A DNA stretch of 64,000 nt from Phycisphaerales bacterium (GTDB taxonomy: Bacteria > Planctomycetota > Phycisphaerae > Phycisphaerales > UBA1924): NCBI GenBank assembly GCA_029260345.1, contig JAJDDK010000001.1, forward strand, positions 62,001-126,000, in the 5' to 3' direction. The notes under the pieces were generated by a model that made no database searches, was not told where the DNA came from, and worked only from the letters and a program-made list of their open reading frames with translations. Made by a program: the position numbers and the translations under genes. Position 1 is the stretch's first letter. Every line of letters begins with the position of its first letter. Positions 1 through 64,000 of this stretch are shown in pieces.

Positions 1-2626
1 CCGGATGCGCCGGGTCGTCGCTCGCGAAGTAGCGATCCACACGAATCCAGTGCATTTCGCGGCCCTTGAGCACTTCGTACTTGCCCACGACCGGGATGTT
101 GTTTTCCGCCTGGCACGCGACGGTGCAGGCGCCGCACCCGGAACACGTCGATAGATCGATCGACATCCCCCACTGCGGCGATGTCGTGTACGGGTGCGGA
201 TCCTTGTACATGCTCTTGACTTCAGGCGTGTGCGCCAACGCGCCCACGCGCTCGGCGAACTTCAGATCCCGCGGATTGCCGTAGGAATCTTTGCCGTCAA
301 TCACCGTGTCGCCTTCGGCGCGCCACGCCTGCACATCGAACTCACGAAGAATCGCGCGGCCTTCCATCGCCCAGTGATTCTGCACGCACGGCACGTGGTG
401 CCCGCCGCCAATCTTGGTGACGGTCGCGCCCGTCGCATAACGCATCGCGCCGGTGGTTCGCAGCAGATAGGTATTGAATCCAATGCCCGTTCCGAGAAGA
501 CCGGCGCGTTCGCGCCCGCCGCCGAGCGTCAGCGTCACCGTGCCCGGCGCCATGCCCGGCTCGCGGAACACCGGAATCTGCATGCTGCGCCCGCCGACCG
601 AAATTTCGATGATGTCGCCATCGACAACACCAAGCTCCTTGGCGAGCCCCGCGCTCATGAGCGCCGGATTGTCCCACGCGACCTTGGTGATCGGGTCGGG
701 CAGCTCCTGCATCCAGCCGTTGTTGGCCCAGCGACCGTCGCCAATCGTGCGATCCTGCATGAAGATGACTTCAATGCCGCTGGACGACGCCGGCGTGAGC
801 GAAGTGATGGCTTGCGCCACCGCGCCTGAGTTCAGGTTCGGTGATGTGCCGCTGGACGTTGTGCCTTCCAGGAAACCGTTGTGCAGCGCACGATTCCAGC
901 GTTTCTCGAACGCGCTGTCCGCAAGGCTCTGCATGCCCGGCGCCGATGCACGCCATGTGGCGCGAACGATTTCAAACCCATCCGGGTGATCATTGCCAAG
1001 CAGCAGCGAAAGGAACTCGATAGAGCTTCGACCTTCGAAGAGCGGCGCGATCATCGGCTGCACGACGGACAGCGTGCCGTCTTGCGCCGTGACGTCGCCC
1101 CAGCTCTCGAGGTAGTGCGCCCCGTTGAGCTGCCATGTCGACATCGCACCCGTTTCATCGTCATCAACATTGAGCGTGATCGACGTCGGAATGCGCGACC
1201 AGAGCTGATGCAGGCCAAGTTCAGCCGGCGCGTTGTAGACAGGATTCGCGCCGAGCACGACGAGCGTGTCAATGCGCCCCGAATTGATGAGTTGCGCCAG
1301 TCGCTGAATCGATGCAACGCTCGATGCAGCGCAGTCCTCGCCAATCGGCTGCATGCGCACCGTGGCGCCATTGGCGCCGAGTGCCGTGTTCATGGCGTGA
1401 ACAATGGCGTGAACCGCCGCAGGCTGCGTCGGACCAACGGTGACCACGCACTCGCCGCGATGAGCGAGCAGGTCATCCGCGACCGCGTCAATCCATTCGT
1501 GATCCAGTCCGGCCAGCGCGGTGTCGTCTTGACGATCCGACATCGCCCGCGTCACCGGTCCGTACCCGGCGCCGCCGACACGCTCGATAATCGCCTTGCC
1601 CAGCGCCACCACATACGACTGCACGCCCGATGGCTTCAAACGCAAACGATGATCCGACGAGCCGCCAACCAGCGTCATCGTGGATTCAATCGCATAAATG
1701 CGGCTCATCTCGCTGCCATCGCCGTGCGTCGACGTGACGCGACGACCCGCCGCAAAGCCGCGCGAGTTCGGAAGCGTCGCACCTTCACCACCAAGGAAGT
1801 CATCATCGATCGAAACAATGACCTTCGCCTTGGCCAGATCGTATTGCGCTGTCATCGGCGAACCGAATGCGATCGAGGCGCCCTCGCGGGCCGCTTCGTT
1901 GTCAATCGCTTCGTACGGCAGCCACTGTGCTTGCGGCCAGCGCTGCATGATCTGATCACGCATCCGGTCGCGCGACGGGCTTGATGTCTTCTCGACAAGG
2001 AAAACGAGCCCAGCGCCACGGTTCTGATCAAACTGCGCAAAGTGCGGGCCAACGAACGACTCAAACTCGCGCCAGGACGAATCGACCCGCTCGCCCTCGC
2101 CCATCTTCGTCGGACGCTTGAGTCGATCAGGGTCGTACAGATTCAAAACAGATGCCTGCGCCCACGCGCTCGACCGTCCCTGATTCACCGGGTGCAGCGG
2201 ATTGCCTTCAAGTTTCGTCGGACGGCCAACGTGCGATTCCACCAGCAGGCCTTCAGCGCCGCCGCCGGGCAACGGCATCGCGGTCGCGTAATACAGCGGC
2301 GTGCCGGGAATCACATCCTCGGGCTGACGTCCGTACGGCATGATGTGATGCTCGGGGCGACGGCAACCGGGCAACGTCGCCGCGCCGGCCAGCGCTAATG
2401 AAGCGCCCATCACACGAAGAAAGTTTCGCCGCGACGGATCAGATAATTCTGACGCAAACGCGGGAAACTCGCGCTGCAGAAATTCACGAAACTCACCGGT
2501 GTCCGCGAGTTCGTCGAGGCTGCGCCACAACTGCCGACCCGTCGCATGACTGCGATCTGGCGTGCGCTGTGGTTTCTCGGCGGGCTGCTTCCCGACGGAC
2601 GAAGGACATTGCTTGGCTTTGCTCAT
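1..2626 (-). CDS. actB: Alternative complex III molybdopterin/iron-sulfur subunit ActB (partial, runs off left edge)
   Basis: The frame is open from an ATG at 2626 to the window edge (875 codons), so the C-terminus is missing. The N-terminus has the segment SLDELADTGEFREFLQREFP, typical of ActB-type molybdopterin oxidoreductase-like proteins, then an RRNFL Tat-like signal and a Cys after a hydrophobic stretch (TLPGC). A long molybdopterin-oxidoreductase-like region follows. Near the edge the cluster-binding motif CSGCGACTVACQAENN begins the ferredoxin domain that carries Fe-S clusters. In this family the complex oxidises menaquinol and passes electrons to cytochrome c or directly to an oxidase at the outer face of the membrane. 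The gene lies 92 bp downstream of actA in the same orientation, the usual ActA-ActB order. No clear Shine-Dalgarno precedes the ATG. Confidence 0.9.
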   Translation of the reverse strand, partial: MSKAKQCPSSVGKQPAEKPQRTPDRSHATGRQLWRSLDELADTGEFREFLQREFPAFASELSDPSRRNFLRVMGASLALAGAATLPGCRRPEHHIMPYGRQPEDVIPGTPLYYATAMPLPGGGAEGLLVESHVGRPTKLEGNPLHPVNQGRSSAWAQASVLNLYDPDRLKRPTKMGEGERVDSSWREFESFVGPHFAQFDQNRGAGLVFLVEKTSSPSRDRMRDQIMQRWPQAQWLPYEAIDNEAAREGASIAFGSPMTAQYDLAKAKVIVSIDDDFLGGEGATLPNSRGFAAGRRVTSTHGDGSEMSRIYAIESTMTLVGGSSDHRLRLKPSGVQSYVVALGKAIIERVGGAGYGPVTRAMSDRQDDTALAGLDHEWIDAVADDLLAHRGECVVTVGPTQPAAVHAIVHAMNTALGANGATVRMQPIGEDCAASSVASIQRLAQLINSGRIDTLVVLGANPVYNAPAELGLHQLWSRIPTSITLNVDDDETGAMSTWQLNGAHYLESWGDVTAQDGTLSVVQPMIAPLFEGRSSIEFLSLLLGNDHPDGFEIVRATWRASAPGMQSLADSAFEKRWNRALHNGFLEGTTSSGTSPNLNSGAVAQAITSLTPASSSGIEVIFMQDRTIGDGRWANNGWMQELPDPITKVAWDNPALMSAGLAKELGVVDGDIIEISVGGRSMQIPVFREPGMAPGTVTLTLGGGRERAGLLGTGIGFNTYLLRTTGAMRYATGATVTKIGGGHHVPCVQNHWAMEGRAILREFDVQAWRAEGDTVIDGKDSYGNPRDLKFAERVGALAHTPEVKSMYKDPHPYTTSPQWGMSIDLSTCSGCGACTVACQAENNIPVVGKYEVLKGREMHWIRVDRYFASDDPAHP

Positions 2627-2718
2627 GACTGGGCTGCTCGGCGTTTCAATCCGCCCGAAGGCGGCGGGAAGAGAGCGATGCGGGGAACCCGGCGATCACT
2701 TACGTGAGCGTCGTGCGG

Positions 2719-3468
2719 CTAGTAGTGGCAGGCCGCGCAGTGTTGCGGCGGCGCGGAGCGAAGGCGCTGGGCGAGGCGATCGCCAATGGTGGTCGCATAG
2801 TCCGGCTGGGTCAGCAACTTCTGAACCCGCGCCAAATCCGTGATGCGCACCGGCGAGTCGCCGTCGATCACGCCGTGCACATCCACCATGCCCTGCCCGG
2901 GATCACGGTGACAATCCAGACAGAACGCCATCGAAAGACTTTCCGCCTGATACACGTGCGGCATCGTGTCAATGCGCGCATGGCACGAATAGCAGCTCAC
3001 GCCGGAATTGATGTGCGCCGCATGGTTGAACTGGACATAGTCGGGCAGCTTGTTGACGCGCTTCCACGGCACCGCTTCGCCCTTCGCCCAGTACTCGCGC
3101 AGTTTCGCAAGTTCCGGGTTGCTCCAGTGCGGCGATGGCGACGAACCATCCTGCGAGAGCGCGAGATTGAGATACCCGGTCTTGTCGTCAACAACCGTGT
3201 GGCAATTCATGCAGGTCGACGTCGATGGCACGTTCGCCGTGCGTGATTCGCCGACGTAGTTGTGGCAATACATGCAATCCATGCCGAGCTTGCTCGCATG
3301 AATCTGGTGGCTGTAATCCACCGGCTGTTCCGGCATGTAGCCGACTTCCCAAAATTTCGGCGTGGCGTAGTACCACGTGCCGCTGATGAGAAGAAACGCC
3401 AATCCCAGGAATCCGGCGAGAAACGCATGCGGGATGAGATTGGTCCACTTCGGGAAAAGTGGTTTCAC
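2719..3468 (-). CDS. actA: Alternative complex III pentaheme cytochrome c subunit ActA
   Basis: Five CxxCH heme-binding motifs are visible in order: CMYCH, CMNCH, CYSCH, CLDCH and CAACH, the last at the extreme C-terminus. They follow one N-terminal membrane anchor (about residues 12-31) introduced by LFPKW, the standard ActA beginning. The frame could open at 3573, but I chose GTG 3468 because AGGGGA sits about 6 bases upstream and the 35 residues before it are low-complexity and unlike the family. The product should be a periplasmic electron-transfer subunit of the quinol-oxidising complex, working with ActB encoded next. It is divergent from the heme A synthase gene, which suggests the partner oxidase contains heme A. 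Confidence 0.9.
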   Translation of the reverse strand: MKPLFPKWTNLIPHAFLAGFLGLAFLLISGTWYYATPKFWEVGYMPEQPVDYSHQIHASKLGMDCMYCHNYVGESRTANVPSTSTCMNCHTVVDDKTGYLNLALSQDGSSPSPHWSNPELAKLREYWAKGEAVPWKRVNKLPDYVQFNHAAHINSGVSCYSCHARIDTMPHVYQAESLSMAFCLDCHRDPGQGMVDVHGVIDGDSPVRITDLARVQKLLTQPDYATTIGDRLAQRLRSAPPQHCAACHY

Positions 3469-3707
3469 CGTGTTCCCCTGTCTCGCAGTGTCTTCATCCG
3501 GCTCCGACGTGTCCGGCTTTGCACTGGTTTCTTGACTTGCTCGTCGAGGCGACGAATGACACCCATCACGCAACCCAGTCTGATTCGGCTCGTCCCGCCT
3601 CCGAGCCTCGAAACTGCGGATACCATCGTTTCCGACAGTAATGGTTCTTGCGGGGCAGTAGCTTCCCGACCCGAACGATTGGCGTCAAGGCGACCAGACA
3701 CCAACCT

Positions 3708-3727
3708 GATAATCGAGACTGAGTCTC
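3708..3727. promoter_or_regulatory. Candidate -10 (GATAAT) abutting a 13-bp perfect palindrome between actA and ctaA
   Basis: Positions 3715-3727 read GAGACTGAGTCTC, a perfect inverted repeat with a one-base centre. A second 11-bp palindrome, CTGAGTCTCAG (3719-3729), overlaps it. GATAAT at 3708-3713 lies directly upstream on the + strand, and a start site six or seven bases later would fall inside the palindrome. No convincing -35 is seen. The position in a divergent respiratory-gene interval fits a repressor operator, but this is inference. Confidence 0.35.
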
Positions 3728-3784
3728 AGCAAATCACGCCCTGCCGATCCATGTGATTCACCTCATCTCGCCGATCCTCAAACC

Positions 3785-5206
3785 ATGGACAACCACACCA
3801 TGACGACGCGTTCTCCCCTCCTCGCCCGCGCGCTGGTCTTTGGGTTTGCAACCTCGCTTGCGGGGTGGATTGTTGCGTATGCGCTGCGCCTCCCCGGCGC
3901 GATCTTCCCGCCAGTGGCGCTTGGACTGGCGATCATCCTGATTCAAGTCTCCGGCGCGACGCTCGCGGGCCGATCCGCCAAAGGCGCTTCGCCATGGCTC
4001 GCCGGACTCGCGACCGGAATCGTGACCAGCATCCTGAATCTCCTCATTGTGCTTTCCGCGTTTGCCGGCGAGGCCGCCAGCGAACAGGAACAGCTCCATC
4101 CGCTCTATGCGATCGCGGCATACCTCCCGCTCGGCGCGATCCTCGGCGCAATCGGCGGCGCCATCGGTGGTCGAATCGCGAAACAACAAGCCGCCACAGA
4201 GCCAAACTGGCTCGGCCGTTTCGCGATCGTCAACACCGTCGGCGCTTTCCTGCTGCTCGTCGTGGGCGGCATCGTCACCAGCGCCGACGTCGGCCTTGCC
4301 GTTCCAGACTGGCCCGCCAGCTTTGGCGCCAACATGTTTCTTTTCCCGCTCAGCAAGATGACGGGCGGCGTCTTCATCGAACACGCGCACCGCCTTCTCG
4401 CCGTCCTCGTCGCGCTGACCACCGCCGCGCTTCTGGTCTGGACGCTTCTCTCCCGCGTGAGTTCGATGGCCAAGCTCGTCGCCATCGTCGCATCGGTGCT
4501 CGTGATCTCGCAAGCGATCATGGGCGGGCTGCGCGTCACGCAGGCAGACGCGCCAGCCGCGATTGAATCCGTCGAGGTCGTCGAAGACCAATCCGAAACC
4601 GATGTCGTGATTGAGGAGGAGACAGCGCTTGCCGACAACGCAACCAGCCGCATATTGCGCCTCACGCACGGTGTGGTCGGTCAGATTTACGTCGCAAGCC
4701 TGGCGCTGCTGGCCGCACTGCTTTCCACAACGTGGCGCACAGGTCCGGCGCCGGTTCCAAACACAGCGGCGGCCGGCCAGCGCGTGCTTAACGTCCTCGC
4801 CCTGATCGCGCTCATCGTGCAAATCGGTTTCGGCGCCGCCGTACGCCACTTTGATCTGCAATCGCACGCGCTGATGTCGCACATCGGATGGTCCGTCATT
4901 GTGCTCATCCTGCTGCTCGCCGCAGGCGTGCGCGCACAAAAACAACTCGGCTCGGTGTCGCCGATCTTGCGCCGCTCCGCGACCGCGACCAAACACACGG
5001 TCCTGTTGCAAATGGCGCTCGGTGTTGTCGCGCTCATCAGCGCCATGAAGTTTCACGACGTCGAGCCGCCGCCGGCGCTTTACATCGCGCTTCGCTCACC
5101 ACACCAGGCGATTGGTTGTTTACTGCTCATCACCACAACGTTGCTGACCGCATGGACGATTCGTTTGACGCGATCCGCGCCCGCAAACGCACCAGCTTCA
5201 ACATGA
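3785..5206 (+). CDS. ctaA: Heme A synthase (CtaA/COX15 family) with an N-terminal membrane extension
   Basis: The protein should convert heme O to heme A for aa3/caa3-type cytochrome oxidase. The catalytic part starts near residue 147 with the family signature GGIVTSADVGLAVPDWP, followed by EHAHR, RLTHG, SHIGWS and SPHQ, which supply the four histidines expected of CtaA/COX15. It is 473 residues, longer than typical CtaA (about 310-360). The extra length is about 140 N-terminal residues with roughly four membrane helices, plus an acidic loop near residues 260-290. An alternative start is the ATG at 3800 (MTTRS). No Shine-Dalgarno is obvious for either. It lies divergent from actAB and convergent with doxX, 11 bp away. 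Confidence 0.85.
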   Translation: MDNHTMTTRSPLLARALVFGFATSLAGWIVAYALRLPGAIFPPVALGLAIILIQVSGATLAGRSAKGASPWLAGLATGIVTSILNLLIVLSAFAGEAASEQEQLHPLYAIAAYLPLGAILGAIGGAIGGRIAKQQAATEPNWLGRFAIVNTVGAFLLLVVGGIVTSADVGLAVPDWPASFGANMFLFPLSKMTGGVFIEHAHRLLAVLVALTTAALLVWTLLSRVSSMAKLVAIVASVLVISQAIMGGLRVTQADAPAAIESVEVVEDQSETDVVIEEETALADNATSRILRLTHGVVGQIYVASLALLAALLSTTWRTGPAPVPNTAAAGQRVLNVLALIALIVQIGFGAAVRHFDLQSHALMSHIGWSVIVLILLLAAGVRAQKQLGSVSPILRRSATATKHTVLLQMALGVVALISAMKFHDVEPPPALYIALRSPHQAIGCLLLITTTLLTAWTIRLTRSAPANAPAST

Positions 5207-5217
5207 TTCGTGCATCA

Positions 5218-5676
5218 TCAGTCCGTTGACGACGCTCGTTGCATCTTTCCAAACGGAAGCTGTCTCCGGTGCAGCACGACCGTCGTCGCGCACAACGCAA
5301 ACAACAAAACCGCCATCCAGAACAGCAGCGGATTCTGCACGGTTTCACCGTCAATCACGTACTCCGGCACAACGCCGAGCTTCGTGAGGTGCGAGCCAAT
5401 CGCGCCGAGCATCACCATGGCGCCCCACAGTCCGCCCCACACCGCCGTGCGCGGCATGAGCAGCAGCGCCGCCGCCACCAGCTCGCACACCGCCGTGAAA
5501 TAGCGCCCCCACGGCTCAACGCCCAACTTCTCAAACGTCTGCATCGCGTACGGATCGCTGATCAGCTTTGGAATGGCGCCCGGCCACAAGAACAGACCGA
5601 CAGCGATCAACCGAACTGTCCACGACAGCGCGACCTTGGGCGTCATTGATTTCTTAGCGGTGGACGGATCGTTCAT
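5218..5676 (-). CDS. DoxX-family membrane protein
   Basis: A 152-residue protein with four predicted membrane helices. Family features are a glycine/proline-bearing first helix (FLWPGAIPKL) and the third-helix region MLGAIGSHLTKLG. DoxX-like proteins occur with quinone- or thiol-linked redox functions, but the activity of this one cannot be assigned. The start ATG 5676 has an excellent GGAGG seven bases upstream, but that ribosome binding site is the 3' arm of a perfect hairpin (see 5685-5705). It is co-directional with ndk, 70 bp downstream of the ndk stop. Confidence 0.75.
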   Translation of the reverse strand: MNDPSTAKKSMTPKVALSWTVRLIAVGLFLWPGAIPKLISDPYAMQTFEKLGVEPWGRYFTAVCELVAAALLLMPRTAVWGGLWGAMVMLGAIGSHLTKLGVVPEYVIDGETVQNPLLFWMAVLLFALCATTVVLHRRQLPFGKMQRASSTD

Positions 5677-5684
5677 TGCGATGC

Positions 5685-5705
5685 CTCCTCGTACGTGACG
5701 AGGAG
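5685..5705 (-). promoter_or_regulatory. Hairpin sequestering the doxX ribosome binding site
   Basis: Read on the - strand, CTCCTCG (5705-5699) and CGAGGAG (5691-5685) form a perfect 7-bp stem around a 7-base loop. The 3' arm plus the next G is the Shine-Dalgarno GAGGAGG, placed correctly before ATG 5676. In the mRNA this would mask the ribosome binding site. It could equally be a DNA operator, since the two arms form an interrupted palindrome. Confidence 0.5.
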
Positions 5706-5746
5706 ATCAATCGGCGCCGCAATGAAATTATTCCCGCGTCTTCGAT

Positions 5747-6217
5747 TTACTCAGGGTCGCCGCCCGACATGTCATAGACCCACGACTCGATCGCACGATC
5801 CATTTGCTGCACTTCCCCATCCTTGAAGAAGAGCTCCATCTCGCGCGCCGCCGCCTCGGGGCTGTCCGAACCGTGAATCAGATTGAATGAATTCGACACA
5901 CCGAAGTCGCCGCGGATCGTGCCAGGCTCCGCTTTGGATCCGAACGTCGCACCCATCATCTTGCGGCTCATGTCGATCGCGCCCACACCGCGCAGCGCCA
6001 TGACCAGCACGGGCGAACTGGTCATAAAGTTCACCAGCCCGTCATAGAACGGCTTGCCCTTGTGCGCGGAGTAGTGCGTCGCGGCGAGCTGCGACGAGAT
6101 CGTCATCATCTTGCAGCCGACGATCTGCAGCCCCTTGTCCTCAAAACGGGCGATGATTCGCCCCATCAAACCGCGCTGCACGGCATCCGGCTTCAAAATG
6201 ATCAGCGTCGTCTCCAC
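5747..6217 (-). CDS. ndk: Nucleoside diphosphate kinase
   Basis: The enzyme transfers the gamma phosphate from NTPs to NDPs through a phosphohistidine. The protein begins ETTLIILKPDAVQRGLMGRI, the canonical NDK opening, and contains the active-site block NLIHGSDS with the catalytic His. I chose GTG 6217 rather than the frame-opening position at 6346 because GAGGAG lies 8 bases upstream and family homology starts exactly here. The resulting 156 residues match the usual length. The gene is divergent from the M36 peptidase gene across a 280-bp interval. Confidence 0.95.
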   Translation of the reverse strand: METTLIILKPDAVQRGLMGRIIARFEDKGLQIVGCKMMTISSQLAATHYSAHKGKPFYDGLVNFMTSSPVLVMALRGVGAIDMSRKMMGATFGSKAEPGTIRGDFGVSNSFNLIHGSDSPEAAAREMELFFKDGEVQQMDRAIESWVYDMSGGDPE

Positions 6218-6497
6218 CGCACTACTCCTCGAACTGATGTTCGTATTCTGTTTGGAATCCCTACTCGCCGATGCGAGGCCCGGAGCGTACCGTTGGTTGT
6301 TCCGCGCGCCCAACGCCCGCTGCGGCGTCCGAAAACCGCTGACCACGAGGCAATCGCGCCTGGATTTCGGTTTTCTCTTGCCGCCGCACCCGGAAACGGG
6401 TACGCAGAAGTAACAAATTTCGGTCTTTCAGGACCGTTTCAAACCCGCGATCGCAGTGGCGCCGTCCGCCGCTGGTCGTCTGATGGGAGGGTTTCGA

Positions 6498-9400
6498 GTG
6501 ATTCGTACGACGATGATGTGTGGCGCGCTCTTTGTGACGCTTTTCTCCCTCCCGGCCGCGGTTCACGCACAAGCACCGATTGATGGCGTCACCCCTCTTC
6601 ACGAGCCAGACCTCGGACTCGATCCGTTTGATGTGCGGACTGACAACGCCGCGACCCAGGCGCGCATCGAACAGCTTCAGCAAAGCGAAGTGATGAATCG
6701 TCGCGTTGAGGCGAAAATCGCCCTCGAACAACGGCTGCCCGGCGCCAGTGTTGATCTCAATGCCGCCATGGCGACGCCCGAGTTCATTCGCTCGACGACA
6801 TCAATGCTAACCGCGATCCCCGCCGCCCCAATGGACGCGGCTTCGATCGTCAAATCATTCATCGAATCCAACGAATCACTTTTCGGAATTGCGCCGGCAG
6901 CGCTGGATCGCGCCACCATTACGCGCGACGCCACCACCACACACAACGGTGTGCGCACCATGTGGTGGCAACAAGAGATTGATGGCGTGCCGGTGCTGGG
7001 CGCTGACGTGCGCGCCAATGTGCTGCCTGACGGCCGGCTCGCAACCATCGGTAGCCGCATGCTTCCCGACGGCGCCATAAACGCGGCCCGCGCGAAAGCC
7101 ATCAACGTCTCGCGCCTCGACGCGGTTCAGATCGCCGCGACCAACATTGGCGTCGACGTGCCGGCCAGCCTCAACATCCTGCGATCGATCGAGTCGCCCA
7201 CGGCGCCGATCACCTTCGCCCGCACTCAGAATCTCAAACGCGATGTGAAGACGGACTTTGTCTACTTCCCCGTCACATTCAATGACATCCGCCCGGCGCA
7301 TCGTGTGACGCTCGCTGCGACAAATGACACCAACGTCTATGAACTGATTGTTGATGCGACGAATGGCGAAATCCTGCATCGCCAGAATCACACGTGGTAC
7401 GGCGGCGGCACGGACGGCGTCTACCGCGTCTGGACCAGCGACAGCCCCGCACCGATGACGCCCGGCCCCGACACGCCCAACGGAGCCCAGGCCCCCGAAG
7501 TGGCGCGCGAACTACTCACGATTGGATCGCTGAGCGCCATCGGAAGTCCGTCCGGCTGGATCAGCGTCGGCTTGAACGAGACCGTCGGTAACAACGTCGA
7601 CGCTGGCACCGATCTTGACGATGACGAAGAGATTGACCTGCCGCGCCCGCAGGGGTCTCCGTTCCGCGTATTCGATTTTCCGATCAATCTCGCGAGCACG
7701 CCTGACACCTACCGCGAAGCTTCAGTCGTTCAGGGCTTTTACGTCGCCAACGAATATCACGATCAACTTTACGATCTCGGATTCACCGAAACGTTCGGCA
7801 ATTTCCAAGATGACAACTTCGGTCGTGGCGGCGCCGGTGGCGACCCGCTCAACCTGCACGTGCACGATGGGCAGGGTTTCAACAACGCCAACTTCAACAG
7901 CTCCGGTGTCGATGGCGACTTCGCTTTTGTGCAAATGTTCATCTTTGATGGCCCAAGCCCCGATCGTGATGGCAACCTCGATACGCACATTCTCATTCAT
8001 GAACTCACGCACGGCACCAGCATCCGCATTCACGGCGGATTGACCGGTGGCCAGGCGCGCGGCATGGGCGAAGGCTGGAGCGACTTCTTTGGCCTGAGTC
8101 TCACGGCTGAAGACGGCGATGCTCGCGACGGGATATACGCCATGTCCGGTTTCGTGACGCTGGACGGCCTCGGCGTTCCGTTCATTGACAACTACTACTT
8201 CGGTATTCGCCGCTATCCGTACACCACGGACCTCAACCGAAACCCACTGACGTACGGCGACATTGACGCTGACACCTTCGACGTGGATCCGATGATCCCG
8301 CGCAATCCGGTCTTCGGTTCAAGTTCGCTCGGCCAAGTCCATAACGTCGGCGAAGTGTGGTGCACCGCCCTTTGGGAGTGCCGCGCGATTCTGATGGACA
8401 ACCACGGGTTCGCGGGCAACGACCTGATGATGCAACTCGTGGTCGATGGCATGAAGCTCACGACAACCACGTCGCCCAATCTTGTCCAGGCGCGCGATGC
8501 GATCCTGCTGGCCGATCAGATCAACAATGGCGGCGCCAACGTGTGCGACCTCTGGGCTGGCTTCGCCAAGCGCGGCCTCGGCGGCGACGCCTTCAGCGAT
8601 TCCGTTTCCACCACCAACATCATCGAGTCTTTCGACATTCCCATCGGTGTGAACTTCATCATCGACGGCGGCGCCCCCGGCCGCGTGCAGGCCGGTTTGC
8701 CGGAATCGTTCGAAGTTGAAATCACCGAGAACTGCGGCGCCCCCCTCACCCCCGGAACCGCGCGACTTGTCCTCACCATCAACGGTGAACCCGCACAGGA
8801 ATTCCCGCTCGTCCCGACCGAAGGCGCCGCGGGCGTGCTGGTCGCCACCATCCCCGCGCTGATGTGCGGCGATGTCGCGACCTACTACGTCGCCGCCGAC
8901 ACTGGCGATGGCGAATACACCTTCCCCGCTGGTGGCGCGGCGGATCAGATCGACCTGCAAGTCGTCACTGATGTTCAGACACCGTTCGCCGATGACTTCG
9001 AAAGCGATCTTGGCTGGTTCGTCTTCGGCGACGCTGAAGAAGGACAATGGGAACGCGCCATCCCTGCGGGCAACGGCGGCTTTCGCGGCGATCCGATCAC
9101 CGACGCCGACGGCTCCGGTCAGTGCTACGTCACCGACAACAGCGAAAACGGCGATGTCGACGGCGGAACGTCCACCCTGTTCTCACCGACGCTCGACGCC
9201 ACCGGCGAAGGCGACGCAATCCTTTCGTACTACGTGTGGTACGTCAACGACATCGGGACTTTCGTGGATGACACGATGCTCATCGAAGTGTCGAACGACG
9301 ACGGGCAAAACTGGACCACCGTCGAAGAGATTTCCGCACCAACCAACGGTTGGGAACTTCACACATTCCGAATCGCGGATCTCGTCGAGCCAACCAGCAC

Positions 9401-9662
9401 CATGCGCGTGCAGTTTACGGTCGGCGATCTCGGTGAAGGCTCCATTGTCGAAGCAGGCGTGGACGCTGTGGTCATCGAGAGCATTCTGTGCGACGGCTCC
9501 ATCCTCCTTGGCGACCTCAACGGCGACGGATTCGTGAACGGTTCCGATCTTGCCACGTTGCTGGCGAACTGGAACATGCCCGGCGCCAGCGATCTGAATG
9601 GCGACGGGACAACCAACGGCGCCGATTTGGCGGCATTGCTCGCCAACTGGACGGGGGAATGA
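6498..9662 (+). CDS. Secreted M36 (fungalysin-type) metallopeptidase with dockerin-like C-terminal tail
   Basis: A 1054-residue exported zinc protease. The start is GTG 6498, with GGGAGG seven bases upstream, and it leads straight into a signal peptide ending PAAVHA. An in-frame ATG at 6483 and an earlier opening at 6456 are less likely. After a thermolysin/fungalysin-type propeptide region comes HELTH near residue 501, with GEGWSDFF supplying the third zinc ligand near residue 525. The region after about residue 700 has a surface-protein beta domain and then a MAM/jelly-roll-like segment (from PFADDFESDLGWFVFG). The last 50 residues are two dockerin/EF-hand-like repeats (DLNGDGFVNG, DLNGDGTTNG), ending LLANWTGE. 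It is first of five genes sharing this tail. Confidence 0.88.
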   Translation: MIRTTMMCGALFVTLFSLPAAVHAQAPIDGVTPLHEPDLGLDPFDVRTDNAATQARIEQLQQSEVMNRRVEAKIALEQRLPGASVDLNAAMATPEFIRSTTSMLTAIPAAPMDAASIVKSFIESNESLFGIAPAALDRATITRDATTTHNGVRTMWWQQEIDGVPVLGADVRANVLPDGRLATIGSRMLPDGAINAARAKAINVSRLDAVQIAATNIGVDVPASLNILRSIESPTAPITFARTQNLKRDVKTDFVYFPVTFNDIRPAHRVTLAATNDTNVYELIVDATNGEILHRQNHTWYGGGTDGVYRVWTSDSPAPMTPGPDTPNGAQAPEVARELLTIGSLSAIGSPSGWISVGLNETVGNNVDAGTDLDDDEEIDLPRPQGSPFRVFDFPINLASTPDTYREASVVQGFYVANEYHDQLYDLGFTETFGNFQDDNFGRGGAGGDPLNLHVHDGQGFNNANFNSSGVDGDFAFVQMFIFDGPSPDRDGNLDTHILIHELTHGTSIRIHGGLTGGQARGMGEGWSDFFGLSLTAEDGDARDGIYAMSGFVTLDGLGVPFIDNYYFGIRRYPYTTDLNRNPLTYGDIDADTFDVDPMIPRNPVFGSSSLGQVHNVGEVWCTALWECRAILMDNHGFAGNDLMMQLVVDGMKLTTTTSPNLVQARDAILLADQINNGGANVCDLWAGFAKRGLGGDAFSDSVSTTNIIESFDIPIGVNFIIDGGAPGRVQAGLPESFEVEITENCGAPLTPGTARLVLTINGEPAQEFPLVPTEGAAGVLVATIPALMCGDVATYYVAADTGDGEYTFPAGGAADQIDLQVVTDVQTPFADDFESDLGWFVFGDAEEGQWERAIPAGNGGFRGDPITDADGSGQCYVTDNSENGDVDGGTSTLFSPTLDATGEGDAILSYYVWYVNDIGTFVDDTMLIEVSNDDGQNWTTVEEISAPTNGWELHTFRIADLVEPTSTMRVQFTVGDLGEGSIVEAGVDAVVIESILCDGSILLGDLNGDGFVNGSDLATLLANWNMPGASDLNGDGTTNGADLAALLANWTGE

Positions 9663-9754
9663 ACGGGTTTGCGCGCCGATTCACCACATGACGCTGTAGC
9701 GGCGCGGCGGCTTCAGATACGCTCCGGTCTTCAACCTCAGACATGGAGCCTCAC

Positions 9755-11062
9755 ATGAAGAAGTTTTCTGTCGTCGCTGCGTTCGTGTTGACTTCTCCTG
9801 TGCTCGCGGGCGCCCCGTGCATGCCCGTGTGGGACATCGCGCTCGGTGACGCGGGCACCAACGCGCTCATCGCGCACTTCGAAACCTACGACGATGGCGC
9901 CGGGCCTCAGTTGTATTCAACCGGCAGCTACACCAGCATCGATGGTGTCCTCGCCAACCGAATCGCGCGCTGGGACGGCGCGCAGTGGAATCCGTTGGGA
10001 ACCGGGCTTGCCGGCAATTTCAGCAACGAACTCGAAGTGTTTGACGGCGAGTTGTACGTCGCGGGCTACTTCAACTCCGCCGGCAGCGCGACCGGCAGCG
10101 CCAAGATCGCCAGTTGGGACGGCGCCCAATGGAACGGCCTTGATGCGCAGCTCGAACTGTTCACCAATTCGCTCTGGGCGCTGAAAACCTGGGACGACGG
10201 CAACGGCGAGGCGCTCTACATCGGCGGCAACTACGTCGACATCGGCGGCGCCGGTGGCCCCGATTTCATCGCGAAATGGGATGGTGTCTCGTTCAGCCCC
10301 GTCGGCGGCACGATCGCCGGCGTCGGCATCCCCCTGATCGTCCTCGACATCGAAGTGTTCCAAGGTGAGCTGTACATCGCCGGTCGCTTCTCCTCTGTCG
10401 GCGGCGTCGCGGCAAGCCACATCGCCAAATGGGACGGCGCCAACTGGTCCGCCGTCGGCAGCGGCATCACCGGAACGCAAGTGATTCAACTCGGCGTCGC
10501 CGACGATGGCAACGGCCCGGCGCTGTACGCAGGCGGTAATTTCACAACCGCCGGAGGAGTCGCCGCCGCGAACATCGCCAAGTGGGACGGCTCAACGTGG
10601 TCCGCTCTCGGCAGCGGAACCAGCGGAACCGTGCAAGCCATCGCCGGATTTGACGACGGCAATGGATCAAAGGTTTACGTCGGTGGCAACTTCATCTCAG
10701 CTGGCGGACAAACCGTCAACGGCATCGCGACATGGAACGGCACAACTTGGCAACCCGTCGGAAGCGGCATCGCACCGGTTGGTGATGCGTCTGTGTTTGA
10801 CCTGTACCCCAATGGCGACCGACTCACCGCCGGCGGCTCGTTCACATCCATCGTCGGCCTGCCTGCGATCGGCCGCGCCGCGCAGCTCATCGCATGCGAA
10901 CCCGGCAGCCCGGCGGACTTCAACGGCGACGGATTCGTAAACGGCGTTGATCTCGCAGCGCTCCTCGCCAACTGGGGCATGCCCGGATTCACCGACCTCA
11001 ACGACGACGGCGTCACCAACGGTTCAGATCTCGCCGCCCTTCTCGCGGCGTGGAGTTCCTAA
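9755..11062 (+). CDS. Secreted WDG-repeat (propeller-like) protein with dockerin-like tail
   Basis: A 435-residue exported protein with a short signal peptide (SPVLAGAP). The body is a series of about seven repeats of the form IAKWDGxxWxxLGxGxxGT...VYVGGNFxxAGG, a pattern found in bacterial extracellular proteins and likely to fold as a beta propeller. No catalytic motif is visible and the function is unknown. The C-terminus carries DFNGDGFVNG and DLNDDGVTNG repeats and ends LLAAWSS. ATG 9755 is preferred over 9743 because GGAG sits six bases before it. The next gene starts 12 bases after the stop, so the two are probably co-transcribed. Confidence 0.75.
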   Translation: MKKFSVVAAFVLTSPVLAGAPCMPVWDIALGDAGTNALIAHFETYDDGAGPQLYSTGSYTSIDGVLANRIARWDGAQWNPLGTGLAGNFSNELEVFDGELYVAGYFNSAGSATGSAKIASWDGAQWNGLDAQLELFTNSLWALKTWDDGNGEALYIGGNYVDIGGAGGPDFIAKWDGVSFSPVGGTIAGVGIPLIVLDIEVFQGELYIAGRFSSVGGVAASHIAKWDGANWSAVGSGITGTQVIQLGVADDGNGPALYAGGNFTTAGGVAAANIAKWDGSTWSALGSGTSGTVQAIAGFDDGNGSKVYVGGNFISAGGQTVNGIATWNGTTWQPVGSGIAPVGDASVFDLYPNGDRLTAGGSFTSIVGLPAIGRAAQLIACEPGSPADFNGDGFVNGVDLAALLANWGMPGFTDLNDDGVTNGSDLAALLAAWSS

Positions 11063-11074
11063 AGGGGCCACACC

Positions 11075-12730
11075 ATGGCGATTCGAATGCTGATTCCCTT
11101 GTCGCTGCTGCTCTTCAGCGCCGCTTCGGCTTCACTCGCATCGCCAGTTGGTGACTTTGCCGCGCAGCTTGATTCGAACGTCGCGTCCGGCGCCATCTCA
11201 GCGCCGGACGCGGCTGTCATTCGTGCCCTCGCCATCCTCGCGCCTGACAAACTCCCGGCCCAATTCGCCGAACTCAATCGCAAACCGGTCAGATGCGCCA
11301 CAAGCATCATCAAAGCCGCGAAGACCGAATCGTCGCGTGCGTCCAAGCCGCTCCGAGATACGTTTACCGACACCATCGAAGGCGGCGCCCCATGCAACGC
11401 CGGCGGGCTTTTCCCCTTCTCGCTTCAATCGCAAACGCACCCGATCACCGTGCATTACCAATCCGCCGGTGGCGCCACTGAGGCGAATCGTGCCCTGCAA
11501 TTCGCCGAAGAAGCGTGGACCCAGCAAGTCGATGTCCTCGGCTTCACCGCCCCACTCCTCGACAACGGCGCCTGTTCGACTGATTCAAATCTCGACATCT
11601 TCATGTGGACCGGCTCCGGCAGCGCCTACGTCCTCGACCTTTTCCCCAACAACGCAACCACGTGGGATGACTACGCCTGCTACATGGTGATCGATCCCAA
11701 CGTCTGGGGCGGCATGTATCTCGAAAGCACCGTCTGGCACGAGTTCAACCACATGTGCCAAGCCGCCGACGATTGGTGGGAAGCCGGCGCTTCCTTCGAA
11801 GCGACTTCAACCTTCATCGAAGAGCTCGCGGATGATCCTCTCGACTACTACATCGAAGTGATGCCCGATTTCACGAGCCGCCCGCAGCGCCCATTCGAGT
11901 GGAACGACAACTACTCAACGTTTTTCATGTACGGCGCCGTGCAGCAACTCCTTTTCATGCGCGATCGCTACTTCGGCGGCGACTACAGCTTCATGGCCGA
12001 TGCATGGCTCGGCTCACGCAGTACGGCGCGGGGCTGCTACTGCCAGCCCCAACTCAACGAACCCGACATCCTTGACGCGTTCGATGCCGTGCTCGACCCC
12101 CTCGGCGTGAGTTACGAAGAGGCTCTGATCGAATTCTCGCGCTGGCGCTGGTTCGCCGGACCCAACGACGATGGCATGCACTTCGAAGAGGGCGGAAACT
12201 GGCCGGGCAACACGACGGTGCCATATGTCGCCACGCAAAACACGAACAATTTGCCCGCGACGATCAACATCACCAGTTCCGGGCCCTGGTCGCACGGCGC
12301 CGCATACGTGCGGCTCAACGTGAACGGGCCCGTCATGGGCAACATCAGCGCCACCTTCAACAGCGCCGCCGCCACCCGCTGGCACGTCGAAGCCCTGCGC
12401 GTCGGCGCTGCAAGCGACTGGCAGTTCGGTGTCGATCAGCCGGGATCATTCACAGTGAATCCGTCCGGCGCGACTGAGATCATCTTCAAAGTGCTAAATC
12501 TCGCGCCGCTGAGCTTTGATGCGGACTTCCTGTCGGCATCCGCCGCGCCAATTACGCTGCAACTCGCCGTTGCGCCAATCACCGCCGATCTCAACGGCGA
12601 CGGCGTCGTCAACGGCGCCGACCTCGCCGCGATGCTCGCTCAGTGGGGCACAGCGGGTCCGGCGGATCTAAACAACGATGGTGTCGTAAACGGCGCCGAT
12701 CTCGCGGCACTATTGGCCAGTTGGGGCTAA
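11075..12730 (+). CDS. Secreted putative metallopeptidase (HEFNH motif) with dockerin-like tail
   Basis: A 551-residue protein with a signal peptide (SAASASLASP). The central motif WHEFNHMCQAADDWWEAG contains HExxH followed by an acidic/aromatic stretch and EATSTFIEE. This resembles the gluzincin-like arrangement seen in MXAN_6640-type putative metalloproteases, though I cannot confirm the family. A Gly/Ser-rich beta region follows from about residue 390. Two dockerin-like repeats (DLNGDGVVNG, DLNNDGVVNG) end the chain at LLASWG. It lies 12 bp after the preceding secreted protein gene. Protease function is inferred from the motif only. Confidence 0.65.
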   Translation: MAIRMLIPLSLLLFSAASASLASPVGDFAAQLDSNVASGAISAPDAAVIRALAILAPDKLPAQFAELNRKPVRCATSIIKAAKTESSRASKPLRDTFTDTIEGGAPCNAGGLFPFSLQSQTHPITVHYQSAGGATEANRALQFAEEAWTQQVDVLGFTAPLLDNGACSTDSNLDIFMWTGSGSAYVLDLFPNNATTWDDYACYMVIDPNVWGGMYLESTVWHEFNHMCQAADDWWEAGASFEATSTFIEELADDPLDYYIEVMPDFTSRPQRPFEWNDNYSTFFMYGAVQQLLFMRDRYFGGDYSFMADAWLGSRSTARGCYCQPQLNEPDILDAFDAVLDPLGVSYEEALIEFSRWRWFAGPNDDGMHFEEGGNWPGNTTVPYVATQNTNNLPATINITSSGPWSHGAAYVRLNVNGPVMGNISATFNSAAATRWHVEALRVGAASDWQFGVDQPGSFTVNPSGATEIIFKVLNLAPLSFDADFLSASAAPITLQLAVAPITADLNGDGVVNGADLAAMLAQWGTAGPADLNNDGVVNGADLAALLASWG

Positions 12731-12786
12731 TATTCGCCACCCCGATGCAGCTTTCTATACGACTGTTTAACATTTTATGTTTCATC

Positions 12787-12815
12787 TTGGATGTCGCGCC
12801 CAAGAGCATTAGCAT
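12787..12815 (+). promoter_or_regulatory. Sigma70-type promoter placing the transcription start at the gene's ATG (leaderless)
   Basis: TTGGAT (12787-12792), a 17-base spacer, TAGCAT (12810-12815) and six bases before ATG 12822. There is no Shine-Dalgarno. The same geometry recurs before the paralog at 14306, which supports both the promoter and the choice of start. Confidence 0.6.
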
Positions 12816-12821
12816 CATGCG

Positions 12822-14213
12822 ATGCTGACGATCATGACTCACTGGTCTCGTTGCTCCGCAGCCGCCGTGCTTGGCGCCGGATCAGTCGCGTTCGCGGCGG
12901 AGCTTCACGTTCCGTCGCAATTCACAACGATTCAGGGCGCCATCGACGCGGCAACTGACCTTGATGAGATCGTTGTTGATGATGGCGTCTATCCTGAGGC
13001 CATTGATTTTTCAGGCAAAGCGCTCGTTGTGCGCAGCGTCAACGGCGCTGAAGCAACGACGATTGATGCGTTTCTATTAAACGCACCAGTGGTCACCATG
13101 ATCAATGTCCCAGAAAGCGCCGTGCTGCAAGGCTTCACCATTCGCGGCGGCGCCGGACTGAGAGACCGCTTCAGCAACATCGGCGGCGGGCTCTACTTCA
13201 TGAATTCGAGTCCGATCGTCCTGGAGTGCATTGTACGAGACAATTTCGTCGACGGTGTCGGCGCCGGCGCCTTTGTTTCCGGCGGCGCCCCAACATTTCT
13301 TTACACCACGTTCTTGCGCAACCATGCGATCACAAACATTGGAGTGGCCTCGCAAGCGGGCGGCCTATACGTCTTCAACGCGGACGTTCTCGTTTCGCAT
13401 TGCCGCTTTCTCGGAAACACGAGCCACAAGGGCGGCGGCATTTTGGCGCTGATGTCGCAAATCACAGTCTCAAATTGCATTTTCAGTGGAAATGGAATCA
13501 CACCAACGGCCGGTGGCGGCGCCATGCACCTGAGCTATTCGTCGGGCGTCGTGACCAACTCCACAATCGTCAACAACAACGCGACCACCGGACGGTCACT
13601 CTCGGGCGAGTCGAGTGAATTGATGTGCTCAAATTCAATCATCTGGTCGCCGCAACTCAATCAAATTGCGCACAGCGACTCCAATTTCTCCTTCGCTTAT
13701 TGCAACATTCGCGCCAGCGGTGGCTCCGGCGCGACATGGAACTCATCCATTGGGACTGATCGTGGCGGAAACATTGACGTTGATCCTGAATTTCTGGACG
13801 CCGATGGCGCCGACAACATCGCAGGCACTGCCGACGACATGCTCGAACTTGCGCCTTCATCCCCATGCATCGACGCCGGGAGCAATGCCCAGCTCGACGC
13901 CGACCAGCTTGATCTTGACGGCGACGCCGATATGTCGGAGCCGAATCCATTCGATGTCTATGGGCGCCCACGACAAGTCGACGATCCGCTGACACCAGAC
14001 ACTGGCAAAGGCGCCGCTCCCATCGTTGATCTCGGAGCCCTGGAATCGCAAAGCGGAGTCATCCTTGCCGACTTCAACGGCGACGGATTTGTCAATGGGG
14101 ACGACCTCGCGCAACTCCTCTCACAATGGGGCACGGCCGGTGCGGCAGACCTGAACACCGACGGCGTTGTGGACGGCGCCGATCTTGCCGCTCTGCTCGC
14201 GAACTGGAGCTAA
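12822..14213 (+). CDS. Secreted right-handed beta-helix protein, choice-of-anchor Q type, dockerin-like tail
   Basis: A 463-residue exported protein; the signal peptide ends AFAAEL. The segment FTTIQGAIDAATDLDEIVV with DDGVY is the standard opening of pectate-lyase-like beta-helix proteins. Short repeats with GGG and SxPxxxxC turns form the helix. It then carries the choice-of-anchor Q pattern SPCIDAGSN ... FDVYGRPRQVDD ... APIVDLGALE, and ends with DFNGDGFVNG and DLNTDGVVDG repeats and LLANWS. No catalytic residues stand out, so an adhesive or carbohydrate-binding role is as likely as lyase activity. It is a tandem paralog of the next gene (similar signal peptide, first 300 residues and promoter). 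Confidence 0.75.
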   Translation: MLTIMTHWSRCSAAAVLGAGSVAFAAELHVPSQFTTIQGAIDAATDLDEIVVDDGVYPEAIDFSGKALVVRSVNGAEATTIDAFLLNAPVVTMINVPESAVLQGFTIRGGAGLRDRFSNIGGGLYFMNSSPIVLECIVRDNFVDGVGAGAFVSGGAPTFLYTTFLRNHAITNIGVASQAGGLYVFNADVLVSHCRFLGNTSHKGGGILALMSQITVSNCIFSGNGITPTAGGGAMHLSYSSGVVTNSTIVNNNATTGRSLSGESSELMCSNSIIWSPQLNQIAHSDSNFSFAYCNIRASGGSGATWNSSIGTDRGGNIDVDPEFLDADGADNIAGTADDMLELAPSSPCIDAGSNAQLDADQLDLDGDADMSEPNPFDVYGRPRQVDDPLTPDTGKGAAPIVDLGALESQSGVILADFNGDGFVNGDDLAQLLSQWGTAGAADLNTDGVVDGADLAALLANWS

Positions 14214-14219
14214 ATTCGA

Positions 14220-14236
14220 CGCCTCAAGGCGGTTTT
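14220..14236 (+). terminator. Weak terminator-like hairpin after the first beta-helix gene
   Basis: CGCCTCAAGGCG (14220-14231) can form a 4-5 bp stem, followed by GTTTT. It lies seven bases after the stop codon of the upstream gene and upstream of the next gene's own promoter. The stem is short. Confidence 0.3.
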
Positions 14237-14270
14237 CGCTTGCTTTAACATGAGTTTCCGATGCAGCCTC

Positions 14271-14299
14271 TTGGACGGAAATGGAATCGGAATTAGCAT
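14271..14299 (+). promoter_or_regulatory. Sigma70-type promoter for a leaderless transcript, duplicate of the one at 12787
   Basis: TTGGAC (14271-14276), a 17-base spacer, TAGCAT (14294-14299) and six bases before ATG 14306. The spacing is identical to the promoter of the upstream paralog, while the spacer sequence differs. No Shine-Dalgarno is present. Confidence 0.6.
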
Positions 14300-14305
14300 T
14301 GCCTC

Positions 14306-17300
14306 ATGAGCATCCTTCCTCGCCTGCGGCGTGCCGCCGCCCTGATCGTGCTGATCGGCGCCGCCCCGACTTTCGCGGCGGAGCTTCACGTTCCTGCACA
14401 GTTCGCGACGATCCAAGCCGCGATCGACGCGGCGAACAACGCCGATGAAATCATCGTCGACGATGGCGTGTATGCAGAGGCGATCGACTTCACCGGAAAG
14501 ATGATTTCGGTGCGCAGCGTGAACGGCCCCGACACGACCACGGTGAATGCGTTTGGCCTGAACGCGCCCGTCGTCACGATGATCGGCGTGCCCGCCGGCG
14601 CGGAATTGACTGGCTTTACCCTCACCGGAGGCCACGGCCTTGATTCAAAATTCAGCGACCTTGGTGGAGGAGTCTATCTTCAAGACTCCAGTCCGATCGT
14701 GCGCGATTGTGTCCTGCGCGATCAAACTGTGAATGGTTTCGGCGGCGGCGTCTACATCAGCGGCGGCGCGCCGTCGTTCGCGTTTTGCACACTCTTAAGA
14801 AATATCGCCACCCAGCAGGCGGGCGGCATGTATGTCACGAATACGGACTTGACCCTCTCACACTGTCAGTTCCTTGGCAACATCGGCGATTTGGGCGCCG
14901 GCGTTCTGAGCATTGCGTCCAACCTTGACGTCATCAATTGCCTGTTCAGTGGAAATGGCGACATCACCACATCCAATGGCGGCGCTCTCTACTCCAACAA
15001 CTCCGTGGTTTCATTGCTGAACACCACCTTCGTGAACAACACTGCCGTCAATGGGCGGGCGCTCGCAAGCGTGTCCAGCACAGTGACGGTGGACAATTCA
15101 ATTATTTGGGGCGATCAAGTCAATCAAGTCTCGCAAGGCTCCTCGTCCGTCACCTATCAGCATTGCATCGTGCGCGGCAGTGGCGGATCCGGCATGAGCT
15201 GGAATCTCCCGGTCGGCATCGATGGTGGTTCAAACCTCGATGTTGATCCCCGCTTCCAAAATGCGCGCGGCGCCGACAACGTCGCCGGAACACTTGATGA
15301 CGACGCTCGGCTCTTCGATTTTTCCCCAGGCATCGATGCTGGACGCAATGACGCAGCGAGCTCAGTTCAGATGGATCTCGATGCCGCGACGCGCTTCCTC
15401 GACGACCCCGCCGTCGCCGACACTGGCAGCGGCGACGCCCCGATCATTGATCTCGGCGCTTACGAATTTCAATTCGCAAGCATGCCAGAGATTATTCATG
15501 TCGCTCTTGGGGAGTCGATCCAAAACGCTTTCGATTCGGCTCACAGCAACGCCATCATTTTGCTTGCGCCAGGCGAGCACATTCAGACACTCACGATTTC
15601 TGGAAAGCACTTCACGATTCAGAGCGCCGACCCCGGTTCACCTGCAACGATTTCGCCAGCGCTGCCGAATCTCAATCCAATCGTGACGGTTCTTGGACCT
15701 GGGGCAGGCCTCACACTTTCCAATGTGATCGTCACCAATCACCTTCAATTCGGCCCTCCGGCCATTGTGTGCGACGATGGAACGCTTGTCATTACTGACT
15801 CCGTCTTTGATTCAATTGAATCGACGTCCGGTTCCGCCATTACGTGTTCAAGAACCGAATTGACTATCGCCGACAGCGTTTTTTCGAACAACCGAGCCGC
15901 GGACATGATCTCTGAACCCAATAACGATGGTGGCGCAATCTATGCAAGTGAATTCTCCGAGGTGCACATTGCGAACACCATTTTTTCAGACAATGTGGCG
16001 CTGAACAACGGGGGCGCCATTCGAATCGATGACAGCACGATGCACATTTCCGGCTCAACTTTTCTGTGTAATGAAGTCGGTAACTCCCGCGGGGGATCGA
16101 TTTTCACCCATTCGAGCGACGTCGAGATCGACTCTTCCACTTTTGAAAAGAATTCGAGCCTTTTCGCAGGCGGGATTTCAGTCGAGTTTGGCTCGCTGGC
16201 CGTCTCAAACTCATTGTTCTATCAAAATGATGTGCGCGCCATTCACGCATCAACCGGTGAAGTGCATCTTTCCGACACTTCATTCATCGAAAACGGCCCG
16301 CGCGGCGCCGTGAGCGCGACGAACAGAATGCTGACCGTTGCTCGTTGTCAATTCCTTCGAAACTCAGGTGTATTCGGGCAGGACGCCGGCGGAAGCATTC
16401 GATCGAGCAGTCAGTCCGGAGTTCAGATTTTGGAAACCACCTTTGTGGAGAATGAAGGCCGAGTTGGGGGAGCGATCGCCATTGTGAATCCGGTCGGGGA
16501 TGTCGAGATTCGAAGAACTCTTTTTGCCCGCAACAACGCAACAGTGCAGATCGGCGCGGCGTTCATGGAAGCCCCCCCATTGGATCACGAGACCACCATC
16601 AGCGAATGTGTATTTATCGAGAACTCGACCTACGGAGAGACCGGCGCCTTGCAGATTTCGGGAAACACCGTCATCACGGAGTGTTTGTTTGCGTCCAATT
16701 CGTCGAACAGCAATCCATCTGCAATCTTGATCTACGACAGCACTTCCGTTGCTGAAGAAGAATTGGCGTTCCAGAACAACATCATCTACGGCAATGCATT
16801 GATGTCTTCTTTTGACGCTTTACCCATTCAATTGTGGGGATGGAGCACGGTGCAGGTTGCAATTGCTCATTCGGACGTTCAATCGCTTTATACGTCCGAG
16901 GATGAATGGAATTTGCCCTTTGCCTTGGACGCCGGCGGCAACATCGACGCCGACCCTCTCTTCCGCGACCCCATCGGCCCCGACGGCATACCCGGCACTG
17001 GCGACGAGGACTACACGCTCCTCCCCGGCTCACCATGCATCGACGCCGGCGCCAATGATCTCGTCGCGCCTGATTTCTTCGACCTCGACGACGACGGCGA
17101 CACCACCGAACCAACCCCCTTCGATCTTCGCGGCTTGCCCCGCTTCATCGACGATCCCGGCACGCCCGACAGCGGCGCCGGCGTCGCGCCCATCGTCGAC
17201 ATCGGCCCCTACGAGTTTCAAGGCGTCAGTGTGCTCGCTGATATGAACGGCGATGGCGCTGTCAATGGCGACGATCTGGCCACGCTGCTTTCACTTTGGG

Positions 17301-17398
17301 GTCCGTGTCCGGAAGGCGGGTCATGCCGCGCTGATTTGAATGACGATGGCGCCGTCAATGGGACCGACTTGGCGGTTTTGCTCGCGAACTGGAACTAA
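14306..17398 (+). CDS. Large secreted double beta-helix protein, choice-of-anchor Q type, dockerin-like tail
   Basis: A 1030-residue exported protein (signal peptide ends TFAAEL). Residues 1 to about 390 duplicate the previous gene: FATIQAAIDAANNADEIIV opening, GGGVY turns, then APIIDLGAYEFQ. A second beta-helix module begins at MPEIIHVALGESIQNAFD (about residue 393) and runs to a second anchor-Q segment (SPCIDAGANDLVAPDFFDLD ... APIVDIGPYEFQ). Two dockerin-like repeats (DMNGDGAVNG, DLNDDGAVNG), separated by a Cys-containing insert (GPCPEGGSCRA), end at LLANWN. The second module has lower G+C: 28/60 and 30/60 in two lines I counted (15781-15840 and 16141-16200). Function is unknown; a surface adhesin or polysaccharide-active role is plausible. 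Confidence 0.75.
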   Translation: MSILPRLRRAAALIVLIGAAPTFAAELHVPAQFATIQAAIDAANNADEIIVDDGVYAEAIDFTGKMISVRSVNGPDTTTVNAFGLNAPVVTMIGVPAGAELTGFTLTGGHGLDSKFSDLGGGVYLQDSSPIVRDCVLRDQTVNGFGGGVYISGGAPSFAFCTLLRNIATQQAGGMYVTNTDLTLSHCQFLGNIGDLGAGVLSIASNLDVINCLFSGNGDITTSNGGALYSNNSVVSLLNTTFVNNTAVNGRALASVSSTVTVDNSIIWGDQVNQVSQGSSSVTYQHCIVRGSGGSGMSWNLPVGIDGGSNLDVDPRFQNARGADNVAGTLDDDARLFDFSPGIDAGRNDAASSVQMDLDAATRFLDDPAVADTGSGDAPIIDLGAYEFQFASMPEIIHVALGESIQNAFDSAHSNAIILLAPGEHIQTLTISGKHFTIQSADPGSPATISPALPNLNPIVTVLGPGAGLTLSNVIVTNHLQFGPPAIVCDDGTLVITDSVFDSIESTSGSAITCSRTELTIADSVFSNNRAADMISEPNNDGGAIYASEFSEVHIANTIFSDNVALNNGGAIRIDDSTMHISGSTFLCNEVGNSRGGSIFTHSSDVEIDSSTFEKNSSLFAGGISVEFGSLAVSNSLFYQNDVRAIHASTGEVHLSDTSFIENGPRGAVSATNRMLTVARCQFLRNSGVFGQDAGGSIRSSSQSGVQILETTFVENEGRVGGAIAIVNPVGDVEIRRTLFARNNATVQIGAAFMEAPPLDHETTISECVFIENSTYGETGALQISGNTVITECLFASNSSNSNPSAILIYDSTSVAEEELAFQNNIIYGNALMSSFDALPIQLWGWSTVQVAIAHSDVQSLYTSEDEWNLPFALDAGGNIDADPLFRDPIGPDGIPGTGDEDYTLLPGSPCIDAGANDLVAPDFFDLDDDGDTTEPTPFDLRGLPRFIDDPGTPDSGAGVAPIVDIGPYEFQGVSVLADMNGDGAVNGDDLATLLSLWGPCPEGGSCRADLNDDGAVNGTDLAVLLANWN

Positions 17399-17428
17399 AC
17401 GCGCGGCCCGCGCCTCCAAACGGTGTTC

Positions 17429-18949
17429 TTACGCCGCTTGTGCAATCACGCGATTTCGCCCCGAGCGTTTCGCTTCGTACAGTCGCTCGTCCGCTTGCGC
17501 GAGCAGTTTCTCACCATCCACTGGCGATGCGGCGGGCGAATCCATCGCAACACCAACCGAGGCTGTCACGCGCAACGTGCGTTCATTCCAGGTCACCGCC
17601 GTTTGTTCAATGGCGACTCGGACTCGTTCGCCGAGCGTCGTAATCTCGCCCGGCGTCTTGGCGACCGTGACCACGACAAATTCTTCTCCACCAAAGCGCG
17701 CCGCAAACGCACCGGCGCCGCACGCGTCGCGAATGGCCGCCGCCACCATGCGCAGCACTTCATCACCCGCCTGATGGCCGTAGGTGTCATTGAATTTCTT
17801 GAAGTGATCGACGTCGAGGATCAGAAGTCCAAGCAGAGCCTTTGACGACGTCGCGCGTCGAATCTCTTCTTCGAGCCGCGTTTCAAACGCCGCGCGATTA
17901 GGGATCTTGGTCAGCGAGTCCGTCGAAGCGAGCTCAAGGATCTGCTTCTTTTCGTTGTTCAATTGACGCGCTTCGCTCTCGGCCGCCTGAAGACGCGTCG
18001 CGCTTGCGGCTCGCTCGGTCTCCGCCAGCATGGAAAGCTGCGCGAGCTCCATCGCGGCGTTGGCGCGAAGTTGTGCGTAATCGGTCGTGTCGCCGATCGT
18101 CAACGCCAGGTTCTTGGCCGTGTCGCGGACGTGCGTGTCGAGCTCGCCCAGAACCTCTTCAAGGGATTCTTCATCGATGCCGGTGCAGCGCACGACGATC
18201 TGCTTCACCTGCTCCATGGTTGAAGGGCAAATCTCTTCGCAGAAGAGATCCGCGACGATGCACGCCGCATGTACGGCCAGCGCCAAATCGCGCGTCTCTC
18301 CCTCAAGCTCCATCAGTCCTTCGCCGAGGCTGGCGCCCACCGCGTCGCAGATGGAGTTTGGCAGGTTCCAGCGATTCAGCATTTCCTTGCCGAGTCGGGC
18401 GGCGGTGCATCCGAACACGGCGACCTCGGCGTCCCGGATACGTCCGCCCTCTTTTCGATGCAGCGCAATGGTCGCACTGAATTCGTCCGGCGCCACACGA
18501 TGAGCGGCAAGGCGACCGATTTGCGACAGCAGTCCGGAGACGAATGCCTCTTCAGCAATGTCATTGCTGATGGCGCTCCCAAGACACCGACCGGCCACTG
18601 CCGTGGTCAGCGACGCTTTCCAGAACGCCTCGTAATCAAAGCCCTCTTCCTTTTCACTCTCAATTTGATCCGTCAGCGACAGCGAAAGCGCCATGACACG
18701 GATGGAGCGTTGACCGGCCAGTCCAACCGCTTGCTTGACGCTGCGAACTTCACGACGCACACCAAAAAGCGGGGAATTCACGGTGCGCAGAAGTTTCGCC
18801 GTCAGAGCGGGATCTTTCTCGATCGCCGAGGCGAGCGCATCCACGGACGAATCGTCCGATTGGGTCAGGCGAAGCACTTCCATCGCCGTCGCGGGAAGCG
18901 CCGGCAAGGACTGGGCGTTGCGAATCTTCTCAAGCACATCAGTCGCCAT
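17429..18949 (-). CDS. HDOD-domain diguanylate cyclase-like regulator (HDOD-GGDEF)
   Basis: About 506 residues. The N-terminal part (LPALPATAMEVLRLTQ, then SLPGxR-like and LxSxIG blocks) is an HDOD domain, an output domain linked to signalling and the cell cycle. A coiled coil around residues 310-345 leads to a GGDEF domain with the active-site sequence RFGGEEFVVV. The GGEEF variant is normally catalytically competent for making cyclic di-GMP. No RxxD inhibitory site was confirmed. The frame extends upstream to ATG 19105, but the extra 52 residues are unlike the family, so ATG 18949 (MATDVLEKI) is preferred; AGAGGG lies 11 bases upstream. It is convergent with the beta-helix gene and divergent from moxR. 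Confidence 0.85.
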   Translation of the reverse strand: MATDVLEKIRNAQSLPALPATAMEVLRLTQSDDSSVDALASAIEKDPALTAKLLRTVNSPLFGVRREVRSVKQAVGLAGQRSIRVMALSLSLTDQIESEKEEGFDYEAFWKASLTTAVAGRCLGSAISNDIAEEAFVSGLLSQIGRLAAHRVAPDEFSATIALHRKEGGRIRDAEVAVFGCTAARLGKEMLNRWNLPNSICDAVGASLGEGLMELEGETRDLALAVHAACIVADLFCEEICPSTMEQVKQIVVRCTGIDEESLEEVLGELDTHVRDTAKNLALTIGDTTDYAQLRANAAMELAQLSMLAETERAASATRLQAAESEARQLNNEKKQILELASTDSLTKIPNRAAFETRLEEEIRRATSSKALLGLLILDVDHFKKFNDTYGHQAGDEVLRMVAAAIRDACGAGAFAARFGGEEFVVVTVAKTPGEITTLGERVRVAIEQTAVTWNERTLRVTASVGVAMDSPAASPVDGEKLLAQADERLYEAKRSGRNRVIAQAA

Positions 18950-19278
18950 GAGAATCGAATCCCTCTTGGTCCCGAGGACCGCTGCACCGATCGCGGGCGC
19001 GCAAAGCCTCGAAGATGGCCTGGCGACGTCGCCCATCGGCGGGTTGAAGTCAGGAACGAATTGACACAACCCACTTCCGGGTGGGAGCCATGATGGGGCA
19101 TTCATCGGGTCGCCGAGGGGTCAAATTAAGCGTTGGCTACAACATTCCGGGCAACTTCCGGTCACGACCAGAGCGTCCATTGAAGTCATGACAGAAGGTC
19201 CGCCCAAGCGCATCTATAGTGGTCTCAGGCGCGTCCTCCAGAGCGCGCCCGAGGCGATTCCACCCGGAGGTATTTGAC
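18950..19278. other. Divergent intergenic region between the HDOD-GGDEF gene and moxR
   Basis: No gene is supported here apart from a possible N-terminal extension of the HDOD gene. TATAGT at 19215-19220 is a plausible + strand -10 for the moxR-bat operon, but no -35 at 16-18 bp spacing is seen. A strong GGAGG at 19266-19270 is the moxR ribosome binding site. Confidence 0.4.
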
Positions 19279-20274
19279 GTGACGACAGTTGACGTGTCCC
19301 AGATCAGTCAAGAAATCGAAGCCAAGAGCGCCCAGATTCAGGCCCTCGTGCGGCGGGTCGAAGAAGTGATCGTCGGCCAGGAGCACATGGTCGAGCGGCT
19401 CATCATCGGCATGCTTTGCAATGGCCACGTGCTGCTGGAAGGCGTTCCCGGCCTTGCCAAGACGCTGACGGTCACGACGCTGGCCCGCGCCATCGACGCC
19501 AAGTTTCAGCGCATTCAGTTCACGCCCGATCTGCTCCCGGCGGACCTCGTCGGCACCATGATCTATCACCCGAAGTCAGGCGACTTCACGCCGCGCAAAG
19601 GCCCGATCTTCGCCAACATTGTGCTCGCCGATGAGATCAATCGCGCCCCCGCCAAAGTGCAAAGCGCCCTCCTTGAAGCCATGCAGGAGCGGCACGTCAC
19701 CATCGGTGATGAGACGTATCCCCTCGATGATCCGTTCCTCGTCCTCGCGACGCAGAACCCGATCGAGCAGGAAGGCACCTACCCCCTGCCCGAGGCGCAA
19801 GTGGACCGCTTCATGCTGAAGCTCCACATCACGTATCCGAGCAAGGCGGAGGAACGCCGCATTGTGGATCGCATGGCTAGCGCGACCGTCGCGCGCCCGA
19901 TCGAGCCGGTGATCCATCCGAATGACATCATCGCCGCACGCGACGTCGCCAATCGCATTTACATCGATGACAAGATCAAGGACTACATTGTTGATCTCGT
20001 GCAAGCGACGCGTGAACCGCAGGAATACGGCCTGAAAGATCTCACGCGCCTCATCGATTTCGGCGCCAGTCCTCGCGCCACCATCTCATTGGCGATCGCC
20101 TCCCGAGCGCATGCGTTCCTGCAGGGTCGCGGTTACGTCACGCCGCACGATGTGAAGTCGATCGGCATGGATGTGCTCCGCCATCGCGTCATTGTCACCT
20201 ACGAAGCGGAAGCCGAAGAGAAAACCGCCGAAGATGTCATCCAGCGCATCTTCGATGAGATTCCCGTTCCCTGA
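19279..20274 (+). CDS. moxR: MoxR-family AAA+ ATPase
   Basis: A 331-residue AAA+ ATPase. The Walker A is LEGVPGLAKT and the Walker B is IVLADEINRAP, with the MoxR signatures FTPDLLPADLVG and ATQNPIEQEGTYPLPEAQ. MoxR proteins act as chaperone-like partners of von Willebrand factor A (VWA) proteins, and this gene heads a DUF58/Bat operon of exactly that kind. I chose GTG 19279 rather than the frame opening at 19219 because GGAGG lies eight bases upstream. The next gene starts six bases after its stop. Confidence 0.93.
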   Translation: MTTVDVSQISQEIEAKSAQIQALVRRVEEVIVGQEHMVERLIIGMLCNGHVLLEGVPGLAKTLTVTTLARAIDAKFQRIQFTPDLLPADLVGTMIYHPKSGDFTPRKGPIFANIVLADEINRAPAKVQSALLEAMQERHVTIGDETYPLDDPFLVLATQNPIEQEGTYPLPEAQVDRFMLKLHITYPSKAEERRIVDRMASATVARPIEPVIHPNDIIAARDVANRIYIDDKIKDYIVDLVQATREPQEYGLKDLTRLIDFGASPRATISLAIASRAHAFLQGRGYVTPHDVKSIGMDVLRHRVIVTYEAEAEEKTAEDVIQRIFDEIPVP

Positions 20275-20280
20275 TTGCCC

Positions 20281-21156
20281 ATGATTCCTGAAGAACTCAT
20301 GCGACAGGTGCGCCGGCTGGAGATTGCGACCAGCCGCGCGGTGAACGAAGCGTTCGCCGGTGAATACCAGAGCGCTTTCCGCGGGCGCGGCATGGAGTTC
20401 GAGGAAGTCCGCGAATACCAGCCGGGCGACGATGTGCGCACAATCGACTGGAACGTCACAGCGCGGGCCGGGCGACCGTTCGTCAAGCGATTCCGGGAGG
20501 AGCGCGAACTCAATGTCGTGCTCGCCGTGGACGTCAGCGCCTCCGGTTCATTTGGCGCCGTTGAGCGCCTGAAGCGCGAGACTGCGACTGAGCTGGCCGC
20601 CGTGCTGGGCTTTGCCGCGACGCGCAAGAACGACAAAGTGTGCTTGTCTGCCTTCACCGACCAGGTTGAATTGTTTCTCCCGCCCCGCAAGGGTCGCCGA
20701 CACGTGCTTCGCGTCATTCGCGAACTTGTGAATTTTGAGCCGCACCATCGCGGCACCAGCATCGCCGCGGCGCTCGATCATCTGGCGCATGTCCTGAACA
20801 AACGATCCGTCGTCTTTCTTATTTCTGATTTCATCGACGAGGGCTACGAGACTCCGCTGCGGCTCCTGAATCGGCGCCATGATGTTGTGGCGTTGCGCAT
20901 CGTTGACCCGCGCGAAGAATCGCTCCCGCCAGTCGGCCTCATCGACATGATCGACGCCGAGAGCGGTCGCATCTTTACGCTCGATGCAGGCTCGTCACGC
21001 GTGCGCCGCCGCTACGCAAGCGCCGCCCTGGAGCGAGCGACGAAATTCCAGCAAACCATGCGCCGTTTCGGCGTTGACCATGCCACCATCACTTCGGGCC
21101 GACCCTACACCCACGAACTGATTCGTCTCTTCCGCCAGCGGGAACGCCGGCGGTAA
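20281..21156 (+). CDS. DUF58 (VWA-like) protein of the Bat operon
   Basis: A 291-residue cytoplasmic protein. The DUF58 signature is clear: GMEFEEVREYQPGDDVRTID followed by WNVTARAGRPFVKRF. It then continues as a VWA-like fold with AVDVSASGSF (metal-site residues D-x-S-x-S). DUF58 proteins are encoded almost always after moxR and are thought to be MoxR clients. The ATG at 20281 is used; a TTG at 20275 is an alternative. It is tightly linked to its neighbours. Confidence 0.9.
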   Translation: MIPEELMRQVRRLEIATSRAVNEAFAGEYQSAFRGRGMEFEEVREYQPGDDVRTIDWNVTARAGRPFVKRFREERELNVVLAVDVSASGSFGAVERLKRETATELAAVLGFAATRKNDKVCLSAFTDQVELFLPPRKGRRHVLRVIRELVNFEPHHRGTSIAAALDHLAHVLNKRSVVFLISDFIDEGYETPLRLLNRRHDVVALRIVDPREESLPPVGLIDMIDAESGRIFTLDAGSSRVRRRYASAALERATKFQQTMRRFGVDHATITSGRPYTHELIRLFRQRERRR

Positions 21157-21169
21157 TGCTCGACACACA

Positions 21170-22168
21170 ATGAAACGACCATGCTCCACTTTGGCTTTTC
21201 TTGTTTCCGCACTGATGGTGGCGGCCGGCGCCGGTTGTTCGCCCGAATCGCAACGGCAAGCGGCGGCGACGAACGCCGAGGCGATGACCGTCTCGCAAGG
21301 CGACGTCACCGTGTCCGCCACGGTGGCGCCTGATGAGCCAACGGTTGCGGACACCATTGTGGTGACGTTTACGGTCGAATCTCCACAAAGCGCCATGATC
21401 ACGTGGCCGGATCTCAGTGCGGCCTTGCCCGACGCCTTCGAACTGAATCGCGAACGACCGCAGAACGCGACCACTGCTCCTTCAGGGGCCACCCAGCGCA
21501 CCACGATGTATGAATTGACGCCGCTGCTCGCCGGCATTCATGCGATTCCGTCGCTCCCGTTTCTCATCGACGATGAAACAATTCTTGAAACGACGCCCAT
21601 CGACATTCACGTCAAGACGGTCCTCGGTGAGGATGCAGCGCTGGCGCCCCGAAAGGAAATCGCCGCGGCGCCGCCGGACTATCGCCTATGGGCGATGATT
21701 GCCGGTGGCGCTGTCGCCGCGATGGCGCTCTTGGCGCTCGTCGCCTTCCTCGTGGTGCGCCGATTGTCGCGTCCTGCGCCATCCGAACGGCGTCGCCCCG
21801 CCCACGAGATTGCGCTCGCGAAACTGGAAGCGCTCCTCGCCGGCGATTTGCTCGAGCGCCGCCGCTACGAACTCTTCATGAACGAGCTTGCGAACATCTT
21901 GCGGCATTTCATCGAGGATCGGTTCAATATCCACGCTCCAGCGCAGACCACGGAGGAATTTCTTCATCACGCCCGAGCGTGCGCCGCCATCGAACGAAAT
22001 CGATCGGACGAACTCGCATCCTTCCTCGTGCAATGCGATCTCGTCAAATTCGCCCGGGCCAACGCATCGCGGCACGACGCCGATGAAGCCGTCGCCACCG
22101 TGCGCCGCTTCATCGAGTCAAACGCACAAGCGCCAATGCAAGAAGTCCACGCGGAGGCGGCGTCATGA
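21170..22168 (+). CDS. BatD/DUF4381-like membrane lipoprotein of the Bat operon
   Basis: A 332-residue protein. The N-terminal signal ends at a Cys (AAGAGC), which looks like a lipobox with an unusual residue at -3. Residues 40-145 form a BatD-like beta domain (VSATVAPDEPTVADTIVVTF). A membrane helix lies near residues 172-195. The cytoplasmic tail (KLEALLAGDLLERRRYELF, then RHFIEDRFNIHAPAQTTEEF) resembles the C-terminal part of DUF4381 proteins found between DUF58 and BatA genes. Its stop overlaps the batA start by four bases. The exact biochemical role is unknown. Confidence 0.75.
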   Translation: MKRPCSTLAFLVSALMVAAGAGCSPESQRQAAATNAEAMTVSQGDVTVSATVAPDEPTVADTIVVTFTVESPQSAMITWPDLSAALPDAFELNRERPQNATTAPSGATQRTTMYELTPLLAGIHAIPSLPFLIDDETILETTPIDIHVKTVLGEDAALAPRKEIAAAPPDYRLWAMIAGGAVAAMALLALVAFLVVRRLSRPAPSERRRPAHEIALAKLEALLAGDLLERRRYELFMNELANILRHFIEDRFNIHAPAQTTEEFLHHARACAAIERNRSDELASFLVQCDLVKFARANASRHDADEAVATVRRFIESNAQAPMQEVHAEAAS

Positions 22169-23256
22169 CTCGCTTCGCCCTGCCGATGGCATTCGCGCTG
22201 CTAGCCCTCGTTGTCGCGCTCTTTCTGATCCGATCGCGCCGGCGCCTGCGCCCGAGAGCGACGTTTTCCTCCAGTGAACTCGTCAACCCGATACGCCCGA
22301 CACTGCGCCAGCGTGTGCTCTGGCTGCCGGGGCTGCTTCGATTCTGCGCGTTGGTGCTGCTTGTCATCGCCATCGCACGGCCGCAGGACGGCTTCGGCAT
22401 CGTGCAGACCAGCGCCGACGCCGTCGCCATCGAGATGGTCGTCGATCGTTCGACTTCCATGTCGGAGGAGATGGAGTACGAAGGCCGGCGCGAGGCGCGA
22501 TTCGAAGTCGTCAAACAATTGTTCTGTGATTTTGTCCTTGGAGACGGTCACGATCTGAAGGGACGTCCCTACGACCCGATCGGCCTCGTTGTCTTTGCGC
22601 GATTCGCCGAGACCATCTGCCCGTTGACACGTGCGCACGATGCGCTCGCTGCGCTGATGAAAGAAACGGAAATGGTGCAGTTCCGCGCCGAGAACGGCAC
22701 CGCCATCGGCGATGCAATTGCTCTGGCCGCGGCGCGACTGCGCTCCGCGGAAGAGGACCTCGCCAAACAGTTCGAGAACGCGATCGAGAGCGGGACTGAC
22801 GACGCCGCAAACGCCGAACCGCTGACCACGATCAAGAGCAAAGTCATCATTCTCCTCACCGATGGACGCAGCAACGCAGGTGACATTACGCCAGCGGATG
22901 CCGCACAGCTCGCGGCGGACTGGGGCGTCAAGATCTACGCCATCGGCATCGGTGAGGCGCGCGACCGATTCTTCCGCACCCTGCCCAACGGCATTCCACT
23001 TCCCACCGGCCCCGGCATCGACGAAGACATGCTGCGGCAGATTGCCGAGATCACCGGCGGCAAATATTGGATCGCCAACAGCGCAACTTCGTTGCGGCAG
23101 GTGTATGAACAAATCGACTCGCTTGAGAAAACTGAGATTCACTCCGTCGAGTACACAAACTACAACGAGTCGTTCACGCCTTTCGCGGCAGCGATGCTTG
23201 CCCTCCTCGCGATGGAAGCGCTGCTTGGCGCCACTATTTTGCGGAGGTCGCCATGA
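22165..23256 (+). CDS. batA: BatA-like VWA-domain membrane protein
   Basis: A 363-residue protein with two N-terminal membrane helices, a VWA domain and a C-terminal helix. The metal ion-dependent adhesion site reads VVDRSTSM (D-x-S-x-S), with later motifs TAIGDAIALAAARL and ILLTDGRSNAG. This layout matches BatA of the aerotolerance/stress operon. It overlaps the gene before and after by four bases each (ATGA), indicating translational coupling. Confidence 0.88.
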   Translation: MTRFALPMAFALLALVVALFLIRSRRRLRPRATFSSSELVNPIRPTLRQRVLWLPGLLRFCALVLLVIAIARPQDGFGIVQTSADAVAIEMVVDRSTSMSEEMEYEGRREARFEVVKQLFCDFVLGDGHDLKGRPYDPIGLVVFARFAETICPLTRAHDALAALMKETEMVQFRAENGTAIGDAIALAAARLRSAEEDLAKQFENAIESGTDDAANAEPLTTIKSKVIILLTDGRSNAGDITPADAAQLAADWGVKIYAIGIGEARDRFFRTLPNGIPLPTGPGIDEDMLRQIAEITGGKYWIANSATSLRQVYEQIDSLEKTEIHSVEYTNYNESFTPFAAAMLALLAMEALLGATILRRSP

Positions 23257-24266
23257 CGGGATTCGGCGATCCACGTTGGCTCCATCTGTTGTGGGGCGTG
23301 CCGGCCTTGCTGCTGATCATGGCGCTGGCTGCCAATCGGCGCTGGCGATTGATGCATCGATTTGCAGATGTGTCGCTTTCGCAGCGCATTGGTGATCGCG
23401 CCCGGCCAGTGGCGCGCGTTTTCAAAGCCGCCATGATTCTCGGCGCCTTGGCGCTGACGACGGTGGCGCTGGCGCGTCCGCTTGGCGAACCGGTCCCAAC
23501 CACCGTTCACCGCGCCGGGCGCGATGTGATTTTCCTGGTCGATGTCTCGCGCAGCATGCTCGCAGAGGATCTGGCGCCGAACCGCCTTGAACGCGCCAGA
23601 CTTCTCGTGAATGACGCCTTGGACTCGCTCGAAGGCGACCGCGCTGCGCTCGTCGCCTTTGCGGGCACGGCCGTCGTGAAATGTCCGTTGACGATTGATT
23701 ACGGTTTCATTCGCATGATGCTCGACGAGCTCTCGCCAGACTCCGTCTCGCGCGGCGGCTCGCTCATCGGCGACGCCTTGCGCAAGACGCTCGCCGAACT
23801 CACACCGAAGAGTGACGACGCTCGTTTCCGCGACATCATTCTGATTACGGACGGCGAGGACCACGACAGCTTCCCGGTTGAAGCCGCGCTGGAGGCCGCC
23901 GAGCGAGGCGTGCGCATCATTGTGATCGGCCTAGGTGACCATGAAAACGGGGCGCCGATTCCCATCATCGATGAATTCGGCCGGCGCGCGTTTCTTGAGT
24001 ACAACGGCGAAATTGTTCGCAGCAAACTTGAAGAGAAGCAGCTTCGTGAGATCGCTGCGGCGTCCGCGGGCGGTGTCTATTTTCCCGTGCGTCTCGGCGC
24101 CATCGCTCTAGATGAGGTGTATCGCGACTTGGTGCGTGAGAGCGAGCGGCGCGACCTTGAGGAAGAACAGACGCCGCGCCATCGTGAATTGTTTCAGTGG
24201 CTGCTCGCGGGCGCCTTTGCATTGTTGTTCTTCGAAGGGCTGATCAGTGAACGGCGGAGGAAGTAG
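23253..24266 (+). CDS. batB: BatB-like VWA-domain membrane protein
   Basis: A 337-residue protein organised like BatA: two N-terminal helices, a VWA domain with intact metal site (LVDVSRSMLAEDLAPNRLER), the block ITDGEDHDSF, and a C-terminal helix. The NRLERAR motif after the metal site is typical of BatB. In other bacteria BatA and BatB form membrane complexes with TPR partners. It is translationally coupled to batA, and the batC start lies two bases after its stop. Confidence 0.88.
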   Translation: MTGFGDPRWLHLLWGVPALLLIMALAANRRWRLMHRFADVSLSQRIGDRARPVARVFKAAMILGALALTTVALARPLGEPVPTTVHRAGRDVIFLVDVSRSMLAEDLAPNRLERARLLVNDALDSLEGDRAALVAFAGTAVVKCPLTIDYGFIRMMLDELSPDSVSRGGSLIGDALRKTLAELTPKSDDARFRDIILITDGEDHDSFPVEAALEAAERGVRIIVIGLGDHENGAPIPIIDEFGRRAFLEYNGEIVRSKLEEKQLREIAAASAGGVYFPVRLGAIALDEVYRDLVRESERRDLEEEQTPRHRELFQWLLAGAFALLFFEGLISERRRK

Positions 24267-24267
24267 C

Positions 24268-25773
24268 GTGAAACCATTCCATTGCTTGTTGCTCATGCTT
24301 TCTCTGTCATTTGGCGCGATCGCCTCAGCGCAAGACAGCCGCGTGCTTCTGGAGCGCGGCAATGCGCTCTTTGAATCCGGCAAGTACGCGGAAGCGCTCG
24401 AACTGTACGAGCAGGCGCAAGAGGCGGACCCGCGTTCGCTTTCCGCGATGTACAACCAGGCGTGCGCGCTCGCGGCGATGGGCGAGCATCTGGAAGCAGA
24501 ACAACTTCTCAAGCGCGTGGACTCAACAGCGCGGGATCGTCAACTCGCAAGCCGCGCCCGGTACAACCTTGGTGATGCGTTGTACCAGCAGGCGCAGCAG
24601 CAGCGCGCCGAAGGCAAGCTGGATGAGGCGCGCAAGCTCCTTGGGTCCAGCGCCTCGTTTTATCGCGGTGCTGCGGAACTGAACCCGGCAGATCAGGATG
24701 CTGTGCGCAACCTCGAATATGTGAATCGCGAGCGGCGCCAGATCGAAGAGCAGATTCGGCAGCGTCAGGAGCAAATGCAGCAACTTCAAGATGAACTGGA
24801 GCAAGTCGCAGAGGATCAGGAAAACCTTTCGCAGCAAACCAATGCCGCGAATCAGAATCGCAAGCGCGATTTGAGCGATCCGATGGAGCAATCCGAACAG
24901 CGCGATCAGGGCGCCGCCGAGAGCCCGTCAACGACACCGCGCCCCAATGAATCTTCGAATCAACCGCCTTCGAATTCGGATCGCGAACAACAACCCACAT
25001 CGCCTGAGCCAGGCCCTGCACCCGAATCGCAGCCGGAGTCATCATCGGCAAAGCCGCAGCCGTCGGAATCGGGAACGGATCGCGAAGGGTCCGAGCCGGA
25101 GCAACCCGCACCACAGGAAAACGAGACGAATTCTGCGGATCAGGGCGGCGAGCAGCAATCGGAATCAACCAGCGCAGAGCAGTTGCAACAGAATCAAGAC
25201 CAATTGAACCGCGCGACCGAGGAGCTTCAGCGCCGCCTTCATGAGATGCGTCAGCAGTCCGGCGAACAGCAAAGCGGCAACCTTGACCGCGCCGCCGAAA
25301 GCCTTGAGCAAGCCCGTCAGCAGCAGCGTGCCGCGCAGCAGTCGTTGGAGAATGACGCCCTCGATCAGGCGGCGCAATCGCAGCAAAAGGCAGCGGAGCA
25401 TTTGCGCGAAGCGCTCCAGCAAATGCGCGAGGAGCAGTCCGAAGGCGATGAGTCACAAAGCGACAATCAATCCGGCGAACCGGACGATTCGGAATCAGAC
25501 CATCAAGAAAACTCGGGCAACGAAAGTGAATCGCCCGAGTCGCCTCAAGCCGGTGAGGGCAAGCCATCGTCGCAGGACGCGCCAGGAGAAAACAGCGAAG
25601 GCGCCTCGGCGACTGAGCCTGCTGACGAAGAAAGTGCAGAGTCGCTTTCCGCGCAACCGGCGGATGAGGTGGCGCAGCAACTGCTTGATCGTGAACGCCG
25701 CATCCGTGAGTTGCTGCGTGAATGGGAGCGCCGCCGGCAACAACGCACCCGCCCTGTAGAAAAGGACTGGTGA
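24268..25773 (+). CDS. batC: BatC-like TPR protein with long Gln/Glu/Ser-rich tail
   Basis: A 501-residue exported protein; the signal peptide ends AIASAQ. Residues about 25-140 contain TPR units (LFESGKYAEALELYEQAQEA; AMYNQACALAAMGEHLEAEQ). A coiled coil rich in Gln and Arg follows, then about 300 residues dominated by Q, E, S, P and D, and finally a basic C-terminus (RIRELLREWERRRQQ). Low-complexity acidic tails are known in BatC-like proteins, but this one is long. GTG 24268 is preferred over ATG 24247 because GGAGG lies seven bases upstream, inside the end of batB. Confidence 0.8.
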   Translation: MKPFHCLLLMLSLSFGAIASAQDSRVLLERGNALFESGKYAEALELYEQAQEADPRSLSAMYNQACALAAMGEHLEAEQLLKRVDSTARDRQLASRARYNLGDALYQQAQQQRAEGKLDEARKLLGSSASFYRGAAELNPADQDAVRNLEYVNRERRQIEEQIRQRQEQMQQLQDELEQVAEDQENLSQQTNAANQNRKRDLSDPMEQSEQRDQGAAESPSTTPRPNESSNQPPSNSDREQQPTSPEPGPAPESQPESSSAKPQPSESGTDREGSEPEQPAPQENETNSADQGGEQQSESTSAEQLQQNQDQLNRATEELQRRLHEMRQQSGEQQSGNLDRAAESLEQARQQQRAAQQSLENDALDQAAQSQQKAAEHLREALQQMREEQSEGDESQSDNQSGEPDDSESDHQENSGNESESPESPQAGEGKPSSQDAPGENSEGASATEPADEESAESLSAQPADEVAQQLLDRERRIRELLREWERRRQQRTRPVEKDW

Positions 25774-25776
25774 TCC

Positions 25777-27585
25777 ATGCTTCGATGGCTTCCCTGCATC
25801 CTGCTGCTTCTTGGCGGAATCCAATTCGCGGCGGCTCAATCCAGTCGTGCCGAAGTCATCGTGGCGCTCACGACCAATGATTCCACCGCTTACGTCGGTG
25901 ATTCCGTCGTGGTGAATGTCGTCGTCCTTAACGCAGAGAATTCCCCGGCGCCGGAGGTGACGTTTCCCGACGGGATGTCCGCCCAGGCGCAGCCGCGCAG
26001 TGAAGCGCAATCGCAATTCATCACGATTGTCAATGGACGACAGGTACGGCGAACTGAGTCTCGCTACACATTCCCCTTCATCGTCACGCCATCAAAGACA
26101 GGTCGATTCGATATCGGCCCCGCGCGGGTCACCATTGACGGTGTGACGTACGAATCAGACATCATTCGAATGCAAGTGCAGGAGCCGCAGGCGCGCGAAG
26201 ATCTTCGCCTGGTGATTGAGCTGGACAAAGCCACTGCGTACGTCGGCGAGTCAGTCACACTGACCGCGACCTGGATGATGCGCTCCAACATCAGCAATCA
26301 ATTCAGCTTTACGCTTCCGCAATTGCCAACCGCGATTGAGGTGTACGACCTTCCTTCTCCCTCTCCCAGCGCCCAAGACATTCGCGCCGGCCGCTACGCC
26401 GAGTTCGAATTCCTTGGCTCCACCGTGCTCGCCGAGCGCGGCGTTCGCGTCGCCGACGGACACGAATGGACGACCTACTCCTTTCGCAAGACGATCGTTC
26501 CCACCGCGCCAGGCGCCTTCGCCATCGGGCCCGCGTATTTTCGCGGCGCCGTTGAAGTGGGCCGCCGGCGCAATGGCATCTTTGGCGACGAATCCGTCCA
26601 CGAGCGTGCGGTCGTACCGTCTCAACAAGTCAACTTGCGCGTGCTGCCGCTGCCGACGTCCGAGCGACCTGACAATTTCACGGGCCTCGTCGGCGCGTAT
26701 CGCCTGACGACGCGACTCAGCCGCACGGAAATGAAAGTCGGCGATCCGATCACGCTGTCCATCAGAGTAAGCGGGCCATCGCCCATCGTGCGGGCGCGTT
26801 CCCTTGATCTCCTGGCGACGCCGGAGTTGACGCGCGACTTTCGAGTGTCGCCCGACGACACCACGACGCGTGTAGACGGTGGAACGCTGCTCATCGAAAC
26901 CACAGTGCGGCCGCTTGACGAACGAGTGAATGCCTTTCCGGAATTGTCGTTCCCGTATTTCGATCCGGAACTGCTCGAGTATCAGTTCGCTACTTCGCGC
27001 GCTATTCCGGTGACCGTAAAAGAGACTCGCATTGTCACCATGGATGATGCGATTGGATCAGACGCGAGAACGGCGCATACGCTCGACTCCTACACGGGCG
27101 GTTTCGCGCACATCTATTCAACGGACGATGTCCTGCGCGGAAGCACGTTCAACCTCATCGCGTTTGTGAAAACACCGCTGGCGATCGGCGTTTTGGCGAC
27201 CCCGCCGGCGGTTTGGTTCCTTTCAACGACGGTGCTCCTGATCGGCCGGGCGCGATCCCGCCGCGCAGCCAAATCGCCGCACCAGCGGGCCGGCGCCACT
27301 GCCCGCACCGCGATACGAAACGCGAACGACGCTTCTGAAATTGCAACTGCGCTCCGCGCCTATCTGCAAGCACGCTGCGGCGTCGCGCCGACCTCCTCAC
27401 CTGAAGAATCCGGAAAGGCCGTCGCACACTTCGCACCGGAACTGGAGATTCCAATTCAGCGTCTTCTGCAACAACTCGACGAGGCTCGCTTCGCGGGTGG
27501 TGATCACGAGGCTGTGGACGCACAACAAGATGAAGCCCTCACCGTGCTCAATGCGCTCGAAGCGGCGCAGCGGAGGTCGCGATGA
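25777..27585 (+). CDS. batD: BatD-like protein
   Basis: A 602-residue exported membrane protein with an N-terminal signal peptide (FAAAQSSR). Repeated beta domains follow: STAYVGDSVVVNVVV, ATAYVGESVTLTATW and EMKVGDPITLSIRVSG. The sequence FPFIVTPSKTGRFDIGPARV is the characteristic BatD block. One membrane helix lies near residues 468-488, before a cytoplasmic helical tail with EIATALRAYLQARCGVAP. It overlaps batE by four bases. It is expected to act at the periplasmic face with BatA-C. Confidence 0.85.
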   Translation: MLRWLPCILLLLGGIQFAAAQSSRAEVIVALTTNDSTAYVGDSVVVNVVVLNAENSPAPEVTFPDGMSAQAQPRSEAQSQFITIVNGRQVRRTESRYTFPFIVTPSKTGRFDIGPARVTIDGVTYESDIIRMQVQEPQAREDLRLVIELDKATAYVGESVTLTATWMMRSNISNQFSFTLPQLPTAIEVYDLPSPSPSAQDIRAGRYAEFEFLGSTVLAERGVRVADGHEWTTYSFRKTIVPTAPGAFAIGPAYFRGAVEVGRRRNGIFGDESVHERAVVPSQQVNLRVLPLPTSERPDNFTGLVGAYRLTTRLSRTEMKVGDPITLSIRVSGPSPIVRARSLDLLATPELTRDFRVSPDDTTTRVDGGTLLIETTVRPLDERVNAFPELSFPYFDPELLEYQFATSRAIPVTVKETRIVTMDDAIGSDARTAHTLDSYTGGFAHIYSTDDVLRGSTFNLIAFVKTPLAIGVLATPPAVWFLSTTVLLIGRARSRRAAKSPHQRAGATARTAIRNANDASEIATALRAYLQARCGVAPTSSPEESGKAVAHFAPELEIPIQRLLQQLDEARFAGGDHEAVDAQQDEALTVLNALEAAQRRSR

Positions 27586-28403
27586 TTCGAGCATTCGCCA
27601 TCCTCACGCTCGCACTTGTCGCGGCGACCGCAGCATATGCGCAGTCACCACAGCCCACCGTTGACCGTGCTGCTCTGGCGCGCCAGGCGGCAAATTCGTT
27701 TGATGAAGGCATTCGCCTGATGGAAACGGATCAGCCGCGCGCCGAACAGGCATTGCGTGAAGCTATTGCGACGTATGAATCCTTATTGAAGGAAGGCGTG
27801 GACAATGGCGCCATTCACTACAACCTCGGCAATGCGTACGCGTTGCTTGGCGATGTGGGCCATGCCATGCTCGCGTACCGGCGCGCAGCGATGTTTATTC
27901 CAAACGATCCGAATCTTCTGAAAAACATCGAGACGCTTGAGTCCCAGCTTCGCACGGAGATCAACGCAGCGCCGGCGCAAGCCACGTGGTCGCTTGGCCG
28001 TTCCTGGCTGCGATCGGCGCCTCCTGCAATCGTCGCCGGCATTGCGCTCGTATCGTGGTCCGTGTTCTGGCTAGCGCTCACGATCCGTCAGCGCTGGCGA
28101 AGCATGCCGCGCGCGTTTGTGGTGATTGCGGCCATGGCCTTCCTGTGCAGCGCTGCCGTCGCCGCTGGCGCCGCGTGGGCCGAGCGAACGGACGAGCGAG
28201 CCATTATCACGGCGCCGGAAACGGTTGGCCGAAAAGGGCCGGACGCCACGGCGTATGCGCCGAGTTTTGCGGCTCCGCTGACGGCAGGAATGGAAGTCAC
28301 CCTCGTCGACACGCGTCCGGGTTGGTCATTGGTTCGCCTTGCCGACACGCGGGAAACGTGGGTCCCATCCACTGATCTCGAGCGGATTCAAAAAATTAAA
28401 TAA
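27582..28403 (+). CDS. batE: BatE-like TPR/SH3 membrane protein
   Basis: A 273-residue protein. It has a signal peptide (ATAAYAQS), TPR units (GAIHYNLGNAYALLGDVGHA, MLAYRRAAMFIPNDPNL), two membrane helices (about residues 148-168 and 182-202), and an SH3-like C-terminus (MEVTLVDTRPGWSLVRLA then TWVPSTDLE). This TPR-TM-TM-SH3 order is that of BatE. It is the last gene of the moxR-bat run; the next gene follows after about 65 bp with its own possible promoter. Confidence 0.85.
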   Translation: MIRAFAILTLALVAATAAYAQSPQPTVDRAALARQAANSFDEGIRLMETDQPRAEQALREAIATYESLLKEGVDNGAIHYNLGNAYALLGDVGHAMLAYRRAAMFIPNDPNLLKNIETLESQLRTEINAAPAQATWSLGRSWLRSAPPAIVAGIALVSWSVFWLALTIRQRWRSMPRAFVVIAAMAFLCSAAVAAGAAWAERTDERAIITAPETVGRKGPDATAYAPSFAAPLTAGMEVTLVDTRPGWSLVRLADTRETWVPSTDLERIQKIK

Positions 28404-28458
28404 CCCGTTTTGCGTGTGTCTTTCGACTGGAACTCGCCGGACGGCGTCGCGGCGCCGA

Positions 28459-28464
28459 TACGAT
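28459..28464 (+). promoter_or_regulatory. Candidate -10 (TACGAT) before the CHAD gene
   Basis: TACGAT ends six bases before ATG 28471, the same -10 to ATG geometry as at 12810 and 14294. No good -35 is found, so support is limited. Confidence 0.25.
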
Positions 28465-28470
28465 ATGACC

Positions 28471-29511
28471 ATGTCCGGCGTCAAATCCGCATTCAAACAA
28501 ACACCTGCGGCCAATGGTCGCGTCATCGACGGCCTATCGCCGGAGATGCCCAGCGCCGAGGCGATTCGGCTATCGCTTGGGGGTCGTCTTCAGGCGATCC
28601 TCGAATTGATTCCCGATGCGGCGGCGCACGCTGGTGACGACGCACGCGTGGTGCATCGTTTGCGCGTCACCACACGGCGCGCCGCAGCCGCGATTCGCGC
28701 TTTCAAGGACACCGCGCCGAAAAAACACCGGAAGGCAGTCCTTCAGATTTTGAAAGAGCTTCGTTCGGCAGCGTCCGATGCGCGGGCCGCCGATGTTGAT
28801 CTCACCGCGCTTGGCACGACGCTCGAAGCCGCATCAACCGGACGTGCATCAGCGATTTCGTTTGTCATGGGCGCCATCGCTTCGGAGCGCGAAGTCGCTG
28901 CGAGATCACTGATCGAATGTTGTTCAGGCGATGTGGCAAAGCGACTGCAGAAAGCGTCCGTGCGGCTTCTCAAGTCCGCAACGAAGCGAAGCAGCGAGAA
29001 CGAAGCGTTTCTTGCGTGCAGCGAACAAGCCGTGGCTCGCCCGGTCGAGAAAGCAGTTCGCGCCGCCCATGCCGATCTCACTACGATCGACCACGTCCAT
29101 CAGCTTCGCATTGAGTGCAAGCGGCTTCGGTACACACTTGAGTCCATCGGCCCTTGCGCTGACGCACTCGGCTTGCGACCGCTGTATGACCTGCTGGTGG
29201 AATCGCAAGATCAGTTCGGCGCCGTGAATGATGCGCACGAGCTGGCCGCCCGGATTGCGGCGCTGCATGACCGCTATTCACAACCACCTTTCGAACTGCC
29301 CTCGACCCTTGCGGAAGAGCTTTGCGTCTTTCGTGACGAACTGGCCGATCGCTCACGTTCAACTCACGCGGCGTTCCTTGATTGGTGGGAATCGGCGCCG
29401 CTGCATCAATTTCTGACGAACGCCGACAGCGCTGCCCGACCCTTGAACGGGCACACGCAGGTTTCTGCAATTTCGGCGTCGCACAACGGCGCCGAGGAGG
29501 CCACAACGTGA
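28471..29511 (+). CDS. CHAD-domain protein
   Basis: A 346-residue helical protein with the CHAD signature HRLRVTTRRAAAAIRAFKD, and a second conserved half containing HQLRIECKRLRYTLESIG. CHAD domains bind inorganic polyphosphate through their many conserved basic residues. The gene overlaps the exopolyphosphatase-like gene by four bases, with the stop inside GTGA. That supports a polyphosphate-related function. ATG 28465 is two codons upstream and also possible; a longer frame from 28339 overlaps batE and is rejected. Confidence 0.88.
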   Translation: MSGVKSAFKQTPAANGRVIDGLSPEMPSAEAIRLSLGGRLQAILELIPDAAAHAGDDARVVHRLRVTTRRAAAAIRAFKDTAPKKHRKAVLQILKELRSAASDARAADVDLTALGTTLEAASTGRASAISFVMGAIASEREVAARSLIECCSGDVAKRLQKASVRLLKSATKRSSENEAFLACSEQAVARPVEKAVRAAHADLTTIDHVHQLRIECKRLRYTLESIGPCADALGLRPLYDLLVESQDQFGAVNDAHELAARIAALHDRYSQPPFELPSTLAEELCVFRDELADRSRSTHAAFLDWWESAPLHQFLTNADSAARPLNGHTQVSAISASHNGAEEATT

Positions 29512-31175
29512 CCGATGGATCCGACCCTCAAGCCGCAGGACGACGGCTCGCTGCGATCGACGTTGGCACGAACAGCATTCGGTTGATCATTGCCGAAGCG
29601 CGCACCGATGGCACGTATCGCGTGATCGATGATGAGAAAGAGATTTCTCGTCTCGGTGAGGGCGCGGATGAATCAGGAAACCTCGGCGCCGAGCCCATGC
29701 GCCGCTCCACGGAAGCCATCGCGCGGCTGAAGGAAATTGCCGAGGGATATGGCGTCCGTGAACTGCGCGTCGTCGCCACCAGCGCTGTGCGCGAAGCGAA
29801 CAACGGGCAAGTCATGGTGGCCATGGTGCGCGAACGCGCCGGCGTGGATCTGGAAATCATTTCAGGCGACGAGGAAGCGCGTCTTGCGTATCGCAGCGCG
29901 GCACAAGCGTTTGACCTGCGCGGGGAACCGGTCGCTGTGGTTGATGTTGGCGGTGGGAGCACTGAGATTGTCATCGCGATGGATGGCGTGATTGAACAAG
30001 CATGGTCGCTTCCGCTCGGCGCCGTTCGGCTCACTGAGCGATTCGGCCCCTGCGAAGATTCGAAAGGCCGCCAATTCGATGACATGCGCTCGTTCATCAA
30101 GGATGAACTCCGCGAATGTCTGCCCAAGCTGATCGCGCCCGTGCAACTGGTCTGTGGCAGCGGCGGCACTTTCACCAACCTGGCCCGCATTTCATTGCGG
30201 CAAATGACGCCTGTGCGCGGCGGGGAAATGCTGCCGTTCGCCACGCAGGGCCATGAAATGCAGCGGGACGAAGTGAAGCGCATCTTGCGCCGCCTGTCAC
30301 GCTTGACCGTGCGCGATCGCGCCAATGTGCCGGGCCTCAGCCCGGAACGTGCGGACATCATCGTCGCGGGCATCGCCATTGTGGACCGAGTTATGAAGCG
30401 GCTGCGCGTCAATCGCATGCGCGTCAACGACGGAGGCGTGCGTGATGGACTGCTGCTGGACATGGCGGCTGGTCTGGTGTCGCGAGGCGGTCAGGACCGG
30501 CCAATGCGAATTGAGGCCGCTCAGCGATTTGGCGAATCATGCCGCTATGAAGAGCCACACGCGCAGCACGTGAAGTGGCTCTCGCTTCGTCTATTCGATC
30601 AGCTTGCGGCGATTGATCCGGAATGGTTCGAGCAAGGGTGGTCGCTGCCTCAGTCGCGAGAACTGCTTGAGGCGGCAGCGCTGCTGCACGACGTCGGGTA
30701 CTTGATTAGTTATGCGCAGCACCACAAGCATAGCTATCACATCATCATGCATGGTGATCTGGCGGGGTTCACGTCGCGCGAGCGCGAGCTGATCGCCAAT
30801 ATCGCGCGGTATCACCGGCGCAAGGCGCCCCGAAAGAAGCATTCAAACTTCGCCCGGCTGCGCCCGGAGGACCGGGTGCTGGTGCGCCGTCTCGCCGCCG
30901 TGCTGCGCATTGCGGACGGACTCGATCGAACGCACACGCAGAGCGTTGGTGATGTGCGCGTGCGGCGCACGCAAGCCGGTTTGCGCATTGATGTGCTGGC
31001 GCCAAGTGAATCCACCGTGGATATCTGGGGCGCCAAAAAGAAATCTGATCTTTTCGAATCCTGCTTTGACACTACGGTCGAATTTGCGTGGACGGATCCC
31101 GAGGAGATTGGCCTCGGCCCGGCGAACCGGCGCGGCGCCTTGCAGTTTCAGCCGACCGCTGACGAGGACAACTGA
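29508..31175 (+). CDS. ppx: Ppx/GppA phosphatase with C-terminal HD domain
   Basis: A 555-residue protein. The N-terminal half is the actin-like Ppx/GppA fold: AAIDVGTNSIRLIIAEA, then VVDVGGGSTEIVIA and VCGSGGTFTNLARIS. The C-terminal half has an HD phosphohydrolase core with LLHDVGYLISYAQHHKHS, HIIMHGD, and later VLRIADGLDRTH. It should hydrolyse polyphosphate or pppGpp; the two cannot be told apart from sequence. GTG 29508 has GAGGAGG eight bases upstream and overlaps the CHAD stop. The product pairs naturally with the polyphosphate-binding CHAD protein. Confidence 0.9.
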   Translation: MTDGSDPQAAGRRLAAIDVGTNSIRLIIAEARTDGTYRVIDDEKEISRLGEGADESGNLGAEPMRRSTEAIARLKEIAEGYGVRELRVVATSAVREANNGQVMVAMVRERAGVDLEIISGDEEARLAYRSAAQAFDLRGEPVAVVDVGGGSTEIVIAMDGVIEQAWSLPLGAVRLTERFGPCEDSKGRQFDDMRSFIKDELRECLPKLIAPVQLVCGSGGTFTNLARISLRQMTPVRGGEMLPFATQGHEMQRDEVKRILRRLSRLTVRDRANVPGLSPERADIIVAGIAIVDRVMKRLRVNRMRVNDGGVRDGLLLDMAAGLVSRGGQDRPMRIEAAQRFGESCRYEEPHAQHVKWLSLRLFDQLAAIDPEWFEQGWSLPQSRELLEAAALLHDVGYLISYAQHHKHSYHIIMHGDLAGFTSRERELIANIARYHRRKAPRKKHSNFARLRPEDRVLVRRLAAVLRIADGLDRTHTQSVGDVRVRRTQAGLRIDVLAPSESTVDIWGAKKKSDLFESCFDTTVEFAWTDPEEIGLGPANRRGALQFQPTADEDN

Positions 31176-31201
31176 GGTTTCATTGGCGTCGGAATTTAGC
31201 C

Positions 31202-32215
31202 TCAGAGCCAGCGCATCTTGCGGAAGAATGCGACTTCCGCGATCGCAATCACCACGATGATCGCGCACACGAAGAGAAATCCCATCGACGAATCCGCTAG
31301 CGGGATGCCGCCGACGTTGATGCCGAGAAGTCCGGTCAACAATCCGAGGGGCAGCGCGACCGTCGCGACCAGCGTAAGGACATAGAGCGTGCGGCCGACG
31401 CGCTGCTCATGCCGCGCGCGGATTTCTTCCTGCGTGACGGCGGCGCGATCGCGGACTTCTTCAAGAGCTTCGACGATGCGCGCCGTGTGTTCAGCGGTGG
31501 TGCGCAGCGAGGCGAGATCGCGCTCGCTCAAAAGATCGGGTGAGTGAATCAGGAGATTCGTGATCGCATCGCGTTGCGGCACAAGGTAGCGCCGGTAGCG
31601 AATTGCTTGACGGCGAATCGTCGCCAGTGATGAGCGGTGCGCGGGATCATCCACATCCGCGTCCAGCATGGATTCTTCGATTTCGTCGAGCATCGTTTCG
31701 AGGTTGGCGACGGTCGGTCCCATGCGCATGGCCAGCCCGAGCGCCACCGTCGCGAGAAAAGCCCCGGCCGTTGCAGACGCTTTGCCGTGCTGTGCGGCTT
31801 CGCGAATCTCCGCAATGATTTTGAAGCGGAATTGCCGCAACGTGATGATGCGCGTTGGCTCAAGCCACATGCGTATCGCGATGAGTTCGTCGGGCTCGGC
31901 GCCGGGGTTGAGATTGACGCCGCGCAGAATGACGAGCAGCCCTCCACCGATGGCTTGCGCGCGCGGTCGTGTTTCCTCTGCGAGGAGCGATTCGGCAACC
32001 ATCGCGTCCAGCCCGGATTCCTCACGCAGCCACTTTTTTGTGTGTTCCTTGGTGCGATCCAGATGAATCCAAAGTGGCGGCGCCTCGGCCGGCGGAGCCA
32101 ACTCCCCCCATCCGCGCCGTCGATCGTCAAAATCACCCGGCTCTCCAGGCAAGCGTGTTGCGAGGATCAGGCCGCCGTCGGCGTCGAACGGTTCGAATGA
32201 TGGAATTGCGGTCAC
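31202..32215 (-). CDS. zntB: CorA-family transporter, ZntB-like
   Basis: A 337-residue protein with the CorA architecture: a large cytoplasmic N-terminal domain, a long helical stalk (DEIEESMLDADVDD onward) and two C-terminal membrane helices. The pore motif reads GINVGGIP, the ZntB form, rather than the YGMNF of magnesium CorA, so zinc or other divalent transport is more likely. The frame stays open to 32827, but it crosses the tRNA gene. GTG 32215 is taken as the start because homology begins there. No strong ribosome binding site is seen. It is convergent with ppx, 26 bp away. Confidence 0.82.
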   Translation of the reverse strand: MTAIPSFEPFDADGGLILATRLPGEPGDFDDRRRGWGELAPPAEAPPLWIHLDRTKEHTKKWLREESGLDAMVAESLLAEETRPRAQAIGGGLLVILRGVNLNPGAEPDELIAIRMWLEPTRIITLRQFRFKIIAEIREAAQHGKASATAGAFLATVALGLAMRMGPTVANLETMLDEIEESMLDADVDDPAHRSSLATIRRQAIRYRRYLVPQRDAITNLLIHSPDLLSERDLASLRTTAEHTARIVEALEEVRDRAAVTQEEIRARHEQRVGRTLYVLTLVATVALPLGLLTGLLGINVGGIPLADSSMGFLFVCAIIVVIAIAEVAFFRKMRWL

Positions 32216-32322
32216 GGCCAGCAGGGTACGTCCGCCACCAGTTCGCCACCACGTTTGGGGGTGACAACGAATGCGGCCCACGGCGGAGCTTCGCCGCCGG
32301 GGAGCGGCTCGTGCGCAAAGAA

Positions 32323-32395
<73 letters not shown>

Positions 32396-32571
32396 GATTG
32401 GTGGGCGGCTCTTGCCGCCGCCTCGCCTGTCAGACGCGAGGCAGTGTATCGGCGCGCGCGGGATCGTCCAGTCCAATGATCCTTTGAAAAAGGGCCTCAT
32501 GAACGAATATCTTGGTGGTGATCGCGTACGACCGCCTGCCGAACGTTGGCGCCCGGGCCGGGGGCCGCTCG
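32396..32571. other. Intergenic region upstream of tRNA-Lys and of the rpmF-plsX operon
   Basis: No gene is supported. On the - strand a TACACT hexamer about 49 bases upstream of the tRNA could be its -10, but the -35 is unclear. Confidence 0.3.
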
Positions 32572-32600
32572 TTGACATTCCAGCCCCCCTTCGATAGCCT
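32572..32600 (+). promoter_or_regulatory. Promoter of the rpmF-plsX-fab operon
   Basis: A perfect TTGACA (32572-32577), a 17-base spacer and TAGCCT (32595-32600). The predicted start near 32607 leaves about 155 bases of untranslated leader before rpmF, long enough for leader regulation. The interval between the promoter and rpmF holds no supported gene. Confidence 0.6.
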
Positions 32601-32762
32601 CTCCGATCTTCCAGAAGGCCCGTCATTGATCGATTCGACGGCGTTCTGAAGGTTTCGGCGGTGGCATTTTCAACGCAGGACCGGTCAGCCCATCGCGGGC
32701 GCGCGGCGCCGAGCGGGCCATCGGCCGCGGATGAGGCTCCTGACGAAGGTTCACAGACAACC

Positions 32763-32942
32763 ATGCAACCTACACATCGACAAAGCCCGGGACGGACGCG
32801 CCGCCGACGGTCGCATCTCGCCGTCAAGCCGATTCAAACGGTGTCATGCCCGAACTGCGGTTCGGCCAAGCGACCGCACCGAGCGTGCAAGAACTGCGGA
32901 TACGTCCGACCGGGGCTCATGCTGCAAGACATCGGGGGCTGA
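32763..32942 (+). CDS. rpmF: 50S ribosomal protein L32
   Basis: A 59-residue protein ending in a four-cysteine zinc ribbon: CPNCGSAKRPHRACKNCGY. Its basic N-terminal half (SPGRTRRRRSHLAV) matches the L32 core, although the usual MAVPKRR opening is replaced by MQPTHRQ. ATG 32763 is used; a longer frame from 32661 has no family support. L32 is followed four bases later by plsX, the standard rpmF-plsX arrangement linking ribosome and lipid synthesis. The usual upstream yceD is absent. Confidence 0.85.
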   Translation: MQPTHRQSPGRTRRRRSHLAVKPIQTVSCPNCGSAKRPHRACKNCGYVRPGLMLQDIGG

Positions 32943-32946
32943 CCTC

Positions 32947-34005
32947 ATGCGGATCGCGATCGATGCGATGGGCGGAGACAATGCGCCCGGAGCGATCCTC
33001 CAGGGGTGCATTGAAGCGCTCCCCCTGCTCGACGCAGACGATGCCCTCGTCCTGGTCGGGCCTCGCGATCTGATTGAATCAAATCTCGGCGACGTCTCCG
33101 ATCCGCGACTTCAAATTGAACACGCCGACGACGTCATCGCCATGCACGAATCGCCCGTCGAGGCCGTTCGGCAAAAGCCCGAATCCTCAATCGTCAAACT
33201 CTGCAAACTTGCCAGCCGCAAAGCTGATCGACCCGTGGACGCGGCTGTCTCTGCCGGCAACACCGGAGCGATGGTCTCTGCGGCGACGATGTTTATGCGC
33301 CGGCTTCGCGGCGTGCATCGCCCCGGCATCGCCGCGGTTATCCCCAGCTTTGGCGGCCACTTCGTTTTATGCGACGTCGGCGCCAACCCTGAGCCGCGAT
33401 CCAGCCACCTCGCGCAATACGCCGTAATGGCGGAAACCTACGCGCGGCTCGCTCTCGGCATTGAACGGCCCCGCATCGCGCAAATCTCCATCGGGACCGA
33501 AGCCGGCAAAGGCACCCGCATGACGCGCGAAGTGCGAGCCGCCCTCGAACAAGCCCCGGGGCTGAACTACATCGGCTACGTCGAAGGGCGTGAACTCTTC
33601 GAAGGCGCGGCTGATGTTGTCGTCACGGACGGTTTCGTCGGCAATTCCATGCTGAAACTGTCCGAAGGGCTCGCAGCGGGTCTCTTGCGGGCCATCGTGC
33701 GGGAAGTGATGGAATACGACGGCTCGCTCGCCGCCAAACTCCAGCCGGTGCTGATTTCCCTCAAGAGGAAGAACGACTACCACGAATACGGCGCCGCCCC
33801 ACTGCTGGGCGTCAATGGCGTATGCATGATCAGCCACGGCTCCAGCGAGCCGCGCACGGTCGTGAGCGCCATTCGCATGACGCGCGATTACCTCAAGAGC
33901 GATATCAATCAGGCGATCATTAATCGTTTGGCGGACATTGGTCCGGCACTTGATCGAGCGGCGTCAGAGATCGCGTCCGAGGAAGCGCTCCAGGAGCCCG
34001 CATGA
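32947..34005 (+). CDS. plsX: Phosphate acyltransferase PlsX
   Basis: PlsX makes acyl-phosphate from acyl-ACP for phospholipid synthesis. The 352-residue protein opens RIAIDAMGGDNAP, the family signature, and contains DAAVSAGNTGAMVSAATMFM, VVTDGFVGNSMLKLSEG and the C-terminal EYGAAPLLGVNGVCMISHG. The upstream frame to 32731 overlaps rpmF and is a shadow. The stop overlaps the fabH ATG by four bases. Confidence 0.95.
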   Translation: MRIAIDAMGGDNAPGAILQGCIEALPLLDADDALVLVGPRDLIESNLGDVSDPRLQIEHADDVIAMHESPVEAVRQKPESSIVKLCKLASRKADRPVDAAVSAGNTGAMVSAATMFMRRLRGVHRPGIAAVIPSFGGHFVLCDVGANPEPRSSHLAQYAVMAETYARLALGIERPRIAQISIGTEAGKGTRMTREVRAALEQAPGLNYIGYVEGRELFEGAADVVVTDGFVGNSMLKLSEGLAAGLLRAIVREVMEYDGSLAAKLQPVLISLKRKNDYHEYGAAPLLGVNGVCMISHGSSEPRTVVSAIRMTRDYLKSDINQAIINRLADIGPALDRAASEIASEEALQEPA

Positions 34006-35036
34006 CGGCGCCCTCTTCCAAGGCGATTCGCCCGCCGGAACCGCCGCGCATCGGAGTGCGCATCGCCGGGACCGGTCATGCTGTGCCCGAAACGCGACTC
34101 ACCAACGAGGACCTGTCGCGCACCATCGACACGACGCATGAGTGGATTGTGCAGCGCACCGGCATCCATGAGCGGCGTGTGTGCAACCCCGCCAAAGGTG
34201 AATCGGCTCGTTCTTTGTGCAACGCCGCGCTTCGTGATGCGTTGGCGGATGCGCGCCTCGATGCAACGGATCTCGATCTCATCCTCATCGCCTCCGTCAG
34301 TGGTGAATCGCGCGTTCCATCCGTCGCGTGCCGCGTCGCGGCGGACCTTGGCGCCACATCGGCCGGCGCTATGGATGTGATTGCTGCGTGCAGCGGTTTC
34401 GTCTACGGGCTGAACATCGGGCACGAGCTCATCCGCGGTGGTTCCTATCGCAATGTCGCCGTCATCGGCTGCGACGTGATGAGCTCAATCATTGATCCGC
34501 TTGACCGGCGCACCGTAATCCTGTTCGGCGACGCCGCTGGCGCCGCCGTATTGCGCGCCACGGATGACATGAGCAAAGGCATTCTGGCGCAAAGCCTTCA
34601 CGCCGATGGCTCACGCTGGCATGACCTGTACCTGCCCTACATTGATCGCGATCTTCCCGAAGGCTCGAACTGGCAGGAAGGCCCGCCGGGATGTCTGCGG
34701 ATGAACGGCCGTGAGGTCTATAAGTTTGCCGTCAAGACGTTTTCTGAACTGATCAGCGAAACACTCGAGAAAACCGGCCTTAAAGCAGATGACGTCGACC
34801 TTTTCATCGCGCACCAGTCCAACGCGCGCATTCTTGAATCGGCACGCGAGCGATTCGGCATTCCCGAAGAAAAGATGTACGTCAACATCGATCGCTATGG
34901 CAACAGCTCGGCGGGCTCCGTCCCGCTCTGTCTATCAGAGTTGCGCGATCAGGGACGCGTCGCTGATGGCGACATCGTCATGTTTGTCGCATTCGGTGCA
35001 GGTCTTACCTGGGCCAGCAGCCTGTGGCGCGTTTGA
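34002..35036 (+). CDS. fabH: 3-oxoacyl-ACP synthase III
   Basis: FabH starts fatty-acid chains by condensing acetyl-CoA with malonyl-ACP. The catalytic triad is visible: Cys in DVIAACSGFVYGL, His in FIAHQSNARIL and Asn in RYGNSSAGSVP. The His motif is AHQSN instead of the more common PHQAN. At 344 residues it is slightly long because of a Pro-rich N-terminus (SKAIRPPEPPRIGV). It is translationally coupled to plsX. Confidence 0.94.
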   Translation: MTAPSSKAIRPPEPPRIGVRIAGTGHAVPETRLTNEDLSRTIDTTHEWIVQRTGIHERRVCNPAKGESARSLCNAALRDALADARLDATDLDLILIASVSGESRVPSVACRVAADLGATSAGAMDVIAACSGFVYGLNIGHELIRGGSYRNVAVIGCDVMSSIIDPLDRRTVILFGDAAGAAVLRATDDMSKGILAQSLHADGSRWHDLYLPYIDRDLPEGSNWQEGPPGCLRMNGREVYKFAVKTFSELISETLEKTGLKADDVDLFIAHQSNARILESARERFGIPEEKMYVNIDRYGNSSAGSVPLCLSELRDQGRVADGDIVMFVAFGAGLTWASSLWRV

Positions 35037-35060
35037 ACGGCGCACCGTGATGAATTTCCT

Positions 35061-36002
35061 ATGAGCGAAGCACACATCATTTTGTGTCCTGGACAGGGCG
35101 CGCAGCGCGTCGGTATGGGCCGTCGATGGTTTGACGAGTTCCCCGCTGCGGCGCAAACGTTTGGCGCCGCCGATGCCATTCTTGGTGATTCCCTCGGCAA
35201 ACCGCTGAGCGAGTTGTGCTTCAATGGTCCCTCGGAATTGCTGGATCGCACCGATGTCGCACAACCCGCCCTCTACACCTGCGCAGTTGCGTCGTATCAG
35301 GGCTGGATTGGTGACAACGAGATTCAGATCGCGGCGACCGCCGGCTTGAGCCTCGGTGAATACACGGCGCTGCATCTGGCAGGCGCGATTTCATTCGAAG
35401 ACGGTTTGCGGCTGGTCGCTTTGCGCGGCCGCGCCATGCAGGACGCCGCCGAATCGGTGGACAGTTCCATGGTCGCGCTCATTGGCGCTGATGAATCGCA
35501 GGCCGTCAGCGTCTGCGCCACCGTCACGAAGTTGCGGCCTGACCTGATTCTTGTCCCCGCCAACTTCAATGCGCCCGGGCAAATCGTGCTGAGCGGACAT
35601 TCCGAAGCGTGCGATCTCGCCGTACAGGAAGCCGATGCGATGGGCGTCCGGGCGACCAAACTCGCTGTCGCCGGCGCGTTTCACTCGCCGCTCATGCAGC
35701 CTGCGGCGGAACGGCTCGCCACCGCACTCGAATCCGTTGAAATCAACACGCCCCATTGCCCGGTCCTCTCAAATGTGACCGGTGAGCCGCACGCGGCCGG
35801 TGAATCGGGGCTTGACGTGTCCATCAAATCCGGGCTCGTGGCGCAGCTTCTTTCTCCGGTTCGCTGGGACACCTGCTGCCGCTGGCTTGCCGAGCATGCC
35901 TCCGGCGCCTATCACGAGATGGCGCCCGGCAAGGTTTTGGCCGGGCTGATGCGACGAATCGATCGATCTCTCAAGGTGACGAGTCATGACGAGCCGGAAT
36001 AA
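35061..36002 (+). CDS. fabD: Malonyl-CoA:ACP transacylase
   Basis: FabD loads malonate onto ACP. The 313-residue protein begins ILCPGQGAQRVGMG (family opening). The nucleophile Ser is in GLSLGEYTALHLAGAIS, and the catalytic His is in GAFHSPLMQPA. The residue before the Ser is Leu rather than the usual His of GHSLGE, a change that may be lineage-specific. The C-terminal 17 bases overlap the following lipoprotein gene in another frame. Confidence 0.93.
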   Translation: MSEAHIILCPGQGAQRVGMGRRWFDEFPAAAQTFGAADAILGDSLGKPLSELCFNGPSELLDRTDVAQPALYTCAVASYQGWIGDNEIQIAATAGLSLGEYTALHLAGAISFEDGLRLVALRGRAMQDAAESVDSSMVALIGADESQAVSVCATVTKLRPDLILVPANFNAPGQIVLSGHSEACDLAVQEADAMGVRATKLAVAGAFHSPLMQPAAERLATALESVEINTPHCPVLSNVTGEPHAAGESGLDVSIKSGLVAQLLSPVRWDTCCRWLAEHASGAYHEMAPGKVLAGLMRRIDRSLKVTSHDEPE

Positions 36003-36573
36003 GACAACTCAATCACCATGTCCTCGCGTTCGCGCAGCGTTCATGTTCGTGTGCCTGTCGCTACTGGTCATGGCCTCGTGCGGGAAGAAAGAGGAGCCGG
36101 CGGCGACCGCGCCGGCCAATGCGCCCTCGGCACAGAACACACCCACTTATGACACGCGCCTTCGCCCAAGCGATCTCAACCTCGTCGAAAGCGTGCAGTT
36201 TCCGGTGGAGCGAATTCCCGCCAGCGAAGACGCCGCCCGCGCGGTCGCCGCGCTGGCCAATGCAATCGCCCAGGGTGACGCGGACGCGCTGCGCGGCATG
36301 CTCGGACGCTCCGACGCCGGCGTGCTCGACTTCCTGGTTTCGTCGGGTGACTGGGCGGAAAGCACGAGCAACACAACAGTCGTTCGCGTGTGTGCGCTTG
36401 AAGCGACTGACAATTCCGTTCGCGTCGGACTTGGGCTCGAGGATGACACCGGCGCATACCTCCTTGGATGGGAAGGGCAGCAATCGCGCGGCGTCTGGCA
36501 ATTTTCGGCGCTGCCGGTGAACAGTCCGCCCGCCGCTCAAGCTTCTGATCTTGATGGCGCCGCCCTTCAATGA
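35986..36573 (+). CDS. Small lipoprotein of unknown function inside the fab cluster
   Basis: A 195-residue protein with a basic N-terminus, a hydrophobic stretch and a lipobox-like end (SLLVMASCGKKEE), suggesting an outer-surface or periplasmic lipoprotein. The mature part starts with a Pro/Ala linker. It has an alpha/beta region containing GDADALRGMLGRSDAGVLDF and EDDTGAYLLGWEGQQSRG, which is reminiscent of SnoaL/NTF2-like stress or nutrient sensors, but I cannot assign a family. It overlaps fabD by 17 bases, so it is probably translated from the same mRNA. Confidence 0.65.
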   Translation: MTSRNKTTQSPCPRVRAAFMFVCLSLLVMASCGKKEEPAATAPANAPSAQNTPTYDTRLRPSDLNLVESVQFPVERIPASEDAARAVAALANAIAQGDADALRGMLGRSDAGVLDFLVSSGDWAESTSNTTVVRVCALEATDNSVRVGLGLEDDTGAYLLGWEGQQSRGVWQFSALPVNSPPAAQASDLDGAALQ

Positions 36574-36654
36574 GCACGGGCGAAACCTTTGAACTGATTC
36601 CTTCAACCATTTCCATCGACGGATGACACACGCCTTGCTGAGGAACACACACGC

Positions 36655-37407
36655 ATGAGTCCGGACCCTGCAGAAAAACGAGTCGCCTTTGTCACCGGCG
36701 CCAGTCGCGGCATCGGCAAGGCGATCTCCTTGTCGCAAGCGCAGCAGGGTCGGCACGTCGTGCTTGTGAGCCGCAGCGAAGGCCCGCTGTCTGAAGTGAA
36801 ATCGCTGATCGAAGAATCCGGCGGCAGCGCTTCGGTGCGCGCCGTCGATGTTTCCGACGCCGCCGCCCTGAAGGATGCGGTGGAAGGCGTCATTGAAGAA
36901 TTCGGCCGTCTCGATGTGGTGGTGAACAACGCTGGCGTGACGCGTGATGGCCTTGTCATGCGCATGAGCGACGAGGACTTCGAAACGGTCATTCAAACGA
37001 ATCTGATGTCGGCGTTCATCACGTGCCGCAGCGCCGCCCGCGCCATGATGAAGCACCGCTTTGGGCGGATCGTGAACATTGCCTCCACGTCCGGCGTGGT
37101 CGGCAACCCCGGCCAGGCCAACTACGCCGCGAGCAAGGCCGGCCTGATCGGGCTGACCAAGTCGCTGGCGCGAGAACTCGGCGGCAAGGGCGTGACGGCG
37201 AATGTCATCGCTCCCGGCTTCGTCGAGACGGACATGACGGCGGCCCTCGGCGATGCGATTCGATCCAAAGTCACCGAAGCCATGGCGATCAAGCGGCTTG
37301 GCAAACCTGAGGACATCGCCGACGCGGTGTCCTACGTTGCGTCAGAAGGCGCTGGATACCTGACCGGTCAGGTGATTTGCGTGGACGGCGGCCTCACCAT
37401 GTGCTAG
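36655..37407 (+). CDS. fabG: 3-oxoacyl-ACP reductase
   Basis: An NADPH-dependent short-chain dehydrogenase of 250 residues that reduces 3-ketoacyl-ACP. It has the cofactor motif VTGASRGIGKAIS, NNAGVTRDGLVMRM, the catalytic Ser in IASTSGVVGN, and YAASKAG (Tyr-x3-Lys). The C-terminus is the FabG form YLTGQVICVDGGLTMC. TGAGGAA about nine bases before the ATG is a fair ribosome binding site. A stable hairpin follows the stop. Confidence 0.94.
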   Translation: MSPDPAEKRVAFVTGASRGIGKAISLSQAQQGRHVVLVSRSEGPLSEVKSLIEESGGSASVRAVDVSDAAALKDAVEGVIEEFGRLDVVVNNAGVTRDGLVMRMSDEDFETVIQTNLMSAFITCRSAARAMMKHRFGRIVNIASTSGVVGNPGQANYAASKAGLIGLTKSLARELGGKGVTANVIAPGFVETDMTAALGDAIRSKVTEAMAIKRLGKPEDIADAVSYVASEGAGYLTGQVICVDGGLTMC

Positions 37408-37420
37408 AGAGCCATTTCCG

Positions 37421-37435
37421 GCCGCTCGGAGCGGC
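37421..37435 (+). other. Hairpin after fabG
   Basis: GCCGCT (37421-37426), CGG, AGCGGC (37430-37435): a perfect 6-bp stem with a 3-base loop, 13 bases after the fabG stop. No T-run follows, so it is more likely an RNA processing or pausing structure than an intrinsic terminator. Confidence 0.4.
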
Positions 37436-37438
37436 GAA

Positions 37439-37467
37439 TTGGCGACTGCGAACCCCCGCGATATATT
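37439..37467 (+). promoter_or_regulatory. Internal promoter for acpP
   Basis: TTGGCG (37439-37444), a 17-base spacer and TATATT (37462-37467). It lies in the gap between fabG and acpP and would give acpP its own transcript, as expected for a very abundant protein. Confidence 0.6.
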
Positions 37468-37533
37468 CCTTCCCTTGCCCCAGAAGGCCAGCGGCTGTTT
37501 CCCACGGCCGGGGCGCACGACGGAGATTACGAC

Positions 37534-37785
37534 GTGAACGAAACTGAGATTGAAGCCAAGGTGATGGACATCGTCGCCGAGCAAATGAGCGTGGACAAAG
37601 GCGAGATCACCCGCGAGACCAGCTTCGTCAATGATCTGAACGCTGACAGCCTCGACACGGTTGAACTCGTCATGGAGCTCGAAGACGAATTCGAGACCTC
37701 CATCCCCGACGAGGAAGCTGAGAAGATCCAGACCGTCGGTCAGGCGATCGAGTTCATCATGAAAGCCCAGGCCCAGAAGAGCTGA
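37534..37785 (+). CDS. acpP: Acyl carrier protein
   Basis: An 83-residue acidic helical protein with the phosphopantetheine attachment site [17 protein letters not shown] (Ser in DSL), followed by [20 protein letters not shown]. It carries growing acyl chains for FabH, FabG and FabF. The start is GTG with GGAG eight bases upstream. It has its own promoter and is followed by a 7-bp hairpin. Confidence 0.96.
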
Positions 37786-37808
37786 CCAGAACGTGGCTTT
37801 CCCGTCGC

Positions 37809-37827
37809 ACGCCGCTCTGGGCGGCGT
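37809..37827 (+). other. Hairpin after acpP
   Basis: ACGCCGC (37809-37815), TCTGG, GCGGCGT (37821-37827): a perfect 7-bp stem. It lies 24 bases after the acpP stop and has no T-run. It may reduce read-through into fabF or stabilise the acpP mRNA. Confidence 0.4.
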
Positions 37828-37867
37828 CCATTGATTCGTCCACTCGGCAACCATTCGACTCCACGCG

Positions 37868-39157
37868 ATGACCCGACCTCGCACCGTTGACAGCATGAAG
37901 GTCGTGATCACCGGATCTGGCGGCGTGACCAACATTGGTCTTGACGCTACTTCCATCTGGGACGCGATGGTGCGCGGTCAGAGCGGCGCCGGCCCGATCA
38001 CCGGTGACGACTTCAAGCCGTGGGATGGGCAATGGGACGTTCGCATCGCCGGCGAAGCCAAGGATTTTGATCCATCGAAACGGATGGACAATCGCGAGGC
38101 GCGCCGCATTGATCGTTTTGCGCAGCTCGGCATCTCTGCCGCGTGCGAAGCCGTCGAACGTGCGAACATCGACTTTGAGAAAGAAGACCCGACTCGATGC
38201 GGCGTCGTTATCGGCTCCGGCATCGGCGGCATTCAAACGATCGAACAGGGCGTGAAGCTCATGGCCGAGAAAGGCCCTGGACGGGTCAGCCCGTTTACGG
38301 TGCCGCGGCTCATGGTGAACGCCTGTTCGGGACTCGCCTCGATTCGCTGGGGTTTGCAAGGGCCATCGTCATCGCATGCGACGGCGTGCGCCTCCAGCGG
38401 GCACTCCATTGGCGATGCGCTCCGCATCATGCAGCGCGGCGAAGCGGATGTGATGATCGCCGGTGGCGCTGAAGCCGCCATCAGTCCGATCTGCATCGCA
38501 GCATTCGCCTCCATGAAGGCGCTCTCAACCCGCAACGATGCGCCAGAGAAAGCGTCCCGCCCCTTTGACAAGGATCGCGACGGCTTCCTGCTTGCCGAGG
38601 GCGCCGGCATTGTCGTTCTTGAGACGGAAGAGCACGCGAAAGCGCGCGGCGCTGAGATCATCGCCGAACTCGCGGGGTACGCCGCGACGAGCGACGCCGC
38701 CCACATCACCGCGCCGGATGCCTCCGGGCGCGGCGCTGGGCGCTCCATGAAGCTCGCGCTGCTCGACGCCGGAATGAATCCCGAAGAGATCGACTACATC
38801 AATGCGCACGGCACGTCGACGCCTTTGGGCGATGCTGCCGAAGTCGCGGCGGTGCTCGAAGTCTTCGGCGATCACGCCCGAAAGAGCGCTGGTGGCCGTC
38901 TCTTGATGTCCAGCACCAAATCCATGCACGGGCACTGTCTTGGCGCGTCCGGCGGCGTGGAAATGATCGCCTGCCTCGGCGCCATTCGGCACGGTGTAGC
39001 GCCCCCCACGATCAACCTCGATCAGCCCGATGACGGCTTTGATCTCGACTTTGTGCCCCATTCCGCGAAAGACGGCCCAATCCAGTGTGTGATGAACAAC
39101 ACCTTCGGATTTGGCGGGCACAACGTCACGCTGCTCATCCGCCGTTATCAGGGGTGA
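37868..39157 (+). CDS. fabF: 3-oxoacyl-ACP synthase II
   Basis: FabF elongates acyl chains by condensation with malonyl-ACP. The Cys-His-His triad is visible: Cys in HATACASSGHSIGDA, His in YINAHGTSTPLGDAAE and His in KSMHGHCLGASGGVEM. The C-terminus is NNTFGFGGHNVTLL. The family core starts at ATG 37895 (MKVVITGSGG). The first in-frame ATG, 37868, would add nine residues; neither has a clear ribosome binding site. It closes the fab cluster. Confidence 0.93.
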   Translation: MTRPRTVDSMKVVITGSGGVTNIGLDATSIWDAMVRGQSGAGPITGDDFKPWDGQWDVRIAGEAKDFDPSKRMDNREARRIDRFAQLGISAACEAVERANIDFEKEDPTRCGVVIGSGIGGIQTIEQGVKLMAEKGPGRVSPFTVPRLMVNACSGLASIRWGLQGPSSSHATACASSGHSIGDALRIMQRGEADVMIAGGAEAAISPICIAAFASMKALSTRNDAPEKASRPFDKDRDGFLLAEGAGIVVLETEEHAKARGAEIIAELAGYAATSDAAHITAPDASGRGAGRSMKLALLDAGMNPEEIDYINAHGTSTPLGDAAEVAAVLEVFGDHARKSAGGRLLMSSTKSMHGHCLGASGGVEMIACLGAIRHGVAPPTINLDQPDDGFDLDFVPHSAKDGPIQCVMNNTFGFGGHNVTLLIRRYQG

Positions 39158-39199
39158 GCCTCGCTCTGCAGCGACAGCGCATGAATCGCCGATACTTCG

Positions 39200-39535
39200 G
39201 TGGTGCCATCCGATCTCCACGCCATCCTGCGCCTTGAAGTTCCGATCATCGTCGAGATTGGCGCCCGCGATATGACGCTCGATCAAGTGCTGGCGCTGAC
39301 GCCTGGCGCCATCATCGAATTGCCCAAGAGCCTCGATGAAGAGCTCGAAATCAAAGTGAACAACAAGCCGATCGGCCTTGGCGCCGCCGTCAAGGTTGGT
39401 GAGAATTTTGGCTTGCGTGTGGGGTACGTCGGCGACGTCAAATCACGCATTAAGGCCCTCGCGGGCCGCGACGGCGCCGCACGGCGCTCAGAGCCCAAGC
39501 ATCCCTCAAACTCGACTGGAACGCATGGCGCCTGA
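39200..39535 (+). CDS. FliN/SpoA-type (SPOA domain) protein
   Basis: A 111-residue protein whose core LEVPIIVEIGARDMTLDQVLALTPGAIIEL, then NNKPIGLGAAVKVGENFGLRV, is the SPOA domain of the flagellar C-ring protein FliN or the type III secretion homologue SctQ. It begins with consecutive GTG codons and lacks a Shine-Dalgarno. No flagellar or secretion gene is near it: fabF is upstream and an OPT transporter downstream. A motor or secretion role is therefore inferred from the domain only. Confidence 0.72.
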   Translation: MVPSDLHAILRLEVPIIVEIGARDMTLDQVLALTPGAIIELPKSLDEELEIKVNNKPIGLGAAVKVGENFGLRVGYVGDVKSRIKALAGRDGAARRSEPKHPSNSTGTHGA

Positions 39536-39640
39536 CTCTCTGTGATGTTTCAGATGAATCAGCTTGTGTCCGCGCGCTCGCTGCGGCACACTGTTCACAC
39601 TAAACCCGCCAGATCACCCTTCCTCTGACGGAGGCGATTC

Positions 39641-42193
39641 ATGCCCGACGCCCCGACGCCGCCCACCGAGCGGTCCGACCAGGCTCCACACGACTCTGGA
39701 TCCAGCAGACCAAAGCGATACCGCGAAGTCACCCTCGCTGCGATCGTCTTCGGCATCGTCGTCGGCGCCATCATGAACGCGGCGATCACGTACGCCGGTC
39801 TGAAGATCGGGTTCACGATCGTTGGCTCGTCCATCGCGGCCGTGCTCGGCTTCGGCGTTCTTCGCGGCGTGCTCCGCAAAGGCTCAATCCTCGAAGTCAA
39901 CATCGCGCAGACAATCGGCTCCGCCGTGAACACGCCGAATTCCGGCGTCATCTTCACGGTGCCGGTGCTGTTCCTGCTCGGCATCCCGCTGGTTGACAAC
40001 CGGATGCCCAATACGAATTTTTGGCTGCTCGCTCTGGCGTGCGTCACCGGCGCCATTCTCGGCGGCGCTTTCATCGTGCCGCTGCGAAAGCAGATGCTCG
40101 ATATTGAACGTTTGCGATTTCCGTCGGCCACCGCCGTCGGCGCTATTCTGAAATCTCCGGGCGCGGGCGCCACGAAAGCGCTCGTGCTGGTCATTGGCAT
40201 CGTGGTCGCGGCACTGCTCGCGGCGCCGAGCCAACTTCCACAGATTCAAACACTCGCACCGCTCGATCAGCTCGATGAACTCGTTTACAACGGGAAGATT
40301 TCATACGAAGCCAAGCTTCGCACCGAATTGATCGCGCAATGGATTGAGAACGAAGCCGCCCCCGACGAAGTCGTGGAATTTGGCCGCCAGCAAGAACGAC
40401 TCAAAGAGGCGCGCAGCGCGCTTCCCAGTAAACCGACGCAATCCGACCGCGAAGCAATCAAGGCCATTGAAGAGGTCGTTGCCGAAGCGCGCAGCGCGGC
40501 CGTCGTCGCCGTCAAAGGGCTGACCGAGGTCGGCCCGTACAGCGTCAACGGCTTCAAGGATGAACTCGCCTATCGCGCGTACCAGGCCACGGAGAATGAA
40601 CGCCCGTGGAAAGACCTGCGCTCAAGCAAAGCCGATTGGGCCGGGAAGCCGCTCTTCGGCTATTCCGACCTCGACATCCGCATGGCGCCGGAAGTCGATG
40701 AAGCCGCTGGAACCGTTGACTACGGGTTTGACGGTCTCGGCAACGAGAACCTTGTGCTGACGCGCAAAGTGGACCGCGACGGCGGCGGCCGCCCGGACCT
40801 GCTGGTCACGGACACCAACATTGATGCCGGGCGCATCTTCGGCTTGCCCGATCACATGCAACTGCTGTTTGCACTGGCGCCGTTTGCGCTCGGCGCCGGG
40901 TATCTCACCGGGCGCGCCGGTCTGTACGTGCTCGCCGGCGGCGTGCTCGCCTATCTCATCATCAATCCGTTCCTGTATTCACAAGGCTGGATGCCCGCCA
41001 ACATCACGCCCGATCAGGCGCCGGGATTTGGATACACGCAAATCAATCGGCCCCTTGGCATCGGCCTGCTCCTTGGCGGCGCCATGATGGGCGTGATCGC
41101 ATCAGCGCCCGCCATCAAAGAAGCCCTGCGCAGCATCGCATTCTCCGGCGGAGGCAAAGGTGGAACCGCTCGAGACGAACTCGGCATCAAAGTTTTGATC
41201 GCGGCCGTCGCCATCGCCGGCGCATTCCTCTTCTTCGCTGCTGACTTCGTCGCCGATCGACCGATCAATTCGTTCGACCCCGTCACTGAACACGTTCTCC
41301 CTGACGACGCTGAGACGATTCATCTCAATGGCTACGCCATCGGTTTCGAAAGCGAAGAAACCAAAGCGACATTTGAGACGGAATGGACTGAAGAACAGCG
41401 AACGGAATACTTCAGCGAAGTGCGCGCCGATCGCCCGGGACTCCTTGCAAAACTCAACCTGAATCGTCATGTGCGATCGCTGATCATCGCGATCATCGGC
41501 GCCGCCTGGATATGGTTCGCTGGCATCATTATCGCGCAGTGCACGGGCATGACGGACTGGTCGCCCATATCCGGCATGGCGCTGATCACCGTTGTTCTGG
41601 TGATGATGCTCGCCGGTGTCGGGGATCAACTTGGCGCCGTAATGATTGGAGCGGCGCTGTGCGTCGCCATCACATGCGCGGCGGACATGATGGCCGATCT
41701 GAAGACCGGCTATATCGTCGGCGCCAACCCAAAGAAACAGCAAATCGTTGAACTGCTCTTCACCGGCATCGGTCCGGTGATTTCGATGCTCGTATTGCTG
41801 CTGATCGCCCGCGCCAACATCGAGAAGTTCGGTGTGCCGATGGGCGTCGGCACGGACACCACGGCGCCGCAAGCGCAAGCGTTGCAAGCAGTCATCACCG
41901 GTGTGCAGGGTGGCCAGATGCCGTACATGCTGTACGGGCTCGGTGCACTCGCGGGCGCCTTGCTCGGGCTTGGCTCATTTGCGGGCCTCGGCGTGCTGGT
42001 CGGCCTGTCGATGTATCTCCCGATGAATTACATCGCGACGTACGGCATCGGCTGCATCATCAACATGCTCGTCAGCAAGGCGAAGGGCCGCACGTGGGCG
42101 GAGGAATGGGGCGTGCCGCTCGCGGCGGGCTTCATCGTCGGCGATGCGCTTCTTGGGCTGTCCGTCAACTTCATCGTGCTGTTGCAAAGCTGA
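39641..42193 (+). CDS. OPT-family oligopeptide transporter
   Basis: An 850-residue protein with about 14-16 membrane helices. OPT-family features include TYAGLKIGFTIVGSSIAAVLGFG near the N-terminus, PLRKQMLDIERLRFPSATAVG and a C-terminal PMNYIATYGIGCIINMLVSK. Two soluble loops (about residues 215-395 and 545-610) are longer than in simple OPT proteins. OPT proteins import peptides or metal chelates using the proton gradient. GGAGG six bases before the ATG is a good ribosome binding site. The downstream membrane protein gene starts 18 bases after the stop, pointing to a shared transcript. Confidence 0.87.
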   Translation: MPDAPTPPTERSDQAPHDSGSSRPKRYREVTLAAIVFGIVVGAIMNAAITYAGLKIGFTIVGSSIAAVLGFGVLRGVLRKGSILEVNIAQTIGSAVNTPNSGVIFTVPVLFLLGIPLVDNRMPNTNFWLLALACVTGAILGGAFIVPLRKQMLDIERLRFPSATAVGAILKSPGAGATKALVLVIGIVVAALLAAPSQLPQIQTLAPLDQLDELVYNGKISYEAKLRTELIAQWIENEAAPDEVVEFGRQQERLKEARSALPSKPTQSDREAIKAIEEVVAEARSAAVVAVKGLTEVGPYSVNGFKDELAYRAYQATENERPWKDLRSSKADWAGKPLFGYSDLDIRMAPEVDEAAGTVDYGFDGLGNENLVLTRKVDRDGGGRPDLLVTDTNIDAGRIFGLPDHMQLLFALAPFALGAGYLTGRAGLYVLAGGVLAYLIINPFLYSQGWMPANITPDQAPGFGYTQINRPLGIGLLLGGAMMGVIASAPAIKEALRSIAFSGGGKGGTARDELGIKVLIAAVAIAGAFLFFAADFVADRPINSFDPVTEHVLPDDAETIHLNGYAIGFESEETKATFETEWTEEQRTEYFSEVRADRPGLLAKLNLNRHVRSLIIAIIGAAWIWFAGIIIAQCTGMTDWSPISGMALITVVLVMMLAGVGDQLGAVMIGAALCVAITCAADMMADLKTGYIVGANPKKQQIVELLFTGIGPVISMLVLLLIARANIEKFGVPMGVGTDTTAPQAQALQAVITGVQGGQMPYMLYGLGALAGALLGLGSFAGLGVLVGLSMYLPMNYIATYGIGCIINMLVSKAKGRTWAEEWGVPLAAGFIVGDALLGLSVNFIVLLQS

Positions 42194-42211
42194 TCGACCG
42201 GAGGAACTCCC

Positions 42212-43180
42212 ATGAAAACGATTGGAAATCTGCTCCTTGTCATCAGCCTCATCGGCGCCATGCTCTCGGCGGCGACCGCGTATCTTGCAAAACCCTCTCT
42301 GCCTGATGAAGCGTTTCAGAAGACTGTGGATGGAGAGACGGAATACGCACAACTCGCAACGCCCGCCGGGGAAAAAGCCCTCACGGAAGCACAACGCGAA
42401 GAACTTCGCGCCAAGTATGTCGCTGGCGAGATCAGCGCCGAGAGTTACACCAACCAGCTCCACTCACGGGCCCCGCTGGTGAAAGCGACGCCGACCGCCG
42501 CCGACATCGCAAGCTCCCCGGAAGACGTTGACACGGATCCCAATCAAATCCGATACGCCGGCGATGACGAGAGCGGCACACGTCTGACGCCCGAGCGTCT
42601 GGCGGCGATTCGAGCCGCTTCTGAGACTGGCGGCGGCGAATCAAATGGAGCCACCGGCGCTAGAGGCGCCATTCACGTCAAGACGTTTTCGTTTGATCGC
42701 TGGCCATACTGGTGGGTCTTTGCGATTTCCGCCATCGGCCTGTTCACCGGCTCGATGCTGGTGCGGGCCGGCACGAAAGCGGAGATCGCCGCCGCGACGG
42801 CTGCGGCTTCCCCCACCGGGGACAAACCTGCCGCGTCGCCGGAAGCGTCACTCCAGAGCATCATCGACATCGTCGCGGTGCTTCGTCGTGAACTCCCGGG
42901 ATTGCCGAGCGACAAATTGCGCAATGAGTTGATCCTCGAACGCCTCGACATCGCGCAGAAGATTCACATCGCGGCGTTCATCGATGCTCGCCCTTTGCTC
43001 GTGAATCGATTTGGTCTCGGTGGATACGCCGAGCTCATGGATCGTTTCGCAGCCTCGGAGCGCCAGATCAATCGCGCGTGGTCCGCCGCAGCGGACGGCG
43101 TGTATCACGAATCGGCAAAGAGTTTGGAAACGGCGTCAGCGCTGCTCGAAGAAACCAAACCAAAGCTCGGCATGGCCTAA
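42212..43180 (+). CDS. Membrane protein of unknown function linked to the OPT transporter
   Basis: A 322-residue protein. A first membrane helix lies at residues 5-25, a polar region (35-160) is likely outside, and a second helix (WPYWWVFAISAIGLFTGSML) is near 165-190. An Ala-rich linker leads to a helical C-terminal domain (ASLQSIIDIVAVLRRELPGL, IHIAAFIDARPLLVNRFGLG). I do not recognise the family. GGAGG precedes the start, and the position 18 bp after the OPT gene suggests an accessory subunit or adaptor. Confidence 0.65.
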   Translation: MKTIGNLLLVISLIGAMLSAATAYLAKPSLPDEAFQKTVDGETEYAQLATPAGEKALTEAQREELRAKYVAGEISAESYTNQLHSRAPLVKATPTAADIASSPEDVDTDPNQIRYAGDDESGTRLTPERLAAIRAASETGGGESNGATGARGAIHVKTFSFDRWPYWWVFAISAIGLFTGSMLVRAGTKAEIAAATAAASPTGDKPAASPEASLQSIIDIVAVLRRELPGLPSDKLRNELILERLDIAQKIHIAAFIDARPLLVNRFGLGGYAELMDRFAASERQINRAWSAAADGVYHESAKSLETASALLEETKPKLGMA

Positions 43181-43187
43181 GCCGACT

Positions 43188-43781
43188 TCAATCGTCCGGG
43201 TCAAGCGACAGCGCTTTGGCGAGCCGCAGCGTCGGGTCGGAGAGCGTCACACCGAGGCGTGACAGCCGATATTCTGTCCGCGGCGGATGCTCTGCAACGA
43301 CGATGCGCTTCGCGAGACCGGCATCCTCGATGAGCTTCAGGGCCTGCGTCAGGGCCCGAGGCGTCACGCCAGGCAAGGCGCTTTCAAGCTGTCCAAAGCG
43401 AGTTCGCTCCTCCGCCAATGCCGCGACGGCCGGGAGTGTCCATTTGCGGCCGGAGACATCGGTGAGGGACCGCCGCGCGATCAGTTGGGCAAGCTCCATC
43501 GCTGCTGGCCCTGCGGTCTCGCCGTCAGGCGTCAGCAGGTACTCAGGACGCATGGGGTGGCCGTAGCCGGGGTTCCGCATCACGAGACCCATGTCGTCCA
43601 GCCCGGCGAGCGTGCGGCCCAGAGCGTCACGACTGACGCCGAGCTGATTCGCCATCGTCACAAATTTGCTGCCCCGCGACTCCCAGAGAGCCGCGACGAC
43701 GCCGACACCCCAGCGGTAATGACAGAGCTGGATGAGCGCTGCGAGGGGCACGTCAGATTTCTCAATCGTGGCCGTTGACAT
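43188..43781 (-). CDS. Winged-helix transcriptional regulator, HxlR-like (two-domain)
   Basis: A 197-residue protein with two winged-helix segments. The first contains VVAALWESRGSKFVTMANQL and GVSRDALGRTLAGLDDMGLV. The second contains LAEERTRFGQLESALPGVTP, with RALTQALKLIEDAGLAKR, the HxlR-type pattern. ATG 43781 is preferred over a frame opening at 43943. It is divergent from the glyoxalase gene, and a perfect palindrome lies immediately before the start, which suggests autoregulation and control of the divergent pair. Confidence 0.75.
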   Translation of the reverse strand: MSTATIEKSDVPLAALIQLCHYRWGVGVVAALWESRGSKFVTMANQLGVSRDALGRTLAGLDDMGLVMRNPGYGHPMRPEYLLTPDGETAGPAAMELAQLIARRSLTDVSGRKWTLPAVAALAEERTRFGQLESALPGVTPRALTQALKLIEDAGLAKRIVVAEHPPRTEYRLSRLGVTLSDPTLRLAKALSLDPDD

Positions 43782-43785
43782 GAAA

Positions 43786-43800
43786 GTATAGATACTATAC
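43786..43800. promoter_or_regulatory. Perfect palindrome, probable HxlR-type operator
   Basis: GTATAG-ATA-CTATAC (43786-43800) starts five bases upstream of the regulator's ATG and contains -10-like hexamers on both strands (for example TATACT and TATAGT on the - strand). It is about 60 bp upstream of the glyoxalase start, so one site could repress both directions. Confidence 0.55.
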
Positions 43801-43860
43801 AAATAGAACCTGCGACGGCAAGTGGGCCGTTCAAGTTTCAACAAGAAAGGGGTCAGATCA

Positions 43861-44244
43861 ATGGGCGGATCACTCGGATACGACGGCGGACTCACCTGCT
43901 CCATGCAGTGCGGCGACCTCGACAAGGCCATCGCGTGGTACACCGACCGGCTCGGCTTTGAACTCGTCTATCGCATGGACGACATGGGCTGGTGCGAAAT
44001 GAAATCACCGGTCGAGCGCGTCAACGTCGGCCTCTCGCAAGTCGAGAAGCCGGAAGTCAAAGGCGGCGCCACGCTCACCTTCGGCGTGAAAGACATCGCC
44101 AAAGCGCGCAAGCAACTCGAATCTCAGGATGTGCGCTTTGACGGTGACACCATGACGATTCCCGACATGGTGAGCCTGGCGACGTTTTTCGACGCCGACG
44201 GCAACAAATTGATGTTGTATCAGGATCATTCAGGTCAAGGCTGA
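43861..44244 (+). CDS. Glyoxalase/VOC-family protein
   Basis: A 127-residue single-domain vicinal oxygen chelate protein. It has an N-terminal LDKAIAWYTDRLGFELVYRM and a C-terminal VSLATFFDADGNKLMLYQ, with the final Glu ligand of many VOC enzymes replaced by Gln-containing LYQ. The substrate is unknown; candidates are dioxygenase-like, antibiotic-resistance-like or glyoxalase-like roles. AAGGGG eight bases before ATG 43861 defines the start. It is divergent from the HxlR-like gene and followed 29 bp later by a DUF6265 gene. Confidence 0.8.
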   Translation: MGGSLGYDGGLTCSMQCGDLDKAIAWYTDRLGFELVYRMDDMGWCEMKSPVERVNVGLSQVEKPEVKGGATLTFGVKDIAKARKQLESQDVRFDGDTMTIPDMVSLATFFDADGNKLMLYQDHSGQG

Positions 44245-44273
44245 GCGCGCAGCGCCGCTATCAGGAGCAAGCA

Positions 44274-44816
44274 ATGTCCAGAAATTTCTCGTCCATACTG
44301 ATTGTCTTGGCGCTCGGCGCCGCGCTGTTCGCGGGCGGCTTGGCCGCGAACGTGTCGCATGCTGACGAAACGCCCGCGACGGCTTCATCCCCCACCATCA
44401 ACGATCTCGCCTTTCTGTCCGGCGGCTGGTCCGGCGAGATGTTTGGCGGTGTCGGCGAGGAGTATTGGTCCCCGCCCAACGGTGGATCCATCCTCGCGGC
44501 GTTCCGTCTCATCCAAGGCGGAAAGACCGCGATGACGGAGTACATCCTCGTTCTTGAAGAAGATGACGGCGTCTTCATGCGATTCAAGCATTTCAACAAC
44601 GACTACACCACATGGGAAAAAGACGCGCCGAACACCTTCAAACTCACCGAAGTGAAAAACAATCGCGCCGTCTTTATCGCGCCAAGTTCGGAACAGAAAC
44701 TCGGCCACCTGATTTATCGCCTCGAAGGCGACACGCTGTATGTCAAGGTCGGCGCGACGCAAGACATCGAAAATAACACCGGCGCGATGTCGTTGAAGTT
44801 TGAGCGAAAGCATTGA
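44274..44816 (+). CDS. DUF6265-like exported protein
   Basis: A 180-residue protein with a signal peptide (AANVSHADE). The core INDLAFLSGGWSGEMFGGVG followed by EEYWSPPNGGSILAAFRL matches the small beta-barrel DUF6265 family, often annotated as of unknown function in lipid or metabolite contexts. AGGAG precedes the ATG. It is probably co-transcribed with the VOC gene and regulated by the divergent HxlR-type protein. Confidence 0.7.
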   Translation: MSRNFSSILIVLALGAALFAGGLAANVSHADETPATASSPTINDLAFLSGGWSGEMFGGVGEEYWSPPNGGSILAAFRLIQGGKTAMTEYILVLEEDDGVFMRFKHFNNDYTTWEKDAPNTFKLTEVKNNRAVFIAPSSEQKLGHLIYRLEGDTLYVKVGATQDIENNTGAMSLKFERKH

Positions 44817-44833
44817 GGGGGAGTAGGGATCAA

Positions 44834-44873
44834 GGCAGCGAGGCAGCGAGGCAGCGAGGCAGCGAGGGAGCGA
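44834..44873 (+). repeat. Short tandem repeat of GGCAGCGA
   Basis: Four perfect GGCAGCGA octamers (44834-44865) and one GGGAGCGA variant (44866-44873) lie in the 189-bp convergent gap between the DUF6265 gene and alaS. Variable-number change is possible; no coding role is seen. Confidence 0.8.
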
Positions 44874-44893
44874 GGGAAACAGAATCAGTGTGC

Positions 44894-44911
44894 CACTGCT
44901 CTTGAGCAGTG
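44894..44911. terminator. 18-bp inverted repeat in the convergent DUF6265/alaS gap
   Basis: CACTGCTC-TT-GAGCAGTG is a perfect 8+2+8 inverted repeat. It lies between two converging genes and could end transcription from either side, but no T-run follows. The remainder of the gap shows nothing else. Confidence 0.4.
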
Positions 44912-45005
44912 ACAGGGCGTCAATACTCCCAAGGCCGCACAACAGCACTTCTCAACCCTCCCCACCCTCCGTCTACCTCCGCGTTCAACCTCTTCGTGCC
45001 AACCC

Positions 45006-47879
45006 TCAACCCACTCGAGCCGCTGCGAACTCTTCTGCCGCGCGCATGGCGTCAGGCAGTTTCTTCGGATCTGTACCGCCACCCTGCGCGGAGTCCGGAC
45101 GACCGCCGCCCTTGCCGCCGCACGCTTCAGCCGCGGCTCGCACCCAGTCGCCAGCCTTCAACCCGCTCTTGATGCGCGATTCGGACACGCTCGCTGCGAT
45201 TGACACCTTGCCCTCATCATCATCCGCACTGAGCAGCATGATCGCGGCGTCCATGTGCTTGGCTCGCACTGCATCCATCGCCGCCAGCAGCGCGCCTCGA
45301 TCGCTCCCTGCCGGAACTGTTCCGATGATCACCGGGCCACTGGCGCTTGTCGCGATGGCGCGAGCCGCATCGACTGCGACATCACGCCCCGCCGCAGCCG
45401 CCGCCTTGCGGACGGACTTCAAACGCTCCTGCAAACCTTCAAGCGCCGAGCGAATCGCGGCTTTGTCCGTGTAGGGAATCGTCTGCGTTTCCAGCGCTTC
45501 CAGCACCGCGTGCGTTTCGCCTTCGAGCGCGGCACCATCGAGCTGCGCTGCATTCTCAAGTCGCATGCGGAGAGCGCCGCCTGCGTCAATCGCTTCCTGA
45601 GCCGCAGCGCCGGTCAGGCATACCACACGGCGCACGCCCTTGGCGACGGCTTCTTCATCTATCAGCGCAAACGCCACCGCTTTGCCCGTGCTTTGCAAGT
45701 GCGTCCCGCCGCAGAACTCGACGGAATACTCATGCCACTGCTCGTTCGCAGGATTCGCGACAAGCTCCTCCACCGGCGCGCCGATGGACACCACGCGCAC
45801 AGGATCGGGATACGTTTCGCCGAAGACGGCGCGCACACCATTCACACTCTTCGCCGTCGCCAGCGGCGCCTCAGCGGCGCTCACCGGCAAGTCCTTCGCA
45901 ATGCTCTCTCGAACGATGCGTTCGATGCGCTCCGCCTCGCTCGCCTTCACTGACGCGTTGTGGCTGAAGTCGAAGCGCAGACGATCCGGCGCCACCAGCG
46001 AGCCTTTTTGATCGATATGATCCCCCAGCGTTTCGCGCAAGGCAAAGTTCAGCAGGTGTGTTCCAGTGTGATTCGCCATTGTTTGTTCGCGGCGGATCTT
46101 GGCGAGCCGCACTTCGACGGTGTCGCCGGCGCGAAGTTCGCCCTTCTTGATGCGACCGATGTGCAGCACATAGCCCGCCGTGGCGCGTGTGTCTTCAATG
46201 ACGAACTCCCCGCCTTCGTTCTTGTCTCGCACATTGGAACGCGACTCGCGCGTCACCACGAGGCGCCCGGCGTCGCCGACCTGCCCGCCCGATTCGGCGT
46301 AATGATTGGTCTTGTCCAGCACGATGGCGAAACGATTCGTCGGGCGCGTGTGTGACGCCTCGACGTTTTCGTCGAGATCATTGCCATTCCAGATGGCGCG
46401 GACGGTCGCGTGAATCGGCCGCATCTCGGGGTCGTACTTCGCGGTGTCGTCCGTCGGTTTGACGTTCATACCTTGGAGACCGGCGACGGCGTCCGTCGTC
46501 AGTGCGCTCACCGTGTCGGCGCCGCCGCCACCAGCGCCGGCGCGGCTGCGTTCACGGGCCTCCTCCATCAGTTTGTGAAAGCCTTCGACGTCAACGGTGA
46601 GGCCGCGCTCTTCGGCCATGATTTGTGTGAGGTCGATGGGGAAGCCGTAGGTGTCGTGGAGTTTGAAGGCGTCTTCAGAGCTGAGTTGACCTGATCCCGC
46701 AGATTCCTGAAACAGCGCAATGCCGCGATCAAGTGTGCGACCAAACGCCTCCTCTTCCTCGCGAATCACCTCAATCACGCGCTTCGGATTCTTCTTGAGC
46801 TCCGGGAAGAACTCTCCCATCTGTTCAATCAACGTCGGCGCCAGTTCACACAGGAACGGCCCGGTCGCACCGAGTGTTTGCCGCCCATGGCGCACGGCGC
46901 GGCGAAGAATCCGCCGCAGCACGTAGCCGCGCCCTTCGTTGGATGGGTCAGCGCCGTCCGTGATCGCAAACACGAGCGCGCGAATGTGATCCGCAATCAC
47001 GCGATAGGCGATGTCTTTCGGGTCTTTCAAATCGCCCGCATACGGCGCCGCGCCCGTGATCTCCTGAATCTTCGCAAACAGCGGCGTGAAGATGTCCGTG
47101 TCATAGTTGCTGCGCTTGCCCTGAATCACGCGCGTGATGCGCTCAAGGCCGAGTCCGGTGTCGACATGTTTGGCTGGCAGCGGGCGCAGCCCGGACTCCG
47201 TCCGGTTGAACTGGATGAACACGAGGTTCCACAATTCGATGACTTCTTCGTGATCCTTGTTCACGAGGTCGCGCCCGGGGCTGGTGCTGCGCTCGGCTTC
47301 GGGGCGGGAGTCAATGTGGATTTCGCTGCACGGGCCGCAGGGGCCGGTGTCGCCCATCTCCCAGAAGTTGTCCTTCATGTTGCCGGGCAGCACGTGGTCG
47401 GGCGGCAGGTGGCGCAGCCAGAGTTCTTTCGCTTCGTCATCCGGCGCGAGACCCTGCGATTCATCGCCGCCGAAATACGTCGCGTACAACTGCGCGGCGG
47501 GGATTTTCCACACTTCCGTCATGAGCTCCCACGCCCAGTCGATCGCTTCCTTTTTGAAGTAATCACCAAACGACCAGTTGCCGAGCATTTCGAAAAACGT
47601 GTGGTGATAGAAGTCGCGCCCGACGTCATCAAGATCGTTGTGCTTGCCGCCAGCGCGGATGCACTTCTGACTGTTCACCGCGCGCTTCAGCTTCGCGAGA
47701 TCACTCGAGGGATCAACCTGCCCGAGGAAGATCGGCTTGAACTGGTTCATCCCCGCGTTGGTGAAAAGCAGTGTCGGATCATCGTGCGGCACGACGGGCG
47801 ACGACGGCGCGAAAGTATGCCCGTGCTTCTTGATGAAGTAGTCGATGAACTGCTGGCGAATTTCGGTGGACGTAGGCAT
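45006..47879 (-). CDS. alaS: Alanine--tRNA ligase
   Basis: A 957-residue class II synthetase in the normal AlaS order. The catalytic domain opens with IRQQFIDYFIKKHGHTF and contains SSPVVPHDDPTLLFTNAGMN. The editing domain has HTGTHLLNFALRETLG and CGGTHLQSTG. The C-terminal domain ends with GGKGGGRPDSAQGGG. All key His/Cys editing residues are present. A - strand TATACT (47930-47925) about 45 bases upstream of the ATG is a plausible -10. The stop is followed by the repeat-bearing convergent gap. Confidence 0.97.
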   Translation of the reverse strand: MPTSTEIRQQFIDYFIKKHGHTFAPSSPVVPHDDPTLLFTNAGMNQFKPIFLGQVDPSSDLAKLKRAVNSQKCIRAGGKHNDLDDVGRDFYHHTFFEMLGNWSFGDYFKKEAIDWAWELMTEVWKIPAAQLYATYFGGDESQGLAPDDEAKELWLRHLPPDHVLPGNMKDNFWEMGDTGPCGPCSEIHIDSRPEAERSTSPGRDLVNKDHEEVIELWNLVFIQFNRTESGLRPLPAKHVDTGLGLERITRVIQGKRSNYDTDIFTPLFAKIQEITGAAPYAGDLKDPKDIAYRVIADHIRALVFAITDGADPSNEGRGYVLRRILRRAVRHGRQTLGATGPFLCELAPTLIEQMGEFFPELKKNPKRVIEVIREEEEAFGRTLDRGIALFQESAGSGQLSSEDAFKLHDTYGFPIDLTQIMAEERGLTVDVEGFHKLMEEARERSRAGAGGGGADTVSALTTDAVAGLQGMNVKPTDDTAKYDPEMRPIHATVRAIWNGNDLDENVEASHTRPTNRFAIVLDKTNHYAESGGQVGDAGRLVVTRESRSNVRDKNEGGEFVIEDTRATAGYVLHIGRIKKGELRAGDTVEVRLAKIRREQTMANHTGTHLLNFALRETLGDHIDQKGSLVAPDRLRFDFSHNASVKASEAERIERIVRESIAKDLPVSAAEAPLATAKSVNGVRAVFGETYPDPVRVVSIGAPVEELVANPANEQWHEYSVEFCGGTHLQSTGKAVAFALIDEEAVAKGVRRVVCLTGAAAQEAIDAGGALRMRLENAAQLDGAALEGETHAVLEALETQTIPYTDKAAIRSALEGLQERLKSVRKAAAAAGRDVAVDAARAIATSASGPVIIGTVPAGSDRGALLAAMDAVRAKHMDAAIMLLSADDDEGKVSIAASVSESRIKSGLKAGDWVRAAAEACGGKGGGRPDSAQGGGTDPKKLPDAMRAAEEFAAARVG

Positions 47880-47940
47880 GGATTTCGTTCGTTTGAAGGC
47901 GTTTCTATTGGTTGGCGAGCGGGGAGTATAGAGCCGCGAA

Positions 47941-48104
47941 ATCCCTCTCCCCCTAGGAGAGGGTGGCCGAGCGAAGCGAGGTCGGGTGAGGGTCGAATAT
48001 GTCCTGTTTTCCGGCGCCTGCGCGAAACCTGAAGGAAGGAGACTTGGCCCTCACCCGGCGGCGCTCCGCTTCGCCGACCTCTCCCAAGGGGAGAGGTGGA
48101 GAGA
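47941..48104 (+). repeat. 164-bp intergenic repeat, copy 1
   Basis: The unit starts ATCCCTCTCCCCC, contains GGCCGAGCGAAGCGAGGTCG and GGGTGAGGGTCGAAT, then GGCCCTCACCCGGCGGCGCT and CTTCGCCGACCTCTCCC, and ends GAGAGGTGGAGAGA. Parts of the 5' half are complementary to the 3' half, so the element can fold. It lies upstream of alaS, between alaS and the FAH gene. Confidence 0.85.
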
Positions 48105-48268
48105 ATCCCTCTCCCCCTGGGAGAGGGTGGCCGAGCGAAGCGAGGTCGGGTGAGGGTCGAATGAGTCCTGTTTTGCGGTGCGTTTGCTGATCCTGAGGGG
48201 AAAAGTCTCGGCCCTCACCCGGCGGCGCTTTGCTTCGCCGACCTCTCCCAGTGGGAGAGGTGGAGAGC
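48105..48268 (+). repeat. 164-bp intergenic repeat, copy 2 (direct tandem), followed by a remnant
   Basis: A directly adjacent second copy of equal length, differing from copy 1 mainly in the central 60 bases and a few scattered positions. A short truncated relative (CCCTCACCCCGGCCCTCTCC...GGGGGGAGAGGG) continues to about 48304, almost touching the FAH gene stop. Such GGGTGAGGG/CTCTCCCC elements are widely dispersed in bacterial genomes. Confidence 0.85.
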
Positions 48269-48308
48269 CCCTCACCCCGGCCCTCTCCCGGGGGGAGAGG
48301 GAGGAGAA

Positions 48309-49019
48309 TTATTCCTCACGCACGCGGCTCGTCAGCGTCCCCAGCCCCGAGATTCCTACCTCGACCACGTCGCCGTCTTTCAAGAAGCGCGGCGGCTTGC
48401 GGGCGAAACCCACTCCGGCCGGTGTTCCGGTCAGGATCACGGTTCCGGGGAGCAGCGTCGTGCCGCGGGTGATCTCTGCGACCAGCGTCACGACCGGGAA
48501 CATCATCATGCTGGTGGACGACCGCTGCATCTCTTCGCCGTTGAGGCGCGTGACCAGCTCCAGCGACTGCGGATCAGGAACATCGCTCGCGGGCGTCACG
48601 TGAGGCCCCGTCGGGCAGAACGTGTCAAAGCCCTTGCCGCGATTGAACTGTCCGCCGGAGCCTTCCTTCTGCCACCAACGCGCTGACACATCATTGGCGC
48701 AGCAGTACCCAAGCACGACATCAAGCGCACTCGCCAGCGGCACATCACGGCAGCGCTCGCCGATGATCACCGCAAGCTCGCCCTCGAAATCCACCTGTTC
48801 GCGATCCTGGCAGATCTTCGGGATGACGATGTCTTCGGTCGGCAGGGCCGCTGCGAGCGGATTCTTGGAAAACAGCATGGGCCGCTCGGGCCGGTCGCCG
48901 CCCATCTCCTGCGCATGTTCGGCGTAGTTGCGGCCAACGCCGATGATGTGTCGAATCAGCAGTGGCTCAGCGCCGGCGCGTTCGACGGCGACGCCCCATT
49001 CGGTGCGGATGAAGTTCAT
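48309..49019 (-). CDS. Fumarylacetoacetate hydrolase (FAH)-family protein
   Basis: A 236-residue enzyme of the FAH fold. It has IGVGRNYAEHAQEMG, the metal-binding DFEGELAVIIG (EGE) and GYCCANDVSARWWQKEG. The C-terminal block includes TLLPGTVILTGTPAGVG. Typical reactions are hydrolysis or decarboxylation of 2-oxo acids with Mg; the substrate is unknown. ATG 49019 (MNFIRTEWG) is preferred over 49061. It reads toward the repeat array and is not clearly in an operon. Confidence 0.85.
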   Translation of the reverse strand: MNFIRTEWGVAVERAGAEPLLIRHIIGVGRNYAEHAQEMGGDRPERPMLFSKNPLAAALPTEDIVIPKICQDREQVDFEGELAVIIGERCRDVPLASALDVVLGYCCANDVSARWWQKEGSGGQFNRGKGFDTFCPTGPHVTPASDVPDPQSLELVTRLNGEEMQRSSTSMMMFPVVTLVAEITRGTTLLPGTVILTGTPAGVGFARKPPRFLKDGDVVEVGISGLGTLTSRVREE

Positions 49020-49098
49020 AGGGGCGAAGTGTAGAGAATCGCTGCGGGACAGCCGCGCCAACGTACCGGCGAGGCGCCCGGTCCACCGCCTGCGGCCA

Positions 49099-51060
49099 TC
49101 ACTGGATTTCGACGTTCATCAGCGCCTTCTTCGCGGCGTCGCTGCCCTGCTCCATCTGCTCGCGCAGCGTGCGGTAGTCGTCCATGCCGGGCGGCTCCGG
49201 GAACCAGCGGTCGAAGTTCGGGATGCGATCACTGAACATTTCCGCGAGCTGGTCATACGCGGCTTGCGCGGTGCGCACCGGAGAGCTCCGGTACACGAAC
49301 GACGCCTCGACCGGGAGCTGCATTTGTGCGCCGCTGGTGAGCTGCAGCATGACTTCAATAAGCACGCCGGCTTCGGCGTCGATGTAGATCGGTGGAATAA
49401 ACGCCATGCGGTTGGCGTTGGGGTCCGCCGTCGTCATGCGGTTCTGCCGCTCCTGGTAGTACTGATGCACGTCGTAGGCGTACTTGCGCTGCTTCTGGAA
49501 GACATCACGGTTGCGCATGAGCAAGCCGCGCAGGAAAGCGTCCCGAAGCGACGCCACCAGCTCCGTCGCGGCGAAGTTCGGCGAGGTCATGCGCTCTTCG
49601 AAGTCCAACTTGATGAACTCATCGAGCGGCATGCCGAGCTCGTATTCGCTCTCGACGTAATTGATTCCTTCCCACGTGCGCAGGTGCTCGAAATACTCCT
49701 CCGCCTTCGCCATGTTGCCCATGCGGTAGTAGATGCGCACCACATCGCGCAGGAAGTTGACGTACCCCATGCCCATGACGCGGAAGGGCTTGTCCTCGCG
49801 CTCGGCGCCGGCGACGTTGTCGAACGAGCCGCGCCGATTGGCTCGCGGCGCCACGATGTTCAGGTATACATCGCCGTAGACATCGACAAAGTCCAGATTC
49901 AGCATCTGCACGTAGCTGTCGTTGATCATGTCGAAGTGAATCGTTCCCCAGCGGAACAGATCCTGCAGCGCGCCCATGATCGTGCGATCAGTATTGGTGA
50001 GATCAAAGTCCTCTTTATTAATGCGGCGCATGCCTTCTTCGAGGCCGCGCGTCGCCCAATACACCGCGTGCGAGCATGGGTGGCGCCAGTCCAGCGGCCC
50101 GTAGGCGCCGGTGTAGCGCAGCATGCGCTCCGGCTCCATGTGGTATTGATCGATCAGAATGCGCTTGCGCACGAATGGGACGAGCGATTGCCATGCCGGG
50201 CCGAGGCGCTCTTCACCCATCAGCGTTTCAAGTTGGGCGTTCCGGTTCGTGTCGGACAATTCCATGCCGGTCGCTTCGCGAATGCCTGAATAATCGAAGA
50301 TCAGGCGCATGGTGAAGAGCCGCAGAAGTTCAAAGTCGAGTTCGAGGTCGGCGTCGCGCTTCAGGCGCATCACGAGTTCCTCGACGAGCGGCTCTTCTTC
50401 GATGAGTTCATCGAGGGTGTTGGGAGCCTCGACAATCTGACGCAAGACGTCCTGCCGCGCGGCGAGCCGCGCTTCGGCCGTGTCCTCGGTGACCTGTGGC
50501 GGCGGGCCCATCACAATGGTCCACTCGCGGGCCAATTCGCGCTTGTAGTACTGATTGGCGTCGTCGGAAATGCCCTGCATCTTGTGGAAAAAGATCCAGG
50601 CGAGTTCCTTGTGCAAAAGCGGATCATTCGGGTTGCGCGGAATGGCTTCATCACGCAGCAATTCGACGCCGGCCTTCACCCACTGCCATCGCTCCGCGGA
50701 CGTGTTCGTCGCGACGGAAATGTTGTACGCCATGTTCCACGCCAAAAAGCTCCACACGCGCGGGAAGCGCGGCTGAAGCTTCGTGATCGTGCGGCTGAGC
50801 TGGATCGCTTCGTGGAACTTGCCTTCCTGCTTGAGCTTTTCAGCGCGGAACCACAGAAGGTTGACGAACAATCCGCGAAAAGCGCCCAGCGCAATGCCGA
50901 CGGCCACTTCCGGCGGATCGCCTTCTTCGGCGCGATCGGTGTAGGTGAGCTGCGAGCGCCCCGCCTCCGCCGCGACGGCCGGCGCCAGGATGCCGGCGCC
51001 GACGACGCTCAGCAGCAGCACCAGCAATGCGGCGATTTGGATGCGCGTTTCAGTTCGCAT
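49099..51060 (-). CDS. Large membrane-anchored helical (TPR-like) protein, last gene of the SPFH/ABC operon
   Basis: A 653-residue protein with one N-terminal membrane segment (IAALLVLLLSVVGAGILAP), placing most of it outside the cytoplasm. Residues about 55-130 have TPR-like helices (GLFVNLLWFRAEKLKQEGKF, HEAIQLSRTITKLQPRFP), and a second TPR-like stretch includes YYRMGNMAKAEEYFEHLRTW. No enzyme motif is visible. The family appears to be planctomycete-type hypothetical; I cannot name it. It follows the ABC permease by 27 bp and should be co-transcribed with it. Confidence 0.7.
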   Translation of the reverse strand: MRTETRIQIAALLVLLLSVVGAGILAPAVAAEAGRSQLTYTDRAEEGDPPEVAVGIALGAFRGLFVNLLWFRAEKLKQEGKFHEAIQLSRTITKLQPRFPRVWSFLAWNMAYNISVATNTSAERWQWVKAGVELLRDEAIPRNPNDPLLHKELAWIFFHKMQGISDDANQYYKRELAREWTIVMGPPPQVTEDTAEARLAARQDVLRQIVEAPNTLDELIEEEPLVEELVMRLKRDADLELDFELLRLFTMRLIFDYSGIREATGMELSDTNRNAQLETLMGEERLGPAWQSLVPFVRKRILIDQYHMEPERMLRYTGAYGPLDWRHPCSHAVYWATRGLEEGMRRINKEDFDLTNTDRTIMGALQDLFRWGTIHFDMINDSYVQMLNLDFVDVYGDVYLNIVAPRANRRGSFDNVAGAEREDKPFRVMGMGYVNFLRDVVRIYYRMGNMAKAEEYFEHLRTWEGINYVESEYELGMPLDEFIKLDFEERMTSPNFAATELVASLRDAFLRGLLMRNRDVFQKQRKYAYDVHQYYQERQNRMTTADPNANRMAFIPPIYIDAEAGVLIEVMLQLTSGAQMQLPVEASFVYRSSPVRTAQAAYDQLAEMFSDRIPNFDRWFPEPPGMDDYRTLREQMEQGSDAAKKALMNVEIQ

Positions 51061-51087
51061 AGGGAGCAGGAAACCTCGAACGGGGCG

Positions 51088-53019
51088 TCAGTGCCCGGAG
51101 TAAATCGCGAGTTCACGCTTTCGGAAGATCGACCAGCCGAGCGCAAGAGAGAGCGCGGACCAGGCCACAATCGTCACAAATCCTCGCGCCAGCGTTCCCC
51201 ATCCTACGAGCCGCCCGTCAACGAGGTTCGCCGAGGGCTTGAGCTCGCCATAGGTCTGAAAAGCAATAGCGATGGGCTTGGCGATCAGGCTCATGAGAAG
51301 GGCGAAAATCTTCACGTTGCCCTCTGTATCGGTGACTGGGTACTCCTCAAGGGAGTCCATGAGGTAGACGGAGGACTCCGCCGCGAAGAGGACAAGCAGC
51401 GTGAGCAGGCATGCAACGGGGAAATTCAGGAATGTCGCGGCTGCGACACCGACGGCGGCGATGAAACCAAGTTTGAGCCACAGCGTGGCGGAAATGCGAA
51501 GGAAGTTCGATTCGTACGAGCCGGCGGTGTACAGAATTTCGAAGCCATCCGGCGGGAAGGTGATGGTGTACGGATTGACGTAGCCCGTCTCAGGATCACC
51601 ATTGAAAACGCGCATCACAACGGCGCCGTCTTCATCGATGGCCAGCGGCGGAATTGAAAATGATTGCGCAATGCCGAGCGCGGATTGTTGTTTGACAAGT
51701 CCGGTCGGGGTCAAGAATGAGACGCGATACAACTCACCGGGCTGATTGCTTCCGGAATTGATCTTGTAGCGCACGGTGAGTGGCCGCTCCAGATCACGCG
51801 CGGAGCCGAGACCGGAGAATCGATAATTTCGGGCGGCGCCCAGGTTTGGCGGCACGGCGAGGAATTGCTGCTCCGCCTGCTTCACCAGCTCGTCGCGCAT
51901 TTCCTCTTCGAGAGCGGCGAGTCGATCCGGATCGTCACGCAGCGCGAAGTCACGCTGCATGGCGTCTTCGAGCCGCTGGCGCACCGCATCGTTGAGACGC
52001 ACGGGATCAATTTCGACTTCGTCAACCGTGGCGCCGGCGCGGGCCGTCAGCACTTGCGATTCGAGGATTTGCCGATCCTGCGTGATGCCCGGTCGCCCGT
52101 CCTCCATCAGGAACGGTCGGATCTCCCCTTGTGCCGGTTGATTGCGCAGGTATTCCACGAAAATAAAGACGCCCGTCGCCGACACGCTGAGCAGTGCGAG
52201 ATTCAACGTCATCACGCCGATCCATTTGCCCAGGATGTATGTGATCGGGCGCACCGGCTTGACCATCGTCTGCCAGATCAGCCGGTCGCGCTGTTCGAAC
52301 GCGACCGTTGCGACAGAGAAGAAAAGTGTCAGAAGCGCCAGCACCCAGAACGTCGCCGTGGCGCTGTATTGCAAGAACGACTGCACGCGATAGCGCAGCG
52401 GCTGGGCTTCATCCAGAAGCCCCGGGAGCGCGGAGAGCAGGAAGATGAGCGCAACGATGAAGATCACACCGATCTTCATGCGGAGCGCTTCGTCCAGCAC
52501 ATTGCGCGCGATGGCGATGACCGCGCGATCACCTGAAAGCGCTGTGCGCAGCGCTTGCACCAGCACCGTGAAACATGCCGTCAGCGCGATGGTGCCAAGG
52601 GCGATTTGCCCGAAGGCGCGCGTCGGTTCGAAAAAGTACAACGGGCCAGCCGCAACCACGGCGACGAGCAGCAGCGCGAGGTATGTGATCGCCAGCCCGA
52701 GCCAGATCACAATCGTCGCGATGCCCGCGACAGAAAGCGCGCCGACGCCGACAGCGATCCAGGCGCTTGAGGTGCGAATCCGGGCGCGGAGCGCTTCGGC
52801 CGTCAGTGTCGGGGCAGGCACATCGGTCGCTTCCGGCGATGCCGCGGCGCCGGCCGCGCTTTCCACCGCGCGCGCCGCGGCGCCGTCGCCAATCGCCGAC
52901 GCCAGCCAGACCGAATAGGAAACCGTCACGGCGATCACCACGAGCGCCGTTGCCACCAGCTTGAATCGCTTGCTCTTCTGAAGCCGATCGAGACGACCGG
53001 CCAGGTCGCGCAGCCTCAC
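51088..53019 (-). CDS. ABC-2-type transporter permease with large extracytoplasmic domain
   Basis: A 643-residue protein with a helix near residue 20-40, a cluster of helices about 95-310, an outside domain of about 200 residues (about 315-515; includes QPGELYRVSFLTPTGLVKQQ) and further helices at 520-640. The block TMVKPVRPITYILGKWIG matches VISKPVGRPIFVIGKYLG of the permease gene at 59061, so the two are related. The start overlaps the ATPase stop by four bases. No substrate can be assigned. Confidence 0.75.
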   Translation of the reverse strand: MRLRDLAGRLDRLQKSKRFKLVATALVVIAVTVSYSVWLASAIGDGAAARAVESAAGAAASPEATDVPAPTLTAEALRARIRTSSAWIAVGVGALSVAGIATIVIWLGLAITYLALLLVAVVAAGPLYFFEPTRAFGQIALGTIALTACFTVLVQALRTALSGDRAVIAIARNVLDEALRMKIGVIFIVALIFLLSALPGLLDEAQPLRYRVQSFLQYSATATFWVLALLTLFFSVATVAFEQRDRLIWQTMVKPVRPITYILGKWIGVMTLNLALLSVSATGVFIFVEYLRNQPAQGEIRPFLMEDGRPGITQDRQILESQVLTARAGATVDEVEIDPVRLNDAVRQRLEDAMQRDFALRDDPDRLAALEEEMRDELVKQAEQQFLAVPPNLGAARNYRFSGLGSARDLERPLTVRYKINSGSNQPGELYRVSFLTPTGLVKQQSALGIAQSFSIPPLAIDEDGAVVMRVFNGDPETGYVNPYTITFPPDGFEILYTAGSYESNFLRISATLWLKLGFIAAVGVAAATFLNFPVACLLTLLVLFAAESSVYLMDSLEEYPVTDTEGNVKIFALLMSLIAKPIAIAFQTYGELKPSANLVDGRLVGWGTLARGFVTIVAWSALSLALGWSIFRKRELAIYSGH

Positions 53020-54248
53020 GCCGAGTCACTCCCTTCGGAGCGCGGCTTGCGCTCCTGATCGTCGCCGCCAAGCAGGGATTCAATCACACCGAGGTCCGGT
53101 TGATCGTTGGTCGTCTCGGAATCGTCAGTGGCTCTTGACTTTTCCTCTTCAATGATTTCGACGGCATCGGGGGCCTCAGAGACCAAGGACTCAATGACGT
53201 CCGGCTCGGCGGCTTCGTGCGTTGCGTCGTCCACGGTCTCATCTTCAACCGGCGCCGCTTCCGATGCGGACACCAGATCATCGATGAGTGTTTCGCCGGT
53301 GGCGCCTTCGCCCTCCTGCCCGAGCAGGAACGCCGCGGTGGCGCCCCCTTGCTGCGCGCCGTGCGTCACGAGCTTCTCGTCGCGTGCGCGATCGACAATG
53401 TCCATGAAGAGGTCTTCAAGGCGTTGCCGGGGTTTGGCGACGCGACGAATCGACGCGCCGTGCCGCCCTAGCACTTGTTCAATTTCGGTCACGGTTGAGT
53501 CATCAAGCACATCCGTTTCGATGGACATGCGCGACTGCGCCGTGAGTAATTCATCGCACGTCCCCTGCGCTCGCTTGCGACCGCCGTACAGAATCACCAT
53601 GCGATCGACGCAGTCTTCGACGTCAGACAACTGGTGGCTGGAGAGGAGCACGGTCTTGCCGCGCCGGCCGAGTTCGATGATGAGGTCCTTCACCTGACGG
53701 GCGCCGATCGGATCAAGCCCCGTGGTCGGTTCATCGAGAATAAGAAATTCCGGATCGTTGATCAGCGCCTGCGCCAGACCGATGCGCCGCTGCATGCCCT
53801 TGGAATATTCTTTGATCTGTCGGTGCGCGACGGAGTTGAGCCCGACCATGTCCAGCAGTTCGTCGATGCGGCGTTTGCGGGCGCGATGATCGAGTTGAAA
53901 CAGCTTGCCGTAGTAATCCAGCGTTTCCCGGGCGTTCAGGAACGGATAGAGATACGACTCCTCCGGAAGCACGCCGATGCGCTCTTTGACCGACACATCC
54001 GTAGGAGGCTTCCCAAAGACGGCGATGAAGCCTGAACTCTTGTGCAGAAGACCAAGCAGCATCTTAATCGTGGTGGATTTGCCGGAGCCGTTCGGACCGA
54101 GCAAGCCGAAAATTTCACCGTCATGGATCTCGAGATCAAGGCCTTCGACGGCGCGCACGCGTGACCGCATCCAGAAGTCTTTGAAGACCTTGGTCAGCCC
54201 TTTGGTGAGCACGACCGGAATGTCTTTCGCGCCGCCCTGATTCACCAT
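53016..54248 (-). CDS. ABC transporter ATP-binding protein with acidic C-terminal tail
   Basis: A 410-residue ATPase. Motifs are Walker A GPNGSGKST, signature EYSKGMQRR, Walker B FLILDEPTTGLDP and the H-loop SSHQLSDVED. The ABC domain ends near residue 240. A conserved arm (VLGRHGASIRRVAKPRQRLE) follows, and from about residue 305 the chain is an acidic, Ala/Asp/Glu-rich extension with repeated DVIESLVSEAPD-like stretches, absent from ordinary ABC-2 ATPases. GGAGGCGG lies upstream of the ATG. It is coupled to the permease gene and drives its transport. Confidence 0.9.
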   Translation of the reverse strand: MVNQGGAKDIPVVLTKGLTKVFKDFWMRSRVRAVEGLDLEIHDGEIFGLLGPNGSGKSTTIKMLLGLLHKSSGFIAVFGKPPTDVSVKERIGVLPEESYLYPFLNARETLDYYGKLFQLDHRARKRRIDELLDMVGLNSVAHRQIKEYSKGMQRRIGLAQALINDPEFLILDEPTTGLDPIGARQVKDLIIELGRRGKTVLLSSHQLSDVEDCVDRMVILYGGRKRAQGTCDELLTAQSRMSIETDVLDDSTVTEIEQVLGRHGASIRRVAKPRQRLEDLFMDIVDRARDEKLVTHGAQQGGATAAFLLGQEGEGATGETLIDDLVSASEAAPVEDETVDDATHEAAEPDVIESLVSEAPDAVEIIEEEKSRATDDSETTNDQPDLGVIESLLGGDDQERKPRSEGSDSA

Positions 54249-54270
54249 TGCAATACCGCCTCCGTGCGTG

Positions 54271-55704
54271 TCAGGAGCCTCGACCGGCCGCTTCTTGATC
54301 GCGCTGACGCTGTTCGATGGACCAGCGCCGGTGGCGCTCTTTCAACTCTTCGATGCGCGACTGGATCGTTTCTTCAGCCTGGGCGCGATTTCGCTCCGCT
54401 TCGATCATCTTTGGAATGTCGGGATCGGGCGTCAGCACAAAGCTGCCCATCGTGTCGCGCGGCGTCACGATCGACTCGTACTGGCCGCTGTTCAGAAACT
54501 CGCGGTAGGCGTTCGTCCAGTCCGTGGTCACGAGGACCGAAGGCTCCTGACGGAACTGCGTTAGTTTGGCATTGAACACATCGACCCGCGATCGGGCGCT
54601 CGTGACGACGTCCGTGCGATACTGGCGCGCGCTGTTGAGGATCTGCGAGACCAGGCCACTGGTCATCCCCTCGTACATCGCGCCATTAATTTCCACGGGC
54701 GCCCCTTCAAAGAGCGCGTTGATCTGCGTCAAAATGACATTCGCCTCGGCGTCGTTGTCGAGTTCGATCGCACGTTCGTACGCATCGATTCGATCAAGAA
54801 TGATGTCGTGCGCTTCGCCGGCGATATCCGTCAACGTTTGCCGATAAGCGCGATTCGCATCCTCGCGCTGCTTGGCGGCTTCCGCTTCGGCGCGAGCGAC
54901 GGCGTCGAACTCCTTGTACACCGCCAGCGGTGGACGCGGATCGCGCACGTTGACGTTGTCAATGCGGATGCCGGATTCATTCAGATCGAGTGTTTCCTGC
55001 GCGGTGCGGCGGATGCGTGTTTCGAGCGAACCCATGCCGTTGGCGTCTGCGCCGCCTTGGCGCAGCACCTGATCGATGGTGGACTCGGCGAACGTGGCCA
55101 CGACGCCGCGCTCGACGGACAATCGCACGATGGCGATTTCGTCAGCGGAATAGATGTTGGTTGCATTGGCGACCGGATCAGCGCGGTGAAACGTCACTGA
55201 CACTTCGAGGTGGCCAAGCGCGCCATCCGCCGTGACGACGGAGCCGTCCACGCCGGGGTTCAATCGCTGGCGCGTGTCCAAGATCTGCCCCCACGGGGCG
55301 GATCGCTCGCGCGCGTTGAGATTGGGCATGAAGGTGTAGCCAAGGTCGACCGATTCCTGATTCGTGCGCACCTTGACGATCTCGCCAAGCGGATACGGCC
55401 AGTTCCAGCGAATGCCGGGCTCCACATCGCTTGCGGTGATGCGGCCGAACACGAGTTTGACGCCGCGTTCGGACTCGCCAATGGTTTGCACGCCGCTGAT
55501 GAGAAATGCGATTCCCACCAGCACCATCACCACCTGCACAAATCGGAAGGTGAGATTGAGCGCGCTGGCGAGCGATTCCTGCGCCGGGTCCAGCGACGGT
55601 CCAAGTCGTCCTTCTTCACCGGGTTTGATGAAGGAGACACCCTTAGCCGATTCGACCGGAGGCGGCGGCGCGCCTTCGTCGTGGTTGTGGAACTCGTCAG
55701 TCAT
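54271..55704 (-). CDS. SPFH/band-7 protein, HflK-like
   Basis: A 477-residue protein with a cytoplasmic Pro-rich N-terminus, one membrane helix (FVQVVMVLVGIAFLISGV) and an SPFH domain starting ESERGVKLVFGRITASDVEP. The C-terminal half is a long coiled coil with Ala/Glu-rich repeats (DAVARAEAEAAKQREDANRA), ending in a charged tail. The order and pairing with the next protein resemble HflK/HflC, which form a cage around the membrane protease FtsH in Escherichia coli. Here no protease is adjacent; an ABC transporter is. It overlaps the next gene by four bases. Confidence 0.8.
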   Translation of the reverse strand: MTDEFHNHDEGAPPPPVESAKGVSFIKPGEEGRLGPSLDPAQESLASALNLTFRFVQVVMVLVGIAFLISGVQTIGESERGVKLVFGRITASDVEPGIRWNWPYPLGEIVKVRTNQESVDLGYTFMPNLNARERSAPWGQILDTRQRLNPGVDGSVVTADGALGHLEVSVTFHRADPVANATNIYSADEIAIVRLSVERGVVATFAESTIDQVLRQGGADANGMGSLETRIRRTAQETLDLNESGIRIDNVNVRDPRPPLAVYKEFDAVARAEAEAAKQREDANRAYRQTLTDIAGEAHDIILDRIDAYERAIELDNDAEANVILTQINALFEGAPVEINGAMYEGMTSGLVSQILNSARQYRTDVVTSARSRVDVFNAKLTQFRQEPSVLVTTDWTNAYREFLNSGQYESIVTPRDTMGSFVLTPDPDIPKMIEAERNRAQAEETIQSRIEELKERHRRWSIEQRQRDQEAAGRGS

Positions 55705-56687
55705 TCGTCGCCGCCCTCAGCGTTGCTCTGCGGAGTGAACGGCGGAACACCGTTTGGTCCGGTGGACTGAAGCGCATCGGGGTTGAAGAGTCCGAGGCCC
55801 ATTTGATCAGTGGACAGGATGAGCGTCGCTCGCTTGCCGAGGAGCGCCTTCATGAATTCGAGTTGATCAATAAAGATCGCCAGATCCTTGGCCTGATTGA
55901 GCTGCTGGTAGTACCGCGCCGCTTCCAATTCACCTTGCACGCGAATTTGCTCAGCGAGCTGCTGCGCAAACGCGCGGATGCGGGCGGCCGCGGACTCGGC
56001 GTCATTGACGATCGTCAGCGCGACGGATTCGCCGCGGCTCTGCGCTTCAGCCGCGAGTCGATCGCGCTGCGCCTTCATTCGGGCGAACACGGCTTCGGTG
56101 GTGTCGGACGGCAACACGATGCGATTCACACCCACGAAGACCGGCTCGATGCCGTATTCCGCAAGGCCTCGCCCATTTTCACCGGCGGTGCGAAGTCGAT
56201 TCAGCACGGCGGCTTCAAGCTCGGGAATCTTCGAGCCGCTTGACGAGAACAATTGGTCGAATCGATAGGCCGAAAGTTCCGACATCGCGCTGCGGAGCAG
56301 GTTCTCGATCGTGCGTTCGGCAGCGCGATAGTGCTCACGCGATTCCGACCCGGCGGTGCTGAACCGCTGGAAGAATTTCAGCGGATCGCTGACGCGCCAG
56401 GTGACAAACGCCTCGGCGATGACCTGACGGTTGTCGGCGGTCTGCTGCGTTTCGCTGCGCGCCTGCAAGAGACGCACGCGCGTGTCGTACGTCGTGACGG
56501 TGTTGGCCGGGTACGGCAGTCGCCAGTGCAGGCCGGGGTCGCGCTCCACATCGTTTTCCGTGGCGCTGCCAAAGAATGTGACCACGCCCACTTCGGTAAA
56601 GCGAACCGTGTACGTCACCATGAACCCGACGAAGCCGAGCACGATGAGCGCCGCAAAGACAAGGACAAGGCTGAATCGCACGGTCAA
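55701..56687 (-). CDS. SPFH/band-7 protein, HflC-like
   Basis: A 328-residue protein with one N-terminal membrane helix (SLVLVFAALIVLGFVGFMV) and an SPFH domain (VRFTEVGVVTFFG, DPGLHWRLPYP, ITV-type ERTIENLLRSAMSELSAY). The sequence SDTTEAVFARMKAQRDRLAA then AEAQSRGE is the HflC/prohibitin-type helix. It overlaps both flanking genes by four bases, so the three SPFH genes are translationally coupled. It should hetero-oligomerise with the HflK-like neighbour in the membrane. Confidence 0.82.
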   Translation of the reverse strand: MTVRFSLVLVFAALIVLGFVGFMVTYTVRFTEVGVVTFFGSATENDVERDPGLHWRLPYPANTVTTYDTRVRLLQARSETQQTADNRQVIAEAFVTWRVSDPLKFFQRFSTAGSESREHYRAAERTIENLLRSAMSELSAYRFDQLFSSSGSKIPELEAAVLNRLRTAGENGRGLAEYGIEPVFVGVNRIVLPSDTTEAVFARMKAQRDRLAAEAQSRGESVALTIVNDAESAAARIRAFAQQLAEQIRVQGELEAARYYQQLNQAKDLAIFIDQLEFMKALLGKRATLILSTDQMGLGLFNPDALQSTGPNGVPPFTPQSNAEGGDE

Positions 56688-58762
56688 TTCTCCTCTTTCG
56701 CGCGCGTCTCCGACAGGAGATCGTCAAACGTCGATTCCACGTTTTCCAGATTGATCGTGACGCCGGGGGCGTCGAAAGTTGTGATGTACAAACGACTGTG
56801 CCGCACGGCTTCCCGCAAGGCGTCCAGATAGAGACCGGCGAGGTACACCTCCGGCGCGGCTCGATACATCGCAAGGCGCCCGGCCTGACGCGTGGCGCGG
56901 CCGCGCACTTCCATGTGGCGCACCCAGCGGTCGGCGCGGGCCTCAAGCAGCAGCCCCGCCGCTTCGCCGCCTGATTCGTAAATGAGGTCTTCGATCGCCA
57001 GCCGCTTCAGCGAGAGTTCTTCATCGTTCGCATCTTGCTCCGTCATGCGCTCAAGCTGATCGAGCTCCGTCACGATGCGGCGGGCCAGCTCCACATCGCC
57101 GGCGACGGAGGCGAGCGTCTTGATGGCCATGGCTTGCGACTGTTCAATCGTCGCCTCGCGGCGCTGTTCGGAATTGACGACGTATTCAAAGCTGGCGCCA
57201 ACGTCCTGCGCAAATGGCGGGTGCGCGCCGACGATGCCGACAAACACAATCTTGACGCCGGCGCCGCGCGGCTCACCCGTCGCTGGGTCGACATTCAACT
57301 CAGCGAAGCGCGCTTCAATTAATTCGAGCAGATTCGCATTGATTTCTTCACGAGCCGCGCCCAGCACGGCGTCGATCGTTTGCGTGGACATGTATTCCGT
57401 CACGACGCCAAGCGCGACGGATTGCAGCAGTTCGCGCCGAATTCTGTTGGGGTCGTTCGGATCGTCGCTGTCCGCCGCGAGCCAGAGATACGTCTCCAGA
57501 TCATCAACGACGTATTGGAGCGGGATTTCGGCAGAGACCATGGCAATGTCTTCGCCCGCCGCCGACGTACTGGAGCCGTCGCGTGACGCGCGGACCAGCA
57601 AGAAACGCTCATTCACGCCGTGATCTTCGGTCCAAAGGATTGGGCCGTCGTCATCGTGCTGGTGGGCTGGGGAACCGAGTTGCAGTTCAACAATGTGTTC
57701 GGATGAATAGCGTTCGACGCTTTCGAACGGCCATGGCAACTTCACAGCGATGCTTGAATCCACCACGCGCTGCAGTTTGCCGAAGCGCAAGACGACGGCG
57801 TTCTCATCGGGAGAGACAACCGCGAAGCACGTCAAAATCCAGATCACGACGCCGCCGACGAACAGCAGGAATGCCAATGACCGGCTGAACAGCCGATAGA
57901 ACCAGGTGGAGCTGACATCGAGGCCGAACTGGTAATTGACGGCCTCACTGATGGATTCCGCGATGCGATCGGGCGCCGCGAGGAATCCGAGAATGCGCGA
58001 ATCAAACGGCGGCCGCGGGTACTCCCCTGCTTTGCGCGGGCGGTACACCGAGAGCACGAAGTTCAGGAAAATCTCGATCCCGAGAACAGCCATGATGATC
58101 GGGATGATCACCGGCAGTCGGCGCAGCAGCGCATCGCTGGCCGCGAACGAAATACCGTGCGCAATGGCAATGAGAAGGCCAATCACCGCGGCGCCAACGG
58201 CCCATGTCGCCCCGGCGCGCAGGTTCACCCACGCGGGCTGCTTGGCCATGCCCGCAACGAAGCGAGCGAAGATGAATCCGATCGCCGCGATGCACAGACC
58301 AAGCGTCATCGCCCAGCCGGTGAGGCTCGGCAACGGGATCTGATCCGAACGCATGATCTGAACGCCGGATGAATATCGAATCCAGGCAAGGATCAGGAGC
58401 GCGGCGCCGACCAGTAGACTCACCGCCGGCAACAGATAGCGATGCATCCACTCGAGCTTGCGCCCGGCGACACGAAGTTCGGAACCCGATTCCTGAAAGA
58501 CGGATGCTTGCGCGGCGGAGCCGGTTCGCAGCATCTCCTCTTCGGTGGCTTCGATCTGCGCCAGCCGGTGCTGGTGGAACACCAACGCCAGCGCGAACCA
58601 CACCGGGATCCCGAGGAGCAAATACAACGAGCCCGTCAGCGCGGCGGCGTCCGAGCCGATCAGTGAATACAGCAGCAGCACCAAAGCCAGCAGGCCCTGA
58701 ATGCCGAGGCCGATCAGACTGACGACGGTCGCCCGCTTGTACGAAAGTTGGTCGCTTTTCAT
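56684..58762 (-). CDS. Third SPFH protein, fused to a multi-helix membrane domain
   Basis: About 692 residues. Residues 1-300 hold about seven membrane helices (SLIGLGIQGLLALVLLLYSL, SLYLLLGIPVWFALALVF and others). A final helix (FLLFVGGVVIWILTCFAVV) leads into an SPFH domain (SPDENAVVLRFGKLQRVVDS, KLPWPFESVERY). After a long coiled coil the C-terminus has LARRIVTELDQLERM and VRHSRLYITTFDAPGV. Ordinary HflK/HflC lack the N-terminal membrane module. It is the first gene of the leftward operon. ATG 58762 is used; ATG 58780 adds six residues, and the frame opening at 58969 is unlikely. No clear ribosome binding site. Confidence 0.75.
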   Translation of the reverse strand: MKSDQLSYKRATVVSLIGLGIQGLLALVLLLYSLIGSDAAALTGSLYLLLGIPVWFALALVFHQHRLAQIEATEEEMLRTGSAAQASVFQESGSELRVAGRKLEWMHRYLLPAVSLLVGAALLILAWIRYSSGVQIMRSDQIPLPSLTGWAMTLGLCIAAIGFIFARFVAGMAKQPAWVNLRAGATWAVGAAVIGLLIAIAHGISFAASDALLRRLPVIIPIIMAVLGIEIFLNFVLSVYRPRKAGEYPRPPFDSRILGFLAAPDRIAESISEAVNYQFGLDVSSTWFYRLFSRSLAFLLFVGGVVIWILTCFAVVSPDENAVVLRFGKLQRVVDSSIAVKLPWPFESVERYSSEHIVELQLGSPAHQHDDDGPILWTEDHGVNERFLLVRASRDGSSTSAAGEDIAMVSAEIPLQYVVDDLETYLWLAADSDDPNDPNRIRRELLQSVALGVVTEYMSTQTIDAVLGAAREEINANLLELIEARFAELNVDPATGEPRGAGVKIVFVGIVGAHPPFAQDVGASFEYVVNSEQRREATIEQSQAMAIKTLASVAGDVELARRIVTELDQLERMTEQDANDEELSLKRLAIEDLIYESGGEAAGLLLEARADRWVRHMEVRGRATRQAGRLAMYRAAPEVYLAGLYLDALREAVRHSRLYITTFDAPGVTINLENVESTFDDLLSETRAKEEN

Positions 58763-58956
58763 CGGCAAAGATTCTGGCATCGGAGGTGAGGTCTTCAGGA
58801 GTGAAGGTCGCACCGCAGAGGAGGGAGAGAGTCTGCCTATTGTCCCGAGCCGACGCGGGCTGTCCACTCGCCCCGGGAACGCCCCGGTCTCGACTGCACC
58901 CAACGAGTTTCGAGCGCCGGGCGGGAATGCGCGAACCCGCCGCCGACGGACTCCGT

Positions 58957-58985
58957 TTGATGTACGCACAGCCCCGGTCTATATG
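58957..58985 (+). promoter_or_regulatory. Candidate promoter for the rightward ABC permease
   Basis: TTGATG (58957-58962), a 17-base spacer and TATATG (58980-58985). A start near 58992 would leave about 70 untranslated bases. Agreement with the consensus is moderate. Confidence 0.35.
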
Positions 58986-59017
58986 TTCGATCTATTCTCC
59001 ACCTTGTCGCATTGAAA

Positions 59018-59030
59018 TGGCACAGTGCCA
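59018..59030. promoter_or_regulatory. 13-bp perfect palindrome in the divergent SPFH/ABC interval
   Basis: TGGCAC-A-GTGCCA is a perfect inverted repeat about 30 bp upstream of the permease ATG, in the 298-bp gap between the SPFH operon and the second ABC permease. It has the form of a dimeric repressor site that could co-regulate both. Confidence 0.45.
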
Positions 59031-59060
59031 TCAACGCGGCCTGACCCACCCTCTCTCACC

Positions 59061-60425
59061 ATGCTGACGCAGATCTTCGCCATCGCGCGAAACACCTTCG
59101 TCGAAAGTGTCCGCCAGCCGATCTATTTCGTGCTGGTGATGGCTGGGCTGGTTTTGCAGGGATTCAACGTCCTGCTCAGCGCGTACAGCATGGGCTACAG
59201 CGATTCGTCCGAAGTCTCCGCGGACGACAAACTCTTGCTGGACATGGGGTTGGCGACGGTGTTCGTCATCGCGACGCTGCTGGCGGCCCTGACGTGCACG
59301 GCGGTCGTGAGCCGCGAGATCGACAACAAGACGGTGCTCACAGTCATCAGCAAACCGGTAGGGCGACCGATTTTCGTCATTGGGAAATACCTTGGCAGCA
59401 CTGGCGCCATCGTGCTCGCGACGATTGTGCAGCTCCTGTTCCTTCAATTCGCATTGCGGCAAGAAGTGATGTCCACGGCGGCGGATCATGTCGATCCGGT
59501 CGTGATGACGTTCCTCCCGCTGGCGGTGCTGATCGGCGTCGGGATCGCAGCGTGGGGCAACTATTTTTACGGTTGGGTGTTTTCATCCACCGCGATTTAC
59601 GTGATGACGCCGGCGCTTTTCATCACGCTCTTCATCACGTTGCTTCTGAATAAGAACTGGCAGCCCCAGCCCTTGATGGCGGACTTCAAGCCGCAGGTCA
59701 CGCTGGGGAGCCTGGTGCTGCTGCTTTCGATCCCTGTGATCTCAGCCGTGGCGCTGGCCGCTTCCACGCGGCTTGGGCAGGTCATGACGATCGCCGTGTG
59801 CCTTGGCGTCTTTTTGCTTGGCTTGCTGTCGAACTATTTCTTTGGGCGATTTGCCTATCAGAACTCGCCGATCGCGGGCATTGCCGCGGTGGAGGTGGTG
59901 CAGGATCGCGACGCCGATTTCAACGATGGCGGTGATGTCTGGCGCCTCACGATGAACGGGCCGGCGGAGATCAATCTGCGGCCGGGCATGACGATTTATT
60001 ACGGCCCAACGCCGAACGGACTGGCGCTCGCAATGGCGAAGCAGGAGCCCTTCGAGGGTGATGTCTTTGATCCGGCGACGTACGACCGACCGGGTGTGCA
60101 GCCAAATGTTGTCGTGCGCGAAGTGCTTCCGGTGGATGAGGACATCCATCGCATCACGATTCTGAATGCGGGATCGATGGAGACGACGCATACGCCGCGC
60201 GTGGGCGAGTACTTGTTCGTGACGCCGACGCGCGTTCACTGGCTGGCGCGTTCGGCGTGGTCGATTGTGCCGAATCTTCAGTTCTTCTGGCTGGTGGATG
60301 CGATCACGCAGACGCACCGCATTCCGATGCGATACGTCGGACTGGTTGCGTCATACAGCGGCGTTCAGGTTGTGGGCTTGTTGTCGCTGGCGGTGATTCT
60401 GTTCCAGCGCCGTGAGGTTGGTTGA
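59061..60425 (+). CDS. Second ABC-2-type permease, divergent from the SPFH/ABC operon
   Basis: A 454-residue membrane protein. About six or seven helices are visible, including IYFVLVMAGLVLQGFNVLLS and VFVIATLLAALTCTAVVSRE. An outside loop of about 150 residues lies near 285-430, before a last helix and the arginine-rich end LFQRREVG. VISKPVGRPIFVIGKYLG is shared with the permease at 51088-53019. No ATPase gene lies beside it, so it probably uses the ATPase of the divergent operon. ATG 59061 fits homology; the frame opening at 59025 is a GTG. Confidence 0.75.
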   Translation: MLTQIFAIARNTFVESVRQPIYFVLVMAGLVLQGFNVLLSAYSMGYSDSSEVSADDKLLLDMGLATVFVIATLLAALTCTAVVSREIDNKTVLTVISKPVGRPIFVIGKYLGSTGAIVLATIVQLLFLQFALRQEVMSTAADHVDPVVMTFLPLAVLIGVGIAAWGNYFYGWVFSSTAIYVMTPALFITLFITLLLNKNWQPQPLMADFKPQVTLGSLVLLLSIPVISAVALAASTRLGQVMTIAVCLGVFLLGLLSNYFFGRFAYQNSPIAGIAAVEVVQDRDADFNDGGDVWRLTMNGPAEINLRPGMTIYYGPTPNGLALAMAKQEPFEGDVFDPATYDRPGVQPNVVVREVLPVDEDIHRITILNAGSMETTHTPRVGEYLFVTPTRVHWLARSAWSIVPNLQFFWLVDAITQTHRIPMRYVGLVASYSGVQVVGLLSLAVILFQRREVG

Positions 60426-60428
60426 AGT

Positions 60429-61073
60429 TCAGGCCGCGGGCGATTCGATGCCGCCGGTCATTTGCTCGGGTTTGGTCTTGATGAGACCGAACCAGATGAA
60501 GCAGAATGTCGGCCAGGACAGACCAAGAACAATTCCGAGAACGAGGCCGATGAGATTGCCGGCGCCGCCGCCTTGCTTCGCGTTCATGGTAAATTCCGCG
60601 CTGGGATTGTCTTTCATCCACTGCGCCATTTCAGCTTGCATATCGAGTTGCATCTTGATGCTCACCACGGTGAGCACAATGGCCCCGGCCGCCCATACAA
60701 GGTGCGACAGACGTGCGACGGGCTTGCGCTGAATCGTCAGGATGCCGCTGACCAACAGGAGCACCGCCCAAATCGTGCTGATCATGGTGATCGCGAGAAG
60801 CGTTGTGTTTCGCGTGGTCAAGGAGGGCGGCATGCCGCCTTCCATGTTGCCTGCCGCACTCTGCATCATGCCGGGACCGACAAACATCCAGACCAGACCG
60901 ACGCCGCCGCACACCAATCCGAGGGAGGCAAACAGAATGCTGAATATGCCGACTACTTTCGGCCAACCTGGCGGCTCCGTGAAATCGAAATCATCATCGG
61001 AAGGTGAAGTCGGTGGCGCGACAAAAACCTCGTCGGGTCCACCGTTCGCATACGGGTCGTGCTGATTCGCCAT
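60429..61073 (-). CDS. Membrane protein of unknown function
   Basis: A 214-residue protein with a polar N-terminus rich in Asp/Pro and about four membrane helices (VVGIFSILFASLGLVCGGV, AITMISTIWAVLLLVSGI, LVWAAGAIVLTVVSI, LIGLVLGIVLGLSWPTFCFI). Loops contain an unusual Met-rich stretch (GPGMMQSAAGNMEGGMPP). I recognise no family. It is convergent with the ABC permease, three bases apart, and lies downstream of pheS on the same strand, 73 bp away. Confidence 0.65.
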   Translation of the reverse strand: MANQHDPYANGGPDEVFVAPPTSPSDDDFDFTEPPGWPKVVGIFSILFASLGLVCGGVGLVWMFVGPGMMQSAAGNMEGGMPPSLTTRNTTLLAITMISTIWAVLLLVSGILTIQRKPVARLSHLVWAAGAIVLTVVSIKMQLDMQAEMAQWMKDNPSAEFTMNAKQGGGAGNLIGLVLGIVLGLSWPTFCFIWFGLIKTKPEQMTGGIESPAA

Positions 61074-61146
61074 GAGAAATGCCCCTTCCGATGTCCGCGA
61101 GCAATGCGCTCGATTGGTTGATTTTCCGCGATTTCGTCGCGTGCTT

Positions 61147-62163
61147 TCAGAGCTGGCTCAGGAACCGCACATCGTTCTCAAACAACATGCGAATGTCCGG
61201 CACGCCGTATTTGCCCATGGCGATGCGCTCGATGCCGAAACCGAACGCGAAACCCTGCCATTCCTCGGGGTCGTAGCCGACGGCTTCGAAGACGGCCGGG
61301 TCCACCATGCCGCACCCGCCAAGCTCGACCCACTCCGGCGGCTTGTCCTGGCGCAGGCGAATCTTCATGTAGAACTCGGCGCTGGGTTCGGTGAATGGGA
61401 AGTAACTTGGCACGAGGCGCACTTCCGCCTCGGGCCCGAAATACGACCGTGCGAACTGAAAAAGCGTGGTCTTGAGATCGACCATGGTCACATTGCGATC
61501 AACGTACAGCCCTTCGAGCTGATGAAACATGAATGAGTGCGTCGCATCGACGGTGTCGGGCCGATACACGCGCCCGGGTGAAATGATCTTTAGCGGCGGC
61601 TGATGATTCTCCATCACACGGATCTGCACCGTGCTGGTCTGGCTGCGCAACATGCGCGGCTCCGCGGAGGCCGACTGCTCTTCGATATAGAAATTCTCAC
61701 TCGCTTCGCGCGCGGGATGCTCTGCGGGAATATTGAGCTTCACAAAGTTGTGTTCGTCGTCCTCAAGCTCTGGCCCTTGCGCAACGCTGAAACCCATGCG
61801 TCCGAAGACGTCGACGAGTTCATCGCGTACGCGGGAGAGCACGTGCCGCCGACCGATCGCAGGCACGAGCCCCGGCTCGGTCAGGTCCAGCATGGGGCCG
61901 GAACACTTCGGCGCGCCCCCACTGCCGAGCTCATTTTTCTTCGACTCGAAAGCGCCTTCGATCGCCTGCTTCACCTCATTGAGGCGCTTGCCGACGGCGG
62001 GCTTCTCTTCGCGCGGCACATCCTTGAGGCCCGCCGCCATGGATTTCAGCTTGCCCTTGGCGCCGACGTATGCAATGCGCCACTGCTCAAGCGCGTCAGC
62101 GTCCGCGACGGCGGAAAGCTCGCGCAGGGCTGATTGTTCAAGCTCTTCAAGCTGCTGCAGCAT
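61147..62163 (-). CDS. pheS: Phenylalanine--tRNA ligase alpha subunit
   Basis: A 338-residue class II synthetase subunit. An N-terminal coiled coil is followed by motif 1 near PAIGRRHVLSRVRDELVDVF, motif 2 SFMFHQLEGLYVD and motif 3 GFGIERIAMGKYGVPDIRML. The start ATG 62163 fits the family; 57 bases more are open upstream to 62220 but include the rplQ terminator region. There is no Shine-Dalgarno. pheT does not follow in this window; a membrane-protein gene does instead. Confidence 0.93.
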   Translation of the reverse strand: MLQQLEELEQSALRELSAVADADALEQWRIAYVGAKGKLKSMAAGLKDVPREEKPAVGKRLNEVKQAIEGAFESKKNELGSGGAPKCSGPMLDLTEPGLVPAIGRRHVLSRVRDELVDVFGRMGFSVAQGPELEDDEHNFVKLNIPAEHPAREASENFYIEEQSASAEPRMLRSQTSTVQIRVMENHQPPLKIISPGRVYRPDTVDATHSFMFHQLEGLYVDRNVTMVDLKTTLFQFARSYFGPEAEVRLVPSYFPFTEPSAEFYMKIRLRQDKPPEWVELGGCGMVDPAVFEAVGYDPEEWQGFAFGFGIERIAMGKYGVPDIRMLFENDVRFLSQL

Positions 62164-62178
62164 CACGCGCACTCTAGC

Positions 62179-62207
62179 AAAAAGCCCGCAAACAGCGGTT
62201 CGCGGGC
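62179..62207 (-). terminator. Intrinsic terminator after rplQ
   Basis: On the - strand GCCCGC (62207-62202), a 12-base loop and GCGGGC (62189-62184), followed by TTTTT (62183-62179). It lies about 33 bases after the rplQ stop and ends the rpoA-rplQ transcript. The T-run runs directly into TGCTAGAGT, an extended -10, seven bases before the pheS ATG. Confidence 0.75.
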
Positions 62208-62239
62208 AGTGTGAGATCAATTGATGTATGCGGCGCGAA

Positions 62240-62803
62240 TTACTCGCCGCTCTCGTCCTTCGCGGCCTCTTCTTTGGCCTTCTTCTTCGGCGCCGCCTTG
62301 CGCAACTTCGCGGCGAACTCCGTGCGGCCGTCAGCCATGCGACGACGCACGCTCAGGCGACCGCCGATTTCGGGGCCTTCTTCGTTGCCGACGAGTTGCA
62401 GCACGCACAGCTCGCCGCCATCGCCCTTGCGGCGCTGGTCGAGCTTGATGATGCGGGTGTAGCCGCCGGGGCGATCCTGATAGCGCGGGGCGATCTCTTC
62501 CATGAGATGCTTCACGAGCTTCGGACCCTTGCGCAGTTCGCCGTAGCGGTTGCGCTCCAAGACGGACTCATCGCCCGTCATGATGCGGTCCTGAAGACGC
62601 GACGCGATGAGGCGACGCGAATGCAGGTCGCCGCGCTTCGCGAGCGTGATGAGACGCTCGGCGTAGGGCTGAACGGCCTTGGCCTTGGGGATCGTGGTCC
62701 GGATCTGTCCGTGCTCGAAGAGGCCCGCCGCGAGATTGCGCAAGGTCGCCTTGCGGTGCGCGGTGGTTCGTCCGAGTTTGAAACCGGCTTTGCGGTGACG
62801 CAT
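62240..62803 (-). CDS. rplQ: 50S ribosomal protein L17
   Basis: A 187-residue protein with the L17 opening MRHRKAGFKLGRTTAHRKA and TLRNLAAGLFEHGQIRTTIP, followed by GGYTRIIKLDQRRKGDGGEL. The usual bacterial length is 115-130; here a C-terminal extension adds a basic and then Lys/Glu-rich tail (PKKKAKEEAAKDESGE). The gene lies 34 bp after rpoA, the standard order. GGAG about ten bases upstream of the ATG serves as ribosome binding site. Confidence 0.95.
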   Translation of the reverse strand: MRHRKAGFKLGRTTAHRKATLRNLAAGLFEHGQIRTTIPKAKAVQPYAERLITLAKRGDLHSRRLIASRLQDRIMTGDESVLERNRYGELRKGPKLVKHLMEEIAPRYQDRPGGYTRIIKLDQRRKGDGGELCVLQLVGNEEGPEIGGRLSVRRRMADGRTEFAAKLRKAAPKKKAKEEAAKDESGE

Positions 62804-62837
62804 GACTGAAACACTCCAAACCGGAGCCGCGAGGATC

Positions 62838-63839
62838 TCACGCGGTGGTCTTGATTCCTTCCGGAAGCTCGATGCCGAGCGCCAGGTTCATATCCTGAAG
62901 CTTGCGCTTCACCTCACGAAGCGACGTCTTGCCGAATGAGCGCACCTTCAGGAGGTCCGCCTCATCCTTGCTAACGAGGTCCGCGATTGTCTGAATGCGT
63001 GCAGACTCAAGGCAGTTGCTGGCGCGGACGGAAAGATCCATCTCGCCGATCGGCGTCATCAGCTTGCGGATGAGTTCGTCATCCACACTTGCTGCGGCGG
63101 CCGCTTCGGTGCTGACACGCTTCTCGCCGATCTCTGCAAACTGCACGAACGGATTCAGGTGCTTGCGCAGGATCTTGCCGGCTTCGACCATCGCCATTTC
63201 AGGCGTGATGGTGCCGTCGGTCCAGATCTCGAGCACGAGCTTGTCGTAATTCACCTTCTGACCGACGCGCGTCTCTTCAACCTTGTAGCGCACGCGCTGC
63301 ACGGGTGAGTAGATTGCATCGACCGGGATGAGCCCGATCTCCTGCTCTTCCTGATTCTCGTACTGCTCGCTGGCGGGGACGTAGCCGCGCCCGCGCTGCA
63401 CGCGGAACTCCATCTCGAAGTCCACCTCTTCGGTGAGCGTGGCGAGGATGAAGTCTTTGTTAACGATCGTGACGGCGGTGTCCGCTTCGATGAGGTCCGC
63501 GGTGACTTCACCGGGGCCGCTGGCGGCCAGCTTGAGCGTCTTGGGCTCGTCGCTGTCCACGCGCACGATCAGATTCTTGACGTTGAGAATGATGTCGGTG
63601 ACGTCTTCGAGCACGCCGGGGATCGAGGAAAACTCGTGCTCGGCGCCCTTGATCTTGACGGCCGTGACGGCGGCGCCTTCGAGGCTGGAAAGCAGCACAC
63701 GACGAAGGCTGTTGCCGATGGTCGTGCCAAAGCCGCGCTCGAACGGCTCCACGGTAAAGCGGGCAAAGTCCGGCGCTTGTGACTTTCGATCAATCGAGAT
63801 GTTGCTGGGAAGCTCGAGGCCTCTCCATCTGATGCGCAT
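62838..63839 (-). CDS. rpoA: DNA-directed RNA polymerase subunit alpha
   Basis: A 333-residue subunit. The N-terminal domain contains FERGFGTTIGNSLRRVLLSS and GAAVTAVKIKGAEHEFSS. The C-terminal domain contains LSVRASNCLESARIQTIADL and KVRSFGKTSLREVKRKLQ. ATG 63839 is chosen over 63854 because homology (MRIRWRGLELPSNI) starts there and GGAG lies nine bases upstream. No ribosomal protein gene is recognisable in the 161 bp to the window edge. Confidence 0.96.
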   Translation of the reverse strand: MRIRWRGLELPSNISIDRKSQAPDFARFTVEPFERGFGTTIGNSLRRVLLSSLEGAAVTAVKIKGAEHEFSSIPGVLEDVTDIILNVKNLIVRVDSDEPKTLKLAASGPGEVTADLIEADTAVTIVNKDFILATLTEEVDFEMEFRVQRGRGYVPASEQYENQEEQEIGLIPVDAIYSPVQRVRYKVEETRVGQKVNYDKLVLEIWTDGTITPEMAMVEAGKILRKHLNPFVQFAEIGEKRVSTEAAAAASVDDELIRKLMTPIGEMDLSVRASNCLESARIQTIADLVSKDEADLLKVRSFGKTSLREVKRKLQDMNLALGIELPEGIKTTA

Positions 63840-63930
63840 AGCGATTCGCTCCAACGATTCAGCAGGGTCCAGTGATCCTGAACGACGCTCCGGCTCACGG
63901 CGGCGCTGCGGACCTGCTGATCATCCGCAA

Positions 63931-63950
63931 CGCGCCTTCTTGCCGGCGCG
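63931..63950 (-). other. Inverted repeat in the rpoA leader
   Basis: CGCGCC-TTCTTGCC-GGCGCG (+ strand) is a perfect 6-bp inverted repeat about 90 bp upstream of rpoA. No T-run follows on the - strand. It could be an mRNA leader structure; no other feature is seen in 63855-64000. Confidence 0.3.
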
Positions 63951-64000
63951 TGGAAACTCATATGTCGATCCGCCGATCTGAAATCTCAGACGCGGCGCTT

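Follow-up and report, generated by a model that had tools for sequence, protein, structure and literature searches.

The window analyzed here, a 64,000-nucleotide stretch of a Phycisphaerales bacterium genome, carries on its minus strand a doxX-like gene coding for a small membrane protein of 152 aa (5218..5676; Pfam DoxX_2, E 3.7e-10) and, 5' of it on the same strand, the nucleoside diphosphate kinase gene ndk (5747..6217), from which it is separated by a spacer of just 70 nt. The doxX start codon occupies 5674-5676, and a Shine-Dalgarno (SD) element, AGGAGG, lies at 5684..5689 (-), 7 nt 5' of the ATG at 5676. A candidate alternative start at 5646 is without an SD, and the start at 5676 was therefore retained. 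A scan of the ndk-doxX spacer recovered neither a promoter-like site (sigma-70-like, at the threshold of the scan; the promoters of this lineage may differ) nor a terminator-like site. The three neighbors scanned against Pfam are ndk itself, a CtaA-like gene and an M36 peptidase, and there is no regulator among these three. The ndk leader (6217-6235) carries TTCGAGGAG, which is also complementary to the CTCCTCG arm of the spacer hairpin described below, probably only because the SDs of ndk and doxX are alike.

The spacer and the doxX start codon together harbor a hairpin of two nested helices. The inner one is formed by an inverted repeat at 5685-5705 (-), CTCCTCGT-cacgt-ACGAGGAG, with a perfect stem of 8 bp and a 5-nt loop; its 5' arm, CTCCTCGT (5698..5705), corresponds to an anti-Shine-Dalgarno sequence, and pairing with the 3' arm, ACGAGGAG (5685..5692), encloses most of the AGGAGG of doxX. 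Folding of the spacer, along with direct complementarity, delineates an outer helix whose 5' arm is TTCATTGCGGCGCC (5713..5726, minus strand) and whose 3' arm, GGCATCGCAATGAA (5672..5685, minus strand), includes the start codon; the arms are 14 nt each with a complementarity of 86%, and the start codon is paired within them. In the minimum-energy fold the outer and inner helices are joined by an 8-nt bulge, GATTGATC (5705..5712, minus strand). The earlier note had reported a hairpin at this place with the SD in the 3' arm of a perfect 7-bp stem; we confirm it on the minus strand with a perfect stem of 8 rather than 7 bp, and the hairpin is larger than was claimed, the outer helix over the start codon having been absent from that account. 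The 57-nt element is predicted to fold at -27.1 kcal/mol, with a z of -5.5 relative to 200 shuffles, and the 107-nt region around the hairpin gives a z of -1.9. The opposite strands of the element fold nearly alike (-27.1 versus -26.9 kcal/mol), so that folding by itself cannot separate an RNA structure from a DNA symmetry. The centers of the two dyads, computed from the arm coordinates, differ by 4 bp, the inner lying at 5695 and the outer at 5699.

In five longer contexts, extending up to the whole ndk-doxX mRNA, the SD is predicted to be paired at a probability of 0.996 and the AUG at 0.95 or more; on the modeled mRNA spanning 6240-5218 the values are 0.996 and 0.952 respectively, predicting a closed start on the long transcript. 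The model changes little with temperature: the SD is paired at 0.996-0.998 across 4-37 °C, the SD and AUG at 0.996 and 0.997 at 50 °C, and at 0.954 and 0.912 even at 80 °C. We also considered melting of the hairpin by a ribosome halted at the ndk stop and rejected it, as in the model the hairpin stays closed when all nucleotides from 5735, or even from 5726, upstream are blocked. Transcripts starting within the element behave differently in the same model. When the start is moved from 5725 to 5722 the pairing of the AUG falls from 0.99 to about 0.26, and it returns to about 0.6 for starts from 5713 to 5704. The pairing of the SD is 0.97 for a start at 5722, 0.95 at 5707 and 0.82 at 5704, and about 0.72-0.73 for transcripts starting at 5698 or later. 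As SD pairing thus stays high on shorter transcripts, any brake imposed by the hairpin is predicted to be only partly relieved by them.

To place the hairpin in its genomic context we used a sample of 644 kb, comprising the window and 29 stretches of 20 kb, which amounts to about 19% of the 3.4-Mb genome; its 518 genes were predicted by a simple finder based on ORFs and codon scores rather than by a trained program, and 295 of their starts bear an SD of 4 nt or more. The doxX start is the only one of these 295 whose SD is overlapped by a perfect stem 8 bp or longer, where shuffled leaders lead one to expect about 0.17. The predicted cost of opening the region from the SD to the AUG, 20.8 kcal/mol, is likewise the highest of the 295 (median 7.6), and it is matched or exceeded in 4 of 2,360 shuffled upstream sequences, which implies about 0.5 such starts in the sample and, by extrapolation, two or three per genome. 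The SD and AUG are both paired at 0.95 or more in three of the 295 starts including doxX, and at 0.99 in doxX alone; shuffled sequences reach these levels in 23 and 5 of 2,360 cases, and the number of starts at the 0.95 level hence matches chance. Measures less closely fitted to the element rank it lower. A 58-nt window chosen to frame it gives a z of -5.1 and rank 2 of 518, whereas four fixed windows unfitted to it give -3.75 and rank 18 of 518, with equally low values in 9 of 518 shuffles. A gapped inverted-repeat score places it fifth of 518 and is reached by 7 of 2,072 shuffles, which speaks against strong significance, and by folding energy the 105-nt start region ranks only 170th of 518. 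The doxX hairpin is thus exceptional for one gene, is not beyond chance genome-wide and is no proof of selection; extrapolation from the shuffles indicates that a G+C-rich genome easily yields a convincing locked start by chance, a few times per genome.

Of 150 genomes taken from the family, 64 gave a match to DoxX, counting the window's own, and family and order-level loci together provided 73 loci, two of them without a doxX match and one without a usable start, leaving 70 scorable loci with the window's own among them. Starts were picked automatically, and 6 of the 69 relatives have no SD call. A search of contigs contributed only three distant loci, among them L022, which apparently lies on the same contig as L009. 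In none of the 69 relatives does a stem of at least 7 bp cover the SD, and in none are both the SD and the AUG paired at 0.95; the SD alone reaches this value in six. ndk lies near doxX in three relatives, L007 and L040 with short spacers and L031 with a longer one, and the spacers of L007 and L040 contain a strong hairpin, yet one that is clear of the doxX start. The closest Ndk, at 87%, comes from genome G053 (L125), which has a T-run hairpin after ndk and is not among the family doxX matches. No genome of the same genus is among those searched, and the DoxX proteins of the relatives are 29-58% identical to that of the window, which makes them too distant for a test by compensatory changes. 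Searched against DNA, the leader gave no significant match beyond its own genome, the best one having an E of 0.001 across 28 nt, and within the genome the inner stem and the whole leader each occur as a single copy. The hairpin is best read as lineage-specific.

We tentatively favor, as the best explanation of these observations, a constitutive brake in which the hairpin of the ndk-doxX spacer closes the SD and start codon of doxX on read-through mRNA, and regard it as quite possible. An mRNA running in from ndk, or starting 5' of about 5726, would have both elements closed by the hairpin and would be translated weakly into DoxX; better translation would be expected only from a transcript that starts, or is cut, inside the element. 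Co-transcription is itself an inference, plausible since the ndk of the window is not followed by a T-tract hairpin, and so are the reduced translation and the existence of a short transcript that would escape the brake. In favor of the brake, the computed pairing places the SD and AUG in nested helices, the computed stability makes their opening the costliest of the sampled starts, and the genes lie close together on one strand with a spacer free of promoter- or terminator-like sites. Against it, the hairpin is absent from all 69 relatives, including the two that share the order and close spacing of ndk and doxX; it falls within whole-genome chance, and no promoter-like site was seen in the element. 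The model also gives no reason for closing a gene with a strong SD. If the brake works as modeled, it adds one more bacterial gene start hidden on read-through mRNA. We know of little experimental work on translation control in this phylum, and our literature searches found nothing on an ndk-doxX element.

Inhibition by fold-back of a read-through mRNA is known from the transposase genes of IS10 and IS50, and in phage T4 there are genes whose starts are closed on long transcripts. The doxX locus resembles these in that the long transcript would hide the start, and good translation would be limited to a transcript that begins within the repeat; unlike them, it is without a transposon, a second copy of the element or a recognized internal promoter. 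In the ISPpu9 transposase, secondary structure of the 5'-UTR is reported to control expression (PMC8450116), and the likeness to doxX lies in this use of leader structure as a control; two small RNAs, which are also used, are a feature of ISPpu9. A search for passages in PMC4611024 and PMC4166951 turned up nothing decisive for the element. It is conceivable, if quite improbable, that the SD and AUG in their separate nested helices form a start with two locks that is actively opened by a helicase, a small RNA, an internal promoter or a cut; were this true, a separate transcript would be the sole source of DoxX, and the ndk mRNA would yield none.

The main and serious rival to the brake is that the hairpin is a chance quasi-palindrome over the doxX start, perhaps the relic of a template switch during replication, which has no selected function and may nevertheless lower translation. 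We consider this possible, with a somewhat weaker claim than the brake. The shuffled leaders that equal or exceed the opening cost, the expected number of SD-covering stems, the rank of the unfitted windows and the absence of the hairpin from every relative examined all speak for it; the opening cost being the highest among the sampled starts, and the coincidence of the SD, the AUG and the inner stem, speak against it. A different proposal, which we view as unlikely, is that the hairpin serves ndk as a 3'-end or stabilizing stem-loop where relatives have the ndk terminator, the doxX start simply overlapping it. This was examined on 32 ndk loci from the 145 genomes with a match, namely 30 that were fetched, counting that of the window, together with L007 and L040. 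A T-tract hairpin occurs within 100 nt past the stop in 13 of the 32, whereas in two control stretches it was seen just once each among the 32, and the strong spacer hairpins of L007 and L040, in which ndk and doxX are also close, point the same way. By a looser count, hairpins of at least 8 bp follow ndk at 26 of the 32 loci, more than the 12 of 32 found 300 nt further on, but hardly differing from the 25 of 32 that have one inside the gene. The hairpin of the window has a G+C-rich stem but no T tract and so fails as an intrinsic terminator; its 3' arm coincides with the very start of doxX, whereas the hairpins of L007 and L040 sit clear of that start.

The earlier note had taken the hidden SD as a sign of translational control by an RNA thermometer or a ligand- or protein-responsive switch. 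Sequestration of the SD is borne out by prediction (0.996), but the sensing part of the proposal fares poorly, and a regulated element that opens on a signal, be it temperature, a ligand, a protein or a small RNA, appears very unlikely to us. To our knowledge doxX, unlike the hsp17 gene of Synechocystis, is no heat-shock gene. PMC4477652 describes the hsp17 thermometer as one hairpin with the AUG in an outer stem, the SD in an inner stem paired with UCCU, and an asymmetric internal loop between them, all of which the doxX hairpin shares. According to the same source, the outer stem of hsp17 is weak, its loop measures 10 nt and its apparent melting point is 46 °C, and a variant melting at 64 °C is described as having lost activity, whereas in the model neither doxX helix opens up to 80 °C (SD at least 0.95, AUG at least 0.91 paired), making a thermometer unlikely. 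Our search of the literature for Planctomycetes together with RNA thermometers returned no paper. A ligand switch finds no support in Rfam, where no family, thermometers included, matches the hairpin region at the gathering score, and the only two matches at E up to 10 both score well short of their gathering thresholds, lie on the opposite strand and belong to families other than thermometers. The SD, in addition, stays closed in the longer contexts, and a hairpin present in none of the 69 relatives provides no conserved aptamer or binding site for a riboswitch or protein-responsive leader. The alternative of a DNA operator for a dimeric repressor, hairpin-like only through its symmetry, had also been raised, and the dyad at 5685-5705, with 8-bp half-sites and a 5-bp spacer, has the appropriate form. 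It is weakened by the outer dyad being centered 4 bp off the inner one, as expected of a bulged RNA helix, and by the pattern of the inner dyad, allowing up to 3 mismatches, occurring at 39 genomic sites versus 36 in a reversed control, its only exact occurrence being its own site; nor are the three scanned neighbors regulators. Dyads that are not co-centered and the dearth of similar sites favor RNA, and we hold an operator to be highly improbable.

Other hairpins and palindromes were observed in the same genome. In the 644-kb sample, perfect stems 8 bp or longer that enclose a loop of 3-8 nt number 105 in 110 kb of intergenic sequence as against 58 in 534 kb of coding sequence; they overlap 6 of the 518 predicted starts, in two cases as palindromes of the CCTCTCCC type. 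An intergenic region of the window (47943-48301) contains clustered short palindromes of the CCCTCTCCC...GGGAGAGGG type, and a 71-nt piece of this cluster has 65 matches in the genome, so that these palindromes look like a dispersed repeat family. Between the genes of the sample, palindromes of the types CATCCCGAC, CTTGACTG, CCACTGCTC and CATGCCCACG also turn up repeatedly. At L123:6713-6740 a perfect 12-bp hairpin, AAAGCCCATGACGTTGGTCATGGGCTTT, covers the predicted start of the gene 6720-7211 and may represent a terminator or reflect a miscalled start. A second strong SD hairpin of this genome lies at L095:6640-6720 (minus; z -4.7), where GAGCCTCC pairs with the GGAGGCTTTTC side and encloses an inner stem-loop; the gene it precedes (6106-6648) has no Pfam match, and in a longer context its SD and AUG are predicted to be paired at 0.71 and 0.48.
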